Shown here: piece by piece, positions 1 through 64,000 of the stretch
Numbering within the stretch: position 1 is the stretch's first letter
Layout: every line of letters begins with the position of its first letter
Source of the DNA: Lacrimispora sp. BS-2
Lineage (GTDB): Bacteria > Bacillota > Clostridia > Lachnospirales > Lachnospiraceae
Length of the DNA: 64,000 bases
Assembly (NCBI RefSeq): GCF_040207125.1
Contig: NZ_CP157940.1
Coordinates: 310,001 to 374,000, forward strand
Direction of reading: 5' to 3'
Translations under genes and position numbers: made by a program
Notes under the pieces: model-generated
Told to the model about the DNA's origin: nothing
The model's input: only the letters and a program-made list of their open reading frames with translations
Database searches by the model: none

Positions 1-1
1 C

Positions 2-679
2 GTTTATGCAGTAACCTTTGACAGCCGTCTCCATCCTTCCTGTGATTTAGAGATCGCAGCCAGAGTGGCAAAGGAGCTGGGGGGCGTTCATAAAGTGGTT
101 TCCGTCAATGAGCTGGAACAGGAGGAGATACGCTATAATCCGGTAAACCGGTGCTATCTGTGCAAAAAGAAGCTGTTCCAGTCTTTGAAGGATTTTGCAC
201 AGGAAATGAACATTCCTTATATCATGGATGGGACCAACGAGGATGATCTTCATGTTTACCGTCCTGGAATCAAGGCTTTAAGGGAACTGGGGATCATCAG
301 TCCCCTGGCTGAGCTTCACATTACCAAGTCCCAGGTCAAGGAACTGGCTTCATGGTACGGAATCTCCGTGGCGTCCAGGCCTTCTGCTCCATGTATGGCG
401 ACCCGTCTTCCTTATAATACGGAAATTGATTATGATATCCTGAACCGCATTGGAAAAGGAGAGGAATTTGTAAGTTCTCTTGTGAAAGGAAATGTGCGGC
501 TGAGGTTTCATAATGACATTGTCCGCATTGAGGTGGACCGGGACGCAATGGGAGAAGTGATGGAAAAGAGTAAGGAAATTATCTTTTATCTGAAGGAATT
601 GGGATTTACATATATTACCATGGATTTGGAAGGATTCCGGTCCGGAAGCATGGATGTGGGAATGGAATCCATTGGGTAA
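2..679 (+). CDS. larE: LarE-family ATP-dependent sacrificial sulfur transferase (5' truncated by window edge)
   Basis: LarE is a PP-loop enzyme that adenylates and sulfurates the nicotinate-derived precursor of the nickel-pincer cofactor of lactate racemase, usually giving up its own cysteine sulfur. The window opens inside the gene: codons run in frame from base 2, and the N-terminal PP-loop lies upstream, so only the C-terminal ~225 codons are seen. Typical LarE blocks are NRCYLCKKKLF (about 146-178) and SRPSAPCMATRLPY (about 373-414), the latter holding the cysteine in the place of the sulfur donor. larA, larB and larC are not in view, so lactate racemization cannot be concluded. A strong terminator follows, so this is the last gene of its unit. 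Confidence 0.88.
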   Translation, partial: VYAVTFDSRLHPSCDLEIAARVAKELGGVHKVVSVNELEQEEIRYNPVNRCYLCKKKLFQSLKDFAQEMNIPYIMDGTNEDDLHVYRPGIKALRELGIISPLAELHITKSQVKELASWYGISVASRPSAPCMATRLPYNTEIDYDILNRIGKGEEFVSSLVKGNVRLRFHNDIVRIEVDRDAMGEVMEKSKEIIFYLKELGFTYITMDLEGFRSGSMDVGMESIG

Positions 680-745
680 AATTGATTGTGCTTCTTATGA
701 AGTTACTGATATTGCTGTGTTAATTTTTGATTTCATACTGATACG

Positions 746-784
746 AAAAAGTGCGGTTCCATGTTCGGGAACCGCATTTTTTTT
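746..784 (+). terminator. Rho-independent terminator after larE
   Basis: A 9-bp perfect stem TGCGGTTCC (752-760) / GGAACCGCA (768-776) has a run of A before it and eight T after it. The A and T flanks would also let it work on the opposite strand. Confidence 0.88.
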
Positions 785-1354
785 CGTGTATTTAGTATTC
801 TCTGTTCCAATGATATAGAGCTATCATGAATCAAAAGTTCCTTGTAAGCTTATTCATGCTTCTGCTTGCCTTAAGGCAGATTATGTTTCACAATATGGCC
901 TCCTTGTCTGATGCATCAGGACGATTTTCTAACCTCAATTCCTGGTAGCTGTACCATAGACGCTGAATTTTATGATAGGAACCGGAAAATGCTGTATGAG
1001 GGCTTTAGGCAATGGGGTTTTCCTGCTGCATTATAGAATGGTGTACATAATTCAACAGTATTCTTAATCAATGTCGGTTTATATCAAGGGATATGGGAAA
1101 TATCGAAAAGATTGGACGGCATGTCCAAAACAAATTTATTAATTATAACCTAAAATATAGGATATAAATAAGAATAAATGTCGAATTATGATATAAAATG
1201 TAAGTTTATGAAGAAAGTTAATGTGAAAATGCACAATGAATTCTATTGTACTTTGGGTTTGTTTGTGCTAATATATTAATGGGTTTTTTGCCCATAAATC
1301 CTGTTTTTTTAAACACATGGAGGGCAAATTTTTTAGTAAAGGAGATAATATACC
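785..1354. other. Intergenic region, ~570 bp, no gene recognised
   Basis: AT-rich stretch between the larE terminator and the dipeptidase gene. No ORF with a ribosome site was found on either strand. Its right end carries the promoter described separately and a small hairpin ATGGG/CCCAT (1279-1295) in the mRNA leader. The remainder shows no repeat or structure that I can support. Confidence 0.6.
1246..1274 (+). promoter_or_regulatory. Sigma-A-type promoter for the peptidase/OPT operon
   Basis: TTGTAC (1246-1251), 17-bp spacer, TAATAT (1269-1274). The predicted transcript would start near 1281 and carry a ~75-nt leader. Confidence 0.5.
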
Positions 1355-2818
1355 GTGGGTAACAGAGCATTGGAAAACATGGAACCGGTGGAAGTGTTTC
1401 AGTATTTTGAGGAAATTAGCAGTATTCCCAGGGGTTCGGGAAATGAAAGAAGAATCAGCGATTATCTGGTTTCTTTTGCCAAGGAACACAAGTTGGAGGT
1501 CATACAGGATAAAGCGCTGAATGTGATCATCAAGAAACCAGGCTCCAAGGGCTATGAAGAAAGTCCCGGCGTTATCATTCAGGGACATATGGATATGGTA
1601 TGTGAGAAAAGGCCTGACGTAACCCATGATTTCATGACAGACCCCATTAAATTGAAAATCCATGGAGATATGATTTACGCAGACGGTACAACTCTTGGAG
1701 GAGACGATGGTATTGCGGTCGCCATGGGGTTAGCGGTTATGGCATCGGATACACTGGAACACCCTCCCATTGAATTGTTAGTTACCACCGCCGAAGAGAC
1801 CGGAATGGATGGTGCCCATGCGCTGGATCCTAAAAACATATCGGGCAAAACCCTTATTAATATCGATTCAGAGGAAGAAGGAATCCTGACGGTAAGCTGT
1901 GCAGGCGGCTGTTCCTCTAAAATCAATATTCCCATAATATGGGAAGGTGCAGACAGCAGCAGGGCTGCTTATGAAATTGAAATTACGGGCCTGCAGGGCG
2001 GCCACTCCGGAGTGGAAATACATAAGGGCAGGGCAAACGCCAATAAATTGATGGCCCGGCTGCTGAAACGTGCATGTTCGGAGACAGATTTACATTTATG
2101 CTCCATAAACGGAGGTTCCAAGCATAATGCCATTGCCCGTGATGCACAGGCTGTTGTGTGTGTAAATCCAGAGGAAGTCCCAGAGTTAAAAGAGCATATC
2201 TCCAGCCTGGAACAAATATTTAAGGATGAATACAAAGCAGCGGATCCGGATATCAAAATCGAGCTAAAGCCGGTTGATCATATGCCGGAACGAATCATGT
2301 CGAAAGATACAAGGGAAAACATCGTTAATTTTATGTATCTGATTCCAAACGGAGTCCAGAGCGTAAGCATGGATATTGAGGGCCTGGTAGAGAGTTCATT
2401 GAATCTGGGGGTAGTTGAGACAAAGGGAGACAACATTGAAATCATCAGTTCCATAAGAAGTTCCGTGGGAAGTATAAAGGATAATATTTTCCATATCGTA
2501 GCCGCTATTGCCGGCCTTACAAACGGAAAGGTGATTGCTGAGTCGGATTACCCGGAATGGAAATATAATTCCGATTCAAAAGTAAGACTGCTTTTTACAG
2601 AATTATACGAGAAATTATTTGGTGAAAAACCGCTGATCAGCGCGATCCATGCCGGACTCGAATGTGCGATTTTTGATAAAAAGTTTGAAGGAAAACTGGA
2701 TATGATATCCGTTGGGCCTACAATAATCGGGGTGCATACTGCGGAGGAACATTTAAGTATCCCATCAACCCAGAGGACGTGGAAGTATTTGACAGAAGCA
2801 CTGAAAGCCCTCAAATAG
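1355..2818 (+). CDS. pepD: Aminoacyl-histidine dipeptidase, M20C family (PepD-like)
   Basis: Cytosolic zinc dipeptidase that hydrolyses Xaa-His and other dipeptides. At 487 residues it has the usual PepD length. Metal-site motifs are visible: GHMDMV (H78, D80), GGDDG (D117), and the TTAEETG catalytic/metal glutamates (E147, E148), followed by INIDSEEEG; the C-terminal GVHTAEEH supplies the last ligand. The start is taken as GTG at 1355 because AAAGGAG (1338-1344) lies 10 nt upstream; the ATG at 1379 has no ribosome site. It is first in an operon with an oligopeptide transporter 83 bp downstream, which fits use of imported peptides as carbon and nitrogen source. The exact peptide preference cannot be read from sequence. 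Confidence 0.92.
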   Translation: MGNRALENMEPVEVFQYFEEISSIPRGSGNERRISDYLVSFAKEHKLEVIQDKALNVIIKKPGSKGYEESPGVIIQGHMDMVCEKRPDVTHDFMTDPIKLKIHGDMIYADGTTLGGDDGIAVAMGLAVMASDTLEHPPIELLVTTAEETGMDGAHALDPKNISGKTLINIDSEEEGILTVSCAGGCSSKINIPIIWEGADSSRAAYEIEITGLQGGHSGVEIHKGRANANKLMARLLKRACSETDLHLCSINGGSKHNAIARDAQAVVCVNPEEVPELKEHISSLEQIFKDEYKAADPDIKIELKPVDHMPERIMSKDTRENIVNFMYLIPNGVQSVSMDIEGLVESSLNLGVVETKGDNIEIISSIRSSVGSIKDNIFHIVAAIAGLTNGKVIAESDYPEWKYNSDSKVRLLFTELYEKLFGEKPLISAIHAGLECAIFDKKFEGKLDMISVGPTIIGVHTAEEHLSIPSTQRTWKYLTEALKALK

Positions 2819-2901
2819 CAGCAGATAGACCGTTAATAATAAAAGTTTAAATTTGTGCCAATAACTGATCGAAATATGATGAATATAAGGGAGTACTGTG
2901 T

Positions 2902-4824
2902 ATGAATCAAAAATTATCTAAAGGCGCATATGGCGGTGTAAAAGGGCAAGATTACGTACCATATGTTTCCCCAAAATCCGGATCGGGTGGAAATATTGCG
3001 GTATTAATCATTGGTATAGCTCTGTCTGCATTGTTCGCCGCATCAACAGCTTACTCTGGCATGAAAGCAGGCCTTACTGTTGCTGCCGGAATACCTGGCT
3101 CCATATTAGGTTCTGTATTTATTGCCATGTTTGCCAGGGAAAAAGGAATTCTTGGAAAGACACTTCTTCAGGGAATGGCCAGCGGCGGGGAATCCATTGC
3201 CAGCGGCATGATATTTGTTTTTCCTGCAATTCTTTTGATCGGTTCCCGGGTAACATTTCTGGAAGGTCTTGTGATCGGTGTGGGCGGTGCTTTATTTGGC
3301 ATAGGTGCAGCTTCTCTGGTCTACAATTATTTGATTGTGGAAGAGCATGGAAAATTAATGTATCCTGAGTCAATGGCTATTTCAGAAACCTTAGTCGCCT
3401 CGGAAGGGGCCAAGGATTCCCTGAAATTTATGGGAATCGGATTTGGAATCGGCGGTTTAATAACCGCGGTAACCAGCTCATTCTTAAACATCACCAACAA
3501 CGTGATCAGCTTTGTGCATGAGCCCTTTTACAAATGGAAATTTCAGCTGGAAGTGAACCCCTTGCTGCTTGGGATAGGATTCATCGTGGGAATGGAAGTA
3601 TCCTTGACCATGTTTGCCGGTTCTATATTATCTAACTTTGCCATTACGCCTCTCATCGGTTATTTTGCTTCTTTAGGCAGTGGCGGCCCGGCCGTGTGGA
3701 ATAATCCTTCTGTAAGCGTAAACGCTATGGGAGTCGGCGATATAGCAGGCAGCTACGTAAAATATATCGGTGCAGGCATGATGCTTTCCGGCGGTCTGAT
3801 CGGTGCTATAAAACTGATTCCAACGGTTATCGCTTCCATAAAGGAAACCATGAATGCCAGAGGAAAAGGCTCCGGCGGCGCTGGATCTTCTGTTGAAACT
3901 GTTATTTTACTGTCAGGTATCATCGTAGGCTTTATCGGCGGTTTCCTGGTATCAGGCGGCAACATTGCCATGGCTGTACTGGGTTCTGTTTTATCCATGG
4001 TGCTGTCTTTGATGTTTGTAATTGTTTCCGGCCGTTTAACCGGTACCATCGGAACTTCAAACCTTCCTGTATCCGGTATGACAATTGCTTCCATCGTTAT
4101 CGTAACATTACTATTTGTGGGATTAGGCTGGAAGAGCGTAGATGATAACAAGGCTCTGTTGTTATTCGGTTCCTTTATTGTTACTGCAATCGCTGCAGCA
4201 GGCGGTTACTGCCAATCACAAAAAGTTTCTTTTATCATTGGTGGAAGCAAGAATGAAATGCAGAAATATTTTGCAATATCTTCTATTGTAGGTGTTGTGG
4301 TAGTTACCTGCGTTATTTTATTGCTTTCCAATCAGCTCTCAATGACTGGTGACAATGTTCCGTTTGCATTGCCTCAGGCGAATTTAATGGCAACATTGAC
4401 AGCCGGAATCATGTCGGGTCAGTTGCCCTGGGTCATGATCATCTGCGGCATTATAATGGGAATCGTTTTATTTTTACTGAAACTCCCTGTAATGACAGTT
4501 GCAATCGGGTTTTATTTGCCCATATCCACAACTTCCATCATTTTGCTAGGAGCCCTGGTTCGTTTCTTCGTTGAGAAATATTCCAGAAATGAGAGAGAAA
4601 AGGAAGCGAAAGTTTCTAACGGTGTAAGCCTGTCGTCAGGGCTTGTTGCCGGCGGATCAATCATTGGACTTATCGGAATCGTTTTACAGGTAACTGGCAT
4701 CATCAGTGGTGCAGGCCCAAGCGGATTTGCAAATTCAAATGGAATGGCATTTATCTTATTGATCATTCTTGTAGCAGCGACCGCTATCCCGCTTATTAAG
4801 AGTGAAGTGAAGAATGCGAAATGA
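2902..4824 (+). CDS. OPT-family oligopeptide transporter
   Basis: A 640-residue integral membrane protein with about 15 hydrophobic segments, belonging to the OPT superfamily of proton-coupled peptide (or metal-chelate) importers. Family hallmarks include the N-terminal ALFAASTAYSGMKAGLTVAAG block (residues ~42-62), the LVASEG segment and the SGGPAVWNNPSV region. GGGAG-like Shine-Dalgarno sequence (AAGGGAG) precedes ATG 2902. The pairing with a cytosolic dipeptidase upstream supports peptide rather than siderophore uptake, although that is inference. Its last 11 bases overlap the start of a small PqqD-like gene, so the two are translationally coupled. Confidence 0.9.
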   Translation: MNQKLSKGAYGGVKGQDYVPYVSPKSGSGGNIAVLIIGIALSALFAASTAYSGMKAGLTVAAGIPGSILGSVFIAMFAREKGILGKTLLQGMASGGESIASGMIFVFPAILLIGSRVTFLEGLVIGVGGALFGIGAASLVYNYLIVEEHGKLMYPESMAISETLVASEGAKDSLKFMGIGFGIGGLITAVTSSFLNITNNVISFVHEPFYKWKFQLEVNPLLLGIGFIVGMEVSLTMFAGSILSNFAITPLIGYFASLGSGGPAVWNNPSVSVNAMGVGDIAGSYVKYIGAGMMLSGGLIGAIKLIPTVIASIKETMNARGKGSGGAGSSVETVILLSGIIVGFIGGFLVSGGNIAMAVLGSVLSMVLSLMFVIVSGRLTGTIGTSNLPVSGMTIASIVIVTLLFVGLGWKSVDDNKALLLFGSFIVTAIAAAGGYCQSQKVSFIIGGSKNEMQKYFAISSIVGVVVVTCVILLLSNQLSMTGDNVPFALPQANLMATLTAGIMSGQLPWVMIICGIIMGIVLFLLKLPVMTVAIGFYLPISTTSIILLGALVRFFVEKYSRNEREKEAKVSNGVSLSSGLVAGGSIIGLIGIVLQVTGIISGAGPSGFANSNGMAFILLIILVAATAIPLIKSEVKNAK

Positions 4825-5167
4825 CAATGATGAGGTTTTAAATTTAATATTTAAAATTTCCGATAAACTGGAATACGAGGTTGATAAAAACGGTATTGTG
4901 ACCATGCTTATAAAACAGGATCACAAGATTCAACGGGTTTTTAGAAAACTCGGTTTCAAAATTCCGGAATATAAAAGAATTGCAATGGATGAGTATGGAA
5001 GCTGCGTCTTTCTACAAATTGACGGCAGTAAGACCATTAGGGAAATTGGAAAAAGCCTTGAAGAAACGTATGGTGACAAGGTAGAGCCGCTGTATGAAAG
5101 ACTGCTGTTATTTGTCAGTCACTTAGAGCAGCAATTTCACTATATCGAAAATACCAGCAAGGTGTAA
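4814..5167 (+). CDS. PqqD-like small protein coupled to the OPT transporter
   Basis: A 117-residue soluble protein with a PqqD-type fold signature: a C-terminal part with VFLQIDGSKTIREIGKSLEE (residues ~68-87) matches the D-G-x-x-(T/S)-I-x-E-I pattern, followed by a Y-G pair and an amphipathic helix. PqqD proteins normally deliver a RiPP precursor peptide to a radical SAM enzyme, but no radical SAM or precursor gene is nearby. The reading frame begins inside the end of the transporter gene (11-bp overlap, different frame), so expression depends on it. The residues before the PqqD core (1-55) contain a KLGFKIP stretch with no recognised domain. Its role in peptide uptake is unknown. Confidence 0.7.
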   Translation: MRNDNDEVLNLIFKISDKLEYEVDKNGIVTMLIKQDHKIQRVFRKLGFKIPEYKRIAMDEYGSCVFLQIDGSKTIREIGKSLEETYGDKVEPLYERLLLFVSHLEQQFHYIENTSKV

Positions 5168-5188
5168 GAAAGAGTCTGTAAAGCAGGC

Positions 5189-5228
5189 AGATCGGTGCCG
5201 GGAATTAATTCCTGGCACCGATCTTTTA
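5189..5228 (+). terminator. Rho-independent terminator of the peptidase/OPT operon
   Basis: An 11-bp perfect stem AGATCGGTGCC (5189-5199) / GGCACCGATCT (5214-5224), itself containing an inner GGGAATTAATTCC palindrome, is followed by TTTT. Confidence 0.85.
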
Positions 5229-5380
5229 AGGTGGGGCATTTTGTCCGCCTGCGAAAGCCAGTGCCATTCAGGATATTGAGAAGTATCATTCCCTTTAAGG
5301 GAGTGATTATGACTGATGCCCCCAGTATGGATGCTATTAAGAACAGTACTTCGGATGCGGCTGTCCTGGCCATTATTGTA

Positions 5381-5412
5381 AAAATGCGGTTCACAGTGAA
5401 CCGCACTTTTTA
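5381..5412 (-). terminator. Bidirectional terminator between convergent genes
   Basis: The perfect 9-bp stem GCGGTTCAC (5386-5394) / GTGAACCGC (5396-5404) has A-runs on one side and T-runs on the other. It sits just past the stop of the minus-strand S8 protease gene, so it can end transcription from either side. The 150 bp between this and the previous terminator hold no supported gene. Confidence 0.8.
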
Positions 5413-5437
5413 AGTATAACAAAACATTTTATTGGGT

Positions 5438-7117
5438 TTAAGCACCATCAACTACTTTAAAAAAGTTACTAATTTCCACCTTTCCATATCCCCATATGTT
5501 ATTTGGATAAGCATTGTTATCGTCGCGCATTGCATTCCAGACCAACTGCCGGTTAATAATGTTGCCGGTCATCTGGATATAATTCCCTCTGACAATTGCC
5601 CATTCAAAAACCATTGCCATAATTCCTGCCGTGTGGGCCGCCGCTGTTCCTGTTCCTGTGGCAGTGCCGTATCTGTTTCCCGGAAGCGCACACGGAATAC
5701 GATAGCCCGGAGCTGCAATATCAGGCTTAATTAATCCTAGTCTTGTGTAGCCTCTTCCTGATTCTTCCAGAATGCTGTCATTGAACTGATCATAGGCGGT
5801 AATGGTCAACAGGCTTCTTGTGTTTCCCGGAGAAGTTATAGTAACGTCCGGATCTGAATTTGTAAAGTATGTTTCGTCTGAGATCAAGTCTCCTGTTGGG
5901 AGCCATGCATGAAAGGAAAAAGAATCCTGATTAATATTTTCCGCATGAATATGCCAGGTTCCTGGTATGGTGTTTTTGAAACGCAGCAGGATTAGCTGGT
6001 CTCCGGTGTTTTGCTCAAAAATAATATTATTTATCCAGACGTCTGTCTGGCTTAAATGGAAGGTATAATTTATGCAGCTATTTATTGCCGGAGGAATTAA
6101 TTGGGTAGACTCATGGTTGGGTGAGGTGATACTGACGGAGACCTGTGCCGGTGAATATGCCCAGATTTCCATGGAGAACATACTGTCATCATTTCCCACA
6201 TTTAATTCAAAATCATTGTAAAAGAATTGGGGTACAGGGGCATGGAAATAATGTCTTCGTTTGTTTCCTTCATTTCCGGCTGCAACTGCAACCCCAATCC
6301 CGGGAATCTGTGCCAGGTCATCCAGAAAGCTGCTTAAAGGGCCGTTTCCGTCGTGTCCGCCCTGACTTGATCCAAGGGCAATGCAGATAACGATTGGCTT
6401 ATTCAATCTCTGGGAGACAGAAACCAGATAACGTGCGGCAAGCATAATATCAGATTCCTGAAAACACAGAACATCGTCCGGTACTAAAAAAATATCTTTT
6501 AAATTTTTTTTGGCTTCTTTTAGTTTTACCACTACCAGATCAGCTTCCGGGACAACACTGTGGAGTCTTTGGTCATTGGTTGAGGTACCGGCCACAATAC
6601 TGGAAATTGCCGTGCCATGGCCATTGGTATCAACCGAAGGAACGATGGATAAAGGATCGTTCGACTGTAAAGCTTTGTTTATTAAATCCCTGCTGTATTC
6701 GGAACCGAATGTAAAGCTTTCAGGGGAGGAGCCGCTTTGTATGGTCTGATCCCATATTGATTGAATGCGGGTGGTTCCGTCTTTGTTTTTAAAAGCTTGG
6801 TGCCGGTAATCAATGCCGGTATCTATAATTCCTATGAATACATCTTTTCCAAACAAGCTTAAATCAGGATTGTTCTGAACCGCTGTAATTCCGGATTTGT
6901 CTATGCTTGCCAGTGAACTCAGGGTATAAATTGACGAAAAGCGGCTGTAAGGATACAGCCCTAAGTCGCAGATGTTCATGGATTCTACCGGGATATGTTC
7001 CAATGAAAGCGTTTGATTAAGGTGAGTAAAATCATAGTAAGTTGGATATAGTGGAATGAGAGCGTTATTTATGAATAGATCATAATAATTATTATCAAGT
7101 ACTTTTTGCAAAAGCAA
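5438..7117 (-). CDS. Csp-like S8 (subtilisin) family protein, predicted pseudoprotease
   Basis: About 559 residues, the length and layout of the bilobate clostridial S8 proteases related to CspA/B/C of spore germination. The Asp block (GIIDTGIDYRH, D99) and His block (NGHGTAISSIVAG, H167) are intact, and the oxyanion AAGNEG is present. The Ser block, normally GTSxAAxH, reads GTGTAAAHTAG: the nucleophile codon at 5650-5648 is GGA (Gly490), so catalysis is not expected. No signal peptide is visible. The start is uncertain: TTG 7117 gives these numbers, but TTG 7111 is better spaced (7 nt) from the AAAGGGGGGG ribosome site. A role like the catalytically dead CspA/CspC is possible, but a simple mutational loss cannot be excluded. 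Confidence 0.85.
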   Translation of the reverse strand: MLLQKVLDNNYYDLFINNALIPLYPTYYDFTHLNQTLSLEHIPVESMNICDLGLYPYSRFSSIYTLSSLASIDKSGITAVQNNPDLSLFGKDVFIGIIDTGIDYRHQAFKNKDGTTRIQSIWDQTIQSGSSPESFTFGSEYSRDLINKALQSNDPLSIVPSVDTNGHGTAISSIVAGTSTNDQRLHSVVPEADLVVVKLKEAKKNLKDIFLVPDDVLCFQESDIMLAARYLVSVSQRLNKPIVICIALGSSQGGHDGNGPLSSFLDDLAQIPGIGVAVAAGNEGNKRRHYFHAPVPQFFYNDFELNVGNDDSMFSMEIWAYSPAQVSVSITSPNHESTQLIPPAINSCINYTFHLSQTDVWINNIIFEQNTGDQLILLRFKNTIPGTWHIHAENINQDSFSFHAWLPTGDLISDETYFTNSDPDVTITSPGNTRSLLTITAYDQFNDSILEESGRGYTRLGLIKPDIAAPGYRIPCALPGNRYGTATGTGTAAAHTAGIMAMVFEWAIVRGNYIQMTGNIINRQLVWNAMRDDNNAYPNNIWGYGKVEISNFFKVVDGA

Positions 7118-7187
7118 GCCCCCCCTTTTATATCTAGTGTCTCACATAAATTTATGCAAATAGATACAAATTATGAATAAGAAGCCT

Positions 7188-7658
7188 TTACTGCGGAATA
7201 AGGCATTGATTTTTGTCAAAGCCCCCTGCATTCATGCTGTCCTGATATATGTTTTCCAACTCATCCAGGTAAAAGGTCCCTTCCTTTACCTGGTAATATT
7301 TTTTTGTATCCGGCAGATAGAACATGCCCATTTCGTCTACATTCACTGCTCCGGTCTGGCCGTCAGAGCTGGAAAAATAGATCTGGTAGGTGGTGGCGCT
7401 GTCCAGGCTTCCGTCCGGGACCTCCTTTAAAGAAAAGCCGTGAAACAGATCCGCCACCCTGGCTATGGTTTCCTTGTTCTCGTCATAAAAGGAATAACAG
7501 ATGGAACCATAATATATGGAAACGGATTCGGTTTTTGATATGTCAATGGGAATGCCTGCAAGATCCTTTGCCGTCTCTTTTTTCTGGCTCTGGCATGAAG
7601 TAAGGGATAACAGAAGCAGGATAATAAGGAAAAAAGTTTTTTGTGTTATTTTAGCCAT
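7188..7658 (-). CDS. Small predicted lipoprotein of unknown function
   Basis: A 156-residue protein with a type II signal: K-rich N-terminus, hydrophobic stretch FFLIILLLLSL and lipobox LTSC, after which a charged linker starts. The mature part (SVSIYYGSICYSFYDENKE onward) resembles clostridial lipoproteins of unknown role, predicted to be beta-rich and attached to the outer face of the membrane. ATG 7658 is preferred over 7685 because GAGG lies 7 nt upstream of it. It lies between the S8 homolog and the LysR gene on the same strand, but with gaps of 70-110 bp, so co-transcription is uncertain. Confidence 0.7.
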   Translation of the reverse strand: MAKITQKTFFLIILLLLSLTSCQSQKKETAKDLAGIPIDISKTESVSIYYGSICYSFYDENKETIARVADLFHGFSLKEVPDGSLDSATTYQIYFSSSDGQTGAVNVDEMGMFYLPDTKKYYQVKEGTFYLDELENIYQDSMNAGGFDKNQCLIPQ

Positions 7659-7693
7659 AGGAAACCTCGTTTTTAATCGAATCAAGTAGGGGC

Positions 7694-7717
7694 GCGGATT
7701 ACGAATATCCGCTTGAC
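7694..7717. repeat. Short dispersed palindromic repeat, copy 1
   Basis: GCGGATTACGAATATCCGCT and the four following bases form a 6-bp stem (GCGGAT/ATCCGC) and match a second copy at 54648-54671 in 22 of 24 positions. Both copies are preceded by ATCAAGTA (7681 and 54631). A shorter relative is at 23373-23388. Confidence 0.55.
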
Positions 7718-7767
7718 TCTATATTACCATAAGTTCCGGGAAAAGCAATGATAAGGAAAGGAAAGTA

Positions 7768-8697
7768 TTACCCATGTTTTGTCTGGTAATAAGCGGCCAG
7801 AATATTTAGATAGGCCTTGGCGTATTTTGGCAAATACCGGTTTTTCTGGTAAGCGGCTATAAGGGTGTTTTCAATTCGTTCTTTTCCAATGGAAAGGCAG
7901 ACAGAGGAGCTAGGTTCCCTGTCTTTTAAATAATGATAATAGCTTTCAGGAGCAAAGGCGGCCCCCAGGCCTTCCATGGCAAGGCGGATGGACATTTCAC
8001 TGCTTCTGGTGTGAAGCAGGACATTTGGTTCCAGGCCGTAATCCTCAAAGAATTTAAGAGCAAGTCCTCCCGTGTTCTGATCCGGGTAGAGAAGGATAAA
8101 GGGTTCGCCAGCAAGAAGTCTTAGATCGATCCAGGGGTATTGAAAGCCTTCTTTCATTTCAGCCTTTTTAACCAGAGGATTTGAAGCGGACAGCACCAGA
8201 ACCATCTCTTCCTTTCCTATGATCTGGTAATCCAGGCCGGTGGGAAATTCATGAACATTGTAAAACGTCAGGTCAACGGTGTGGTCGGTCAGGGTATGCT
8301 CGGCCACAAAGTTGACTTCCTCCATCATATTGACCGTGACATTGGGATACAGCTGATGGAATTTTGAAAGAGTGGGACCGATCAGGCTGTTTCCAAGCAT
8401 AATGGGAATGGCAATATTTAACCGTCCATGGTTTTGATGCATAATGTCATCAAATTCCATGTCCCATTCCATGCCGTATTCTACGATTTTTTCTGCATAA
8501 TGGATGTAGCGTTCTCCGATGTAGGTTGGAAAATAACTGCTTCCGATCCGGTCAAAAAGGCGGACTCCAAGCTGATGCTCTAAGTTTTTTAAATATTTGC
8601 TTAAGGATGGCTGGGAGATAAACAGGGACTCCGCTGCTTTGCTGATGTTTTTTTGTCTGGCAATGGCCAGAATATATCTTGCTTCTTTCAGTTCCAT
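7768..8697 (-). CDS. LysR-family transcriptional regulator, divergent from the ABC importer operon
   Basis: A 309-residue LysR protein: winged helix-turn-helix in residues ~1-60 (ISKAAESLFISQPSLSKYLK is the helix-turn-helix core) followed by a periplasmic-binding-like effector domain. The start ATG 8697 has AAAGGAGG at ideal spacing; the upstream in-frame ATG 8793 has none. The gene is divergent from a binding-protein-dependent importer and two amidohydrolases, with a 190-bp shared intergenic region, the classic arrangement in which a LysR protein senses the imported or metabolised compound and activates the divergent operon. The effector is unknown. Confidence 0.9.
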   Translation of the reverse strand: MELKEARYILAIARQKNISKAAESLFISQPSLSKYLKNLEHQLGVRLFDRIGSSYFPTYIGERYIHYAEKIVEYGMEWDMEFDDIMHQNHGRLNIAIPIMLGNSLIGPTLSKFHQLYPNVTVNMMEEVNFVAEHTLTDHTVDLTFYNVHEFPTGLDYQIIGKEEMVLVLSASNPLVKKAEMKEGFQYPWIDLRLLAGEPFILLYPDQNTGGLALKFFEDYGLEPNVLLHTRSSEMSIRLAMEGLGAAFAPESYYHYLKDREPSSSVCLSIGKERIENTLIAAYQKNRYLPKYAKAYLNILAAYYQTKHG

Positions 8698-8774
8698 AGG
8701 TATTCCTCCTTTTGCACAGGTGATAATATGCTCTATTATAGCTTTACTGCATAAAAAATATAGATTATATGTAT

Positions 8775-8803
8775 TTGACGTACAGTATATCATAAATTAT
8801 AAT
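8775..8803 (+). promoter_or_regulatory. Sigma-A promoter of the ABC importer/amidohydrolase operon
   Basis: TTGACG (8775-8780), 17-bp spacer, TATAAT (8798-8803), about 85 bp before the first permease gene, in the LysR/ABC divergent region. The near-consensus match suggests that the LysR protein may repress or modulate rather than be strictly required. Confidence 0.65.
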
Positions 8804-8888
8804 AAAAGTATAGATATAAATTAACACAGCTTATAAGTGATGATAAGTGTTGACAATGAATGGGTGTAAAACCCATGGGGAGGTCAAG

Positions 8889-9722
8889 ATGAAGAAAAGT
8901 AGTGCATTTATAATGGTCGTGCCAGGGCTTGTGATTCTGGCAGTGTGTCTGTTTCTTCCGCTTTTAAGGGTATTGATCCCGTCTTTTCACACCGGAGATT
9001 ATCCTTTCAGCGCCTATGTGGAATTTTTCCGGGATGAGTATTATCTTAAGATTTTCATGAGGACGGTTAAGGTTGCCTTCATCACTACGGCTGTCTGTAT
9101 GGCAGCAGGAGTTCCAACTGCGTATTTTATCAGCCGGTGCAGGAAAAAATGGAGAGGGATTCTTCTGTCTGTCTCAATTTTTCCTCTGATGACCAATTCT
9201 GTCATCAGAAGCTTTGCCTGGATCAATATTTTAGGCAGCAACGGCATCATCAACCGGTTCCTTTTGGCAGCCGGCTTTTTGGAAAAACCTGCCAAGCTGT
9301 TATACACGGACTTCTCCATCATCATCGGCTCGGTTTACTTATTTCTTCCCCTGATGATCGTTACGGTGGCCGGTGTTATGGAAAACATTGATAATGACAT
9401 GATGGAAGCAGCCCTCAGTCTGGGAGCGGACCGGTTCAAGGCTTTTATGAAGGTGATTTTCCCCATGAGCCTTCCCGGGATCATTGTAGGAGGTATCCTG
9501 GTGTTTACCGGGACTTTGACGGCTTATACCACGCCTCAGCTTTTAGGAGGCAATAAACATATGGTCCTTGCCACATTCATCTACCAGAGAGCCATGAGCG
9601 TGGGAGACTGGAATGGGGCCGCGGTCATTTCCCTGATCATGATCGTCTCTACTCTGGTTGTTATAAAGGGACTGAATGCCCTGTCGGCCAGACTGGACAG
9701 AAGAGGAGGAAGCCATGCGTAA
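8889..9722 (+). CDS. ABC transporter permease, PotB-like (spermidine/putrescine type)
   Basis: Inner-membrane permease of 277 residues with six predicted membrane segments. The cytoplasmic EAA loop reads EAALSLGADRFKAFMKVIFP, the segment that contacts the ATPase. The family belongs to the PotB/CysU-like permeases of polyamine, ferric or molybdate-type importers. ATG 8889 follows GGGGAGG with 5 nt spacing; an upstream in-frame ATG (8847) lacks one. The end overlaps the second permease by 8 bp, showing tight coupling. Substrate is better judged from the amidohydrolases in the same operon than from the permease itself. Confidence 0.9.
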   Translation: MKKSSAFIMVVPGLVILAVCLFLPLLRVLIPSFHTGDYPFSAYVEFFRDEYYLKIFMRTVKVAFITTAVCMAAGVPTAYFISRCRKKWRGILLSVSIFPLMTNSVIRSFAWINILGSNGIINRFLLAAGFLEKPAKLLYTDFSIIIGSVYLFLPLMIVTVAGVMENIDNDMMEAALSLGADRFKAFMKVIFPMSLPGIIVGGILVFTGTLTAYTTPQLLGGNKHMVLATFIYQRAMSVGDWNGAAVISLIMIVSTLVVIKGLNALSARLDRRGGSHA

Positions 9723-10497
9723 AAATAAAATGCTTACGGTTTTTGCAGTGCTGGTATTTATGTTTTTGATCCTGCCCCTTGTGATCATTACTGTGACTGC
9801 TTTTGGAGAGGGCAGTGCCATCACCTTTCCTATTGAATCTTTTTCATTCCGTTGGTTTATCAATGTGTTTAAACTAAAATCCTTCCGGGTTTCCTTTTTG
9901 ACCAGCTTAGAAATTGCCCTCCTTGCCACCGTAGCCGCTCTTATTGCAGGAATTCCGGCTGCCTATGCCTTGGCAAGGTCCGGTATGAAGGGAAAGGGGA
10001 TCTTAAAATCCATATTCCTTTCACCGACCATTGTGCCTGGAATCGTAATCGGCTTTGTTCTTTATCAGTTTCTGGTGCTGACCTTAAGGGTTCCGGTCTT
10101 TGCAGGACTTTTGGCAGGACATTTCATGGTGACTCTGCCCTATGTGATCCGGGTAGTGGGCTCCAGCTTAGACCAGTTTGATTTTTCAGTGGAAGAGGCG
10201 GCCTGGAGTCTGGGCTGCACAAAAACGGGAGCATTTTTCCGGGTGGTGCTGCCTAACATTACATCGGGAATCTCGGCGGCTTTTATGCTGGCATTTATTA
10301 ACTCCTTTAATAACATTCCGGTTTCCATGTTTCTCTCAGGTCCCGGGGTATCCACATTCCCTGCGACCCTCATGAATTACATTGAATATAATTATGACCC
10401 TACCGTGTCTGCGGTTTCCGTGCTTTTGATGGCCATAACGGTCCTTATCATGGTAATTGTTGACAGGACCCTGGGAATTGCCGCTTTGGCGAAATAG
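9715..10497 (+). CDS. ABC transporter permease, PotC-like
   Basis: Second permease subunit, 260 residues, six membrane segments and an EAA loop (EEAAWSLGCTKTGAFFRVVLP). Its ATG lies inside the end of the first permease gene, behind AGAGGAGGA. Together the two form the transmembrane channel of the importer. The ATPase gene begins 11 bp after its stop, so the operon order is permease, permease, ATPase, binding protein. Confidence 0.9.
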   Translation: MRKNKMLTVFAVLVFMFLILPLVIITVTAFGEGSAITFPIESFSFRWFINVFKLKSFRVSFLTSLEIALLATVAALIAGIPAAYALARSGMKGKGILKSIFLSPTIVPGIVIGFVLYQFLVLTLRVPVFAGLLAGHFMVTLPYVIRVVGSSLDQFDFSVEEAAWSLGCTKTGAFFRVVLPNITSGISAAFMLAFINSFNNIPVSMFLSGPGVSTFPATLMNYIEYNYDPTVSAVSVLLMAITVLIMVIVDRTLGIAALAK

Positions 10498-10508
10498 GAG
10501 GAAAAACC

Positions 10509-11543
10509 ATGGCATATATGAAACTGCAGGATATTGATGTCTGTTATGATAAGAAGAAACAGATTTTAAAAGGACTTAACCTGGAGGTACAGGAAGGGGA
10601 ACTGGTCTCTCTTTTAGGACCAAGCGGCTGCGGAAAGACCACGACTCTTCGGGTAGTGGCCGGGTTTATCGAGCCTCAGAACGGAGTTTTCTCTTTGGAT
10701 GGGTCGGACCTTACAAAGGTTCCGGTACATAAGAGAAATTTTGGGATCGTATTTCAAAGCTATGCCCTGTTTCCCCATTTGAGCGTTTATGACAATGTGG
10801 CCTTTGGACTTAAAATGAGAAAGCTTGACAAGGCGGAAATTGATAAAAAGGTGGATCAGATCCTTGAGGTCTGCGGCCTTACGGAATTTAGCGGACGGTT
10901 TCCCCAGCAGATGTCCGGCGGCCAGAGACAAAGAGTGGCCCTTGCCAGGGCGCTGGTGATCGAGCCAAAGCTTCTTCTCCTTGATGAGCCTTTAAGCAAC
11001 CTGGATGCAAAGCTGCGCATCAATATGCGGATGGAGATCAAGAGGATCCAGAAAAAGCTGGGCATTACCACCTTGTTCGTCACCCATGACCAGGAAGAGT
11101 GTTTCTCCATATCGGATAAGGTAGCGGTCATGAACCAGGGCGTCATCGAACAGTTTGACACACCGGAAAACATTTATCACAGGCCCAACACGGAATTTGT
11201 TGCCAGATTTATTGGTTTTGAAAATTTTCTTCCTTTGAAGAGGCAGGGGGATGTATATAAAACCCAGGCCGGCGCAGTATTTAATGTAGAAACCCAACCA
11301 AGGGAAGGTGCCTGCATGGGCACCATACGGCCGGAGGATATCCGGGTGGCAGATGAGGGGCAGGATAACAACATCCTGGAAGGCACTGTAGGTGTCCGGA
11401 CATTTCTTGGAAAAGGCTATCAGTATGAGGTCCTTACGGCAGCAGGGAAGTTTCTGGTAAACAGGCCGGCAGAAGAAACTTATGAAGAGGGCAGCAGGAT
11501 CCGTCTTTATTTGCCGGAGTCAAAACTGATCCTTGTATCTTAA
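10509..11543 (+). CDS. ABC transporter ATP-binding protein, PotA-like
   Basis: A 344-residue ATPase with Walker A GPSGCGKTT (residues ~37-45), signature MSGGQRQRVALARAL, Walker B LLLLDEP and switch histidine FVTHD. A C-terminal TOBE-type regulatory extension (from about residue 235, GTIRPEDIRV) is of the PotA/FbpC class. ATG is preceded by AGGAGGAAAA. It energises the importer formed by the two permeases just upstream. Confidence 0.92.
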   Translation: MAYMKLQDIDVCYDKKKQILKGLNLEVQEGELVSLLGPSGCGKTTTLRVVAGFIEPQNGVFSLDGSDLTKVPVHKRNFGIVFQSYALFPHLSVYDNVAFGLKMRKLDKAEIDKKVDQILEVCGLTEFSGRFPQQMSGGQRQRVALARALVIEPKLLLLDEPLSNLDAKLRINMRMEIKRIQKKLGITTLFVTHDQEECFSISDKVAVMNQGVIEQFDTPENIYHRPNTEFVARFIGFENFLPLKRQGDVYKTQAGAVFNVETQPREGACMGTIRPEDIRVADEGQDNNILEGTVGVRTFLGKGYQYEVLTAAGKFLVNRPAEETYEEGSRIRLYLPESKLILVS

Positions 11544-11616
11544 TAGTCATGATTTAAGCTTTAAGGTAACAACGGCTGATAAAGCCGTGGAATTATGATA
11601 AGAGAGGATGAAGATT

Positions 11617-12687
11617 ATGAAGAAAGTATTGGCATTATCCCTGTGTGCAGCCATTGCATTGACAGGCTGCGGCGGTGCCGGATCTGCAGGAACAACAGCG
11701 GCAGACGAGAAAAAGAACGGCACAGAAGTAAAGAAACTGGTATTATCCACTTACGGCTTAAGCGAGGACATTTCGGAAGAAGAGGTGTACAAGCCTTTTG
11801 AGGACCAGTACAACTGCAAGATCGTAACAGAGACAGGAAGCACCAATGAGCGTTACACAAAGCTTTCCGCCAACGCCGAAAGCACCATTGATGTGATCGA
11901 ACTGTCACAGGCTATGACCGCAAAGGGAATTGAAGAGGGCTTATTTGAGCCTCTGGATTTAAGCAAGATCGAAAACAGCCAGTATTTGATCAAAGCGGCA
12001 AAGACCATGGCTGACGCGGGACAGGGCGCTGCCTATACCATTAACAGCATCGGCATCATGTATGATCCGGAAGCAGTAGGATTTGAGATCAAGAGCTTTG
12101 ATGATTTATGGAAAGCGGAACTGGAAGGAAGCGTTGCCATTCCGGATATTACTACTACCTTTGGTCCTGCCATGGTTTATATGGCAAGCGATTACAAGGG
12201 CGTTGATGTGACCAGTGACAAGGGAGCGGCTGCTTTTGAGGCATTGGAAGAATTAAAGCCAAACCTTGTAAAAACTTATGCAAAGTCTTCTGACTTAATC
12301 AACATGTTCACTTCCGGGGAAATCAAGGCTGCTATTGTAGGTGACTTCGGTGTTCCTACCATCAAGGAAGCAAGCCCGGATCTGGTGTATGTGACTCCTG
12401 ATGTGACCTATGCAAACTTTAACACCATCAGCATTACCAAGAACTGCAAGGACAAAGAGCTGGCTTACGCATACATCAATTACCGCTTAAGCAAGGAACT
12501 GCAGAGCAAAACCACAAAGGCATTAAACGAAGCGCCCACCAACAACCAGGTGGAGGTATCAGAAGAAGATTCTGCAAACATGACTTATGGAGAAGCTGCA
12601 GAAAGTGCAAAGGTTCTGGATTATTCCTTTGTCAATCCCATCTTAAGCGACTGGATTGATCAGTGGAACCGGATCATCAATAATTAA
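11617..12687 (+). CDS. ABC transporter substrate-binding lipoprotein, PotD-like
   Basis: A 356-residue extracellular solute-binding lipoprotein: signal MKKVLALSLCAAIALTGCGG with lipobox LTGC, then the two-lobed fold of the PotD/SBP_bac_8 group. ATG 11617 is chosen because GAGAGG sits 9 nt upstream; ATG 11608 abuts the ribosome site. A small hairpin ACGGCT/AGCCGT (11572-11588) in the 70-bp gap before the gene could stabilise or adjust its message. The polyamine-binding acidic residues cannot be confirmed by eye. Since the next two genes encode purine- or pyrimidine-type deaminases, the ligand may be an amino-substituted heterocycle rather than a polyamine (inference). Confidence 0.87.
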   Translation: MKKVLALSLCAAIALTGCGGAGSAGTTAADEKKNGTEVKKLVLSTYGLSEDISEEEVYKPFEDQYNCKIVTETGSTNERYTKLSANAESTIDVIELSQAMTAKGIEEGLFEPLDLSKIENSQYLIKAAKTMADAGQGAAYTINSIGIMYDPEAVGFEIKSFDDLWKAELEGSVAIPDITTTFGPAMVYMASDYKGVDVTSDKGAAAFEALEELKPNLVKTYAKSSDLINMFTSGEIKAAIVGDFGVPTIKEASPDLVYVTPDVTYANFNTISITKNCKDKELAYAYINYRLSKELQSKTTKALNEAPTNNQVEVSEEDSANMTYGEAAESAKVLDYSFVNPILSDWIDQWNRIINN

Positions 12688-12700
12688 GGACAGAGAGAAC

Positions 12701-14398
12701 ATGAAGGTTGACTTGCTTATTAAAAACGGATGGGTCTACCGGACATACAGGCAATGTTTTGAAAAAATGGACATTGCGGTTGCAGGGGAAAGGTTTTACG
12801 ACATTTCCCCTGCTCTGTTATATGAGGCAGAATGTGTGGTGGATGCTACAGGAAAATACATGATACCGGGGCTGATCGATATTCACATGCATATCGAAAG
12901 CTCCATGACATATCCGGAAGAGTTTTCCAGAGTGGTCCTGCCCTGGGGAGTCACCTGTGTGGTGGCTGATCCACATGAGATCGCCAATGTATTTGGGCTG
13001 GAAGGAATCAAAAGCTTTATGGAGCAGGAAACCGAGCTGGATATTTACTATGGGATCCCATCCAGTGTTCCTTCCACCGGAAGCAGCCTGGAAACCTCGG
13101 GTGGACAAATCGGGGAAGAGGAAGTCCGGGAGCTTTTAAAGGATGGGAAAGTCATCTGCCTTGGAGAGGTGATGAATGATTTGGATCTGGTTTCCGGGGA
13201 AGATACCCTGATCAAACGCATTGTCAGGCTGTGCCAGGATGGGAACCGCAGGCTAAAGATCGAAGGGCATTGCCCCGCCCTGTCAGGAGAAGCGCTGGCG
13301 GGCTTTATCCGGGGCGGCGTGGATGCGGACCATACTCAGCAGACGCCGGAGTCGGTTCTGGAAAAGACGGACATGGGCATGTTTTTGGAACTGCAGGCAA
13401 AATCTCTGACATCTGATGTTGTGGAAACGGTGGTATCCCATGGTCTTTATGAAAATGTGGCTCTTGTAACAGATGATACCATGCCGGATCATTTGGCAAA
13501 GGGCCATTTGAACCAGATCCTTAAATTGGCTGTGGAACGGGGAATGCCGGCAGAAAAGGCCATTTACTGCGGGACTCTTACGCCTGCAAGGAGAATGGGC
13601 CTTGATGACAGGGGGATGATTGCGCCTGGGAAGCTTGCGGATTTCATTGTCCTTGATGATCTGGTAAGTTTTTGCCCTTCTGCGGTTTATAAGAACGGAA
13701 AACAGCATAAAAAAGGCCCTGATTCTCCAAAAGCAGTTTTCCCGGACCATTTTTACCAGTCCGTAAAATGCCGCCTGGCTCTTGCATCCGATTTTAAACT
13801 GAACCGGTGTGAGATAGGGGAGGGAACAGCAGTTGTAAATGTCATGGAGATTCAGGACTTTGGAACAAGGGTCAGGCATGTGAAAAGAGAAATTCCCGTC
13901 CGGAACCGCTGCATATGCTGGCAAGAGGCAGGACTTTGCCTGGCAATGGTATTTGAACGCTACGGAAAGACAGGAGAAGTGTCCTATGGGCTTGTGGAAC
14001 ATGCCTTTCAGTCTCCAGGAGCGGTGGCAACTACCTGGAGCCATGACAGCCATAATCTGCTGGTGCTTGGTAATTCGGTGGAGGATATGGTGCTTGCCCA
14101 GAACCGGGTGGTCCATATGCAGGGCGGCTATGTAACGGTCCGGGGCGGTAAAATTACTGCTTCTGCAGCCCTTCCCGTAGGAGGTATCCTCTCTGACGGA
14201 AGCCTTTTAAAGCTTTCGGAGGAACTGGCTGAGGTGAGGGAGGAAATCGAGGCCATGGGGTATGAGAACAGCAATGTCATCATGTCTATTTCCACCCTGA
14301 CCCTTCTGGTCTCACCGGAATTAAAGATAAGCGACAAAGGTCTGTTTGATGTAAAAACAAAGCAGAAGGTTCCGCTGGTGGAAAGATATGAGTCTTAA
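12701..14398 (+). CDS. Adenine deaminase family amidohydrolase (possible altered specificity)
   Basis: A 565-residue enzyme of the Ade family, which converts adenine to hypoxanthine and ammonia with a di-metal centre. It shows the metal-binding PGLIDIHMHIESSM motif (residues ~55-68), ADPHEIANVFG, EGHCPALSG, LVTDDTMP and the family C-terminal domain with SPGAVATTWSHDSHNLLV. In canonical adenine deaminases the SDHE segment places a glutamate next to the histidine; here it reads ADHTQQT, and the IREGS segment is replaced by LELQAKS. So the fold is sure and the exact substrate is not. The gene starts 13 bp after the binding protein gene, so the importer probably supplies its substrate. Confidence 0.82.
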   Translation: MKVDLLIKNGWVYRTYRQCFEKMDIAVAGERFYDISPALLYEAECVVDATGKYMIPGLIDIHMHIESSMTYPEEFSRVVLPWGVTCVVADPHEIANVFGLEGIKSFMEQETELDIYYGIPSSVPSTGSSLETSGGQIGEEEVRELLKDGKVICLGEVMNDLDLVSGEDTLIKRIVRLCQDGNRRLKIEGHCPALSGEALAGFIRGGVDADHTQQTPESVLEKTDMGMFLELQAKSLTSDVVETVVSHGLYENVALVTDDTMPDHLAKGHLNQILKLAVERGMPAEKAIYCGTLTPARRMGLDDRGMIAPGKLADFIVLDDLVSFCPSAVYKNGKQHKKGPDSPKAVFPDHFYQSVKCRLALASDFKLNRCEIGEGTAVVNVMEIQDFGTRVRHVKREIPVRNRCICWQEAGLCLAMVFERYGKTGEVSYGLVEHAFQSPGAVATTWSHDSHNLLVLGNSVEDMVLAQNRVVHMQGGYVTVRGGKITASAALPVGGILSDGSLLKLSEELAEVREEIEAMGYENSNVIMSISTLTLLVSPELKISDKGLFDVKTKQKVPLVERYES

Positions 14399-14416
14399 AA
14401 AGGAAATATCCTGGGA

Positions 14417-14510
14417 GTATCCCTTTATGTCCAAAGGCCATGGGCAGTAACAAGGAAACACCCGCCGGGTATCCCTTTATGTCCAAAGGGCATGGACAGT
14501 AACAAGGAAA
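14417..14510 (+). repeat. Tandem repeat, two copies with 52-bp period
   Basis: The segment beginning GTATCCCTTTATGTCCAAAGG and ending CAGTAACAAGGAAA occurs at 14417-14458 and again at 14469-14510 with two substitutions. Each copy can form a CCCTTT/AAAGG(G/C) hairpin. It separates the two amidohydrolase genes and the last copy supplies the AAGG ribosome site of the second. Confidence 0.75.
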
Positions 14511-14522
14511 AGGTTGATAAGT

Positions 14523-15860
14523 GTGAAAACGATAATTATAAATGTAACTGTAGTAACAATGAATGAACAGCGGAAAATCCACCATCCCGGTTTTGTGATG
14601 TTTCAAAATGATATCATCACAGCGGTAGGAGATATGAAAGATTTACCGGAAGAGGCCGGAATTCCGGATGCATTAACGGTAGACGGAAAAAACGGCATCC
14701 TGATGCCGGGAATGGTGAATCTCCATACCCATATGGGAATGATTCCCTTCCGCGGGCTTGGGGATGACTGCAAGGACCGGCTCCGGGTATTTTTGCTTCC
14801 AATGGAACAGAAGGCTATGGATGAGGAGCTTGTTTACTTATCTTCCCGCTATGCAGCAGGAGAGATGCTCCTTGGCGGTGTGACCACGGCTCTTGATATG
14901 TATTACTTTGAGGAAGAAGCTGCAAAGGCCATGGATGAGATGGGAATGAGGGGGATTGCAGGGCAGACAGTGATGGAAGAAGGGGCCTGCGATTTTGATG
15001 ATCCCTATAAGGCATTGGCCTATGGAGAAGAATTGATAAAAAAATATCAGTCCCATCCCAGAATATCAGCCTGCATTGCCCCTCATGGAACCAGCACCTG
15101 TGGGGAAAAGCTGCTTTTGGAAGCTTACCGCCTGGATTGGTCCTTCAAGGTTCCTTTTACTCTCCATACGGCGGAGATGGATTATGAAATGGATTATTTC
15201 CGGAAGGAATACGCCATGTCTCCGGTTCAGTATTTAGACAGCATTGGGGTATTGGGAAAAGAAACCCTGGCAGCCCACTGCATCCATATGAAGGAAGAGG
15301 ATCTTCTGCTTTTAAAGGAACGGGGAGCAAGGGTGGCTCACTGCATTGGCTCCAATGCAAAGGCGGCAAAGGGAGTGGCACCGGTAAGCGCCATGCTTCA
15401 CCTGGGAATTCCCGTAGGCCTTGGAACGGATGGCCCTGCCAGCGGAAACACCCTGGATATTTTTACACAAATGAAGCTCTGCGCCGATTTTCATAAAAAT
15501 GAGACCAGAGACCGGAGTGCATTTCCGGCGGAAACCATTGTGTCAATGGCTACGGATCTGGGAGTAAAGGCCCTGGGGCTATATGATATTACAGGCTCCT
15601 TAGAACCGGGAAAGCAGGCGGATCTGGTTTTAGTTGAAACCTGTTCCGCCAACATGTTTCCTGTTTACAATCCCTATTCTGCCCTTGTTTACAGCGCCAA
15701 TTCTTCCAATGTGGAGACAGTATACGTGGCCGGGGAATGTGTGGTAAAGGAGAAGAAACTTGTAAAGGCAGATATGGCAGAAATCAGGAAAATGCTATTA
15801 AAAAAGATGAAAATAACGGATTTTGGAATTTATATGGAAAAAATGGGAAATATTTATTGA
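14523..15860 (+). CDS. TrzA/MtaD/SsnA-type amidohydrolase (aminohydrolase)
   Basis: A ~445-residue amidohydrolase of the cytosine/guanine/S-adenosylhomocysteine deaminase group. Metal ligands are seen in MPGMVNLHTHMGM, FTLHTAE, AAHCIHM and LGTDGPASGNTLD; the C-terminal GSLEPGKQADLVLV is the usual beta-sandwich return. Start: GTG 14523 lies 9 nt after AAAAGG and gives MKTIIINVTVVTMNEQ, more natural than TTG 14514. It is last in the operon with the ABC importer and the adenine-deaminase-like enzyme. Hydrolytic removal of an amino group from an N-heterocycle is expected; the substrate is not determinable here. Confidence 0.85.
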   Translation: MKTIIINVTVVTMNEQRKIHHPGFVMFQNDIITAVGDMKDLPEEAGIPDALTVDGKNGILMPGMVNLHTHMGMIPFRGLGDDCKDRLRVFLLPMEQKAMDEELVYLSSRYAAGEMLLGGVTTALDMYYFEEEAAKAMDEMGMRGIAGQTVMEEGACDFDDPYKALAYGEELIKKYQSHPRISACIAPHGTSTCGEKLLLEAYRLDWSFKVPFTLHTAEMDYEMDYFRKEYAMSPVQYLDSIGVLGKETLAAHCIHMKEEDLLLLKERGARVAHCIGSNAKAAKGVAPVSAMLHLGIPVGLGTDGPASGNTLDIFTQMKLCADFHKNETRDRSAFPAETIVSMATDLGVKALGLYDITGSLEPGKQADLVLVETCSANMFPVYNPYSALVYSANSSNVETVYVAGECVVKEKKLVKADMAEIRKMLLKKMKITDFGIYMEKMGNIY

Positions 15861-16174
15861 GTAAGGATATGCAGGATGATTATAATATAGTTATCTGAAC
15901 TTGCAACACAAGTTTAGATAAAAGGGCTGTTTTTAGCCCGTTCATCCGATTGTGAAAACATCTTTTGGTTTTCATAATATATCTATCTGAAGTATATAAT
16001 TTACAGAGGTTTTAATTACGATTCACCGGTTGTTATTTATTAGAAATAATTGACAACCATATTTCCCTGTGGTAAACTGTATCAGTACAAATACGCGCCG
16101 ATACTTGGTATTCCGGATACTCCAACCAATACTTGGTATGAGGTGAGACTTTAAGACTAAAGGAGGAAATCAAC
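15861..16174. other. Intergenic region before rpsO: weak hairpin, rpsO promoter and leader
   Basis: The left part has a small GGGCT/AGCCC hairpin (15924-15939) without a real T-run, a poor terminator. The right part holds the rpsO promoter and its leader, which contains the direct repeat ATACTTGGTAT at 16101-16111 and 16129-16139. Ribosomal protein S15 commonly represses its own translation through a leader structure; the repeat could be part of one, but I cannot fold it reliably. Confidence 0.55.
16050..16078 (+). promoter_or_regulatory. Sigma-A promoter of rpsO
   Basis: TTGACA (16050-16055), 17-bp spacer, TAAACT (16073-16078). Predicted transcript start near 16085, leaving a ~90-nt leader. 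Confidence 0.8.
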
Positions 16175-16441
16175 ATGATTTCAAAGGAAAAGAAAGCAGC
16201 TATCATCGCTGAATATGGCAGAAAAGCTGGAGACACAGGTTCACCAGAAGTACAGATCGCAATTCTGACAGAAAGAATCACAGAATTAACTGATCATCTT
16301 CAGAAGAACCCAAAAGATCATCATTCCAGAAGAGGACTTCTGATGATGGTTGGACAGAGAAGAGGTCTTCTTGATTACTTAAAGAAGACAGACCTGGAAG
16401 GCTATCGTTCATTGATCGAGAAGTTAGGAATCAGAAAATAA
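16175..16441 (+). CDS. rpsO: Small ribosomal subunit protein uS15
   Basis: An 88-residue, full-length S15, which binds the central domain of 16S rRNA early in 30S assembly. The family motifs [33 protein letters not shown] and [11 protein letters not shown] are intact. It has a perfect AAAGGAGG ribosome site. As in many bacteria it is followed by pnp, here 360 bp downstream across an unusual structured spacer. Confidence 0.98.
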
Positions 16442-16451
16442 TAAACCATTT

Positions 16452-16474
16452 AGGGTGGAGGACTTCTCCACCCT
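16452..16474 (+). terminator. Hairpin after rpsO, weak or partial terminator
   Basis: A perfect 9-bp stem AGGGTGGAG (16452-16460) / CTCCACCCT (16466-16474) follows the rpsO stop, but only a broken T-run (ATCTGTCTATT) comes after. It may allow partial read-through into pnp or protect the 3' end of rpsO mRNA. Confidence 0.5.
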
Positions 16475-16520
16475 ATCTGTCTATTAAGAAAAGAATATTA
16501 AAAGTAGAAGCATTCCCCGA

Positions 16521-16756
16521 GACCGCTGATGTGCGCGTAATAAGCAGAGCCAGGAGGCGGGAGGGGTAGAAGGATATGCAAGCATATCCTTCTACCCCTC
16601 CAGTCTCTTGGCGAGCAACCGCGAATGAGGGACCAAAGGTCCCGAATTTGCGGCTGCGCATTCTGCCAAAGGCAGAATCTGCTTATGCCCCCCAGCGGGC
16701 AGCATAAGCAAACTTAAAACGCATTTCTTGCGCGCAGATCAGTAGTTTCGGCGTCT
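16521..16756 (+). ncRNA. Large structured element between rpsO and pnp (leader RNA or dispersed structured repeat)
   Basis: Four consecutive hairpins fill the spacer: a 19-bp perfect stem (16561-16579/16582-16600), GGGACC/GGTCCC inside a longer CCGC/GCGG stem (16619-16653), ATTCTGCC/GGCAGAAT (16660-16678), and TGCTTATGC/GCATAAGCA (16680-16710). Outer arms CTGATGTGCGCG (16526-16537) and CGCGCAGATCAG (16731-16742) pair at 11 of 12 positions and would close the whole. TCTGCTTAT (16678-16686) can alternatively pair with ATAAGCAGA (16540-16548). In Enterobacteria the pnp leader carries an RNase III-cut hairpin used for PNPase autocontrol; the long stem here could serve similarly, but a mobile or dispersed intergenic repeat is equally possible. 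Confidence 0.6.
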
Positions 16757-16801
16757 TCTACTGTTAATATAAATATTAATCCAGTAAAAGGAGATACCAG
16801 T

Positions 16802-18931
16802 ATGTACAAGAGTTTTAGTATGGAACTGGCCGGCAGAACATTAACCGTTGATGTCGGCAGAGTAGCAAAGCAGGCAAGCGGCGCGGTACTTATGCACTAT
16901 GGCGATACCGTAGTATTAGCAACCGCAACTGCGTCTGACAAACCAAGAGACGGAATTGATTTCTTCCCGCTGAGCGTAGAATACGAAGAAAAATTATACG
17001 CCGTAGGAAAGATCCCAGGCGGCTTCAACAAAAGAGAGGGAAAAGCGTCTGAGAATGCAATTTTGACCTCCCGTGTCATTGACCGTCCAATGAGACCTCT
17101 GTTTCCAAAAGATTACCGTAACGATGTGACTTTAGATAACATCGTTATGTCTGTAGACCAGGATTGCAGTCCGGAGCTGACAGCGATGTTAGGCTCAGCC
17201 ATTTCAACCTGCATTTCCGATATTCCTTTTAACGGACCCTGTGCTTCCACCCAGGTGGGACTTGTAGACGGAGAACTCGTCATCAACCCGACCCAGTCCC
17301 AGAAGCAGGTTTCCGACATGGCGCTTACGGTTGCATCTACAAGAGAGAAAGTCATCATGATCGAGGCCGGAGCCAATGAGGTACCGGAAGATAAGATGAT
17401 CGAGGCCATTTTCAAGGCTCATGAAGTAAACCAGGAAATCATCAAATTCATTGACACCATCGTAGCAGAGTGCGGAAAGCCGAAGCACCAGTACACCAGC
17501 TGCGCAGTGCCGGAAGAGTTATTTGCTGCCATCAGGGAAATCGTTACTCCTGAGGAGATGGAAGTTGCCGTATTTACCGATGAAAAGCAGATAAGAGAAG
17601 AAAACATCCGTAAGATCACCGCAAAACTGGAAGAAGCCTTTGCAGAAAAGGAAGAATGGCTGTCAGTGCTTGGAGAAGCCATTTACCAGTACCAGAAAAA
17701 GACCGTCCGCAAGATGATCTTAAAAGACCATAAGCGTCCTGACGGCCGTGCCATGGATCAGATCCGTCATCTGGCAGCGGAAATCGATATGCTTCCAAGA
17801 GTTCATGGTTCCGCCATGTTCACCCGCGGCCAGACTCAGATTTTAAATATTTGTACCTTGGCCCCATTATCAGAAAGCCAGAGATTAGACGGCATTGATG
17901 ATATGGAAACCTCCAAGAGATATATGCACCACTACAATTTCCCATCCTTCTCCGTAGGAGAGACAAGGCCTTCCAGAGGACCTGGACGCCGGGAGATCGG
18001 CCATGGCGCCCTGGCAGAGAGAGCACTCATTCCGGTTCTTCCGTCTGAGGAAGAATTCCCCTATGCGATCCGTACCGTTTCCGAGACCATGGAATCCAAT
18101 GGATCTACCTCCCAGGCAAGCATCTGTTCCTCCTCCATGTCCTTAATGGCTGCCGGTGTTCCTATTAAATCGGCTGTTGCAGGTATTTCCTGCGGACTTG
18201 TTACAGGAGATTCCGATGACGATTATATCGTCTTAACCGATATTCAGGGTCTGGAAGATTTCTTCGGTGATATGGACTTTAAGGTAGGCGGCACCCACAA
18301 GGGTATCACTGCGATCCAGATGGATATTAAGATCCACGGCCTTACAAGACCGATCATTGAGGAAGCCATCCGCACCACCAGAGAGGCAAGGCTTTACATT
18401 CTTGATGAGGTTATGGCAAAAGCCATTGCAGAGCCGCGTAAGGAAGTAGGTAAGTATGCTCCGAAGATCGACCAGATTTCCATTGATCCTCAAAAGATCG
18501 GCGATGTGGTCGGAAAGCAGGGGAAGGTGATCAATAAGATCATTGAAGAAACCGGCGTGAAGATCGATATTAACGATGACGGAAATGTATCCGTATGCGG
18601 AACCGATCAGGCCATGATCGACCGTGCGATCCAGATCATTAAGAGCATTGTTACGGAAATCCAGGCAGGACAGATTTTCACAGGCAAGGTTGTCAGAATC
18701 ATGAACTTTGGTGCTTTCGTTGAACTGGCTCCCAACAAGGATGGTATGGTTCACATTTCCAAGCTGTCTGATAAGAGGGTGGCAAAGGTTGAAGATGTTG
18801 TCAACATCGGTGACGAAGTGACCGTTAAGGTAATGGAAGTCGACAAGATGGGCAGAATCAACTTAAGCATGAAGCCGGGAGATCTGGCTGCAAAGGCAGA
18901 AGATAAAAAAGAGGAAAAAGAAGCAGAATAA
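16802..18931 (+). CDS. pnp: Polyribonucleotide nucleotidyltransferase (PNPase)
   Basis: A 709-residue 3'-5' phosphorolytic exoribonuclease. It contains the two RNase PH-like halves (residues ~1-230 and ~310-545), a KH domain (DVVGKQGKVINKIIEETG, near residue 565) and a C-terminal S1 domain (FTGKVVRIMNFGAFVELAP), ending in an acidic/basic tail. The start ATG follows AAAGGAGA. It acts in mRNA decay and RNA quality control. The upstream structured spacer is a likely place for post-transcriptional control. Confidence 0.98.
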   Translation: MYKSFSMELAGRTLTVDVGRVAKQASGAVLMHYGDTVVLATATASDKPRDGIDFFPLSVEYEEKLYAVGKIPGGFNKREGKASENAILTSRVIDRPMRPLFPKDYRNDVTLDNIVMSVDQDCSPELTAMLGSAISTCISDIPFNGPCASTQVGLVDGELVINPTQSQKQVSDMALTVASTREKVIMIEAGANEVPEDKMIEAIFKAHEVNQEIIKFIDTIVAECGKPKHQYTSCAVPEELFAAIREIVTPEEMEVAVFTDEKQIREENIRKITAKLEEAFAEKEEWLSVLGEAIYQYQKKTVRKMILKDHKRPDGRAMDQIRHLAAEIDMLPRVHGSAMFTRGQTQILNICTLAPLSESQRLDGIDDMETSKRYMHHYNFPSFSVGETRPSRGPGRREIGHGALAERALIPVLPSEEEFPYAIRTVSETMESNGSTSQASICSSSMSLMAAGVPIKSAVAGISCGLVTGDSDDDYIVLTDIQGLEDFFGDMDFKVGGTHKGITAIQMDIKIHGLTRPIIEEAIRTTREARLYILDEVMAKAIAEPRKEVGKYAPKIDQISIDPQKIGDVVGKQGKVINKIIEETGVKIDINDDGNVSVCGTDQAMIDRAIQIIKSIVTEIQAGQIFTGKVVRIMNFGAFVELAPNKDGMVHISKLSDKRVAKVEDVVNIGDEVTVKVMEVDKMGRINLSMKPGDLAAKAEDKKEEKEAE

Positions 18932-18989
18932 AGCAGCTATGCCTTGTGGCAGACGGCAGGAAATAAAGTCATGTTAATGAAAATGTTTA

Positions 18990-19018
18990 TTGACAAATGA
19001 ACCATTAGAACGTATAAT
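18990..19018 (+). promoter_or_regulatory. Consensus sigma-A promoter of the P-type ATPase gene
   Basis: Perfect TTGACA (18990-18995), 17-bp spacer, perfect TATAAT (19013-19018). Such a strong promoter ahead of a ~280-nt leader fits control after initiation, by the riboswitch downstream. Confidence 0.9.
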
Positions 19019-19060
19019 TGTCTGGATCGAAGACATAAATATCTGATTTATAATTGAATA

Positions 19061-19228
19061 CGCTTCATTAAGAGGGAGTAGTTTTAATGCATCATCAACA
19101 TCCTGACTGCCAAAGGGCAGCCTGGTGGTGCATGCCAGACAATGGTTACCAGACTTTTAATGTATTTATTCTGAATATTAAATATTTTTCAGAATAAGTG
19201 CATTAAAAGTCTTTTTCTTTTTCTTTTT
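19061..19228 (+). ncRNA. Probable yybP-ykoY (Mn2+) riboswitch with terminator
   Basis: The leader carries the family-like GGGAGTAG segment (19074-19081) and later TGCCAGACAATGGTTACC (about 19133-19150), with an internal helix ATGCATCATC/GGTGGTGCAT capped by CTGCC-AAAG-GGCAG. The 5' arm CATTAAGA (19066-19073) can pair with TTTTAATG (19155-19162), closing the aptamer. The same TTTTAATG also forms GACTTTTAATG (19152-19162) / CATTAAAAGTC (19201-19211), a terminator stem followed by T-runs. Thus ligand binding would prevent termination, an on-switch. yybP-ykoY riboswitches control Mn2+ exporters including P-type ATPases of the kind encoded next. Assignment is by eye, not by covariance model. Confidence 0.75.
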
Positions 19229-19307
19229 GTGGCAATAATAAATCAGAGAGGTCAAACAGTACATGTTGATGCAGGCTGTCTCTATGGGCAGCAGAATGGA
19301 GGAAAGT

Positions 19308-21911
19308 TTGAAAGACTGGTATCAGAAAACAGAAAAAGAAGTATTAGAAGAGCTTCGTACATCAAAGGAAGGGCTAAGCGAAGAGGAAGCTGCCGGACTT
19401 CTTGCCAGCAAAGGAGAAAATATCCTGGAAGAAGGAAAGAAAAAAAGCACCCTTCAGGTATTTGCTGAGCAGTTCCGCGATCTGCTGGTGGTCATTCTGA
19501 TTGCAGCGGCTGTCATTTCCATGCTTTCAGGAAATGTGGAAAGCACCATCGTCATAGTGGCGGTCATTGTGTTAAATGCGGTTCTTGGAACAGTGCAGCA
19601 TGAAAAAGCCCAAAAATCCCTGGCCAGCTTAAAATCCTTATCATCACCAACGGCCAAGGTAATCCGGTCCGGACAAAAAATTGAGATCGCTTCAAGAGGC
19701 GTGGTTCCTGGAGATATCCTGCTTCTGGAAGCCGGAGATATGGTAGTGGCTGATGGAAGAATTCTTAATAATTATTCCCTTCAGGTAAACGAAAGCTCTC
19801 TGACCGGCGAATCCACCAATGTGGATAAGGAAGAGGGAACTCTTGAAATAGAAGCACCCCTGGCAGACCGGACTAATATGGTTTATTCCGGAAGCCTGGT
19901 TACTTACGGCAGGGCGGTAGTGGCTGTCACCGGAACAGGAATGGATACGGAGATCGGAAAGATCGCCAGCTTAATGAATGCTACAAAGGAGAAGAAAACT
20001 CCTTTGCAGGTCAGCTTAGACCAGTTCTCCAGCCGCCTTGCCATGGTCATCATGGTGATCTGCGCCCTGGTGTTCCTGTTAAGCATTTACCGTAAAATGC
20101 CGCTTTTAGATTCCCTGATGTTTGCGGTGGCTCTTGCCGTCGCTGCCATACCAGAGGCCTTAAGTTCCATCGTAACCATTGTTCAGGCAATGGGAACCCA
20201 GCGGATGGCCAGGGAAAACGCTATCATTAAAGAATTAAAAGCGGTAGAAAGCCTGGGCTGTGTTTCCGTTATCTGTTCCGATAAGACCGGAACCCTGACC
20301 CAGAATAAGATGACTGTACAGGAAATCTATGTGGACGGCAAAGTCTGTAAGCCGAATGAATTAGATCTTCGCAACCAGCTCCACCGGTACCTTCTTTATG
20401 ATGCGGTGCTGACCAATGATTCTGCCATTGTGGAGGGAAAGGGGATCGGAGATCCTACGGAGTATGCCCTTCTTGAAATGGCGGGAAAAGTCAGCTTAAG
20501 CCATGATCTCATCAGAGAAATGATGCACCGTTTGGAAGAGCTTCCCTTTGATTCCGACCGGAAGCTGATGAGCACCAAATACCATCTCCATGGAGTTCCT
20601 ACCATACTGACAAAGGGAGCGGTGGATGTATTGCTGTACCGGACCACCCATATCCGTACCGCTGAAGGAGTCAGGGAACTGTCAGAAAAGGACAGGGAGG
20701 AGATCCTTGAGCAGAATATGAGATTTTCAGAAAATGGGCTTCGGGTGCTTGCCTTTGCTTATAAGGAAGTGGAAGAGGATCATGTGCTTTCTTTAAATTC
20801 TGAAAACGGTTTTATCTTTATTGGGCTTATTTCCATGGTGGATCCGCCGAGAGAGGAATCGAAAGAAGCGGTAGCCGATGCCAAACGGGCAGGGATCCGT
20901 CCGGTAATGATCACCGGTGATCATAAGATCACGGCGACTGCCATAGCAAAGCAGATCGGTATTTTTGAAAACGGAGATATGGCTGTGACCGGTGCAGAAT
21001 TAGACGCCATGACCGATGAAGAGCTGGACACAAATATTGCAAAGACCTCCGTATATGCCAGAGTATCACCGGAAAATAAGATCCGGATTGTAGATGCATG
21101 GCAGCGGCGGGGAAATGTTGTCTCTATGACAGGAGACGGAGTCAATGATGCGCCTGCCTTAAAGAAGGCTGACATCGGAGTGGCTATGGGAATCACCGGT
21201 ACAGAGGTTTCCAAGGATGTCGCATCCATGATTCTGGCCGATGATAATTTTGCGACCATCATTAAGGCAGTTGCCAATGGCCGTAACGTGTACCGGAACA
21301 TAAAAAACGCCATTCAGTTTTTGCTTTCCGGCAACATGGCAGGAATCATTTCCGTCCTTTATACATCCATCATGGCCCTTCCTATTCCCTTTGCTCCGGT
21401 TCATCTGCTGTTCATTAACCTGCTTACAGACTCCCTTCCGGCAATCGCCATTGGTATGGAGCCTGCGGAGCATGGCCTTCTTAACAGGAAGCCAAGAGAT
21501 CCCAAAGAGGGAATCCTGTCCAGGGAATTTATGATTAAGATCCTGTCCCAGGGCGCATTGATTGCCATATGTACCATGACAGCTTTCCATATTGGTTTAA
21601 ACCAGGGCAGTGCAGCTACAGCCAGCACCATGGCATTTTGTACCCTGACTCTTTCCCGGTTGTTCCATGGTTTTAACTGCAGAAGCCGCCATTCTATTTT
21701 CCGGCTGGGCTTTGCAAGCAACTGGTACAGCCTGGGAGCATTCCTGGCAGGCGTTTTCCTGCTAAGCCTTGTCATGTTTGTACCGTTCCTTGCAAAACTG
21801 TTTTCCGTTACGCCGCTTTCGGCCGGTCAGACCGGTATCGTATATGGCCTTGCGGTCATTCCTACGGCAATCATACAGCTTGTAAAAGTTATAAAAGAAA
21901 ACAGGAAATAA
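19308..21911 (+). CDS. Cation-transporting P-type ATPase, probable Mn2+ (or Ca2+) exporter
   Basis: A P2-type ATPase of about 867 residues with N-terminal cation-ATPase domain, actuator motif LTGESTNV, membrane motif AAIPEALSSIVTI, phosphorylation site SDKTGTLTQNKM, ITGDHKIT and TGDGVNDAPALKKADIG. The PEALSS form differs from the PEGLPA of typical Ca2+ pumps and agrees, as I recall it, with the Mn2+-linked YoaB-type group, as does the riboswitch-like leader. Start choice: TTG 19308 has GGAGG 5 nt upstream and gives the family-typical MKDWYQK; ATG 19263 (with AGAGAGG 12 nt away) and ATG 19296 are alternatives. It would pump divalent cation out of the cytoplasm under overload. Confidence 0.88.
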   Translation: MKDWYQKTEKEVLEELRTSKEGLSEEEAAGLLASKGENILEEGKKKSTLQVFAEQFRDLLVVILIAAAVISMLSGNVESTIVIVAVIVLNAVLGTVQHEKAQKSLASLKSLSSPTAKVIRSGQKIEIASRGVVPGDILLLEAGDMVVADGRILNNYSLQVNESSLTGESTNVDKEEGTLEIEAPLADRTNMVYSGSLVTYGRAVVAVTGTGMDTEIGKIASLMNATKEKKTPLQVSLDQFSSRLAMVIMVICALVFLLSIYRKMPLLDSLMFAVALAVAAIPEALSSIVTIVQAMGTQRMARENAIIKELKAVESLGCVSVICSDKTGTLTQNKMTVQEIYVDGKVCKPNELDLRNQLHRYLLYDAVLTNDSAIVEGKGIGDPTEYALLEMAGKVSLSHDLIREMMHRLEELPFDSDRKLMSTKYHLHGVPTILTKGAVDVLLYRTTHIRTAEGVRELSEKDREEILEQNMRFSENGLRVLAFAYKEVEEDHVLSLNSENGFIFIGLISMVDPPREESKEAVADAKRAGIRPVMITGDHKITATAIAKQIGIFENGDMAVTGAELDAMTDEELDTNIAKTSVYARVSPENKIRIVDAWQRRGNVVSMTGDGVNDAPALKKADIGVAMGITGTEVSKDVASMILADDNFATIIKAVANGRNVYRNIKNAIQFLLSGNMAGIISVLYTSIMALPIPFAPVHLLFINLLTDSLPAIAIGMEPAEHGLLNRKPRDPKEGILSREFMIKILSQGALIAICTMTAFHIGLNQGSAATASTMAFCTLTLSRLFHGFNCRSRHSIFRLGFASNWYSLGAFLAGVFLLSLVMFVPFLAKLFSVTPLSAGQTGIVYGLAVIPTAIIQLVKVIKENRK

Positions 21912-21920
21912 TTTCTTGAT

Positions 21921-21963
21921 AAAAAAGAGGTTTAAACGCAAAAAAGTGTTGAACCTCTTTTTT
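21921..21963 (+). terminator. Rho-independent terminator of the P-type ATPase gene
   Basis: AAAAAGAGGTT pairs with AACCTCTTTTT, with an inner AACGC/GTGTT helix and a final T-run to 21963. Confidence 0.88.
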
Positions 21964-22020
21964 AAAAATGATAAAATACTTCAGTAAATAAAAATTTAAT
22001 ATAGGAGAAGGGGACGACAC

Positions 22021-23322
22021 ATGACAGGACAACTTTCACTTAAAGTGAGAAATTGCGGACCGCTGTCCAGGCGGACGAAATTCCAAATTCTTGCCCTGGT
22101 GCCGATTTATTTTATTGTTGCAGGCTTCTTTCTGCAGCCGTTTGATGGAATTTGGAGGGGTATCATTACAATTGTCAGGGAGCCAGATTTCCTGATTACA
22201 GATTATTTTGCTATTGGCGGCGTAGGAGCAGCCTTTGTAAACGCGGGTTTATTAACCTTATTAAGTATTGCAATTGTGTATTTTCTTGGTATGGAGATGA
22301 GCGGCCATACTATAACTTCATGCTTTCTTATGTTTGGTTTTTCCTTGTTCGGGAAAAATATTATGAACATATGGGCTATCATGATGGGCATCTGCCTGTA
22401 TTCTTATTATCACAAAACTTCCATTACACGTTATATTTATGTTGGCTTTTACGGGACTTCTTTGTCCCCGATCATCACACAGATCATGCAGATCGGTAAT
22501 CTGCATCTGGTTCCCAGGCTCATCCTGAGCATTTTTGTTGGATTGAGCATTGGATTTGTGCTTCCGCCCTTATCCACTCATACCCACTATGCCCACAAGG
22601 GATATTCTCTTTATAATGTGGGGTTTTCCGCAGGTATTATTGCCACGGTCATAGTCTCCCTGTTTAAATCCTTTGGGATTTCCATAGAGAAAAGGCTTAT
22701 CTGGTATGAGGGCGATAATAGGCTTTTTGCAGGCTTGCTTTTGTTCTTATTCTTTGGTATGATAATTTTTGCATTTATGCTGTCAAAGAATGTTGGGAAG
22801 CGTTATCTGAACATACTGAAAACCTACGGCATCAGCGGAACCGATTACGTAAAAAGTGAGGGATTTGCGCCTACTCTGCTTAATATGGGGATTAACGGTA
22901 TTGCAGCAACGCTGATTCTTGTTGTGTTGGGAGGAGCTTTAAACGGACCTACCATTGGAGGGATATTCACCATTGTAGGCTTCAGCGCAACAGGAAAGCA
23001 TCTTCGAAACATTTGTCCCATCATGATGGGGGTTATTCTCGGAGGGGTTATTCAGAACTGGAGCATCACCGATCCAAGTGCCCTTCTGGCCCTTTTATTG
23101 TCCACGACCCTTGCGCCGATTGCCGGTGAGTTCGGCGTTATAGCAGGTGTGATAGCAGGATTTCTTCATTCTGCGGCTGCCCTTAATGTAGGCATTGTTT
23201 ACGGCGGAATGAATCTTTATAACAATGGCTTTGCAGGAGGCCTTATCGCCACCTTCCTGGTACCGGTCTTTCAGTCTATCAGGGACAGAAGCGCCCGGGC
23301 CAAGGTCCATGATTCCTTATAG
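22021..23322 (+). CDS. DUF1576 family membrane protein
   Basis: A 433-residue protein with about 12 hydrophobic segments, recognised as the DUF1576 family of Firmicutes by overall pattern, including DYFAIGGVGAAFVNAGL (residues ~61-77) and two internally similar halves: GGVGAAFVNAG / GINGIAATLILV and FLPPLSTHTHYAHKG / NNGFAGGLIAT. Function is not established for the family; the internal duplication suggests an inverted- or direct-repeat transporter. A clear AGGAGAAGGGG ribosome site precedes ATG 22021. It stands alone between a terminator and the ABC-F gene 90 bp downstream. Confidence 0.75.
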   Translation: MTGQLSLKVRNCGPLSRRTKFQILALVPIYFIVAGFFLQPFDGIWRGIITIVREPDFLITDYFAIGGVGAAFVNAGLLTLLSIAIVYFLGMEMSGHTITSCFLMFGFSLFGKNIMNIWAIMMGICLYSYYHKTSITRYIYVGFYGTSLSPIITQIMQIGNLHLVPRLILSIFVGLSIGFVLPPLSTHTHYAHKGYSLYNVGFSAGIIATVIVSLFKSFGISIEKRLIWYEGDNRLFAGLLLFLFFGMIIFAFMLSKNVGKRYLNILKTYGISGTDYVKSEGFAPTLLNMGINGIAATLILVVLGGALNGPTIGGIFTIVGFSATGKHLRNICPIMMGVILGGVIQNWSITDPSALLALLLSTTLAPIAGEFGVIAGVIAGFLHSAAALNVGIVYGGMNLYNNGFAGGLIATFLVPVFQSIRDRSARAKVHDSL

Positions 23323-23412
23323 CTCATGAGAAACAGGAGCAGGAATAAAATTTAACCTCATTAAGCAGGAATGCGGATATCCGATTGATTTTGAGAACAG
23401 GAAAATTTGAAA

Positions 23413-25296
23413 ATGTTGTATCAGATAAAGGATGGGACAGTCACTGCCGGAGGCAGCATGATCCTGTCACATATTGATTTTGAAATACACGGCAAGGAAA
23501 AGATTGCTGTGGTAGGAAACAACGGAGCCGGAAAAACCACACTTTTAAGGCTGATAGCCGGAGAAGTGGATCTGGACCGGGATGATAAGCGGGAAGGCCC
23601 TGGAATCACCAGTTCCAGAAAACTGACCGTAGGATACTTAAAACAGCAGGCATTTGAGGATAAGGACAGGACAGTGGAGGAAGAACTGCTGTCCTCTTGT
23701 CCGTTTGGGGATTCCTTTACTACAGAGCGGTTTGAGTATGAACGGGAATATGATACGCTGTTTACCGGATTTGGATTTACAAAGGAAGATAAGAAGAAAA
23801 GGATTTCCCAGTTTTCCGGCGGAGAGCAGACAAAGATCGCCCTTATCCATCACCTGCTGTTAAAACCGGATATCCTGCTTTTAGACGAGCCTACCAATCA
23901 TCTGGATATTCAGGCAGCGGAATGGCTGGAGCAGTATATGAAGCAGTATGAAAAATCAGTGGTAATGGTATCCCATGACCGCTTTTTTCTGGACCAGACG
24001 GCATCCGTGGTATATGAGCTGTCGGGCAGGAAGCTTACCCGGTACCCGGGAAACTACACCCATTACCGGGAAGAAAAAAGGAAGGCGGTCAGGATACAGA
24101 CAAAAGCCTATGAACGGCAGCAGGAAGAGATCAAACGCTTAAATGATCTGGTGGAACGGTTTAAGAATAAACCCCGCAAGGCCGCATTTGCCAGGGAAAA
24201 AAGAAAGGCAATCGATCGGATGGGCCAGGCAGTGAAGCCGGTGGAAGAGGATATCCACATGTTCACAGGGCCTTTGGAACCGGCTTTCTTAGGCAGTAAA
24301 TGGGTTTTTGAAGCGGAACATTTGAAGATCGGTTATGATCATCCCCTTATGGAGCTGACCATGAGGATCCGCAGGGGGCAGAAGATCGGAATCCTTGGCC
24401 CAAACGGAGCAGGAAAAAGCACCTTTTTGAAAACAGTGGCAGGTCTTATTCCTCCGGTCACCGGGGAGTATTCTCTGGGAAACCAGATTACCATGGGATA
24501 TTTTGACCAGCATTCTTCGGAAATTGATTCCCATAAATCAGTTGCCCGGCACTTCCATGATCTGTTTCCCTCCCTGACAGAAAAAGAAGTGCGGAGCATT
24601 TTGGGGGCATACCTGTTTGGTGGCAAAGAGGCTGAAAAACGGGTTGGCCTCCTGTCAGGAGGAGAAAAGGCAAGGCTTGTCCTGGCAGAGCTTTTGCAGA
24701 GCAGGCCCAATTTTCTGATTCTGGATGAACCTACTAACCACATGGATATCAGGGCAAAGGAAACCCTGGAATCTGCATTCCGGGCTTATACGGGCACCAT
24801 TTTATTTGTATCCCATGACCGTTATTTTTTAAGCCGGGTAGCAGAATCAGTTCTCATCTTTGAGAACCAGTCCGCCTTCTACTATCCATTCGGTTATGAG
24901 CATTATCTGGAGCGGAGCAAAAGGGCAGAAAATGGAGAAGGGCTTGCGGCTCAGATAAGGGCGGAGGAGCAGGCTCTGATCGCCGGAATACGGGCAGTCC
25001 CCAAGGCAGAAAAACACAGGCTGAGAGAAATACCGGTGGAGGAAGCCTATTTGGATTGGAAGCTTGGACTGGTTCTGGAACGGCTTTTGCCGGCAAGGGA
25101 TAAGGTAATGGAACTGACTGCTGCCATGGAGGAGATGAAGGAAAGATGGCTGGAATCGGAAGACTTCTGGACGGAAGGAGAGTGGGAAGAATCCGGCCGT
25201 TATGAGGAACTGAAAAAAGAGCGGCAAAAGGCATGGGAGGAGTGGCATGAGCTATGCCTGGAATGGTTTGATACGGCTTATGAGGAAGAGAGGTAA
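23413..25296 (+). CDS. ABC-F family ATPase (ribosome-associated type)
   Basis: A 627-residue protein with two ABC domains and no membrane segments, the ABC-F plan. Walker A motifs are GNNGAGKTTLL and GPNGAGKSTFL; signatures are FSGGEQTKIAL and LSGGEKARLVL; both halves contain LLLDEPTNHLDI-type Walker B motifs. The basic linker (roughly residues 215-280, rich in K/R) corresponds to the P-site tRNA interaction motif region. A C-terminal coiled, charged extension of ~130 residues follows. ABC-F proteins act on ribosomes in translation rescue or antibiotic resistance; which applies here cannot be told. ATG 23413 (AGGA 10 nt upstream) is preferred to TTG 23407. Confidence 0.9.
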   Translation: MLYQIKDGTVTAGGSMILSHIDFEIHGKEKIAVVGNNGAGKTTLLRLIAGEVDLDRDDKREGPGITSSRKLTVGYLKQQAFEDKDRTVEEELLSSCPFGDSFTTERFEYEREYDTLFTGFGFTKEDKKKRISQFSGGEQTKIALIHHLLLKPDILLLDEPTNHLDIQAAEWLEQYMKQYEKSVVMVSHDRFFLDQTASVVYELSGRKLTRYPGNYTHYREEKRKAVRIQTKAYERQQEEIKRLNDLVERFKNKPRKAAFAREKRKAIDRMGQAVKPVEEDIHMFTGPLEPAFLGSKWVFEAEHLKIGYDHPLMELTMRIRRGQKIGILGPNGAGKSTFLKTVAGLIPPVTGEYSLGNQITMGYFDQHSSEIDSHKSVARHFHDLFPSLTEKEVRSILGAYLFGGKEAEKRVGLLSGGEKARLVLAELLQSRPNFLILDEPTNHMDIRAKETLESAFRAYTGTILFVSHDRYFLSRVAESVLIFENQSAFYYPFGYEHYLERSKRAENGEGLAAQIRAEEQALIAGIRAVPKAEKHRLREIPVEEAYLDWKLGLVLERLLPARDKVMELTAAMEEMKERWLESEDFWTEGEWEESGRYEELKKERQKAWEEWHELCLEWFDTAYEEER

Positions 25297-25330
25297 GAGC
25301 CTGTTCCATAATAAATCTGCATTGCCGGTG

Positions 25331-25465
25331 TACACTATAAAATATAAAAAATGAGCTTTGAAAGCTGATACGCTCCCCTTATTATAGGACATTTATATTT
25401 CATTGTCCATACAGGGGAGCATATCGCCAATCAAGGCTCATTTTTTATATAGTATTTGGACTGGA
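25331..25465. terminator. Long imperfect inverted repeat, bidirectional terminator between convergent genes
   Basis: ATATAAAAAATGAGC (about 25342-25355) pairs perfectly with GCTCATTTTTTATAT (25436-25449), and the arms continue imperfectly through CGCTCCCCT/AGGGGAGC to an inner GGACA/TGTCC hairpin. The element lies between the ABC-F gene and the minus-strand chemoreceptor and has T-runs in both directions. Its size exceeds an ordinary terminator, so a small palindromic mobile element remnant is possible. Confidence 0.65.
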
Positions 25466-25509
25466 CTATTTTAGAACAGCCCTATGTAATCTTAGAATAT
25501 CCTGTCCAA

Positions 25510-27285
25510 TCAATACTTGCCTGTATAATCATAGGCTGTTGCTGCTTCGGTATAATATTCCGGTTCCGCACTCTCAAAGGAAGGCACGTATTCTTTATGA
25601 AAATCCGTTTGCTCTCCGTTTAACTTGAATCTTCCGACTTCCTGCTGCAGTGTCTCGGACTGGGCAGCCAGCTCTTCACTGGAAGCGGAGCTTTCTTCTG
25701 CGGTTGCTGCGTTAGTCTGTATTACAGCAGATACCTGTGACAGCCCCTGGTTGATCTGGTCGATTGCCATGACCTGCTCGGAAGAAGCTGATTCGATTTC
25801 CTGGATCGCCTGTTCCACAAACCTTGATTTTTCCTCCACTTCCTTAAGGATTCTTGCAGTATCAGCTGCCATTTGCCTGCCTTCTGTAACGGCTTCTACG
25901 GAATGGACGATAAGGTTTGCCGTTTCTTTTGCCGCCTCAGCAGATTTTATTGCAAGGTTCCTCACTTCATCAGCTACCACTGCGAATCCCTTTCCGGCGC
26001 TGCCGGCACGGGCGGCTTCAATGGCGGCATTTAAGGCAAGAATATTTGTCTGGAAGGCGATGTCCTCAATCACCTTCGTGATGTTTGAAATTTCTTCGGA
26101 AGCTGCGTTGATCTTATTCATAGAAGCATTCAGGCTTTGCATGCGTGTATTGCTTTCGTTGACTCCGGCTCCGTTTTGTTCTACGTATTTATATGCCAAA
26201 CGGACATTGTCTGCATTTTGGCTTGCCTGTCTTGATACGGTTGTAATGGCTGCGTTAAGCTCTTCCACGGTTGCGGCCTGTTCTGTAGAGCCGGAAGCCA
26301 GGGCCTGTGCTGCGGAGGATACCTGACCTGCGCCGCTATTGACCTGTTCGGCTGCCGTGCTTATAAGAAGCAGGGTCCGATTGAGATCCTTTTCAATTTT
26401 ACGAAGTGCCAGACCAAGTACGTCTTCCTCAGAACGAAGGGGGATTTCCTGTGTAAAATCTCCATTGCTGACTTTTTCGGCAATGAGAACCTGAGCCCGG
26501 ATGCCAGACAGCATGGAGGTAAAAGCAGAGGCAAGCTGACCGGTTTCATCCTTGGAGTTTACATCCTTTAAGTCAACATCCACATGCCCAAGAGCGATTT
26601 TGTCGGCAGCCTTTACGATCTGCCCGATAGGCAGGCTGATCATGCGGGAAATTCTTAAGCCAAAGTATATGGCAATGGCTGTTCCTGCTAAAAAGATGAC
26701 GCAAAGAATAATGGTGAGGATGATTGCGGTAGAGTCGTTGGTTTTACTGCTCTCACTGGCAACCCTCATCCGGACATCCACCAGCTTGTCATAATTATCA
26801 AATATCTTTTGGATGTTGTCCTTCTCATTATCAAAAGCATGCAATGCTGTGTCTTTAGATCCCTGTTTGGCTACGTTTAAGCATTTTTGAATAGAGGGAT
26901 CAAAGGAATCATTAAATAACTGGGCTGCCTCATCAATTAAAGTGAGGGCTTCTGTATTTTTGATGCTTGTCCGGTACTCGGCAGAGCTGGTAAGAAAGTT
27001 GTTCTTTGCTTCCCTATAGCTTTGCTCCAGGGTTTCCAGTTCCGTGGTGTTACCGGCATGAATGACCATTGCGTTGGCATCTGCGCGAAGCTGATACAGA
27101 TTTTTGGTGGCAATGATTAAGTCTTTCATGGGAACCGTCTGCTCTTTGTACAAAAAGGTGTCCAACCTGTTGATCCGGGCCATGCCTAAAACGCCTGTGA
27201 TGCCGATCACAAGCATAATAAGTGCCATGCTGAGAAAGGCTGTAAGCAATTTTTTGGTGATGCTGTAGTCCTTGAATTTCTTCAT
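25510..27285 (-). CDS. Methyl-accepting chemotaxis protein with 4HB-type sensor domain
   Basis: A 591-residue membrane chemoreceptor. Starting at ATG 27285 (behind AGGAGGT) it has a first membrane helix (~residues 10-32), a ~155-residue helical extracellular sensor of four-helix-bundle type, a second membrane helix ([19 protein letters not shown]), a HAMP region ([20 protein letters not shown]) and a long signalling coiled coil. The signalling tip [20 protein letters not shown] is fully conserved. The C-terminus carries a tyrosine-rich tail but no CheR pentapeptide. No che or flagellar genes lie nearby, so it is an orphan receptor in this neighbourhood; ligand unknown. Confidence 0.94.
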
Positions 27286-27497
27286 ACTGATACCTCCTGG
27301 TTTTTCATTAGTTTCCTTATGTATGATCGTTTTCATTTGGTTTGTCATGTTCCTCAAAACACGAACTGGTAGTATACATACAACGTCTGAAGCCCCGTTT
27401 TCGGTATACAATATGAACCAATATTTTGTGAACATCCCAAGGCAGAAATTTTACTAAAAACCTGCCATCCATTTTTAGACAAATATCGACATTGTTC

Positions 27498-27527
27498 ATT
27501 ATATAATACATAATTATTGTTTGTCAA
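27498..27527 (-). promoter_or_regulatory. Sigma-A-like promoter for the chemoreceptor gene
   Basis: On the minus strand: TTGACA (27527-27522), 18-bp spacer, TATAAT (27503-27498). It would give a leader of ~205 nt before the chemoreceptor start. Confidence 0.6.
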
Positions 27528-27529
27528 TC

Positions 27530-27905
27530 GAAAGAAAAAGAGTGTAAAATTTGAGGATTAAATTTATTTTGATAGATAATAAAAAGTATTTTGTTTAAAT
27601 TTTAAAACATTCATTTTTATAAATTTGAACATGAGAAAAAAGTATTTTAAAAACAGGGGCAATGAGAAGTTTTCTGGACTTTTGGGCCCGGGAAAGCTGC
27701 TGTGTGTGGGAAAGGTACAGATATCCACAGTATGATATGATCGAAAGAACGAAACAGGTTTTATGGATTGCTGCACCTTATGTTTTTCAGGGTGGTGCAG
27801 TGTCAGATAAAATTCATATGGAAAATGATATAAAATATGATACAATGGCTAAGGCGGCAAGAGGAAGCTTTAGCTGAGAACGTCTTACCATAGGAGAAGG
27901 CATGC
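27530..27905. other. Intergenic region between chemoreceptor and EIIC gene
   Basis: AT-rich upstream half; the downstream half has a CTGCACC/GGTGCAG hairpin (about 27772-27801) followed by an out-of-context coding-like stretch (27797-27877) that starts like an EIIB domain but stops after ~20 codons. No intact gene is supported. It may be the leader and the vestige of a lost EIIB domain for the next gene. Confidence 0.4.
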
Positions 27906-28979
27906 ATGAAAGAAAATAAGTCTATGATTAATGTTGTGATTGATGGGATTTCCGGAATATTTCTGCCCATTATAAACCTGCTAAGCGCAGCAGGAATCTT
28001 GAAGGGAATATTGGCCATTTTAACGGCAGCAAATATTCTGTCAGGAACAAGTGAAACTCATCTGGTGTTAAATGCCATGGCAGACAGTTTGTTTTATTTT
28101 CTGCCTATGATACTGGCATTTACCGCGGCAAGGAAGTTTGGTGCGGATCCATTTACTGCGGTGGTTATTGGAGGAGTACTTTTGTATCCTTCTTTAACGA
28201 AAGTATTTGAGTCGGGCACTGACATTCTTTTCGCCGGAATACCAATGAAGGCCGTTATATATCATTCCGGTGTAATACCCATTATCCTTGCGGTAGGATT
28301 GCTTGTATATGTGGAGCGGCTGGTAAATAAAATATTGCCGGATCTGATAAAAGGTTTTCTGGCACCTTTAATCTGTATTGTGGTAGTTGGACTGGTCACT
28401 TTGTTTGTATTTGGGCCAATAGGAAATGTAATAGGAGACGGACTGGCTGCTGCTTATGAGTTTGTGTATCATATCAGTCCTATGATTGCAGGGGCGATTT
28501 TGGGAGCAGTGATCCAGCCAATGGTTATTTTTGGATTCCACTGGAGTTTTGTACTGGTTGCCATGAACAACATTACTGTAAAGGGCTCCGATACCATACT
28601 GGCTTTAATCGGACCGCCGGTATTTGCCCAGGCAGGTGCGGCCCTTGCGGTATGTTTAAAAAGTAAGGATAAAAAGTTCCGCTCCCTTTGTCTGTCCGCC
28701 GTATTGTCCGCCTGTTTTGGAGTTACGGAACCGGCCATGTTCGGCGTGAATCTGCCCCTAAAAAAGCCTATGGTTGCAGTATGCATCGGCGGCGGTGTGG
28801 GCGGTGCCATAGCAGGACTTTCAGGAGCCCAGGCCATGACCTTCGCATTTCCAAGTGTAGTTACATTGCCTGTTTTTCTGGGAAAGGGATTTGGTTTGTT
28901 TGTTTTAAGCTGCTTTGTTGGATTTTTAACGGCATTTTTGCTGACGATTTTCCAGAAAGTGGAGGGGCCGGCTGTCTAA
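27906..28979 (+). CDS. PTS EIIC protein, beta-glucoside (BglF) family, lacking EIIB and EIIA domains
   Basis: A 357-residue membrane protein matching only the EIIC channel of Glc-superfamily beta-glucoside permeases: start of domain VIDGISGIFLPIINLLSAAG, the substrate-site region with FGFHWSFV, and the diagnostic GVTEPAMFGVNLPL. EIIC normally sits between an N-terminal EIIB and a C-terminal EIIA in BglF-type proteins (~620 residues); here neither is encoded, and the protein starts with its own AGGAGAAGG site. It could work with a separately encoded EIIB/EIIA or be a relic. No antiterminator or glycosidase gene is adjacent. Confidence 0.85.
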   Translation: MKENKSMINVVIDGISGIFLPIINLLSAAGILKGILAILTAANILSGTSETHLVLNAMADSLFYFLPMILAFTAARKFGADPFTAVVIGGVLLYPSLTKVFESGTDILFAGIPMKAVIYHSGVIPIILAVGLLVYVERLVNKILPDLIKGFLAPLICIVVVGLVTLFVFGPIGNVIGDGLAAAYEFVYHISPMIAGAILGAVIQPMVIFGFHWSFVLVAMNNITVKGSDTILALIGPPVFAQAGAALAVCLKSKDKKFRSLCLSAVLSACFGVTEPAMFGVNLPLKKPMVAVCIGGGVGGAIAGLSGAQAMTFAFPSVVTLPVFLGKGFGLFVLSCFVGFLTAFLLTIFQKVEGPAV

Positions 28980-29044
28980 AGACCAGGCAGGCCAAGTCAG
29001 AACAGGTTATAAATTCCCATTCTATATCATGGGGAAGAAGGAAT

Positions 29045-29075
29045 AAAGGACAGGCGGTTTATCTGCCTGTCCTTT
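29045..29075 (+). terminator. Terminator after the EIIC gene
   Basis: An 11-bp perfect stem AAAGGACAGGC (29045-29055) / GCCTGTCCTTT (29065-29075). It is symmetrical enough to serve the minus-strand remnant as well. Confidence 0.75.
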
Positions 29076-29100
29076 CGCATACCGGAAAGCCGGGTAAGTG

Positions 29101-29502
29101 TCAGTGGATCCTCATTATTTCATTGGCCCACACCGCTGCCAGATTTACTGCCCCATGGAATCCCGCAAGGGGAGGTTCATAGGAATGCCGCCAGATGTCA
29201 TCAGGTGCTGCAATCTGCAGGCTTTGGTCTTTTTTAGCCATACGCAGCAGCTCGCCGCTGCCCATAAGGATGCCCCTTGGATCGCCGGCAATCCTCTCTT
29301 TGGCATCATCATCCAGATAAGCCATATGAGGGCAGTCGCAATAACAATCGGCTTTTGTGAAACCAAAACATTCTTTACCATATTCACCGATTCCTTGCAC
29401 TACATCGGCATGTCCGGCAGAAGATCTTTCCCTATCATCATACCACAGGTGTTCTGTTATGAAAAAGGTATTCGCAGAAACATCATGAACTTTACAAAAA
29501 GG
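29101..29502 (-). pseudogene. Decayed minus-strand ORF, C-terminal fragment of an unrecognised protein
   Basis: An open frame of 133 codons without a proper start is bounded upstream by an in-frame TAG (29505-29503). The encoded segment looks protein-like: EHLWYDDRERSSAGHADVV, then a Cys-rich piece CYCDCPHM, and an ending LAGFHGAVNLAAVWANEI. The ending resembles the last helix of nitrogenase component 1-like proteins, but I do not regard this as an identification. Absence of a start codon with a ribosome site and the upstream stop suggest a truncated or frameshifted gene. The rest of 28980-29616 holds only the terminator. Confidence 0.45.
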
Positions 29503-29616
29503 CTATTGAGAAAAAGACTCATTCCTTCTTTCATATCTGCATTGACAACAGGTTACCTCCCCGATATACTGAGATGGCAATAGTTAGCTTAGACTAACTG
29601 AAAACAGGAGGATGCA

Positions 29617-32600
29617 ATGGTTAAGAAAGAGTTGATTCAAAAAGCAGTGGCACCAATATTGACAGCCGCTTGTGTACTTTCCCAGTTTGGCATAGCCTGG
29701 GCGGGCGTTACAGGCAGTTCCACGGCAATCAGAGAGAGGGGCATATACATACAAGGCGACTGGAAATATGAAAATGAAAGCTGGAAGCATTATGAGGGCA
29801 CAGGAACCTTAAGTGCCGGCTGGATCCAGAAGGCATCGGGCTGGTATTATCTTCGCCCGGAAGACGGAACCATGATGACAGGATGGTTTCAGGATGATAA
29901 GGGAATAAAGTACTATCTCAATACTTCCAATGATGGTACAGAGGGGCAGATGCGCTCCGGCTGGTACCAGGATGGAAGCGGAACATGGTACTTTTTTAAT
30001 ACGGCCAATGAGGGAACCTTCGGGGCCATGAAGACAGGGTGGCAGTGGATTGACGGATATTGCTATTATTTTAATGCTGCTGACGGAACAGACATGGGAA
30101 AGATGTATACAGGCCAGACAACTCCGGATGGATATTTTGTCAATGGAGAAGGCTGCTGGGCGGAGTCTGACGGTAACGTCCATTATGAGGCGGGCAGAGG
30201 CTTAGCTTCGGTGCCTGCGTCAGAAAACACAAAGAAAACAGCATCTTCCGGTGGGGGAAGCAGTTCCTCTGGAAGAAACAGTTCCTCAAGTGGAGGCAGT
30301 TCCTCCGGCAATGAGAATAACGGAAGCAGTCCCAATGGGAATGAGGGCAATCATAACGAAGAAAGCAGAAACCAGGAAGGCAAGGATGTTTTTGTTAATG
30401 AGGAAAAGACAAAACTGGTAGACTTAGGCTGGATACAATATGCAGTAATTGCTTTCCAGGAAGGAAGTATAGACGATTATACCATTGATGCAGATGGGAC
30501 AGATATTACAGATGTATGCACAAGCGTAGACGATGACGGAACTGTGGTTAAATGGCAGACGACCTTATGGAATCCTGGTACCATTACAGTTACCAGGATT
30601 TCTGACGGCAAAGAGCAGAAGGTAAAGGTTGGAAAGGGCTCTATGGCAGAATTGCCGGAAAGAGGCAGCCTTGATTCGGCTCCCAGTGCGATCCTGACCA
30701 ACGGCTCCATATCAGTCTTTGATTATTGGCTGGATAATTACGATAATGACGGCAATGTACGTGTAAGACCTGAGAAGACTACCTTTCGTTTAAGCGGAAA
30801 GAGTCAGGAGGCTTCTCCTGAGGTGCCTGCTGATTATTACCTCCCGGATACCATGATTGATAAAGATGGAAAGGGCAGGATCCAGCTTAAGCTGTCTTTA
30901 AAGACGCTGGCACAGGAAAAATGGTTTGACCAGTTAAAAGCCATTAAGGCTCTGGATGCTGAGAACTCTATTTTAAACAAGAACCTTGTTTTTACTACTG
31001 CAATCGAAACAGAATATGGAAAAACAGGAGTAATTACAATCCAGCTTCCTCAGACTAACCTTTTTACCCGTGGGCGTTATCAGCTGAATCTGTCTTCCGG
31101 ATCCAGTAAGGCAACCATGAATGTGCCCCTCCATCTTGTGGACAACAGGCTTTTTGTGATGAACTTAAATGCCTTAAATCCCAGTCCAAAGCAGGGAGAA
31201 GACTTTGCCTTTCATATTACTGGACCGACTGGGGAAAGCTTTGGAACAGAAATCCTGTCACCGATTTACAGGGTGGATCTGACAATGCCTTCAGGAAAAG
31301 TAAAGTCTCTTACAGAAATAAACCAATGGTATGAGATTGGCCCTATGCTTCATATCTGCGGTACAGATACGGATGATAATGTGATTACGGATGAAAGCGG
31401 TATCTATACGGTTACTGCATATGCAAATGGCTACCAGACAATGTCTAAGAAGGTGGAAGTGGGCAGCAATTCCCAGTCTGAAGCAGGTGACATCAAAATT
31501 CATGCAATGGCAGGATCTTACAGCATTGACGCCATGTCCAGTGCTACGGTTGTCATACCGGATGGCGGTTCCGGCGGCTCCGGCTCTTCCGGAGGTTCAA
31601 AAATGAACGGATTCCTGATATTTGACCATGACCTGCTGGCAAATGCATTGATTTTACATGAGATCGACCATGTAAGTGAGGACAGCGAGGCAGTCGTGCA
31701 GTGGTGGTATGACCAGAAAGCACAGGCTGTTATGGATGAAAACGCTGAGGTTTTTTATGATTTTACCCATTATTTAAATGCCGTTAAAGATGAGAAGCTG
31801 GGGGCTGGTAAATATCTTTCCTTTGAAAAATACAAGGAGATCCAGGCAGGAGGAGAGACTTTAAACCGCCCATACCAGATTAAGCGGGTCCTGGAAGACG
31901 GAAAATTAGGAACAGTTGAAAGTCTTCTTTCTGTAGTAGGAAAGGCGGCTCCGGCCCTTAAGGGTGCAGAAGGAAAGCTGGGCGAGGATCTGGTGCTGAC
32001 TTCTGATAAGGATTTGGAGTATATCTCCAAGATAACAGCACTTTATCTGGACAATTCTGCAATCGCTCTTAGAAGTGATGATTACATTAGAGCTTATAAG
32101 ATCAGCGAGGCAAAGGAAAGCGTTTCCATTCTGTCAAAAACACAAGGAACAGGAGGCGGTACACTTCAGCTTACGGAAGGGGAACACAAGCTGCGAGTTG
32201 TGGCAGAAGGATACAAGGAGCAGACGGTTGTTTTACATGTTGTTAAGGAATTGGAAAAGTTTAATCTTTCTCTGGCTGATAACCCTGACAGGGCTGAGGC
32301 TGAGGAAACGACAGCTTACCATGTGGGACAGATGGTTTCCATCAATGCGGCAGCCGATGAAGCCGATGAAAGCCAGGAGAAGCTTCGCGGTGATTTTATG
32401 AAGAACTTAACAGGGGTGACTCTGACCGGCCCGGATGACAATACAAGGAAAGTGCTCTCCAAGGAACAGGGAGGATTGTTCAGCCAGGACAATTATGAAA
32501 AAGGAGAATATTCTCTCACACTTCAGAAAGATCTGTTTCAGAAGGCCGGCAGGTATACGGTTCTGGTGACTGCTGAAGGGTACACTGCCAAGACCCTGAC

Positions 32601-33393
32601 CTTTGAGATCCTGGAAGCTGCCGGAAAACCGGCTGAAAATGAAAAATCAGCTCCTGGTGTGGAAACGACAAAATACGCGAAAGCAGCAATCTCCAATCCG
32701 GCATATTACCGTGTAACCTTTGACGTGACAGATGAGAAGGCAGCAAAAGAGTACCTGAATGCAGATAAAACAGTTTTTGTAAACGGAATTCCTTATAAAA
32801 AGGTCATATCGTTCTCAGGTTCCAAACCAAATGAATTTAAAGTATCAAAGGATGAATCCTATGGAGTTGTGAAATATCTTGACTTCACAGCAGATGGCTT
32901 TACAGAAGAAGAAAATGAAGTGGTTATTGAGGTAAATGGCTACGAGACATTGACGTTTATTGTTCCGTTATCTGCCTCTGAAACAGGTGTGGAAGGAAAG
33001 AGTGCTTCTGTCTCCCTTAAGGCAGAGGAAAAGGCTGCAGAAATGAAGGAAGAACCGGCAGAAACTGAGGAAGAGAAAACAGAAGAACCAAAGGAAGAAC
33101 CGGCAGAAACTGAGGAAGAGAAAACAGAAGAACCGAAGGAAGAACCGGCAGAAACTGAGGAAGAGAAAACAGAAGAACCGAAGGAAGAACCGGCAGAAAC
33201 TGAGGAAGAGAAAACAGAAGAACCGAAGGAAGAACCGGCAGAAACTGAGGAAGAGAAAGCAGAAGAACCGAAAGTAGAACCGAAAGAAGAACCGGCGGGA
33301 ACAGCGGAAGACAAGACAGAAGACACTAAGAAAGAAACCGTAGAAATCAAGGAGGAAAACGCAAAAGAAGCTGCAGAGAGCAAGACAGAATAA
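29617..33393 (+). CDS. Large secreted repeat protein with choline-binding-type repeats and Glu-rich tail
   Basis: A 1258-residue exported protein. Order: signal peptide (residues 1-29, ending AWA), four cell-wall-binding (choline-binding-like) repeats of the GWIQ..GWYYL type (~50-165), a Ser/Gly/Asn-rich linker (~205-260), several beta-rich modules including segments like DUF1533 (hemoglobin-interacting-like) with GYQTMSKKVEV and VNGYETLTFIV, and a tail of five near-identical 15-residue E/P/T/K repeats. No LPxTG anchor is seen; attachment would come from the N-terminal repeats. A strong AGGAGG site precedes the start. Adhesion, nutrient capture or heme-protein contact are possible; function unknown. 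Confidence 0.8.
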   Translation: MVKKELIQKAVAPILTAACVLSQFGIAWAGVTGSSTAIRERGIYIQGDWKYENESWKHYEGTGTLSAGWIQKASGWYYLRPEDGTMMTGWFQDDKGIKYYLNTSNDGTEGQMRSGWYQDGSGTWYFFNTANEGTFGAMKTGWQWIDGYCYYFNAADGTDMGKMYTGQTTPDGYFVNGEGCWAESDGNVHYEAGRGLASVPASENTKKTASSGGGSSSSGRNSSSSGGSSSGNENNGSSPNGNEGNHNEESRNQEGKDVFVNEEKTKLVDLGWIQYAVIAFQEGSIDDYTIDADGTDITDVCTSVDDDGTVVKWQTTLWNPGTITVTRISDGKEQKVKVGKGSMAELPERGSLDSAPSAILTNGSISVFDYWLDNYDNDGNVRVRPEKTTFRLSGKSQEASPEVPADYYLPDTMIDKDGKGRIQLKLSLKTLAQEKWFDQLKAIKALDAENSILNKNLVFTTAIETEYGKTGVITIQLPQTNLFTRGRYQLNLSSGSSKATMNVPLHLVDNRLFVMNLNALNPSPKQGEDFAFHITGPTGESFGTEILSPIYRVDLTMPSGKVKSLTEINQWYEIGPMLHICGTDTDDNVITDESGIYTVTAYANGYQTMSKKVEVGSNSQSEAGDIKIHAMAGSYSIDAMSSATVVIPDGGSGGSGSSGGSKMNGFLIFDHDLLANALILHEIDHVSEDSEAVVQWWYDQKAQAVMDENAEVFYDFTHYLNAVKDEKLGAGKYLSFEKYKEIQAGGETLNRPYQIKRVLEDGKLGTVESLLSVVGKAAPALKGAEGKLGEDLVLTSDKDLEYISKITALYLDNSAIALRSDDYIRAYKISEAKESVSILSKTQGTGGGTLQLTEGEHKLRVVAEGYKEQTVVLHVVKELEKFNLSLADNPDRAEAEETTAYHVGQMVSINAAADEADESQEKLRGDFMKNLTGVTLTGPDDNTRKVLSKEQGGLFSQDNYEKGEYSLTLQKDLFQKAGRYTVLVTAEGYTAKTLTFEILEAAGKPAENEKSAPGVETTKYAKAAISNPAYYRVTFDVTDEKAAKEYLNADKTVFVNGIPYKKVISFSGSKPNEFKVSKDESYGVVKYLDFTADGFTEEENEVVIEVNGYETLTFIVPLSASETGVEGKSASVSLKAEEKAAEMKEEPAETEEEKTEEPKEEPAETEEEKTEEPKEEPAETEEEKTEEPKEEPAETEEEKTEEPKEEPAETEEEKAEEPKVEPKEEPAGTAEDKTEDTKKETVEIKEENAKEAAESKTE
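33049..33273 (+). repeat. Five tandem 45-bp coding repeats
   Basis: Units start at 33049, 33094, 33139, 33184 and 33229, each encoding EEPAETEEEKTEEPK with almost no change (the last has Ala for Thr). Near identity at DNA level indicates recent expansion by slippage or recombination. Confidence 0.95.
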
Positions 33394-33526
33394 ATTCAGA
33401 AAGATATTGTAAAAACCAATGAGAAAGCTTCTGACTGCCAGGGAAAAGAGCCGAAGGAAGAAGTGAAAATCATAAAACGGCTGATGTGTCAGTTGGAGAA
33501 TTAACAGGTGAATTAAAACACAGTGT

Positions 33527-33561
33527 AAAAGAGGGGAACAGTTCAATTTACCCCTCTTTTT
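33527..33561 (+). terminator. Rho-independent terminator of the secreted-protein gene
   Basis: AAAAGAGGGG (33527-33536) pairs with CCCCTCTTTT (33551-33560), followed by further T residues. Confidence 0.88.
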
Positions 33562-33775
33562 CATATTTAATTTTAAATATATTTTAATCATTTTTCAAGA
33601 ATCGGTATTCTGGAAAAATATTTTTAAACATGGCATTTGCCTGATAAAGTATGGGCGAAACAATGCACAGCTTACGATGCTCCCCACCACCAGATCCATG
33701 GGAAAGAGTTGATGGTACAGTAAAACAGGATCAGGTTTGGAGCGGCTGACAGCCATACCGTGAATAAGAAACGAA

Positions 33776-33805
33776 TTGACAGAAAACTATAGTCAAGAGT
33801 ATAAT
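33776..33805 (+). promoter_or_regulatory. Sigma-A promoter of the GntR gene
   Basis: TTGACA (33776-33781), 18-bp spacer, TATAAT (33800-33805). The 9-mer ACGAATTGA occurs at 33771-33779 over the -35 and again at 33831-33839 just before the gene, a possible operator pair. Confidence 0.7.
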
Positions 33806-33850
33806 CGTTTCATAACTAGAGACCATTAATACGAATTGAAGGTAAGGAAT

Positions 33851-34549
33851 ATGAATTATATTAAAAGTAACAGCCAGCCGGTTTCCGCTGATTATGTTTT
33901 CAACAACATCAGAAAACGTATTTTAAAGCTGGAATTAGAGCCTGGAACCAGGATCAGTGAAAATCAGATGGCAGAAGAATACGGGGTATCAAGAACCATC
34001 ATCCGTAACGCCTTTGCAAGGCTGAATCAGCTTGGGCTTCTTACGGTGTACCCCCAAAGAGGAACCTATGTAAGCCTGATTGATTTAAAACTCATCGGAG
34101 ACCTGTTGATTTTAAGGACTGCCGTGGAAAAGGAAGAGCTTTACGAGCTGTTGTCCCAGAGGGACGAAGAGAAAATTAATAAGCTTGTAAAAGAACTGGA
34201 GGATAATTTAGAAAAGCAGGAGGCCTACCGGAATGTAGAAGGGTATGACCTGGAATTTCAAAAGCTGGATTCGGCATTCCACCGGGCCATTGCAGAAAGT
34301 GTGGAACGGTATAATCTTATAAAATTGCTGGAGGATTTAATGCTCCACATTTCAAGATGGCGGAATTTCGACGTGGCACTTGGCAAACGGATGCCCTTCC
34401 TGATCGATGAGCACCGCAGGATCGTCGATGAAATCAAAGGCGGCGATTTTGTCAAAGCCCAGCAGGCTATGGCAGATCATCTGGAAACCATATCTGAAAT
34501 CAGGGCCAAAGCAAAGGAAAGGTATTCTCAGTATTTCTTAAACATTTAA
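33851..34549 (+). CDS. GntR-family transcriptional regulator, FadR/FCD subfamily
   Basis: A ~232-residue regulator: N-terminal winged helix (ISENQMAEEYGVSRTIIRNA is the recognition region) and an all-helical FCD effector domain with metal-site histidines (FHRAIAES, DEHRRIVDEI, MADHLET). Proteins of this group sense carboxylic acids or acyl-CoAs and bind short palindromes with a GTATAC-like core. ATG 33851 with GAAGG 8 nt upstream is chosen over TTG 33836. It directly precedes the 2-hydroxyacyl-CoA dehydratase operon, whose leader contains TGTATACA-type palindromes, so it is the likely repressor of that operon (inference). Confidence 0.92.
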   Translation: MNYIKSNSQPVSADYVFNNIRKRILKLELEPGTRISENQMAEEYGVSRTIIRNAFARLNQLGLLTVYPQRGTYVSLIDLKLIGDLLILRTAVEKEELYELLSQRDEEKINKLVKELEDNLEKQEAYRNVEGYDLEFQKLDSAFHRAIAESVERYNLIKLLEDLMLHISRWRNFDVALGKRMPFLIDEHRRIVDEIKGGDFVKAQQAMADHLETISEIRAKAKERYSQYFLNI

Positions 34550-34748
34550 TCCGGCTGGACAAGAAGAAATGGCCGGAAATCCGCAGCCATATGGATTTTA
34601 AGCTATTTGCAGTAAAAACAGCCGATTATTTGTTTGTAAGAAAGAGATTGTCACAAATTAGACGATTGCCAGGAGAGAAGGAGAGAGGCATCGTTTGAAT
34701 CAAGTTCCATATAATATATAAAGAGCATCCTGTTTTTTTAAAAAGTTA

Positions 34749-34777
34749 TTGACAAATTGAACAAATTTTGATAATCT
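34749..34777 (+). promoter_or_regulatory. Promoter of the 2-hydroxyacyl-CoA dehydratase operon
   Basis: TTGACA (34749-34754), 17-bp spacer, TAATCT (34772-34777). Transcription would start near 34784, exactly at the 5' arm of a long inverted repeat, giving a ~145-nt leader. Confidence 0.65.
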
Positions 34778-34783
34778 ATGCAT

Positions 34784-34848
34784 GAAAAAGTGTATCTTAG
34801 TTACATTTTATTTTTTATATTAACTTGTATACAAGGATACACTTTTTC
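34784..34848 (+). promoter_or_regulatory. Leader inverted repeat with T-run (possible attenuator)
   Basis: GAAAAAGTGTATC (34784-34796) and GATACACTTTTTC (34836-34848) are perfect 13-bp complements. An internal AGTTA/TAACT helix and the CTTGTATACAAG palindrome lie within the loop. The 3' arm ends in TTTTTC, so the hairpin could stop transcription before the operon. Confidence 0.6.
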
Positions 34849-34876
34849 ATAATTGCAACTTGTATACATGTATACA
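34824..34876 (+). promoter_or_regulatory. Palindromic operator-like sites for a GntR-type regulator
   Basis: CTTGTATACAAG (34824-34835) is a perfect 12-bp palindrome, and TGTATACATGTATACA (34861-34876) is a perfect 16-bp palindrome made of two overlapping GTATAC sites. The core matches operators of FadR/FCD-type GntR proteins, and such a protein is encoded just upstream. Confidence 0.7.
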
Positions 34877-34930
34877 TATATATTTTTTTCGAAAAGATCG
34901 TTATAAAATAGACAAAGAAAGGAAATAGCC

Positions 34931-35701
34931 ATGTTCACATTAGGAGTTGACATAGGCTCTACCACCTCCAAAGCGGTCATTCTGAAAGACGGACAGGAGA
35001 TTCTGGCCACTTCTCTGGTTGGGGCGGGGACAGGAACCGACGGACCGGACCGGGCAATTGAGGCAGTACTTTTGGCAGGGAGCCTGAAGCTGGAAGAGAT
35101 AACCTCTGTCTATGCCACCGGTTATGGGAGGAAGCTGTTGAAAAATGCCGACGGTGAGATGAGTGAACTGAGCTGCCATGCAAGGGGCGTCCACCACCTG
35201 CTCCCGGAAGTGCGGACCATCATCGATATCGGCGGCCAGGATGCAAAGGTGCTTTCCCTGGGGGCTGACGGGCGTCTGACGGAATTTTTGATGAATGACA
35301 AATGTGCGGCAGGAACCGGACGGTTTCTGGATGTCATGGCAGGAATCCTTCAGCTTAAGATTGAGGATCTGGAAAAACAGGCGGCCCTTTCAAGTCAGCC
35401 AGTTAAAATATCCAGTACCTGTACCGTATTTGCTGAATCCGAGGTCATATCCCAACTGGCAAATGGAGTCCAGATCCCGGATCTGGTTGCCGGTATCTGC
35501 CAGTCTGTAGCCAGCAGAGTGGCGTCTCTGGCGAAGCGGACCGGTGTGAAAGAAACAGTGTGTATGAGCGGCGGCGTTGCCAAAAATGGCGGAGTACGAA
35601 AAGCCATGGAGCAGGAGCTGGGCCTTCCAATTACCTATTCGCCAATGGCTCAGCTCATGGGTGCTTTAGGAGCGGCGCTTTACGCTTATGATAAATTATA
35701 A
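34931..35701 (+). CDS. hadI: 2-hydroxyacyl-CoA dehydratase activator (HadI/HgdC/FldI family)
   Basis: A 256-residue ATPase of the ASKHA fold that, as a homodimer bridged by one [4Fe-4S] cluster, injects a high-energy electron into the dehydratase at the cost of ATP. Hallmarks: phosphate-binding VDIGSTTSKAV (residues ~6-16), the two cluster cysteines in NDKCAAGTG (C125) and SSTCTVFAESEV (C164), and GGQDAK. It is the first gene of the operon, with AAAGGAAA upstream. The dehydratase subunits follow 15 bp later. The system must be anaerobic. The symbol follows the leucine pathway; the substrate is not fixed by sequence. Confidence 0.95.
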   Translation: MFTLGVDIGSTTSKAVILKDGQEILATSLVGAGTGTDGPDRAIEAVLLAGSLKLEEITSVYATGYGRKLLKNADGEMSELSCHARGVHHLLPEVRTIIDIGGQDAKVLSLGADGRLTEFLMNDKCAAGTGRFLDVMAGILQLKIEDLEKQAALSSQPVKISSTCTVFAESEVISQLANGVQIPDLVAGICQSVASRVASLAKRTGVKETVCMSGGVAKNGGVRKAMEQELGLPITYSPMAQLMGALGAALYAYDKL

Positions 35702-35716
35702 AAGGAGGAAGTTTTC

Positions 35717-36955
35717 ATGGGTGAAGGAGAAACAAAACCAAAGTTTACCATTGATCCTAATTCAGCCAAATTTAAGCTGAATGAGATAGTGGCAAAGCAT
35801 TACAAGGAGGTCCAGGAGGCAAAGGACAGAGGAGAAAAAATCGGCTGGTGCGCCAGCAATTTCCCTCAGGAAATTTTCCAGACCCTGGGTATTAAGGTGT
35901 GCTATCCTGAAAATCAGGCGGCAGCCATTGCGGCAAGAGGGGCAGGGCAGCGGTTATGTGAGATTTCAGAGGCGGAAGGTTATTCCAATGATATCTGCGC
36001 TTATGCAAGAATCAGCCTGGCACATATGAAAACCGGGGAAACTCCGGAACAGAACATGCCTCTTCCCGACTTTGTGCTCTGCTGCAATAACATCTGCAAC
36101 TGCATGATCAAATGGTATGAGAACATTGCAAAAGAACTTAACATTCCGCTTATTCTCATTGACATTCCCTTTAATCCTGATTATGAGGTTTCAGATGCCC
36201 AGGTCGATTATGTCAAGAGCCAGTTTCTGGCGGCAATTGAACAGTTAGAGGAGATCACAGGCAGGAAATGGAGCGACGAGAAATTCAAGGAAGTCATGGA
36301 AATCTCAAACAGGACTTCCAGAGCATGGCTGGAGGCTACATCCTATACCAGGTATACCCCTTCCCCGCTTAACGGTTTTGACTTACTAAACCATATGGCA
36401 GTGGCTGTCTGTGCCAGGGGGACTGTTGAAGCAGCCGAAGCCTTTGAAACCTTGCTGGAAGAATACAAAAAAGCGGTGAAAGAGGGAACCAGTACCTTCC
36501 GTGCAGAGGAAAAATACCGGATCATGTTTGAGGGAATCGCCTGCTGGCCTCATTTAAGAGCAACGGCAACCGGCTTAAAATCCCGGGGAATCAACATGGT
36601 GGCAACGATTTATGCCGATGCCTTTGGATTCATTTATGATGACTTTGATGGTCTGATCCGTGCCTACTGCAACGTGCCCAATGCCATGAACTTAGAGCAT
36701 GCCCGGGATAAGAGAGAGGCCATTGTAAATAAGACTCACGCAGAAGGGCTTCTGGTACATACCAACCGTTCCTGTAAGCTCTGGAGCGGCTTCATGTATG
36801 AAATGAGCCGCCAGATCGGAGAGGACTGTGGGATACCGGTCACCTCATTTGACGGCGACCAGGCAGATCCCCGGAACTTCTCGGAAGCGCAGTATGAAAC
36901 AAGAGTTCAGGGGCTGACGGAAATCATGGAATCTAACAAGGGGGGTAAAGACTGA
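35717..36955 (+). CDS. hadB: 2-hydroxyacyl-CoA dehydratase, alpha-type subunit (HgdA/HadB/FldB/LcdA family)
   Basis: A 412-residue subunit of the radical iron-sulfur dehydratase that removes water from (R)-2-hydroxyacyl-CoA to give trans-2-enoyl-CoA. Recognisable segments are IGWCASNFPQEI, CNNICNCMIKWYEN (cluster cysteine region), YTPSPLNGFDLLNHMA, NRSCKLWSG and SFDGDQADPRNFS. By eye these fit the phenyllactate/lactate/2-hydroxyisocaproate group better than plain 2-hydroxyglutarate enzymes, but this is not decisive. The stop overlaps the start of the beta-type subunit by one base, ensuring equal synthesis. Confidence 0.95.
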   Translation: MGEGETKPKFTIDPNSAKFKLNEIVAKHYKEVQEAKDRGEKIGWCASNFPQEIFQTLGIKVCYPENQAAAIAARGAGQRLCEISEAEGYSNDICAYARISLAHMKTGETPEQNMPLPDFVLCCNNICNCMIKWYENIAKELNIPLILIDIPFNPDYEVSDAQVDYVKSQFLAAIEQLEEITGRKWSDEKFKEVMEISNRTSRAWLEATSYTRYTPSPLNGFDLLNHMAVAVCARGTVEAAEAFETLLEEYKKAVKEGTSTFRAEEKYRIMFEGIACWPHLRATATGLKSRGINMVATIYADAFGFIYDDFDGLIRAYCNVPNAMNLEHARDKREAIVNKTHAEGLLVHTNRSCKLWSGFMYEMSRQIGEDCGIPVTSFDGDQADPRNFSEAQYETRVQGLTEIMESNKGGKD

Positions 36956-38073
36956 TGGCAACATTGAATGAATTATTAGATAATTTTCATGAAATTGCGT
37001 GTTCACCGAAAAAACAGCTGAATGCTTATGTGGAACAGGGAAAAAAGGTTGTAGCCTGTGTCCCTGTCTACACTCCGGAAGAGCTGATCCACTCCATGGG
37101 GTTTGTTCCTATGGGAGCATGGGGAGCGGATATTGAGCTGAAAGAGTCAAAAAAATACTTTCCTGCATTTATCTGTTCCATCATGCAGAGCATTCTGGAA
37201 CTGGGGATCAAGGGAGAATACAAAGGCATTTCAGCCATTGTCATTCCTTCCCTCTGTGACTCTTTAAAGTGCCTGGGGCAGAACTGGAAATATGCGGTAA
37301 AGGACATTCCTTTTATTCCGATGACATATCCCCAGAACCGGAAGCCAGAGTCTGGGAAAAAATTCACCAAAGCTTCCTATGAGCGTGTCATAAAAGACTT
37401 AGAGGCAGCAACTGGTGAAAAATTCAGTGAAGCTTCCCTGGCCCGGTCCAATGAAATCTACAATGAGCACAACGGGGCAATGAGAAAGCTGGCAGAGGTT
37501 CTGGAGCAGCATCCTTCCATCACCGCAGTCCAAAGAAGAGATATTTTTAAAAGTGCTTATTTCATGCGGAAGGAAGAACATACGGAACTGGCCAATCAGC
37601 TGATGGAGGTTTTGTCACAGACAGAGGAGAAGGAAGGCAAAATCAAGGTAATCACCACCGGAATTCTGGCTGACAGCGAAGGACTTCTTAAAATCTTTGA
37701 TGAGCACGGGATCCAGATTGCTGCAGACGATGTTGCCCATGAATCCAGACAGTACCGTACGGATGTGAATCTGGAACTGGAACCACTAGAAGGACTTGCT
37801 GATAAATTCTCCCGGATGGACCATTGTTCCGTTCTGTATGATCCGGAAAAGAAGAGAGCAGGCTATATTGTTGATCTTGCAAAGAAATACAAAGCAAAAG
37901 GCGTGGTGGTTCTGCTGACGAAATTCTGTGATCCAGAAGAATTTGATTATGTAATGATTAAAAAAGCCTGTGATGGGGCAGGAATTCCTATCATTCAGAT
38001 GGAAGTCGACAGGCAAATGGTAAATTATGAGCAGGCAGGAACTATGATGGAAGCATTTAAGGATATGCTCTAA
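36955..38073 (+). CDS. hadC: 2-hydroxyacyl-CoA dehydratase, beta-type subunit (HgdB/HadC/FldC family)
   Basis: A 372-residue partner of the preceding subunit, the usual length for HadC/FldC. It shows the family's N-terminal VACVPVYTPEELIHSMGFVP, the cysteine motif PSLCDSLKCLGQNW and the C-terminal FCDPEEFDY...EVDRQM segment. The heterodimer carries a [4Fe-4S] cluster in each subunit and is activated by the product of the first gene in the operon. Start is the TGATG overlap with hadB, with GGGGGT upstream. Confidence 0.94.
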   Translation: MATLNELLDNFHEIACSPKKQLNAYVEQGKKVVACVPVYTPEELIHSMGFVPMGAWGADIELKESKKYFPAFICSIMQSILELGIKGEYKGISAIVIPSLCDSLKCLGQNWKYAVKDIPFIPMTYPQNRKPESGKKFTKASYERVIKDLEAATGEKFSEASLARSNEIYNEHNGAMRKLAEVLEQHPSITAVQRRDIFKSAYFMRKEEHTELANQLMEVLSQTEEKEGKIKVITTGILADSEGLLKIFDEHGIQIAADDVAHESRQYRTDVNLELEPLEGLADKFSRMDHCSVLYDPEKKRAGYIVDLAKKYKAKGVVVLLTKFCDPEEFDYVMIKKACDGAGIPIIQMEVDRQMVNYEQAGTMMEAFKDML

Positions 38074-38088
38074 CAGGAGGAGAAGGAT

Positions 38089-39222
38089 ATGATCGATAAA
38101 AATAAAATGCCGGTAGCGGTGGGCGTTGCATTCGTATGGTTTACCACACAGTTTGGCGGAGGATTTGCATCAGGCGCACAGTTAGTCCAGTATTTCGTTG
38201 CCTTCGGAATTTGGGCGCTTATTACCCCGATTCTTGCTCAGGCCATCGGAGCGGTGTTCCAGTGGTATGGACTCCGGTTTGCGAAGCTTCATGATGCCTA
38301 TGATTACAGAACCTTTAACAACAAGTTTTATGGAAAATTCGCACCTATTTTTTCCAACCTTTATGAGCTTGTATACATATTATTGCTGTGTCTGGCTCCC
38401 TCTGTTGCATTTGCGACCGGAGGCTCCACCATGCAGTCCCTGACTGGAATCCCATATATGGCATGTACTTTGATCATAGGTTTGTTTATCTTTGTGGTGA
38501 CCATTTTTGGTACGGATTTTGTCAGAAAAGCTGCTTCTACCTTATCAGTCATTATCATAGCAGGTCTTTTGATCGTGTACGTACCAAACATTATTGTCAG
38601 CTGGGGTGATATTGTAAAAAATGTTAAGATTCTGGGAGCTGATCCGGCACCTGCCGGCCCTGCTTTATGGAGCTGCTTTATTTATGGTGCCTTCCAGCTG
38701 GCTTCCATTGGATTGCTGTACCAGCATGCGGAATCATTTAAAACGGAAAAAGAAGCCGGAACCAGCATGATTTACGGATTTATCGTAAACTCCGGATTGA
38801 TTATGCTATCCACTTTGGGAATTATGGCGGTTGCGACCAATCCGGATTTATCCAAGGACCCCCTTCCGGTTATCACTCTGATCAAAGGCGGGGTTGGAGC
38901 CGGCTTCATGAACCCGATGATTTCCATACTTATTATTCTGGGAGCAGTATCAACGGCGGTCAACATGATTGCAGGAGCAGTCCAGAGAGTAGTGGTTGCA
39001 CTGGAAAAGCCGGAGGAAAGAAGAAGTGACGGAAAGCCTACGGCAAAAACTTTAATCTGTGCTTTGTTATGCACCATTCTTGCTTTTGCTATTGCTCAGT
39101 TCGGACTTCTTCCCCTTGTTAAGGTAGGATATGGATATCTTGGTTATGTAACCATTGTAGTGGTACTGATTCCGTTCCTGATCCGGATGATCGGAGAAGC
39201 TATGGGTAAAATCGAGAAATAA
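38089..39222 (+). CDS. YkvI-like membrane protein (APC-type transporter), probable acid uptake
   Basis: A 377-residue polytopic protein with about 10 membrane segments, similar in pattern to the YkvI family of uncharacterised APC-superfamily transporters. Early segments contain the glycine-rich TTQFGGGFASGAQLVQYF stretch that is typical for unwound substrate helices. It is inside the dehydratase operon, between the dehydratase and the CoA ligase, with AGGAGGAGAAG upstream. Import of a hydroxy acid or amino acid substrate, or export of the reduced acid, are the likely roles (inference). Confidence 0.75.
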   Translation: MIDKNKMPVAVGVAFVWFTTQFGGGFASGAQLVQYFVAFGIWALITPILAQAIGAVFQWYGLRFAKLHDAYDYRTFNNKFYGKFAPIFSNLYELVYILLLCLAPSVAFATGGSTMQSLTGIPYMACTLIIGLFIFVVTIFGTDFVRKAASTLSVIIIAGLLIVYVPNIIVSWGDIVKNVKILGADPAPAGPALWSCFIYGAFQLASIGLLYQHAESFKTEKEAGTSMIYGFIVNSGLIMLSTLGIMAVATNPDLSKDPLPVITLIKGGVGAGFMNPMISILIILGAVSTAVNMIAGAVQRVVVALEKPEERRSDGKPTAKTLICALLCTILAFAIAQFGLLPLVKVGYGYLGYVTIVVVLIPFLIRMIGEAMGKIEK

Positions 39223-39262
39223 CTGACAGAAACATGGGGCAGGGGTTAGCAGGAGAATGAAT

Positions 39263-40846
39263 ATGACAGGCCTTTTATCAGAAACAATCGGAGAACTGCT
39301 TCATAAAAGAGCTGTTCTTACGCCGAATGGAGCAGGAATCTGCTGCCAGGACAGAAGTTATACCTGGAAAGAGGCGGATGAAATTTCGGATTTTTGGGCG
39401 GCTGACTTTATTAGAAGAGGAATATCGCGGGGGAAACATGTCGCGTTGTGGGGGATAAACAGCCCGGAATGGATCATGGCGTATTTTGCTTTTATGAAGT
39501 CCGGGGCGATTGTGCTCCCGGTCAATACATGCTATAAGGAACAGGAATTAAAGCAGGTTTTAAAGGAAGCGGATGCAGACTATCTGTTCTATGGGAAGGG
39601 CTGCAGGAATGCGGACTACGGACCGGTCATTTCAAAAGCAGGGTTAGACCGGCCGGACAGCTTCTTAAAAGGGATCGCATCCCTGGACCGGCTGCCTGGC
39701 TGTGAAACAGGTGAAAACAGGGAAGAGGATAAGCGGATTTTAAGAGAAGCAGAACAGAACCTGTCCTCAAAGGATACCGCTAACATACTTTTTACCTCAG
39801 GTACCTCCGGCGTTCCCAAAGGAGTGATGCTAAGCCACCATAACCTGGTCAACAATTCTGCCGAAATGGTACGTTCCATGCATTGGAACGAAAGTGACCG
39901 CATGTGTTTATCTGTTCCTCTGTTTCACTGCTTTGGCATCACAGCGGGCATTTTGTCCGCTGTCCATGCCGGAGCGGCAATTTATATAAATCCGTATTAT
40001 AAGTCCATTGGAGTTATGGAAAATATAGAGAAAAATTCCTGTACCATTCTAAACGGTGTTCCCAGCATGTTTCTGGCTATGGTAAAGAATGGCAGGAGAA
40101 ATGAATACGATCTAAGTTCCTTAAAGAGCGGAATTATCGCTGGTTCCGCCATTCGCCCCACAGATTATATGAATATCTGTGAAGAACTGAAGATGGAACA
40201 TCTGCAGCCTTCCTATGGGCAGACCGAGTCTTCTCCTGCGATTACCATGACCGGATATTGGGATCCAATCTGCCGAAAGGCCCTTACGGCAGGAAAAAAG
40301 ATCCCTTATACGGATTTAAGAATCTGGGATGAAAGAAGAAAGTGCGTTGCCAAAACAGGCAGTGTGGGAGAAATCCAGTCCAGGGGATATCACATTATGA
40401 AGGGCTATTACAACAGAACCAAAGAAACGGAAAAGGTGCTGGACAGGGAAGGCTGGCTTCATACAGGGGACTGCGGTTATCTGGATGAAGAAGGCTGTCT
40501 TTATATAACCGGACGGAAAAAAGAGATGATTATCCGGGGCGGTGAAAACATAGCGCCGGTGGAAATTGAAAACTGCATCCTGGAGCTTCCGGAAATCAAG
40601 GATGTGAAGATAATAGGAGTTGATGCCCAGGTTCTTCAGGAAGAAATTGCGGCCTGTATCATCATGGAGCCTGGGACAGAGTTTTCTGAAGAGAGGGTCA
40701 GGGAACAGGTCCGTCAGAAGCTGGCGGATTATAAGGTTCCAAAATATGTTTATCGGTTTGAAGCATTTCCTTTTGGCAGCAGCGGAAAGGTTAAAATCCA
40801 TGAGTTACGTCAGGAGATCGAGAAACGGTTAGCGAAAAGAGGTTAA
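39263..40846 (+). CDS. AMP-forming acyl-CoA synthetase
   Basis: A ~527-residue adenylate-forming ligase. The phosphate loop is FTSGTSGVPKGVMLSH, followed by the A5 motif YGQTESSP, HTGDCGYLDEEG and the catalytic lysine motif SSGKVKIHELR near the C-terminus. It activates a carboxylic acid to its CoA thioester with ATP. ATG 39263 is preferred because GGAG lies 7 nt upstream; ATG 39257 abuts it. In this operon it could prime the CoA cycle for the hydroxy acid or product acid, with the family III CoA-transferase recycling CoA afterwards. Substrate chain type cannot be inferred. Confidence 0.9.
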   Translation: MTGLLSETIGELLHKRAVLTPNGAGICCQDRSYTWKEADEISDFWAADFIRRGISRGKHVALWGINSPEWIMAYFAFMKSGAIVLPVNTCYKEQELKQVLKEADADYLFYGKGCRNADYGPVISKAGLDRPDSFLKGIASLDRLPGCETGENREEDKRILREAEQNLSSKDTANILFTSGTSGVPKGVMLSHHNLVNNSAEMVRSMHWNESDRMCLSVPLFHCFGITAGILSAVHAGAAIYINPYYKSIGVMENIEKNSCTILNGVPSMFLAMVKNGRRNEYDLSSLKSGIIAGSAIRPTDYMNICEELKMEHLQPSYGQTESSPAITMTGYWDPICRKALTAGKKIPYTDLRIWDERRKCVAKTGSVGEIQSRGYHIMKGYYNRTKETEKVLDREGWLHTGDCGYLDEEGCLYITGRKKEMIIRGGENIAPVEIENCILELPEIKDVKIIGVDAQVLQEEIAACIIMEPGTEFSEERVREQVRQKLADYKVPKYVYRFEAFPFGSSGKVKIHELRQEIEKRLAKRG

Positions 40847-40858
40847 GGAGGAAACAAC

Positions 40859-42001
40859 ATGTATTTTACAAAACAGCATGAGCTTGTCCGGAAACTTGCG
40901 AGGGAGTTTGCGGAAAAAGAACTGACCAATGAGATCCTCGATGAGGTTGAGGAAAGCGGGATATTTCCGGAGGATATCCTTTGCAAAATGGGAAAGGCCG
41001 GATTTTTCGGCATTAAAACGCCAAAGGAATACGGAGGTTCAGGCGGTGACGCCCGCTGTTACGTGCTGGTAATGGAGGAAATGGCAAGAGTCAGCGGAGT
41101 CGCAAGCATTTATGTATCTTCCCCCAATTCTCTTTCCGGAGGTCCTCTGTTATTATCCGGCACAGAGGAGCAGAAACGGAAATACCTTCCCCCATTGATA
41201 AGCGGGAACAAAAAGCTCTGCTTTGCCCTGACGGAGCCGGGAGCAGGTTCCGATGCGGGCGGCATGCAGTCCACCGCAGTAAAAGAAGGGGATTCCTACA
41301 TATTAAATGGAAGAAAGACCTTTATCACCATGGCGCCTCTGGCAGATTATGCGGTGATATACGCAAAGACGGATATGACAAAGGGAACAAAAGGAATCAG
41401 CGCCTTTATTGTAGATATGAAAAATACCCCTGGAATTTCCTGTGGAAAGCCGGAACATAAGATGGGTGTCATCGGTTGTGCCACCAGCGATATCATTATG
41501 GATAACGCAAGGATTCCGGCAGAAAATCTTCTGGGTGAGGAGGGCATGGGCTTTATAAATGCCATGAAGACCCTGGATACCGGCCGTATGGGAGTGGCTG
41601 CCCAGTCCATCGGAGTTGCCCAGGGGGCTCTTGATGAGGCGATTAAATACGCAAAGGAAAGAAAACAGTTCGGCAGACGAATCGGAGATTTCCAGGCAAT
41701 TGCATTTATGATCGCAGATATGGCAACTAAGCTAGAGGCTGCCAAGCAGCTGGTTTATAAGACTGCCTATTTAATGGATACCCATCAGCCTGCAACCATG
41801 GAAGCTTCTATGGCAAAGTATTATGCTTCTGAAGTCTGCAATGAAATCGCTTCAAAATCCCTTCAGATCCATGGTGGTTACGGATTTATCAAAGATTATA
41901 AGATTGAGCGCATGTACAGGGATTGCCGTGTGTTTACCATTTACGAAGGTACCTCACAAATCCAGCAGCTGGTGATTTCCGGAAAACTGCTTAAGAAATA
42001 A
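40859..42001 (+). CDS. acdB: Acyl-CoA dehydrogenase (AcdB/Bcd type), working as enoyl-CoA reductase with Etf
   Basis: A 380-residue flavoprotein of the acyl-CoA dehydrogenase family. FAD/substrate motifs CFALTEPGAGSDAGGMQST and RKTFITMAPLADYAV are present, and the catalytic base is in IYEGTSQIQQ near the C-terminus. In Stickland-type clusters such enzymes run in the reductive direction with an electron-transferring flavoprotein, saturating the enoyl-CoA made by the dehydratase. The adjacent etfB and etfA genes support this. AAGGAGGAAACAAC precedes the start. Confidence 0.93.
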   Translation: MYFTKQHELVRKLAREFAEKELTNEILDEVEESGIFPEDILCKMGKAGFFGIKTPKEYGGSGGDARCYVLVMEEMARVSGVASIYVSSPNSLSGGPLLLSGTEEQKRKYLPPLISGNKKLCFALTEPGAGSDAGGMQSTAVKEGDSYILNGRKTFITMAPLADYAVIYAKTDMTKGTKGISAFIVDMKNTPGISCGKPEHKMGVIGCATSDIIMDNARIPAENLLGEEGMGFINAMKTLDTGRMGVAAQSIGVAQGALDEAIKYAKERKQFGRRIGDFQAIAFMIADMATKLEAAKQLVYKTAYLMDTHQPATMEASMAKYYASEVCNEIASKSLQIHGGYGFIKDYKIERMYRDCRVFTIYEGTSQIQQLVISGKLLKK

Positions 42002-42029
42002 TGACTACACGGAAGGAGTAATGAAAACG

Positions 42030-42815
42030 ATGAAGATTTTGGTTTGTGTGAAACAGGTGCCGGATACCAACGAAGTAAAGATCGATCCGGTAAAGGGTAC
42101 ATTGATCCGTGACGGAGTTCCCAGCATTCTAAACCCTGATGATGCAAATGCCCTGGAAGAGGCATTGAAAATAAAAGACAAAAAGCCTGGAACAACGGTT
42201 TCCGTTATTACCATGGGACCGCCTCAGGCTGATGATATGTTAAGAGAATGCCTGGCAATGGGAGCGGATGAGGCTTATCTGCTCAGTGACAGGGCCTTTG
42301 GCGGGGCAGATACCTGTGCCACCTCCACCACCATTGCTGCCGGCATTCAAAAAATCGGAGATTATGACATTATTTTCGCAGGCCGCCAGGCCATTGACGG
42401 GGATACGGCCCAGGTAGGCCCTCAGGTAGCCTGGAGGCTTGGCATCCCGGTTGTGACCTATGTTCAGGATGTAAAGCTTTGCGAAGAAAAGGTGATCGTA
42501 CAAAGGCAGATGGAAAACGGATATGAAATTCTGGAGGTCCAGATGCCATGTCTCCTTACTGCAGTAAAAGAACTGAATGAGCCCCGTTACATGAGCATAG
42601 GCGGAATCATGGATGCCTATGCAAAAAAAGTTACCGTATGGAATCATGAGGATGTGGGACTGGATCCCAAAGACTGTGGTTTAAATGCTTCTCCGACCCA
42701 GGTTTTCCGTTCCTTTACTCCCGCCCCAAAGGGAAAAGGGGAGATGCTTGACGGAACAGTGACCGAAATGGCAGAGTTGTTGACTGAAAAACTGAAAGAG
42801 AAGCATTATCTTTAA
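42030..42815 (+). CDS. etfB: Electron transfer flavoprotein, beta subunit
   Basis: A ~261-residue EtfB. The N-terminal [43 protein letters not shown] and VVTYVQDVK segments are typical. It pairs with the next gene's product to shuttle electrons to the acyl-CoA dehydrogenase; in anaerobes such pairs can bifurcate electrons from NADH to ferredoxin and enoyl-CoA. The start at ATG 42030 fits the family; ATG 42021 is only 2 nt from GGAG. Confidence 0.95.
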
Positions 42816-42841
42816 GACCCAGGAAAAGGAGGAAGGTTCAT

Positions 42842-44023
42842 ATGGCTGTAAATGTAATAAAAGAAAAATGCAGGGGCTGTTCCATCTGCGTAAAGAACTG
42901 CCCGTTTGAAGCAATTACAATGGAAAATAAACTGGCTGTCATTGGTTCTGCCTGCACCGGATGCGGTGTTTGTGTGGAAAAGTGTCCCTTTGATGCAATA
43001 GAAAAGTCAGAAGAGCCAAAGGATACGGTCGATTTATCGGAATACCGGGATGTATGGGTATTTGCGGAACAAAGAGAAGGAGCGCTCATGCCGGTAGTAA
43101 AAGAACTTCTGGGAGAAGGACGGAAGCTGGCAGATGAGATCGGATGCAGCCTTTGTACGGTATTATGCGGGAACCAGGTGGAAGGACTTGCGGATGAACT
43201 GTTTGAATACGGAGCGGATAAGGTTTATCTTGCGGATCATAAAGAACTGGAAGCCTACCGCACTGACGCTTATACGGCTGTGATTCATGATGCCATCAGA
43301 TCCTACAAGCCTGAAATCGTCCTTTTGGGAGCGACTCACATCGGCCGTGACTTAGGTCCCTGTCTGGCAGTCCGCTGTAATACCGGACTGACTGCCGACT
43401 GCACCAGGCTGGAAATAGATGAAGAGGATAAGAAGATCAAGCAGACCCGTCCGGCCTTTGGCGGGAATTTAATGGCAACCATTGTCTGCCCGAACCACAG
43501 GCCCCAGATGTCCACGGTACGTCCGGGAGTCATGGAAAAGGCCGAAAGGCAGGCAGGGCGGAAGGGCCAGGTCATTCCTCTTTCCGTTTATTTTGAAAGA
43601 GATGATATCAGGACACAAATCCTTGAGGTAGTAAAGCAGGCTGGAGAAGCAGTATCCTTAACCGATGCGGAGATCATTGTATCCGGCGGTATGGGCCTTG
43701 GCGGAGCCGAGGGATTTGAACTGTTAAAAAAGCTGGCTGATAAACTTGGCGGTGTGGTTGCTGCGAGCCGTGCTGCAGTAGACGCAGGCTGGATCGATCA
43801 TTCCTATCAGGTGGGGCAGACCGGGACAACGGTGCGTCCCAAGCTGTATTTTGCATGCGGTATTTCCGGTGCCATTCAGCATGTGGCAGGCATGCAGAAC
43901 TCGGAGCAGATCATTGCCATCAATAAAAACCCGGCAGCTCCGATCTTTGAAGTGGCCGATTACGGCATCGTAGGGGATTTAAACCAGGTGATCCCTGCAT
44001 TGATAGAAGCACTGGACAAATAA
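42842..44023 (+). CDS. etfA: Electron transfer flavoprotein, alpha subunit with N-terminal 2[4Fe-4S] ferredoxin domain
   Basis: A 393-residue EtfA, about 60 residues longer than simple forms because it begins with a two-cluster ferredoxin module: cysteines 10, 13, 16, 20 and 38, 41, 44, 48 in the CxxCxxCxxxCP pattern. The EtfA FAD domain is at the C-terminus ([19 protein letters not shown], then [17 protein letters not shown]). Such fused EtfA proteins occur in bifurcating systems, for example the caffeyl-CoA reductase complex of Acetobacterium, so direct ferredoxin reduction and energy conservation are likely here (family knowledge plus inference). Confidence 0.94.
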
Positions 44024-44037
44024 AGGAGGGTATTAAT

Positions 44038-45282
44038 ATGGGAAAGAAGCTGTTGGAAGGAATCAAAGTAGTGGAGCTGGCAACCTTTATTGCGGCTGCA
44101 GGAGCAGGACGTTTTCTTGCGGACTGCGGAGCGGATGTGATTAAAATCGAATCCGCAAAGGGGGATCCCTTAAGGCATACGGCTCCGTCCGAAGGAAGGC
44201 CTTTGGATATGTATGAAAATACGACCTGGGATCTGGAAAATGGAAACAAGCGCTGCATCTCTCTTAATATGAAAGCGCCCGAGGGAAAAGAGGCATTTTT
44301 TAAGCTTTTAGAGGATGCGGATGTGCTGATCACCAACTGGAGAGTCCAGGCTCTTGAACGGGCGGGGCTTGACTATGAAACCTTAAAGGTGAAATATCCC
44401 AGGCTGGTTTATGCCATGGTAACCGGATACGGAGAATACGGCCCGGATAAGGACCTTCCCGGGTTTGATTTCACGGCGTTTTTTGCAAGAGGAGGCTATC
44501 TCCATTCCCTCCGCCAGAAAGGAACGGTTCCAATGAATGTGGTTCCAGGAGTTGGGGATCATAACGTGGCCATGAACCTGGCAGCAGGAATTCTTGCGGC
44601 ATTGTATCATGCAAAAGAAACCGGACAGGGTGAAAAGGTGGAAACCAGCCTGTTTGAGACGGCTGTCTATAACATGGGAATGATGATCCAGGCAGCCAAT
44701 TATGACGGCCCGGCAAGAGAATATCCCATTAACATCAGAGAGAGCGCCAACCCCTTTAACGCGGCATGGAGGACAAAGGATGACAGATTCATTCAGACCT
44801 GTATGCCGGATTACAACACCTATTATAAGCAGTTCATGAAAGCTCTTGGAAGAGATGATTTATTAGAGAATGAGAATTACTTCCCTATCCAGAACCTTCA
44901 GGCAAAAGGCTTAGGCACAGAGGTCTATGACATCTGTATGGATGCAATGGAAAAAAAGACAGCCAAAGAATGGGTACCGGTTTTAAAGGAACATGACATC
45001 GCTTTCAGCGTTGCCCAGTCCTGGGAAGAGATTTTAGAGGATGAGCAGGCATGGGCCAATGACTGCTTCTATAAAATGCAGTACGGCAATGGAAATGTGC
45101 GCACACTGGTAAGACCGCCGGTCAAATTCCAGGAAATGGGCGTTCCAGAGTACAATGGCGGTCCTTTGATCGGAGAGCAGGGACCGGAAATCCTGGAAAA
45201 TCTGGGGTATACCAAAGAAGAGATCAGGGAATTTCAGAAAAAGGGAATCCTTTATGTGTGGAAGGATGAGAGAAAAAACTAG
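44038..45282 (+). CDS. hadA: Family III (CaiB/BaiF) CoA-transferase, HadA/FldA-like
   Basis: A 414-residue formyl-CoA transferase-type enzyme. The N-terminal KVVELATFIAAAGAGRFLAD and IKIESAKGDPLR blocks are family-typical, and the probable catalytic aspartate is in LPGFDFTAFFARGG (D144). In leucine or phenylalanine reduction such enzymes move CoA from the saturated acyl-CoA product to the incoming 2-hydroxy acid. It ends the operon, ahead of a strong terminator. AAAGGAGG precedes the start. Confidence 0.92.
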   Translation: MGKKLLEGIKVVELATFIAAAGAGRFLADCGADVIKIESAKGDPLRHTAPSEGRPLDMYENTTWDLENGNKRCISLNMKAPEGKEAFFKLLEDADVLITNWRVQALERAGLDYETLKVKYPRLVYAMVTGYGEYGPDKDLPGFDFTAFFARGGYLHSLRQKGTVPMNVVPGVGDHNVAMNLAAGILAALYHAKETGQGEKVETSLFETAVYNMGMMIQAANYDGPAREYPINIRESANPFNAAWRTKDDRFIQTCMPDYNTYYKQFMKALGRDDLLENENYFPIQNLQAKGLGTEVYDICMDAMEKKTAKEWVPVLKEHDIAFSVAQSWEEILEDEQAWANDCFYKMQYGNGNVRTLVRPPVKFQEMGVPEYNGGPLIGEQGPEILENLGYTKEEIREFQKKGILYVWKDERKN

Positions 45283-45307
45283 ATCTGTAATTCAATAAGG
45301 AAAGTCA

Positions 45308-45340
45308 GAAAAGGGGTAAATTTACCCCTTTTCTTCTTTT
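45308..45340 (+). terminator. Rho-independent terminator of the dehydratase operon
   Basis: The perfect 13-bp palindrome GAAAAGGGGTAAA (45308-45320) / TTTACCCCTTTTC (45321-45333) is followed by T-rich sequence; its symmetry makes it usable from both strands. Confidence 0.88.
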
Positions 45341-45389
45341 AAGAGATTTGAATATATCATACAAGGCATTTTGCTGATCCATTTGATCA

Positions 45390-45583
45390 GTAGTTGATAT
45401 CGGAAACCCATTTCACCTTAAAAATCAGGATGGTTGTAATGAGGGCGGCCATGTAATTGGAAAATAAGTTGCCCCAGAATACGGAATAAAAGCTTAAAGA
45501 AATAATATGGTCGCAGAGACGGAGCCGTTAAGAATTAAATCCCGCCTCTGCTCGTTGCTTTGTTTTAAAAAGTTTGATTGCAT
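45390..45583 (-). pseudogene. Remnant resembling a MATE-family transporter
   Basis: On the minus strand an ATG at 45583 opens a 29-codon piece ending at TAA 45496-45494 with RRDLILNGSVSATILF, similar to MATE N-termini. A shifted frame continues with SVFWGNLFSNYMAALITTIL and ends in FKVKWVSDINY, like a transporter C-terminus. The two parts suggest a gene reduced to its ends by an internal deletion plus a frameshift. It fills most of the 340-bp gap between the convergent CoA-transferase and PucR-type genes. Confidence 0.4.
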
Positions 45584-45625
45584 GGTCGATTCACCTGATT
45601 AGTAGATTTGCGGTAATTATGTGTT

Positions 45626-47134
45626 TTATTTCGTATACCGGTCTATGAAGTAGGAGAGCCGCAGCAGGAACAGGGTATTGATATCCGTCAAATCAAGGCG
45701 GCATAAGCCGGTGATGCGGTTTAAGCGGTAGGCCAGGGAATTACGGTGTATGTACAGGCTTTCGGAGGCCAGCTTGATGTTGCAGCCCTTTTCAATAAAG
45801 ACACAGAGGGTTTTGTATAATTGAGAACTGTTTTCCCGGTCATACTGTTTCAGCACTGAAAGGGCGGGATGGCAGAACCGTTCCAGACGGCCGGTATCTT
45901 TTACCTCGGAAAGCAGGTGAAAAATCTGATAATCCTGGTAAAAGCACACAGGTTCTTCGCTTCCTAATTTCTGTCCCATTTCCAAGGCGGCAAGCGCCTG
46001 ATCGTAGTGGCGTACAAAGGTTTCAATGTCAGTAAAGCAATTACTGATTCCAATCTGCATAGGTTCTTTTTGACACAATGCCTTTAAGCTTTCCAGTATC
46101 CCAGGGCCTGGATCTTCTTCCTCATCTAAGGGAATGATTCCTACGATGCCTTTTTTATGGCAGGTAACAAGAATGCCGGGGATAGAAGTTTTCAGACTCT
46201 TGCATGCAAGAGAATTTAAGTGCTGCTGTCCCATATATTTTGCAGGACGGAGAAAGATCACCTGCATTCTGGAAGGAAAACGGAGCTTTTTAAGCCTTGG
46301 CTGAATATCTCTTAAAGGCGCTCCTATCAGCATTTCGTACAGCAGATCGTGATACAGGCCGGTCCCTTCAAACAGCCCGGGCGTGTAACAGGTAATGGTA
46401 TAACTAAGGGCATGGCTTATGATGCTCAGCATTTCAAAATGAAAGGGGAGGAAGGGATTTTCTCCCTCAATGGTCAATAAAAAGCCTATTTGCGTCTGGT
46501 TGTGAAACACCTTGCTGGCCAGCTTCCGGTAGGGGGATATGGGACAGGTGACTTCCGCCGCCGCAGTAGTCTGAGGCGTATTGCGGACGCACTGCATGCT
46601 TTTTACCCCATTGATAAATTCATAGCCGCAGTAGCCCCGCTTTGTATTCTCGATCCAGAGAGGATCAGGGACCGGGTAGGAGTCAGAGCTTGCAAGAATT
46701 TTGAAATTCATGTCGCAAAATAACAGGGAATTGCCAAGCTTTACGGAAGCGGCTTCAATTACAGACTCTATGGTGCGGGTTTCATCAGCCAGGGTCGTAA
46801 GCTCGGTATAAATGCCATCGTTCCTTGTGGACTCAACCAAAGTTTTGATATCATTAAATATAGAAAACAGGGAATTTTCCGGGACCAGAGCTGCATTGCC
46901 TTCCGGTGAAAATGGCAGTATGTTCTCACCGGTTCCGGCCAGAATGCAATGGGCAGGAAAAGACTTTGCAGCCGCCAGTTGTTTATCGTAACCAAAGTAA
47001 AGGGTGTTTTTGGCGGCAGGATTCTGTCTGCCATCCAGAAAAGCAACATTTTGTATTTCGGAATTTTCCTCCTGAGAGAGGATATCTATGTTATATTCTT
47101 CAGAAATTCTTTCAATCAGCTTTGAAAATGTCAT
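45626..47134 (-). CDS. PucR-family transcriptional regulator
   Basis: A ~502-residue regulator with an N-terminal PucR-like domain, a GAF-like middle region (roughly residues 115-240), a GGDEF-like/CdaR middle part and a C-terminal PucR helix-turn-helix (ASESLYIHRNSLAYRLNRI). Proteins of this type respond to small metabolites such as purine breakdown products, sugar acids or amino acids. Start ATG 47134 has GAGG 6 nt upstream; ATG 47146 is also in frame. The gene is divergent from the flavoenzyme-decarboxylase fusion, with ~165 bp between, so that operon is its likely target. Confidence 0.88.
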   Translation of the reverse strand: MTFSKLIERISEEYNIDILSQEENSEIQNVAFLDGRQNPAAKNTLYFGYDKQLAAAKSFPAHCILAGTGENILPFSPEGNAALVPENSLFSIFNDIKTLVESTRNDGIYTELTTLADETRTIESVIEAASVKLGNSLLFCDMNFKILASSDSYPVPDPLWIENTKRGYCGYEFINGVKSMQCVRNTPQTTAAAEVTCPISPYRKLASKVFHNQTQIGFLLTIEGENPFLPFHFEMLSIISHALSYTITCYTPGLFEGTGLYHDLLYEMLIGAPLRDIQPRLKKLRFPSRMQVIFLRPAKYMGQQHLNSLACKSLKTSIPGILVTCHKKGIVGIIPLDEEEDPGPGILESLKALCQKEPMQIGISNCFTDIETFVRHYDQALAALEMGQKLGSEEPVCFYQDYQIFHLLSEVKDTGRLERFCHPALSVLKQYDRENSSQLYKTLCVFIEKGCNIKLASESLYIHRNSLAYRLNRITGLCRLDLTDINTLFLLRLSYFIDRYTK

Positions 47135-47230
47135 GGTTTTCCTCATTTCCTGGTTGAATGGGTAATGGCTTTTTCTTAACTATAGTGCATCGTAAACAAG
47201 TTGTCAAATCCTTATCGTTTATCATATACG

Positions 47231-47259
47231 TTGTGATATGGCTGCACTTCTTTTATACT
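47231..47259 (+). promoter_or_regulatory. Sigma-A promoter of the fusion flavoenzyme/SDR pair
   Basis: TTGTGA (47231-47236), 17-bp spacer, TATACT (47254-47259), 43 bp before the start codon. Confidence 0.72.
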
Positions 47260-47270
47260 GATGTCAAGAC

Positions 47271-47284
47271 TGGAAACGTTTGCA
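47271..47284 (+). promoter_or_regulatory. cre-like operator (CcpA/LacI family site)
   Basis: TGGAAACGTTTGCA agrees with the cre pattern TGWNANCGNTNWCA at all but the two W positions. It overlaps the perfect 12-bp palindrome CGTTTGCAAACG (47277-47288). It lies directly after the predicted transcription start, a position where CcpA binding represses. A dedicated LacI-family regulator is the alternative. Confidence 0.62.
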
Positions 47285-47301
47285 AACGGAACAGGAGGTA
47301 T

Positions 47302-50118
47302 ATGATGTATAACAGGTTATTTGAAGAGGGGAAAATCGGTAAGGTGGTACTAAAGAACCGTCTGGTAATGTCACCAATGGGATGCGGACTTGCCAACTTA
47401 GATGGTACGCCCACAGAGGATATGCTGGCCTTTTATGAGGCAAGAGCAATTGGAGGGGCAGGATTAATCATTCCGGAAATTACCCGGATTAATGATGTGC
47501 ATGGAGCGGGGCTTATGAGGCAGCTCTCCGTTACAAAGGACAGGCATATTGAGCCTTTGGCAAGGCTTGCCCAGGTGGTTCACAGGCATGGAAGCAGGAT
47601 TTTTATACAGCTGCATCATCCGGGACGTGAAACGGTATCGGCCCTTCTGGGCGGCCAGCCCGTTGTGGCACCATCTCCAATCCCCTGCAAGGTGTCTAAG
47701 CAGGAGACCAGAGGCCTTACAACAGAGGAAATAGAAGAAATTATCAAACAATTCATTGACGGTGCTGCCAGAGTACAAAAAGCAGGCTGTGACGGCGTTG
47801 AGCTGCATGCTGCCCACGGCTACCTGCTTCACCAGTTCCTGTCTCCCTATACCAATAAAAGAGATGATGAATATGGGGGCAGCTTTGAGAACCGGCTGAG
47901 AATTGTAACTGACATCATTGCAGGGATCAGAAAGGCATGCGGCCCGGATTTTGTAGTTGGTGTCCGGTTGAGCGTGGAGGAGTTCCTGGATAAAACCGGA
48001 GTGACGGAGGAATATTTACATATACAGGACGGCATAAAGATTTCCATGGTCTTGGAACAGGCGGGAATCGATTTTATTGATGTCAGCTGCGGCTTATATG
48101 AAACAGGAATGACCTGTGTGGAGCCAATATCCTTTCCTCAGGGGTGGAGACGTGATTTGCTGGCAGCCATAAAAAACCATGTGACGATCCCGGTAATCGG
48201 TGTATCTGTCATCAGAGAGCCTGCAGTGGCAGAAAAATTTCTGGAAGAGGGAGTTGTGGATTTCGTATCCATGGGGCGTTCCTGGATTGCAGATGAAGAG
48301 TGGGGTAAAAAGGTACTGGAGGGCAGAGAGGATCAATTGAGAAAGTGCGTATCCTGCCTCCGCTGCTTTGAAAGCTTAAGCGAATACAATGCCGCCGGTT
48401 TGCCGCCGGAATGTTCTTTGAACCCAAGATATGCAAGAGAAAGAAAATACGGGGACTTAGTCCAGGATATAAAAGGGCACAGGGCAGTGGTCGTGGGAGG
48501 CGGACCGGCAGGCATGTGTGCGGCCCAGACACTTGCCCAGCGAGGGGTGGAGGTGATTTTGCTTGACCGTCATTCAGAGCTTGGCGGCATGGTAAATCTG
48601 GCAAAAATACCGCCCCGGAAGGAACGGTTGCAGTGGATTGCAGATTATTACAACAGGGAATTCAGCCGGCTTGGTGTAGAGGTCCGGTTGAACACGGAGG
48701 CAACAGCCGAGACGATCTTAGCCTGTAAGCCTGACGCGGTCATCCTTGCCACCGGTTCCTCCTCAATCGTTCCGGGCAGGATTCCGGGAATTAACGGCGG
48801 TAATGTATTTACCGCAGAGTCTGTTCTGTCCGGCAAAGCGGACTTAAAAGGAAAAAGGGTCACGTTAATAGGAGCCGGTCTTACAGGACTTGAGACAGCA
48901 GAATATTTGTGCGGGAGAGGAAATAAAGTTACTATTGTAGATATGGCTGAAAAACCGGCACCCAACGGAAACCGCACCAATGTGGCCGATGTATGCGGGC
49001 GGCTGGAAAAAGCCGGGGCTGTTTACCTTCTTGGGCATTCCCTTAAGGAGATCACACCGGAGGGGGTTGTGTTAGAAAAACTTGAGATTCAGGAAGAGGT
49101 CTTTGCGGCATCAGATGCCGTGGTATTGTCGCTGGGATTTCTTCCGGATCAGTCACTGCTTCAAAGCCTGCAGGCAGAGGGAGTTCCGGTGAAGATAATT
49201 GGAAGCGCCTTAAAAGACGGAACCATAGCGCCGGCAGTACGCACCGGTTTTGAGGCCGGACGGGAATTATTTGCAGAGAAAGAAAAAACGCCCAGTTTTC
49301 TTATTACAGGGGAAGACATGGCAAACTTCGGAAGGATTTCTCTTATGGATAACCAGGAGGGGATTTATATCAGCTATCTGACTGATCCGGAAGCTGTTGC
49401 CAGAATACTGCCGCCTCCGTTAAAACCCTTTTCCATGCCTGTTGTAACCCTTTCCGTCTGCCGCGTTAAGAACCCGACCTTTGCAGATGATTACTACGAA
49501 GCAATTCTTGGTGTTTATGCAACTTACGGAAAATCCCTGGGCTTATATCCCCTGGGCCTGGTGCTTGGAGGTCCGGGATCAGAAATGGCGGTACAGTGCG
49601 GCCGTGATAACGGGAGTATTCCAAAGAAATCAGGAGCCGAATTTGTTATCCGGAAGAATGGTGACATGATCACTGCAGGTGTTACAAGAAGGGGGACACA
49701 GCTGGTAGAGGCAACTGTAAGATCAGGTGAATACAACAATCCCATGGCAGCAGCTCTTTACCAGTATCCGGCAGCAGGTAAACAGACCTTTGGAGGCGGT
49801 TTCTATTTTCATTTTGACCGCATCCCCGATGAAAAGGGAACATCCCATTTCACAAACGGCGCCTTGCTCATGAACCAGTGTGAGTACAATTATCAGGCCT
49901 GGGAGCCAGGATTTGCAACCTTAAATCTTACCTCCAGCGTGGATGATCCATGGGGAGAGCTTCCCATCAATACCATTATCGGGGGAGCTTATTCAAAGAA
50001 CAGCCTGCTTGTACACAAGCTGAATCTGATGGAAAAGCTGGATGCAGACGAAATTGTTCCGTATTTGCTGACCGGGCGCTATGACCGGACGGCATTTATG
50101 GAGACTGGACGTATTTAA
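47302..50118 (+). CDS. Fusion: Old Yellow Enzyme/2,4-dienoyl-CoA reductase-type flavoprotein plus acetoacetate decarboxylase-like domain
   Basis: A ~938-residue single frame with three parts. (1) An FMN TIM barrel (~residues 1-350) with LHHPGRE and the active-site run ELHAAHGYLLHQFLSPYTNK. (2) A [4Fe-4S] motif CVSCLRC plus a later cysteine in ECSLNP, then FAD/NAD(P) folds (VVGGGPAGMCAAQ, IGAGLTGLETAEYL), ending about 49285. (3) An acetoacetate-decarboxylase-like domain from about 49290 to the stop, with the adjacent lysine pair IPKK (49624-49629) in the place of the Schiff-base lysine. Parts 1-2 alone match 2-enoate/dienoyl reductases. AGGAGG precedes ATG 47302/47305; the long upstream extension to 47158 is not likely translated. 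Substrate unknown. Confidence 0.9.
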   Translation: MMYNRLFEEGKIGKVVLKNRLVMSPMGCGLANLDGTPTEDMLAFYEARAIGGAGLIIPEITRINDVHGAGLMRQLSVTKDRHIEPLARLAQVVHRHGSRIFIQLHHPGRETVSALLGGQPVVAPSPIPCKVSKQETRGLTTEEIEEIIKQFIDGAARVQKAGCDGVELHAAHGYLLHQFLSPYTNKRDDEYGGSFENRLRIVTDIIAGIRKACGPDFVVGVRLSVEEFLDKTGVTEEYLHIQDGIKISMVLEQAGIDFIDVSCGLYETGMTCVEPISFPQGWRRDLLAAIKNHVTIPVIGVSVIREPAVAEKFLEEGVVDFVSMGRSWIADEEWGKKVLEGREDQLRKCVSCLRCFESLSEYNAAGLPPECSLNPRYARERKYGDLVQDIKGHRAVVVGGGPAGMCAAQTLAQRGVEVILLDRHSELGGMVNLAKIPPRKERLQWIADYYNREFSRLGVEVRLNTEATAETILACKPDAVILATGSSSIVPGRIPGINGGNVFTAESVLSGKADLKGKRVTLIGAGLTGLETAEYLCGRGNKVTIVDMAEKPAPNGNRTNVADVCGRLEKAGAVYLLGHSLKEITPEGVVLEKLEIQEEVFAASDAVVLSLGFLPDQSLLQSLQAEGVPVKIIGSALKDGTIAPAVRTGFEAGRELFAEKEKTPSFLITGEDMANFGRISLMDNQEGIYISYLTDPEAVARILPPPLKPFSMPVVTLSVCRVKNPTFADDYYEAILGVYATYGKSLGLYPLGLVLGGPGSEMAVQCGRDNGSIPKKSGAEFVIRKNGDMITAGVTRRGTQLVEATVRSGEYNNPMAAALYQYPAAGKQTFGGGFYFHFDRIPDEKGTSHFTNGALLMNQCEYNYQAWEPGFATLNLTSSVDDPWGELPINTIIGGAYSKNSLLVHKLNLMEKLDADEIVPYLLTGRYDRTAFMETGRI
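47577..47580 (+). other. Note: FMN-binding barrel of the fusion enzyme is intact
   Basis: The barrel between 47302 and 48340 contains no stop or frameshift, so the fusion enzyme is not a decayed gene at its N-terminal side. Confidence 0.5.
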
Positions 50119-50205
50119 GTCCGGAACCCTTGTGTTTTGAACTGCCATACAGGAAAATTCCTGTTGTTTAATGCAGATACATTTTAAGAAGGAGGATTTA
50201 ATATT

Positions 50206-50982
50206 ATGGAAAATTTATTTGATTTATCGGGAAAGGTAGCAGTTGTAACAGGAGCCAGTGCAGGGCTTGGGGCAGATGCAGCTCTTGCTTATGCGAAAGC
50301 AGGGGCAGATGTGGCCTTATTAGCAAGGCGTATTGAGAAACTGAACGGGGTGAAAGCAGAGATCGAAAAATTAGGGCGCAAAGCCATGGCAGTGTCTTGT
50401 GACATCACACAGGAAGACAGCGTAAAATCAGCTATGGAGAATGTGCTGGCTGCTTTCGGCCACATTGATATTTTACTGAACAATGCAGGCGTTGCGGTCC
50501 GTGGCGGTGTTGACAGCATGACAACAGAGGAATGGGATAAGTCCTTTGACACCAATGTAAAAGGAATCTTTTTAGCAAGCAAATATGTGATTCCCCAGAT
50601 GAAGGAAAAAGGCTATGGAAAAATCATAAACATTGCTTCTGTCAATGCGGTCATTGCAGATAAAAGCGATGTGTTTATCAGGCATGCCTACAACTCCTCA
50701 AAATCAGCGGTTATTGGATTGACAAAGGGAATGGCCTGTTCTTATGCAAGATATGGAATTACGGTAAATGCCATTGGGCCTGCACTTTTTGAATCAGAAA
50801 TGACTGCCGACACCTTATTTAAGTCAGAGCAGTTCTTAAGCTTATACAATACGGCGAATCCGGCAGGGCGTCCCGGACGCAGGGGAGAGCTAAACGGTAC
50901 CATTCTCTATCTTTCTTCCGATGCCTCCAGTTATGTCCAGGGACAGTTTATCATTGTGGACGGCGGCGGATCAATCGTATAA
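50206..50982 (+). CDS. Short-chain dehydrogenase/reductase (FabG-like)
   Basis: A 258-residue classical SDR: cofactor motif TGASAGLG (residues 15-22), NNAG at 92-95, catalytic Ser145, Tyr162 and Lys166 in AYNSSK, and the C-terminal PAGRPGRRGELNGTILYLSS. The Arg-Arg after the first strand (LLARRIEK) favours NADP(H). AAGGAGG stands 10 nt before the start. It follows the fusion flavoenzyme by 87 bp under the same promoter, so it probably reduces the keto product or oxidises the hydroxy substrate of that enzyme (inference). Confidence 0.9.
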   Translation: MENLFDLSGKVAVVTGASAGLGADAALAYAKAGADVALLARRIEKLNGVKAEIEKLGRKAMAVSCDITQEDSVKSAMENVLAAFGHIDILLNNAGVAVRGGVDSMTTEEWDKSFDTNVKGIFLASKYVIPQMKEKGYGKIINIASVNAVIADKSDVFIRHAYNSSKSAVIGLTKGMACSYARYGITVNAIGPALFESEMTADTLFKSEQFLSLYNTANPAGRPGRRGELNGTILYLSSDASSYVQGQFIIVDGGGSIV

Positions 50983-50997
50983 AACATTTTTAACTCA

Positions 50998-51042
50998 AAA
51001 CAGACTGCCTGGTTGCAGCATATAAACCGGGCAGTTTGTTTC
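50998..51042 (+). terminator. Terminator after the SDR gene
   Basis: AAACAGACTGCCTGGTT (50998-51014) pairs with AACCGGGCAGTTTGTTT (51025-51041) with one mismatch and one G-T pair; short T-run. Confidence 0.75.
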
Positions 51043-51118
51043 ATTCGGCTCAGATAATACCATGCATGCCGCATCAAAAATACATGAATAGGATAGAATT
51101 AAAACAGCACTTTTATTC

Positions 51119-51147
51119 TTGTATCTTACGCTGATTCGAAGTATAAT
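51119..51147 (+). promoter_or_regulatory. Promoter of the small antitoxin-like gene
   Basis: TTGTAT (51119-51124), 17-bp spacer, TATAAT (51142-51147). Confidence 0.6.
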
Positions 51148-51182
51148 GAGGCTATATTAAAACATGAGAGGAGATGAATGAA

Positions 51183-51344
51183 ATGATAAAATCAAATTTT
51201 ATTCAGGTGCCGGAACATTTAAATTATACGGAAGCTGACGCAATACAGGCTTTAAAGTCGGAACTGGAAAAGGGAATTGAAAGTATGGAGCGCGGTTCAG
51301 TGTATACAATTGAAGACGCGTGGAAAGAAATTGACGCAATTTAG
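51183..51344 (+). CDS. Small antitoxin-like protein, 53 residues
   Basis: A 53-codon ORF with AGAGGAG 9 nt before ATG 51183 and a good promoter. The product ends in KGIESMERGSVYTIEDAWKE, a helical pattern common in small type II antitoxins and related plasmid-stability proteins. A following ATG (51354) opens only a 22-codon frame, so no toxin gene is intact. It may be an orphan antitoxin whose toxin partner was lost; identification is by pattern only. Confidence 0.5.
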   Translation: MIKSNFIQVPEHLNYTEADAIQALKSELEKGIESMERGSVYTIEDAWKEIDAI

Positions 51345-52114
51345 GAGAATGTATGGGAAACCGTACTGGCAGTCCGTTATAAAAAGAATCAATTCTTTCG
51401 ATTTAGAAATCTTTTAATCAGAAAATCTTTTAATCAAAAAATCTTCGAAGTTTTATGAATATTCTATCATATCATTTTATCCCCTTAGCTAAAAAAATAG
51501 CTTTCATAGATTCAAATCACCCAAATTTATTTTAATCTTACTATTGCTTCCCAAACGTAATTCACTTAATCCAGGCATAAAGTCTTCTTCTTTGTGAAAA
51601 TGTTTGTTTTGGTGACTTCATTCTAACAAAGTTGGAACTTTTTTTCCATTGTACCATGAAAGGCGGGTTCTTCGGAATCTGCCTTTTTCAGTCCTTATAA
51701 TAAACAGAGCTGGCGGTCCGAAGGTTTTTCTGTTTTCAGACACAATCCCCCTTTTGCTGTATGCTGTTTATTTTATAACAATAATGTTCGCGGTATGGGT
51801 AAAAGTACTGGAATTAAGGAGAGAAACCAGGTCATCTTTATGCGGAAAGCACTATAAACCAGTTCTTTTAAGCAAATTTGTATTTGGTGGTTTTGTCAAT
51901 AAAGATAACAAAAACAAAATAAAAAACACGTATAGATATAACGCTTTCATAATAGACTTATAAATTATTGTATAAAATGCATAAAAAGTGGCATATAAAA
52001 ATTCTATCGTTTATGATAAAAAACTAGTATTTTTAATTATTGAGAATAAGAGTTAAACTAGTATAAGAAACAATGTTAAAAAAATCACTAATAACAAGTA
52101 GGGAGGAAACCAAA
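51345..52114. other. AT-rich intergenic region, ~770 bp
   Basis: Contains a degenerate triple repeat of AAATCTTTTAATCA-like units (about 51404-51450), a 104-codon TTG-started frame at 51649-51963 without a ribosome site that I do not accept as a gene, and the promoter of the 4-hydroxybutyrate operon at its right end. Possibly a site of past deletion or insertion. Confidence 0.5.
52021..52067 (+). promoter_or_regulatory. Promoter and direct-repeat operator candidate of the 4-hydroxybutyrate operon
   Basis: TTGAGA (52040-52045), 16-bp spacer, TATAAG (52062-52067). The 10-mer AAACTAGTAT, with palindromic core ACTAGT, occurs at 52021-52030 and 52055-52064, the second touching the -10 box; 34-bp spacing places both on about the same DNA face. 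Confidence 0.5.
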
Positions 52115-53473
52115 ATGAATCAATTTATTCAGTCATTGGTAGAACGTTCCAAAAAGGCACAACAGATTTTATGCACTTATGATCAGGAAAAGACAGACGA
52201 AATTGTAAAAATGTTCGCAAAGGTTGTTTTCGATCATGCGCAGCCGCTGGCAAAGCTGGCCGCAGAGGAAAGCAGAATGGGTGTATACGAGGACAAGATT
52301 ACTAAAAATAAGGGCAAATCAAGAATTATCTGGAATTCGCTCAAAGGAAAGAAATCCATCGGCATCATTGGAAGAGATGAGGAGGCAGGTCTCATTGAAG
52401 TAGCAAAGCCCATGGGAGTCATCGCAGCTGCGACTCCATGCACCAACCCGGTTGTAACACCCATGTGCAATGCCATATTTGCAGTCAAATGCCAGAATAC
52501 CATTATCATAGCTCCTCATCCCCGCGGCAAAAAATGTGCTATGGCGCTGGCAGAGCTTTATTATAAGGAGTTAGACCGCATGGGCGTTCCCAGAGATATC
52601 TTTCTGGTAATTGAAGAGCCTACCATTGATCTGACCACAGAACTGATGTCAGCCTGTGATGCAGTCATTGCAACCGGAGGTATGGGGGTTGTGAAATCAG
52701 CTTATTCCAGCGGAAAACCAAGCTATGGAGTTGGGCCTGGAAATGTCCAGGGACTGATTGATGAAGGGATCGATTACAAGGCAGCAGCAGGCCGTATGAT
52801 AGCCAGCCGTATCTTTGATAATGGAATCATCTGTTCCGGTACCCAGAGCATCATTGCACCTGAAAAGGATTATGACTCCATTATCAGAGAGTTTGAAGCT
52901 CAGGGCGCTTATTATATCGATGATCCGGCAGTGGTAGCCAGTCTGTCAGAGGTCGTATTCCCGGGCGGCGTCATTAATAAATACGTGGTCGGACAGTCGG
53001 TTAAGACCATTGCAGGACTGGCGGGTATTTCCGTTCCTGAGGGAACAAAGGTCATTATCGTCAAGCCGGAAAGGCATGGTGCCGGTGTGGCATGGAGCAA
53101 GGAAAAGATGTGCCCCGTGATGGCGGCCTACAGCTATAAGACATGGGAAGAGGCAGTGCAGATTGCTTATGATAACCTTTTGGTAGAAGGAGAAGGCCAC
53201 TCGGCAGATATTCAGTCTGATGATAAAGCACATATCGAATATGCAGGTGTGAAGCTGCCTGTAAGCCGTGTGGTTGTGAATCAGACCTGTTCCAGCATGG
53301 CCGGAGGTGCTTTTGCAAATGCATTGAACCCCACCACAACTCTTGGCTGCGGAAGCTGGGGGAACAATGCCATCAGCGAGAATCTATTCTATACTCATCT
53401 GATGAATAAGAGCCGTATCGCATTTGTCAGAAAAGATTGGAAACAGCCGTCTGATGAAGAAATTTTTGCATAG
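52115..53473 (+). CDS. sucD: CoA-acylating succinate semialdehyde dehydrogenase (SucD-like)
   Basis: A 452-residue aldehyde dehydrogenase of the CoA-acylating (AdhE/EutE-like) group. It has the CoA-dependent family's VAKPMGVIAAATPCTNPVVTP entry, the catalytic cysteine in FDNGIICSGTQS (C240), and YGVGPGNV. The next genes are a 4-hydroxybutyrate dehydrogenase and 4-hydroxybutyryl-CoA dehydratase, so reduction of succinyl-CoA to succinate semialdehyde, as in Clostridium kluyveri, is the best reading; the reverse is possible. GGGAGG precedes ATG 52115. Confidence 0.9.
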   Translation: MNQFIQSLVERSKKAQQILCTYDQEKTDEIVKMFAKVVFDHAQPLAKLAAEESRMGVYEDKITKNKGKSRIIWNSLKGKKSIGIIGRDEEAGLIEVAKPMGVIAAATPCTNPVVTPMCNAIFAVKCQNTIIIAPHPRGKKCAMALAELYYKELDRMGVPRDIFLVIEEPTIDLTTELMSACDAVIATGGMGVVKSAYSSGKPSYGVGPGNVQGLIDEGIDYKAAAGRMIASRIFDNGIICSGTQSIIAPEKDYDSIIREFEAQGAYYIDDPAVVASLSEVVFPGGVINKYVVGQSVKTIAGLAGISVPEGTKVIIVKPERHGAGVAWSKEKMCPVMAAYSYKTWEEAVQIAYDNLLVEGEGHSADIQSDDKAHIEYAGVKLPVSRVVVNQTCSSMAGGAFANALNPTTTLGCGSWGNNAISENLFYTHLMNKSRIAFVRKDWKQPSDEEIFA

Positions 53474-53485
53474 GAGAGCCCGTTT

Positions 53486-54601
53486 ATGAAGGAAGTTATT
53501 TTAAAATCCCAGATTTCATATTACGAAACCTGTTCTGAATTCGCTGAGGATTTTAATCTGGGAAGCGATGATCTGGTATTGACTAATGAATACATATATA
53601 ACCCGTATTTTGGTGCTATGTGCTTAAAGGTACATACAATCTTTCAGGAAACCTATGGTACAGGAGAACCTACGGATGTCATGGTAGATGCGATTTTAGA
53701 AGAAGCAGCAAAGACTGACTGCAAACGGATCGTCGCCATAGGCGGAGGTACGGTAATTGACATTGCAAAGATTCTGGCTGTGTCAGCCGGAGAATCCCTG
53801 GATTCTCTTTATAATGCGCCGGAGAAGATAGAAAAGAAACGAGACCTGGTGATTCTTCCTACCACCTGTGGGACGGGAAGTGAAGTAACCAATATTTCCA
53901 TCATTAACCGGACCAGACTGGGGACTAAGGTAGGACTGGTATCTCCGCATATGTATGCGGATGATGCGGTGCTTGTACCGGAGCTTCTTAAGGGACTTCC
54001 CTTCGGGGTGTTTGCCACCAGCTCCATTGATGCACTGGTTCATGCAGTGGAATCCAGCCTTTCTCCAAAAGCCACCCCTTATACAAAGCTGTTTGGCTAC
54101 AAAGCCATTGAGATGATTATCAGGGGATATCAGAAGATTGCGGCAGAGGGAAGGGAAGCAAGGATACCGATTATGAAGGATTTCCTGATTGCAAGCAACT
54201 ATGCCGGAATTGCTTTTGGAACAGCAGGATGTGCGGCTGTTCATGCCACCAGCTATCCACTTGGAGGAACCTATCATGTGGCCCATGGGGAAAGCAATTA
54301 CGCCATGTTTACAGGTGTTCTGAAAAATTATATGGAAATACGCCAGGATGGAGAAATTGCTGTGATGAACCAGTGTTTGGCAAGACTTTTGGGATGCGGT
54401 GTCCAAAACGTTTATGACAAGCTGGATGAGCTGCTCGGGACCATTCTTCCTAAAAAGCCTCTTCATGAATACGGCGTAAAACCGGAAGATCTTGAGGTGT
54501 TTACAAAGAGTGTCATGGAGCGGCAGGGAAGGCTTATGGCAAATAATTTTGTGCCCTTAGATGCACAAAGAGTCCTTAAGATTTACAAAGAGCTATTTTG
54601 A
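53486..54601 (+). CDS. 4-hydroxybutyrate dehydrogenase, iron-containing alcohol dehydrogenase family
   Basis: A 371-residue family III alcohol dehydrogenase. NAD site GGGTVIDIAKI (residues ~88-98), metal-site histidines in SSIDALVHAVES and YHVAHGESNY, and LPTTCGTGSEVTN are intact. Its length equals that of the C. kluyveri 4-hydroxybutyrate dehydrogenase as I recall it. It starts 12 bp after sucD and would interconvert succinate semialdehyde and 4-hydroxybutyrate with NAD(H). Confidence 0.92.
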   Translation: MKEVILKSQISYYETCSEFAEDFNLGSDDLVLTNEYIYNPYFGAMCLKVHTIFQETYGTGEPTDVMVDAILEEAAKTDCKRIVAIGGGTVIDIAKILAVSAGESLDSLYNAPEKIEKKRDLVILPTTCGTGSEVTNISIINRTRLGTKVGLVSPHMYADDAVLVPELLKGLPFGVFATSSIDALVHAVESSLSPKATPYTKLFGYKAIEMIIRGYQKIAAEGREARIPIMKDFLIASNYAGIAFGTAGCAAVHATSYPLGGTYHVAHGESNYAMFTGVLKNYMEIRQDGEIAVMNQCLARLLGCGVQNVYDKLDELLGTILPKKPLHEYGVKPEDLEVFTKSVMERQGRLMANNFVPLDAQRVLKIYKELF

Positions 54602-54647
54602 TCTTAATGATGCAATCACACTTTACTCTCATCAAGTAAGTAGTGAA

Positions 54648-54671
54648 GCGGATTGCGAATATCCGATTGAC
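54648..54671. repeat. Short dispersed palindromic repeat, copy 2
   Basis: GCGGATTGCGAATATCCGAT plus four bases match the copy at 7694-7717 in 22 of 24 positions and are likewise preceded by ATCAAGTA (54631-54638). It lies in the 116-bp gap between the dehydrogenase and dehydratase genes. Confidence 0.55.
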
Positions 54672-54717
54672 AAGGCTGGAAGACAGTCTGCAAAGTTAAA
54701 AAAAGGAGAAGATGGTT

Positions 54718-56166
54718 ATGGCATTGATGACAGGGGAAGAGTATGTGGAAAGCATGCGCAGAATGAAACTGAATGTTTACATGTTTGGAGAAAAAATTGA
54801 TAAACCCATTGACAATCCGATTCTAAGACCGTCCCTTAATTCTGTAAAGGCCACTTATGATCTGGCTCAGATGCCGGAATATGAAGATTTAATGACAGTG
54901 ACTTTAGAAGATGGGCGCAAGATCAACCGGTTTGCCAATATTCACAGAAGTACGGATGATCTGATGAAAAAGGTAAAGATGCAGAGACTTTGCGGTCAGA
55001 AGACGGCTTCCTGCTTTCAACGGTGTGTAGGTATGGATGCATTTAATGCGGAATGGTCCACCACCTATGAGATTGATAAAAAGCATGGAACCCATTATCA
55101 CGAGAACTTCAAAAAATATTTAAGAATGGTTCAGGATGAGGATTTAACCGTAGACGGAGCCATGACGGATCCAAAGGGTGACAGGGGGCTGGCGCCTCAT
55201 GATCAGCCGGATCAGGATATGTATTTGAGAGTGGTGGAGCGAAAGAAAGACGGGATCGTTGTAAGAGGTGCCAAAGCACATCAGACCGGTATTATCAATT
55301 CCCAGGAAGTAATTGTAATGCCTACCGTTGCCATGGGGCCTGATGATAAGGATTTTGCGGTATCCTTTGCGGTTCCAACGGATGCGGCCGGAATTACAAT
55401 GATAATCGGAAGACAGTCCTGTGACACCAGAAAGCTGGAAGGAGGCCAGATCGATGTGGGCAACAGCGAATTCGGAGGAGTGGAAGCGCTGGTTGTATTT
55501 GACGATGTATTTGTCCCCAATGACCGTATCTTCCTGGATGGAGAATATGAATTTGCTGGTGTTCTGGTGGAACGTTTTGCAGGATACCACAGACAGTCCT
55601 ACGGCGGGTGCAAGGTAGGAGTCGGTGATGTTTTAATCGGTGCAACCGCTTTGGCGGCAGATTATAATGGAGTGCCCAAGGCTTCCCATATCAAGGATAA
55701 ACTGATTGAAATGACTCATTTAAATGAGACCCTGTATTGCTGCGGCATTGCCTGTTCCGCAGAAGGAACTCCGACAGAATCCGGAAATTACATCATTGAC
55801 CTTCTGCTGGCCAATGTATGTAAGCAGAACGTCACCAGATTTCCATATGAGATTGCACGTCTGGCAGAAGACATTGCCGGCGGTCTTATGGTAACGGCGC
55901 CGTCTGAAAAGGATTTAAATGATCCGGTCATCGGCGGCTATGTGGAGAAGTACTTAAAGGGAGTTGAGGGAGTCTCGACAGAAAACCGTTTAAGGATTCT
56001 CCGTCTGATTGAAAATCTGACTCTTGGTACGGCAGCTGTGGGATACAGAACTGAATCTCTCCATGGCGCCGGTTCTCCCCAGGCGCAGAGAATCATGATT
56101 TCCCGCCAGGGCAACATTGGAAGAAAGAAAGAGCTTGCAAAAGCCATAGCTAAAATTAAGGATTAA
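54718..56166 (+). CDS. abfD: 4-hydroxybutyryl-CoA dehydratase/vinylacetyl-CoA isomerase
   Basis: A 482-residue flavin and [4Fe-4S] enzyme that dehydrates 4-hydroxybutyryl-CoA to crotonyl-CoA through a ketyl radical. The cluster ligands are all present: C99 and C103 in KTASCFQRCVGMDAFN, H291 and C298 in AGYHRQSYGGCKVG; other strong family blocks are VDGAMTDPKGDRGLAP and VVRGAKAHQTG. Similarity to the Clostridium aminobutyricum enzyme is high by eye. ATG 54718 has GGAG 9 nt upstream; ATG 54712 is too close. The enzyme is oxygen-sensitive, so this is an anaerobic pathway. Confidence 0.97.
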   Translation: MALMTGEEYVESMRRMKLNVYMFGEKIDKPIDNPILRPSLNSVKATYDLAQMPEYEDLMTVTLEDGRKINRFANIHRSTDDLMKKVKMQRLCGQKTASCFQRCVGMDAFNAEWSTTYEIDKKHGTHYHENFKKYLRMVQDEDLTVDGAMTDPKGDRGLAPHDQPDQDMYLRVVERKKDGIVVRGAKAHQTGIINSQEVIVMPTVAMGPDDKDFAVSFAVPTDAAGITMIIGRQSCDTRKLEGGQIDVGNSEFGGVEALVVFDDVFVPNDRIFLDGEYEFAGVLVERFAGYHRQSYGGCKVGVGDVLIGATALAADYNGVPKASHIKDKLIEMTHLNETLYCCGIACSAEGTPTESGNYIIDLLLANVCKQNVTRFPYEIARLAEDIAGGLMVTAPSEKDLNDPVIGGYVEKYLKGVEGVSTENRLRILRLIENLTLGTAAVGYRTESLHGAGSPQAQRIMISRQGNIGRKKELAKAIAKIKD

Positions 56167-56205
56167 TTAAATAGAAGCTTGAATGTATGCGGCTTATTGA
56201 AGAGG

Positions 56206-56252
56206 AATATCCGCCATAAACATATGGGACTGGATTTATGGCGGATATTTTC
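56206..56252 (+). terminator. Hairpin between abfD and the first CoA-transferase gene
   Basis: A perfect 15-bp stem AATATCCGCCATAAA (56206-56220) / TTTATGGCGGATATT (56235-56249) followed by TTTCAT. It would terminate part of the transcripts, or stabilise the abfD message. Confidence 0.7.
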
Positions 56253-56287
56253 ATATCAAAATATTGTGTCAGGGAGGTTACATAAGT

Positions 56288-57604
56288 ATGAACTGGAAAG
56301 AGATATATCTATCAAGACTTAAAACCATGGAAGAAGCCGTGCAGCTTATAAAATCAGGTGACCGTGTGGTAATAGGGCATGCAGTAGGGGAACCGATGAA
56401 GCTGGTTGACACAATGGTGGATTATGCGGTAAAGGCTGACTTAAGAGATATTGAAATTTTTCAGCAGGTGGATATGGGGCATTCTCTTTATGCACAGCCT
56501 GGTATGGAAAAGCATTTCAGAGAAAACAGCCTGTTTTTGGGAGCAAATACAAGAGACTGCGTAAACAGCGGCCGCGGGGATTTTACGCCATGTTATTTTT
56601 ACCAGACTCCTTATTTTTACCAGAATGTAAAAAAGCCTGATGTGGTTTTGGTCACCTTATCCCTGCCTGATGAACATGGCTATTGCAGCTTTGGAGTATC
56701 CTGCGATTATACAAAACCGGCAGCAGAGGCGGAAGGGGCAAAGGTGATCGCTGTAGTGAATCCCAATATGCCAAGGACCATGGGAGACAGCTTTATCCAT
56801 GTGAGCGATATCGATGTGATTGTGGAGGATGATACTCCGATTCCGGAGCTTGGGCTTCCCCGCATCGGCGATGTTGAGATGGCAATCGGAGAACACATCG
56901 CATCTTTGGTGCATGACGGTGACTGTCTGCAGCTTGGAATCGGTGCCATTCCGGATGCAGTTTTAAAATTCCTTGGAAATAAGAAAAATCTTGGCATTCA
57001 TTCTGAGATGATTTCAGATGGTGTGATTGACCTTTATGAGCGTGGAGTAATTAATTGCAGCGCAAAGAATTTTAACCGGGATAAAATGGTGGTGTCATTT
57101 CTTATGGGAACCCGGAAACTCTATGATTTTGCAGACGACAATCCTGGCCTATACATGGCTCCGGTGGATTATGTCGATCATCCTACGATCATTGGAAGAA
57201 ATGATAATCTGGTTTCCATTAACTCGTCGGTGGAAGTAAATCTCATGGGAGAGGCCTGCTCTGAGGCCATGGGTTTAAAACAGTTTTCCGGAATCGGCGG
57301 TCAGGTCGACTTTATCCGCGGAGCATCTTTTTCCAGGGGAGGAAGAGCTATATTAGCATTTCCTGCCACTGCGAAAAAAGGAACCATTTCAAAGATCGTG
57401 CCGTTCCTGACCCAGGGAGCTACGGTAACAACTTCCAGAAATGATGTGGATTATATTGTAACCGAATATGGAATTGCAAAAATGAAGGGTAATACTTTAA
57501 GAGAAAGGGCGCGTCAGCTGATCCGTATTGCAGCTCCTCAGTTTAAGGACGGATTGGCAGAGGAATTCGAAAGACGTTTTGCCGAAAAATATCAGGAGGT
57601 GTAG
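56288..57604 (+). CDS. 4-hydroxybutyrate CoA-transferase (Cat2/AbfT family), paralog 1
   Basis: A 438-residue family I CoA-transferase moving CoA from acetyl-CoA (or butyryl-CoA) to 4-hydroxybutyrate. The catalytic glutamate is in LGIHSEMISDG (E240), with QLGIGAIPDAVL before it and the C-terminal VTEYGIAKMKG. The start ATG 56288 follows AGGGAGG; an in-frame ATG at 56264 would precede the ribosome site. It provides the substrate for the dehydratase upstream. A second, clearly homologous gene follows at once. Confidence 0.93.
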   Translation: MNWKEIYLSRLKTMEEAVQLIKSGDRVVIGHAVGEPMKLVDTMVDYAVKADLRDIEIFQQVDMGHSLYAQPGMEKHFRENSLFLGANTRDCVNSGRGDFTPCYFYQTPYFYQNVKKPDVVLVTLSLPDEHGYCSFGVSCDYTKPAAEAEGAKVIAVVNPNMPRTMGDSFIHVSDIDVIVEDDTPIPELGLPRIGDVEMAIGEHIASLVHDGDCLQLGIGAIPDAVLKFLGNKKNLGIHSEMISDGVIDLYERGVINCSAKNFNRDKMVVSFLMGTRKLYDFADDNPGLYMAPVDYVDHPTIIGRNDNLVSINSSVEVNLMGEACSEAMGLKQFSGIGGQVDFIRGASFSRGGRAILAFPATAKKGTISKIVPFLTQGATVTTSRNDVDYIVTEYGIAKMKGNTLRERARQLIRIAAPQFKDGLAEEFERRFAEKYQEV

Positions 57605-57608
57605 CTAC

Positions 57609-58922
57609 GTGGACTGGAAAAAAATCTATGCTTCAAAGATGAAATCCCCTCAGGAAGCTGTAAAACTCATTCATTCAGGGGATACGGTGTTAATTGCTCA
57701 TGCGGCTTCAGAACCGGATCTGCTTGTGAGCGCAATGGTTGATCATGCGGCTCAGGAGGATTTAAAGGGCATTCATATTGTCCAGCAGCATGATATGGGA
57801 GCCTGCAGGTTTTTTGAACCTGGAATGGAGAAACATTTTAAATACACATCCCTGTTTGTAGGCTCGCGCAGCAGAAGCTATATAGCAGACGGAAAGGGCG
57901 ATTTCACCCCTTGTTTCTTCAACCGGATACCAAATTATGTAACACAGGTTAATTCTGCGGATGTATTTTTAGTAACCTTATCACCGCCCGATGAACACGG
58001 TTACTGCAGCTACGGCCTTTCCTGTGACTTTGCAAAAGAAGTGGGAGAGCAGCCGGGCACCAGGGTAATTGCAGCGGTCAATCCCAATATGCCAAGGGTT
58101 ATGGGAGATAATTTTATCCATGTCAGCAAATTAGAAGCCATTGTGGAAAGCAATGAGCCGATTCATGAGCATGGCCGTCCGGTAATCGGAGCAGTAGAGG
58201 AAAAGATAGGAGAAAACATCGCCAGCCTTGTGCGGGATGGAGACTGTCTCCAATTGGGAATCGGAGCAATTCCGGATGCAGTTTTAAAATTCCTGGGGGA
58301 TAAGAGGGATCTTGGGATTCATTCAGAGATGATTTCCGACGGCATCATAGATCTTTATGAAAAAGGGGCAATCACCGGGAAAAAGAAAAACATTGATAGG
58401 GGAAAAATGGTCATAACCTTTATGATGGGCACCAGAAGACTGTATGATTTTGTACACGACAATCCTGCCATTTGTATGATGCCGGTCAGCTATGTAAATG
58501 ATCCCTTTGTCATAAGCCAGAATGATAATGTGGTATCCATAAATTCCGCATTGCAGATTGATCTCATGGGTCAGGTATGTGCGGAAGCCATCGGTCTAAA
58601 GCAATATTCAGCAGTAGGAGGACAGGTGGACTTTGTAAGAGGGGCTTCTGCCTCAAAGGGAGGCCGGTCAATCATTGCCTTTGGCGCTACCACAAAGGGA
58701 GGAACCATCTCTAAGATTGTACCGTTTCTGGCAGAGGGGGCAGCGGTTACCACCAGCAGAAACGATGTGGATTATATTGTGACGGAATATGGAATTGCCC
58801 ATTTAAAAGGAAAATCCTTAAGGGAACGGGCAAGGGAACTGATAAAAATTGCGGCACCGGCCTTCCGGGAAGAATTATCAGGAGAATTTGAAAAGCGGTT
58901 TGGGGAAGTGCTTTTAGTGTAG
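57609..58922 (+). CDS. 4-hydroxybutyrate CoA-transferase (Cat2/AbfT family), paralog 2
   Basis: A 437-residue paralog with the same catalytic LGIHSEMISDG block. It starts at GTG 57609 with AGGAGG 9 nt upstream, 4 bp after the previous stop, so both are made from one message. The pair diverge most in residues ~60-115 and in the 265-300 region (CSAKNFNRD versus TGKKKNIDRG), near where acyl groups bind. Tandem copies may serve different acids or CoA donors, or form a hetero-oligomer. Confidence 0.92.
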   Translation: MDWKKIYASKMKSPQEAVKLIHSGDTVLIAHAASEPDLLVSAMVDHAAQEDLKGIHIVQQHDMGACRFFEPGMEKHFKYTSLFVGSRSRSYIADGKGDFTPCFFNRIPNYVTQVNSADVFLVTLSPPDEHGYCSYGLSCDFAKEVGEQPGTRVIAAVNPNMPRVMGDNFIHVSKLEAIVESNEPIHEHGRPVIGAVEEKIGENIASLVRDGDCLQLGIGAIPDAVLKFLGDKRDLGIHSEMISDGIIDLYEKGAITGKKKNIDRGKMVITFMMGTRRLYDFVHDNPAICMMPVSYVNDPFVISQNDNVVSINSALQIDLMGQVCAEAIGLKQYSAVGGQVDFVRGASASKGGRSIIAFGATTKGGTISKIVPFLAEGAAVTTSRNDVDYIVTEYGIAHLKGKSLRERARELIKIAAPAFREELSGEFEKRFGEVLLV

Positions 58923-58943
58923 TGAAAACAAAGGAGGGGATAT

Positions 58944-59267
58944 ATGAATATTATTATGATTTCTAATTTGCTGGAAACGCTTATGATTGTGTTTTTTGGC
59001 TTATCCTGGCCGTTTTCCATTCATAAGTCTTATGTGTCCAGAACTGCAAAAGGGAAAAGTCTTTCTTTTGAAATTTTCATCTGGCTGGGATACATATTTG
59101 GAATTGTAAGAAAGTTTTTGCTGTATGGATCATCCCCTTCAGGGAATGACTGGCTGTTTTTTCTATCCTGGTTCTTTTACTTTTTAAATTTTATTGAAAT
59201 TACATTCGATATGTGGCTTTATAGCAGAAATGTAAGATTAGATAAAGAAAGAGAGCAGGGGAAGTAA
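58944..59267 (+). CDS. SemiSWEET/PQ-loop-like small membrane protein
   Basis: A 107-residue protein with three hydrophobic segments and the short motif WPFSIHKSYVSRTAKGKSLS after the first, which resembles the loop of the SemiSWEET/PQ-loop family. AAGGAGGGG is well placed. Such three-helix units act as dimers in sugar or organic solute transport. It is the last gene of the 4-hydroxybutyrate unit, 21 bp after the CoA-transferase; a role as product or substrate facilitator is inference. Confidence 0.65.
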   Translation: MNIIMISNLLETLMIVFFGLSWPFSIHKSYVSRTAKGKSLSFEIFIWLGYIFGIVRKFLLYGSSPSGNDWLFFLSWFFYFLNFIEITFDMWLYSRNVRLDKEREQGK

Positions 59268-59319
59268 GCCTTGCCTTTGCATCAGGAAAAGATTCGATTT
59301 GTGTAATTGTGGTATCCAT
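59200..59319 (-). CDS. Short minus-strand ORF with perfect ribosome site (39 residues), doubtful
   Basis: AAGGAGG stands 5 nt before an ATG (59319) on the minus strand. The frame encodes MDTTITQIESFPDAKARL and ends after 39 codons inside the 3' end of the SemiSWEET-like gene. No family recognised. It looks like the 5' end of a former divergent gene truncated by rearrangement, or a leader peptide. Confidence 0.35.
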   Translation of the reverse strand: MDTTITQIESFPDAKARLTSPALFLYLILHFCYKATYRM

Positions 59320-59409
59320 AGTAACCTCCTTGGCATAATGGCCTGCCAATGCGGAGACAGTTTGCCAATGGAGATTGCTATATGAATATTTTATGAAAGA
59401 AGTGATGGT

Positions 59410-60300
59410 ATGACTGCTAATTTTGAGCATTATAAAGTCTTTTACTATGTAGCCAAATACAAGAATCTCACCAGAGCCGCAAATGCCTTGGTAACGAGCC
59501 AGCCATCAGTTACATATTGCATGCAGAATCTTGAGAGCATGCTGGGGTGCAAGCTGTTTATACGATCCAGAAAAGGCGTCACGCTGACAGCCGAAGGAGA
59601 ACATCTCTACAGCTATGTGGCTCCTGCATGCAAACAACTGATGCAGGGGGAAGAAACGCTGAGAGAATTGCTGGGAGAGCAGCATGACCATATCAATGTA
59701 GGGGTAACTCAGGTGGCTATGCGGTCTTACCTGGTAGAAAAACTGAAGGTTTTCCAGGAACAGTATCCTCAGGTGAAGCTTAATATCTTCAATTATAATA
59801 CGAAGCAGACGCTCAGTGAACTGAAAGCCGGAAAGATAGATCTGGCGATTATCACAAACCCTATTGACTATGAACAGAGCTTAAAGGTAGTTGAAGTCAA
59901 ATCCTTTAAGAGCATTCTGGTGGGTGGAAGGATGTATAAGGAATATGGGGAGAGGAAAATGTTCCTCTCAGAGGTAGTGAAGCTTCCTCTTATCACCATG
60001 TCCAGTACCACCACCACCTTTGGCTTTCTTCAGGAGTTCTACCGTTCCTGCGGCCTTACCATGCAGCCGGCCATTGAGGTGGCTACTATGGATCTTATTA
60101 TTCCGGTTATCCGAAAGAATCTTGGAATCGGGTTTGTGCCGGAGGAGTTTGCCGGACCATTCCTTGAGGCAAAGGATATTCTGGAAATAAAGCTTCATGA
60201 ACAGATTCCTGAGCGTAAGATCTGCATTGTCAGTGACAGCAACAGGCCCTTAGGCACTGTGGCCGAGGAACTGCAAAGCATGCTGGAATGCCAGAAGTAG
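59410..60300 (+). CDS. LysR-family transcriptional regulator
   Basis: A 296-residue LysR protein with N-terminal helix-turn-helix (LTRAANALVTSQPSVTYCMQ) and a C-terminal substrate-binding fold. It lies in the same direction between the 4-hydroxybutyrate genes and the MaoC/ACP/Lux operon, with 20 bp to the latter, so it is probably co-transcribed with the operon downstream and may control either unit. The effector may be an acyl-CoA or short-chain acid, which is speculation from context. Confidence 0.92.
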   Translation: MTANFEHYKVFYYVAKYKNLTRAANALVTSQPSVTYCMQNLESMLGCKLFIRSRKGVTLTAEGEHLYSYVAPACKQLMQGEETLRELLGEQHDHINVGVTQVAMRSYLVEKLKVFQEQYPQVKLNIFNYNTKQTLSELKAGKIDLAIITNPIDYEQSLKVVEVKSFKSILVGGRMYKEYGERKMFLSEVVKLPLITMSSTTTTFGFLQEFYRSCGLTMQPAIEVATMDLIIPVIRKNLGIGFVPEEFAGPFLEAKDILEIKLHEQIPERKICIVSDSNRPLGTVAEELQSMLECQK

Positions 60301-60320
60301 TCAGGTTTTAGGAGGTGGAG

Positions 60321-61046
60321 ATGGTAATTGGGATTAAGTACTGCGGGGGCTGCAATCCTGTATATGACAGGGCAAAGCGAGTCGGAAAATTAAGAGAAAC
60401 AAATCCTGGGCATGAATACGTGACACCAAAGGGAGACGAAGTCTGCGATTATTGGGTGGTGGTCTGCGGCTGCAGCAGAAGATGTGCGGAAGTGAAAAAT
60501 TTAAAAGCACGTTACAAGGTGGCTGTGGTATGGGATGAAGAAAGCTTCAGACAGATGGAGCAGGAGCTTTTAAAATCAAATGGGAAAACTCCCTCCCTGT
60601 CCCAGGAAAAAAGAATGCTGCATCTTCATGAAACGGCAGCGGCAAAGAGAACCATAACGAAAGAGGATATAGAAATGTTTGCCAGGCTGACTAAGGATGA
60701 AAGCAGGCTTCATCAGGATACACAGGTCGCTTTAAAAACTGGATTTGACAGACCGCCGGCTCATGGAATGTTCATTGATTCCCTGGTTTCCGCCCTTATG
60801 GGAACAAGTCTTCCCGGAAGCGGAACGGTGTACATGGAACACAATACCAGATTCATACGGCCGGTTTTTTGCGGGGACACGGTAGAAATTACCGTCCAGT
60901 TTGTGTCCTTTGAGGAACAGGAAAATTGTTACATCGGACTTTTTTTCGGTACCTGTAAAAATCAGCACGGAGAAAGAGTTCTTACAGTCAGGAGCAGGCA
61001 GATGATGATGAAAACATTGTTTGCCGTGGCAGGAGAAAAGGAGTGA
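60321..61046 (+). CDS. Fusion of an uncharacterised Cys-containing domain with a MaoC-like hotdog domain
   Basis: A 241-residue protein. Residues 1-90 contain GIKYCGGCNPVYDR and a VVVCGCSRRCAEV patch with five or more cysteines, a module I do not know by function. Residues ~105-241 are a MaoC-like dehydratase domain: ITKEDIEMFARLTKDESRLH, then RPPAHGMFIDSLVSALMG with the catalytic histidine, and NTRFIRPVFCGDTVEI. This would hydrate or dehydrate an enoyl thioester. ATG 60321 has GGAGG 5 nt upstream. It is first in an operon with ACP and Lux-type genes, indicating carrier-bound acyl chemistry. Confidence 0.8.
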   Translation: MVIGIKYCGGCNPVYDRAKRVGKLRETNPGHEYVTPKGDEVCDYWVVVCGCSRRCAEVKNLKARYKVAVVWDEESFRQMEQELLKSNGKTPSLSQEKRMLHLHETAAAKRTITKEDIEMFARLTKDESRLHQDTQVALKTGFDRPPAHGMFIDSLVSALMGTSLPGSGTVYMEHNTRFIRPVFCGDTVEITVQFVSFEEQENCYIGLFFGTCKNQHGERVLTVRSRQMMMKTLFAVAGEKE

Positions 61047-61052
61047 GATTTT

Positions 61053-61289
61053 ATGACAAATCTGGAGACTTACAACCGGTTATTTATCCGGGCTTTAAGA
61101 GTAAAGGAAGAGGACCTTCCTGGTCTGAAATACAGAGGAACCAATTCCTGGGATTCTTTGGGACATATGGATCTGATTTCAGATCTGGAGGAGACCTTTG
61201 ATATCCATATCAGTACTTCGGATGTAATGGCTTTTTCATCCTACGAAAAAGGAAAAGAAGTTTTGGCAAAATACGGTGTTGTGATTTAA
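61053..61289 (+). CDS. Acyl carrier protein-like protein
   Basis: A 78-residue acidic protein of four-helix acyl carrier type. The phosphopantetheine serine is in NSWDSLGHMDLI (S35), the DSL core being intact. It lies 6 bp after the MaoC-fusion gene and 18 bp before the LuxE-like gene. It differs from the usual housekeeping AcpP by SWDSLGHM, as in specialised-pathway carriers. Confidence 0.9.
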   Translation: MTNLETYNRLFIRALRVKEEDLPGLKYRGTNSWDSLGHMDLISDLEETFDIHISTSDVMAFSSYEKGKEVLAKYGVVI

Positions 61290-61307
61290 AAAAGGGGGAA
61301 GCCATTC

Positions 61308-62384
61308 ATGATGGATTATGAAGGCATTCTGAGCAGGAAGCCGTTTTCCGCAGCAAAGGATGAGAAAAAACTGATGTACGGAGAATGGCTGACAGAATTG
61401 ACGGATTATCACAGAAAACACTGCCCTTCATACGGACAATTGTTGAAACACCTTATGATTCGGGAACATGGTCAGATGAGAGAGGAAGAGATTCCTATGC
61501 TTCCGGTTGGACTTTTTAAGGAAATGGACTTAATCAGCATTCCAGGCGACAAAGTATTTAAGACCATGACTTCTTCCGGAACAAAAGGGCAGACGGTATC
61601 AAGAATTTATCTGGACAGGGATACGGCAAACTACCAGCAGAGGGCACTGGCAAATATTGGAGGAGACTTTTGGGGAGAGGAACGACTTCCCCTTCTGGTC
61701 CTGGACAGTCCGGATGTATTAAAAAATAGAAACCTGTTTTCGGCCAGAGGAGCGGGAATCCTTGGATTTTCCATTTTTTCCTCCAGAATCTGTTATGGGC
61801 TGGACCAGGATATGAACCTTGATATGGAAAGAATCAAACAATTTCTGGACCGTTATACGGGAAAACGGATCCTGATATTTGGTTTTACCTATATAATCTG
61901 GAAGTATTTCTATCAGGCCCTTGCAAAGTCCGGACAGAAGCTGGATATTCCGGAAGGAATCCTTATTCATGGGGGAGGATTTAAAAAGCTTGAGGATCAA
62001 TCGGTTTCCCCACATGAATTTAAGGAGAGGATCAGGGAAGTGTCCGGGATAAAGGAAATTCATAATTATTATGGAATGGCAGAACAGACAGGCAGTATCT
62101 ATATGGAATGTCCCCAGGGTCACCTTCATGCAAGCTTATATTCCGATATCATAACCAGACGGGTAAAGGATTTTGGCGTTTGTTCCCATGGAGAAAAAGG
62201 GATCATACAGGTACTTTCTCCCCTTGCCCTTTCTTATCCCGGGCACTCCATACTTACGGAGGATGAGGGAATCATTCTGGGAGAGGATGATTGTCCCTGC
62301 GGCCGTCTGGGAAAATATTTTAAAGTATTGGGGAGAATAAGCCAGGCTGAGATAAGGGGGTGCAGTGACACCTATGATGGATGA
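61308..62384 (+). CDS. LuxE-like acyl-protein synthetase
   Basis: A 358-residue adenylating enzyme of the LuxE family, which activates a fatty acid and passes it to a partner. The ATP-binding TSSGTKGQTVSRIYLD (residues ~85-100) and IHNYYGMAEQTGSIYMEC motif are family-typical, and DDCPCGRLG closes the fold. Its last 20 bases overlap the luxC-like gene. In luminous bacteria LuxE works with LuxC reductase and LuxD; no luxA, luxB or luxD is present, so the aldehyde has another purpose. Confidence 0.88.
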   Translation: MMDYEGILSRKPFSAAKDEKKLMYGEWLTELTDYHRKHCPSYGQLLKHLMIREHGQMREEEIPMLPVGLFKEMDLISIPGDKVFKTMTSSGTKGQTVSRIYLDRDTANYQQRALANIGGDFWGEERLPLLVLDSPDVLKNRNLFSARGAGILGFSIFSSRICYGLDQDMNLDMERIKQFLDRYTGKRILIFGFTYIIWKYFYQALAKSGQKLDIPEGILIHGGGFKKLEDQSVSPHEFKERIREVSGIKEIHNYYGMAEQTGSIYMECPQGHLHASLYSDIITRRVKDFGVCSHGEKGIIQVLSPLALSYPGHSILTEDEGIILGEDDCPCGRLGKYFKVLGRISQAEIRGCSDTYDG

Positions 62385-63573
62385 TGTTACATATCTGGCA
62401 GGAGTAATCCAGCCAAAAGCTGAGCCGTTAAAACCTTTTTCAGAACCTGTTTTGGATTTTCTGGAAGAGCTTTCTGGTGAAATACGCAAAAGGAGAAGGG
62501 AGTTTGAAACGTACCGTGAAATCCCGGCTTTTGGGTTCTGGTTAAGAAGGACCCATATGGAGGAATTCCGGATGAGGTACGAGGATGGGAAACTTCGCAT
62601 AGGCAGAGGCGTGATATTCCATATTGTTTCTTCTAATGTCCCCGTGTTGTTTGCCTACAGTATGGTCATCGGTTTATTGGCTGGAAACAGCTGCGTGGTA
62701 CGGATCTCTTCCAGAAGCCGGAATGAGGATCAAAAGCTATGTGAAATAATTGACAATCTTTTGGGCCGGCCGGAATTTTCTTTGGTCAGAAACCGGATTT
62801 CTGTTTTTTCATGTAAAAGAGATAATGAAATCGTCAAATGCTGGCTGGAGGAATGCGATGGTCTTATGGTATGGGGAGGAGATCAGGCCATACAATCGGT
62901 CAGAGGAATGAAACTAAGACCGGATGCCGTGCAGGTCATGTTTCCAGACCGGTATTCCATCTGTATTCTGGATACCGAACGGATCGGAACGATTCCTGAT
63001 GAAGGACTTCAAACGCTGGCATACGGATTTGTAAAGGATGCTTATGCCATGGATCAGAATGCCTGCTCCAGTCCTCAGTTTGTCATTTGGAACCAGGAAG
63101 AGGAAACGGAAAGGACAGAACAGATCCGCAGAAGATGGTGGAACGCCGTAAGGAAAGAAGCAACCGCTTATGAGTTAAACCCTCATAAGGCCACGAAAAA
63201 ATATGAGACCTTATGTAGATATGCCATGATAACGGAGGAAATCTTAAGGATAGAGCAGTACGATAACCTGCTTTATACGGTCCTGCTTTCTAAAATTCCT
63301 CCAAATCCGGAAACGTACCGTGGGACCTGCGGATTGTTTTTTGAGTACCAGGGAGATTACCGGACGGCGGTCAGGCAATTGGCAGCCAGAAAGCTTCAGA
63401 CGGTGACGTATTACGGAATCCGCAGGGAGGAACTGACAGATTATATTATAAATAACCATTTATATGGAATCCACAGGGTGGTGCCCATAGGGGAAGCCTT
63501 GAACATGGATCTTGTATGGGATGGGCAGGATCTGATTGAGATGCTGTCCAGGGAAATTGTCTGGGAGGAGTAA
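62365..63573 (+). CDS. LuxC-like acyl-thioester reductase
   Basis: A 402-residue member of the LuxC/aldehyde dehydrogenase fold, reducing an acyl thioester to aldehyde with NAD(P)H. The nucleophile is C234 in YAMDQNACSSPQFV; SSNVPVLFAYSMVIGLLAGN is the cofactor/substrate region. GTG 62365 follows AAGGGGG by 4 nt and overlaps the luxE-like gene; ATG 62374/62377 are alternatives. The overlap implies coupled synthesis and a complex. Confidence 0.87.
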   Translation: MTPMMDDVTYLAGVIQPKAEPLKPFSEPVLDFLEELSGEIRKRRREFETYREIPAFGFWLRRTHMEEFRMRYEDGKLRIGRGVIFHIVSSNVPVLFAYSMVIGLLAGNSCVVRISSRSRNEDQKLCEIIDNLLGRPEFSLVRNRISVFSCKRDNEIVKCWLEECDGLMVWGGDQAIQSVRGMKLRPDAVQVMFPDRYSICILDTERIGTIPDEGLQTLAYGFVKDAYAMDQNACSSPQFVIWNQEEETERTEQIRRRWWNAVRKEATAYELNPHKATKKYETLCRYAMITEEILRIEQYDNLLYTVLLSKIPPNPETYRGTCGLFFEYQGDYRTAVRQLAARKLQTVTYYGIRREELTDYIINNHLYGIHRVVPIGEALNMDLVWDGQDLIEMLSREIVWEE

Positions 63574-63574
63574 T

Positions 63575-64000
63575 ATGTGTCTGTTTCAGGAAGAAAAATC
63601 ATACAAAGACCGGCTGCTGGCAGCAGATGATGCCGGACAGACGGTAACATACCGGGATCTGGATTTTTTTACAGAGGAGTTTTACCGGTATATCGGAGGA
63701 AAAAAACTGATTTTTATATTATGCCAGAATACCATTGGATCTCTCCTTGGGTATCTGGGCTGCTTAAAAACAGGGGTGGTTCCTTTGATGTTGGAAAAAC
63801 ACATTAACCAGGAGCTTTTAATGCGGCTGATCCGTGAATACCACCCGTCTTTTTTATACATACCGGAGGATTGTATTTTAAAGGCAGAGGAATGTGAGAT
63901 CGTATGGAAAACACAGGGATACTGTCTGTGCCGCAGAAAGGAGAAGCTCTCACCTTCCCTTTACGGAGAGCTTTCCTTACTTCTGACTACATCAGGGAGC
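63575..64000 (+). CDS. AMP-binding (acyl-activating) enzyme, 3' truncated by window edge
   Basis: 142 codons are visible from ATG 63575. The N-terminal part has the AMP-ligase fold signs: YRDLDFFTEEFYRYI, LIFILCQNTIGSLLGYLGC and GVVPLMLEK, and the last residues, LLLTTSGS, are the start of the phosphate-binding P-loop (TSGSTGxPK). It begins 1 bp after the luxC-like stop, so it is the next member of the operon. A second activating enzyme beside LuxE suggests that two acids are activated, or a start and a tailoring unit. Confidence 0.85.
   Translation, partial: MCLFQEEKSYKDRLLAADDAGQTVTYRDLDFFTEEFYRYIGGKKLIFILCQNTIGSLLGYLGCLKTGVVPLMLEKHINQELLMRLIREYHPSFLYIPEDCILKAEECEIVWKTQGYCLCRRKEKLSPSLYGELSLLLTTSGS

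Follow-up and report, generated by a model that had tools for sequence, protein, structure and literature searches.

A conserved fusion of an OYE-type flavoenzyme with an acetoacetate decarboxylase-like domain in anaerobic Clostridia, beside PucR and SDR genes

Flavoenzymes of the 2,4-dienoyl-CoA reductase, enoate reductase and BaiCD types are built from an FMN barrel, four cysteines and an FAD/NAD(P) module, and the protein described here resembles them in all of these but has an extra C-terminal acetoacetate decarboxylase (ADC) domain. Gene sets of the equol and bile-acid type place an OYE ene-reductase beside an SDR that acts on the same carbonyl; we know of no ADC domain in such sets. The present locus likewise has an ene-reductase adjoining an SDR, and here a PucR gene adjoins too. 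Compared with acetoacetate decarboxylase itself (PF06314; PDB 3bh2, 3bgt, 3c8w), the C-terminal domain has Gln for Arg29 and Ser for Glu61, is fused to a flavoenzyme and stands outside the ctfA/B-like setting of the standard ADCs of the genus. The ADC-like aldolase-dehydratases and hydratases SBI00515, MppR and Swit_4259 are further comparators with this fold, at Z scores lower than that of ADC.

The window, which is the whole stretch of 64,000 nucleotides analysed from Lacrimispora sp. BS-2, holds this fusion as a single gene (Table 1). The original prediction had been that one uninterrupted frame joins a flavoenzyme to an ADC-like domain, and this proved correct: the frame is open and carries three Pfam domains, PF00724, PF07992 and PF06314, all of which exceed their cut-offs. 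The mechanical open reading frame begins farther upstream, at 47158, but the starts given in Table 1 are likely, as an AGGAGG-like ribosome site lies just 5' of them and the aligned relatives begin with M-Y-N/D. Among the best 25 of 126 NCBIfam matches, there is no family that covers the whole protein. The ADC match of the fused gene is the sole one in its genome, which has three Oxidored_FMN matches. The enzyme is a conserved fusion of domains of known kinds with an altered ADC site. Tentatively, we favour the reading that the SDR, the ADC domain and the flavin domain work one after the other on a single unsaturated hydroxy/oxo acid, decarboxylation included.

Table 1. Coordinates of the fused gene, its parts and its neighbours within the window
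Feature	Position	Strand	Basis or remark
PucR/CdaR-type transcription regulator, 506 aa, divergent from fused gene	45626..47146	-	PF13556 HTH_30 61.4 bits, PF17853 39.7 bits
Shared divergent control region	47147..47301	.	candidate promoters by consensus scan
Promoter-like TTGACA-17-TATAGT	47207-47179	-	consensus scan
Promoter-like TTGTGA-17-TATACT	47231-47259	+	consensus scan
Fused flavoenzyme-ADC gene	47302..50118	+	open frame, 938 aa; start 47302 or 47305
OYE-type FMN barrel, residues 6-345	47317..48336	+	PF00724 235.3 bits, cut-off 27
Putative Fe-S cysteines 349, 352, 355, 371 (CxxCxxC-x15-C)	48346..48414	+	sequence
FAD/NAD(P) pyridine nucleotide-disulphide module, residues 394-630	48481..49191	+	PF07992 103.2 bits, cut-off 26.1
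Short junction, about residues 657-663	49270..49290	+	comparison with unfused G022 and G567 proteins
ADC-fold domain (predicted), about residues 664-938 (Pfam match 677-911)	49291..50115	+	PF06314 159.1 bits, cut-off 29.8
Lys775-Lys776, Schiff-base lysine pair by alignment	49624..49629	+	aligned with Lys115-Lys116 of ADC in PDB 3bh2
Weak terminator-like stem	50149-50164		between fused gene and SDR
SDR, 258 aa, Tyr-x-x-x-Lys motif	50206..50982	+	PF00106 186.4 bits; own AGGAGG site

The flavin part belongs to the Fe-S OYE flavoenzymes and is 2,4-dienoyl-CoA reductase-like. The FMN barrel, Fe-S motif and FAD/NAD(P) module that had been read from the sequence are borne out by the Pfam matches and by the four cysteines, which are invariant in 24/24 full-length rows and, by analogy with the family, probably bind a cluster. 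The best PDB match is the E. coli 2,4-dienoyl-CoA reductase (1ps9), whose Tyr166, which we take to be its catalytic tyrosine, aligns with Tyr174 of the fused protein, kept in 24/24 rows. The position of its His252, presumably the second acid and a feature of dienoyl-CoA reductase itself, is Tyr266 in all 24, and this difference counts against the reading that we favour. BaiCD (NF041087) is the best NCBIfam match at 445.9 bits, far under the cut-off of 825, so that the protein does not reach that equivalog.

The C-terminal part belongs to the ADC superfamily (PF06314): its profile match is over the cut-off, and the domain modelled alone takes the ADC fold in the best of five models, as had been expected for the region from about 49290. 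These models had mean pLDDT values of 85.2, 81.5, 73.3, 62.9 and 55.9, and the first alone was taken further; in the fold comparison made with it the absence of other folds carries no weight. The adjacent lysines, singled out in the original prediction, align with the ADC pair Lys115-Lys116 and are invariant in 28/28 ADC-domain rows, a few of which are identical or nearly so, and Glu733, the equivalent of Glu76, is invariant in the same rows. Lys115, Lys116 and Glu76 are, we assume, functional residues of ADC, with Lys115 forming the Schiff base, and Arg29 and Glu61 are presumably important in the Clostridium acetobutylicum enzyme. By sequence alignment, the positions of the latter two are Gln685 and Ser718 in every one of the 28 rows; 2/5 of the active-site positions examined therefore differ, on a residue-level alignment that is uncertain at about 20% identity. 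Given these replacements, ordinary acetoacetate decarboxylase activity cannot be assumed, and the domain, for all its predicted ADC fold, is probably not an acetoacetate decarboxylase proper.

The two altered positions also speak for the idea that the ADC domain is dead or purely structural or binding, which we regard as very unlikely in view of the invariant Lys775, Lys776 and Glu733 and of the constraint on this part of the protein. In the five-row set, the ADC domain is 72-83% identical to that of the window, and its dN/dS in three close pairs of the genus is 0.09-0.13, beside 0.06-0.09 for the OYE part and 0.09-0.17 for the FAD part; the values are quoted for these pairs only, as dS is saturated or undefined for the pair of the window with L064. 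With the five other fused proteins of the genus, the window's protein shares 83-84% of its residues over the OYE part, 74% over the FAD module and 81-84% over the ADC part. The fusion joint is genuine and is maintained by selection.

The main rival, which we consider somewhat less likely than the favoured reading, gives the ADC-fold domain a Schiff-base hydratase or retro-aldolase role of the kind seen in SBI00515, MppR and Swit_4259. The SDR would then form a ketone, which the flavin domain would desaturate to an enone for the ADC domain to hydrate and cleave at a C-C bond, or the reverse. The replacement of Arg29 and Glu61 keeps this chemistry viable. In favour of decarboxylation, a profile built from the fused and the related separate ADC-like domains finds decarboxylase-type PDB ADCs at E values of 4e-12 to 5e-11; of the three hydratase- and aldolase-type proteins just Swit_4259 is found by sequence profile, weakly (E 0.2). 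Two other comparisons count against it: the same profile reaches PDB 3cmb, titled acetoacetate decarboxylase, at E 0.59, and a profile of five fused ADC domains alone matches three PDB ADCs weakly (E 9e-5, 0.011 and 0.38).

That the gene is an assembly or sequencing join of two separate genes is practically out of the question, since the full fusion lies on a single long frame in 25/26 named loci and in 6/25 genomes of the genus, the window's own included; with the ADC-fold match present and the lysine kept throughout, none of the three outcomes named beforehand as refuting the prediction was seen. The named loci, at least 26, were collected by scanning named genomes for exact peptide patterns of the ADC part, which makes their number a lower bound. 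They include Lacrimispora celerecrescens, Anaerocolumna, Lachnotalea glycerini, Hespellia stercorisuis, Ruminiclostridium cellobioparum, Clostridium cadaveris, Oscillibacter ruminantium, Acetobacterium paludosum and tundrae, a Mogibacterium MAG and others, and the rows used for the tree belong to the Lachnospiraceae, Clostridiaceae, Oscillospiraceae, Eubacteriaceae and Anaerovoracaceae. In the one unfused locus (L082, Lachnospiraceae), the ADC domain is intact and lies on a frame of 403 aa, in overlap with a PucR frame; this locus has no intact fusion and no SDR match. In the Mogibacterium MAG (L091:982-10642), two divergent fused paralogs flank the PucR gene, and a tandem double SDR lies on one frame of 597 aa.

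In the genus, 22 of 25 genomes have an ADC match, on a frame of 941-986 aa in six and on a standard frame of 254-263 aa in 14/16 of the others. None of the six genomes that carry the fusion has a standard ADC, and an intact fusion is absent from all 16 that carry a standard ADC (partial or split in two cases); this mutual exclusion may reflect kinship only. One genome of the genus (G675) has a standard ADC together with a remnant of the fusion that has stops in the ADC part, its SDR being intact. Of 291 genomes sampled from the class, seven have an ADC match, two of these on long frames, and profile A4 (the fused ADC domains plus the G567 domain) finds seven matches in 392 genomes of the order, namely two long frames, four separate ADC-like genes of another kind and one broken remnant. 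In 398 genomes of the phylum, the same profile finds two matches, one being that of the window itself and the other a separate G022 gene. Among the matches listed by a whole-protein search of 398 genomes of the phylum (E up to 1e-60, two candidates scored per genome), none but the window's own extends past residue 697. Some of the named loci and the genus and order genomes coincide, so that the counts of these surveys overlap.

Where the parts exist as separate genes, the OYE proteins stop at about residue 656 and the ADC proteins start at about 664, which leaves only a short junction in the fused protein. This junction could have come from the loss of one stop between adjacent genes, as would be expected if the two halves catalysed unconnected or merely co-regulated steps and the fusion just fixed their ratio. 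We consider that improbable, because the fused rows form one clade across several families with the same gene set, and because the same parts occur unfused in G022. There a divergent PucR, an OYE protein (646 aa), an ADC protein (270 aa) and an SDR (257 aa) are separate genes in the fusion's order, which we count in favour of sequential action on one substrate. G567 (L066:5109-11762) has a 270-aa ADC-like protein and a 698-aa OYE/FAD protein with a glycyl-radical enzyme and its activase, and no PucR or SDR match in the stretch. The glycyl-radical enzyme comes near the sulfopropanediol dehydratase HpfG (986.7 bits, cut-off 1000), and this dehydratase-like enzyme is perhaps an alternative carbonyl-forming step. 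The operon-like set, which is flanked on both sides by LysR-like genes, is a possible new glycyl-radical pathway.

The ADC proteins of G022 and G567 are 24% and 32% identical to the fused ADC domain, which implies that the association of OYE and ADC is either very old or has arisen more than once. In a tree of the OYE part (53 rows), the 21 fused rows, which come from 20 of the fused loci and were trimmed to their first 665 letters, form one clade with support of 100/100. Its sister consists of the G567 OYE protein and a paralog from the window's own genome (100/97 for the set of 23 rows). The G022 OYE protein groups with OYEs of the PucR-SDR type and is not sister to the fused clade; together with the low identity of its ADC, this suggests that the G022 set may not be a direct ancestor. 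Placement is unsure for the very long branches of L024 and the L065 neighbour, and a long branch is flagged for L066 too, which is among the two unfused OYEs nearest to the clade; row L069 starts upstream of the likely start and so has lost part of its C-terminal side. Around 29 unfused OYE genes (L003-L031, 5 kb or less), an iron-type alcohol dehydrogenase-like neighbour occurs in 10 (three checked), seven of which also have a LysR-like gene; PucR with another SDR occurs in three, PucR, ADC and SDR in one, which is G022, and 15 have no such pair.

The genes on either side of the fusion are conserved with it. The divergent PucR gene, expected from the sequence and confirmed by Pfam, has a relative of more than 200 bits in 26/26 named loci. 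The SDR, at more than 100 bits, is found in 23/26, of at least two kinds and either upstream or downstream: it lies downstream in Lacrimispora, Anaerocolumna, Hespellia and C. cadaveris, among others, and also in Acetobacterium, where it is of a more distant kind, whereas Oscillibacter and several further loci have a different SDR upstream; L083 and L093 have the fusion and PucR with no SDR match. That these partners mostly persist despite changes of place and kind suggests a functional need. Clustering of the neighbouring genes in 32 loci (L061-L065, L069-L094 and the window) places PucR and the fused gene in 31 loci each and the SDR in 27; no further cluster occurs in more than 9/32 within the stretches compared, the next commonest (9/32, in scattered places) being ABC-transporter ATPase-like by sequence. 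In the window, the SDR gene begins 87 bases downstream of the fused gene. That the two share one unit, as originally predicted, is upheld as far as the presence and conservation of the SDR go; a single message is likely but not certain because of the weak terminator-like stem between them. The promoter-like matches in 47000-51200 number eight against 5.9 expected (sd 2.1), which is near chance.

The recurring neighbours count in favour of the main reading, in which the fused enzyme and the adjoining SDR would make up a compact pathway of their own, next to a PucR regulator dedicated to it. The domains, the conserved residues, the conserved gene set and, by prediction, the fold are shown; the order of the steps, their direction, the decarboxylation chemistry and the class of substrate we infer as follows. 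One polypeptide would hold two active sites, an ene-reductase with an FAD/Fe-S/FMN chain fed by NAD(P)H and a C-terminal Schiff-base domain of the ADC fold. The substrate would be a small unsaturated hydroxy acid whose secondary alcohol the SDR oxidises, giving the oxo acid; the ADC domain would capture the ketone as an imine on Lys775, its pKa tuned by Lys776, and then decarboxylate it, and the flavin chain would pass electrons from NAD(P)H on to reduce the conjugated C=C bond. The unit could be redox-neutral if the flavin step draws on NADH that the SDR step gives back. The coupling of ene-reduction with decarboxylation of a beta-keto acid, as originally proposed, is plausible. Somewhat more speculative, though possible, is a pathway of anaerobic Clostridia, so far unrecognised, whose single polypeptide would link ene-reduction by flavin with imine chemistry on the same unsaturated oxo acid, the intermediate being handed between two sites, with a new invariant Gln/Ser set in the ADC site. 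Two further points count against the favoured reading: the full-length model is poor (pLDDT 72, pTM 0.57) and too weak for judging the geometry between the two sites, and a substrate is not indicated by any transporter, any downstream catabolic gene or any known pathway.

Coupling, if true, would offer a ready-made biocatalyst for C=C reduction and C-C bond breakage in one protein, and would mark an unassigned step in the metabolism of anaerobes, Lacrimispora, Anaerocolumna, Oscillibacter and Acetobacterium among them. The set of regulator, SDR and fused enzyme is small, which makes the substrate directly searchable by knock-out metabolomics. Guesses at steroids, flavonoids, cyclic polyols or uronates are not supported by evidence and none is claimed.

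A role of the fusion together with the window's upstream acyl-CoA ligase, acyl-CoA dehydrogenase, Etf and CoA-transferase genes is unsupported, as is one with the downstream aldehyde and alcohol dehydrogenases; both groups are unmatched beside the fusion in other loci. The upstream cluster (39257-45282: acyl-CoA ligase, acyl-CoA dehydrogenase, EtfB, ferredoxin-fused EtfA and family III CoA-transferase) resembles an acryloyl-CoA reductase set; of its NCBIfam matches, as far as they were listed, the one to the EtfB exception model alone exceeds the cut-off. A relation to the acetone operon is likewise unsupported: the standard ADC of G626 (L067) adjoins ctfA/ctfB- and thiolase-like genes, and most of the other standard ADCs, in shorter stretches, have such ctf-like neighbours too, all of these neighbours being judged by eye from sequence.

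ADC-like genes also occur in other pairings. All four order-level genomes with the separate ADC kind (L104:6503-8917, L105:1811-4187, L106:9609-11981, L107:5506-7886) have it directly before a gene of about 500 aa; two of these four partners, when scanned, match DUF362, and the other two are alike by sequence. On a haloarchaeal plasmid (L110:5917-11225), an ADC-like gene of 27% identity and without the Glu76 equivalent adjoins genes annotated as hydantoinase/oxoprolinase family and acetone carboxylase gamma, neighbours that would fit ketone or beta-oxo acid chemistry for distant kin of the fused ADC domain.
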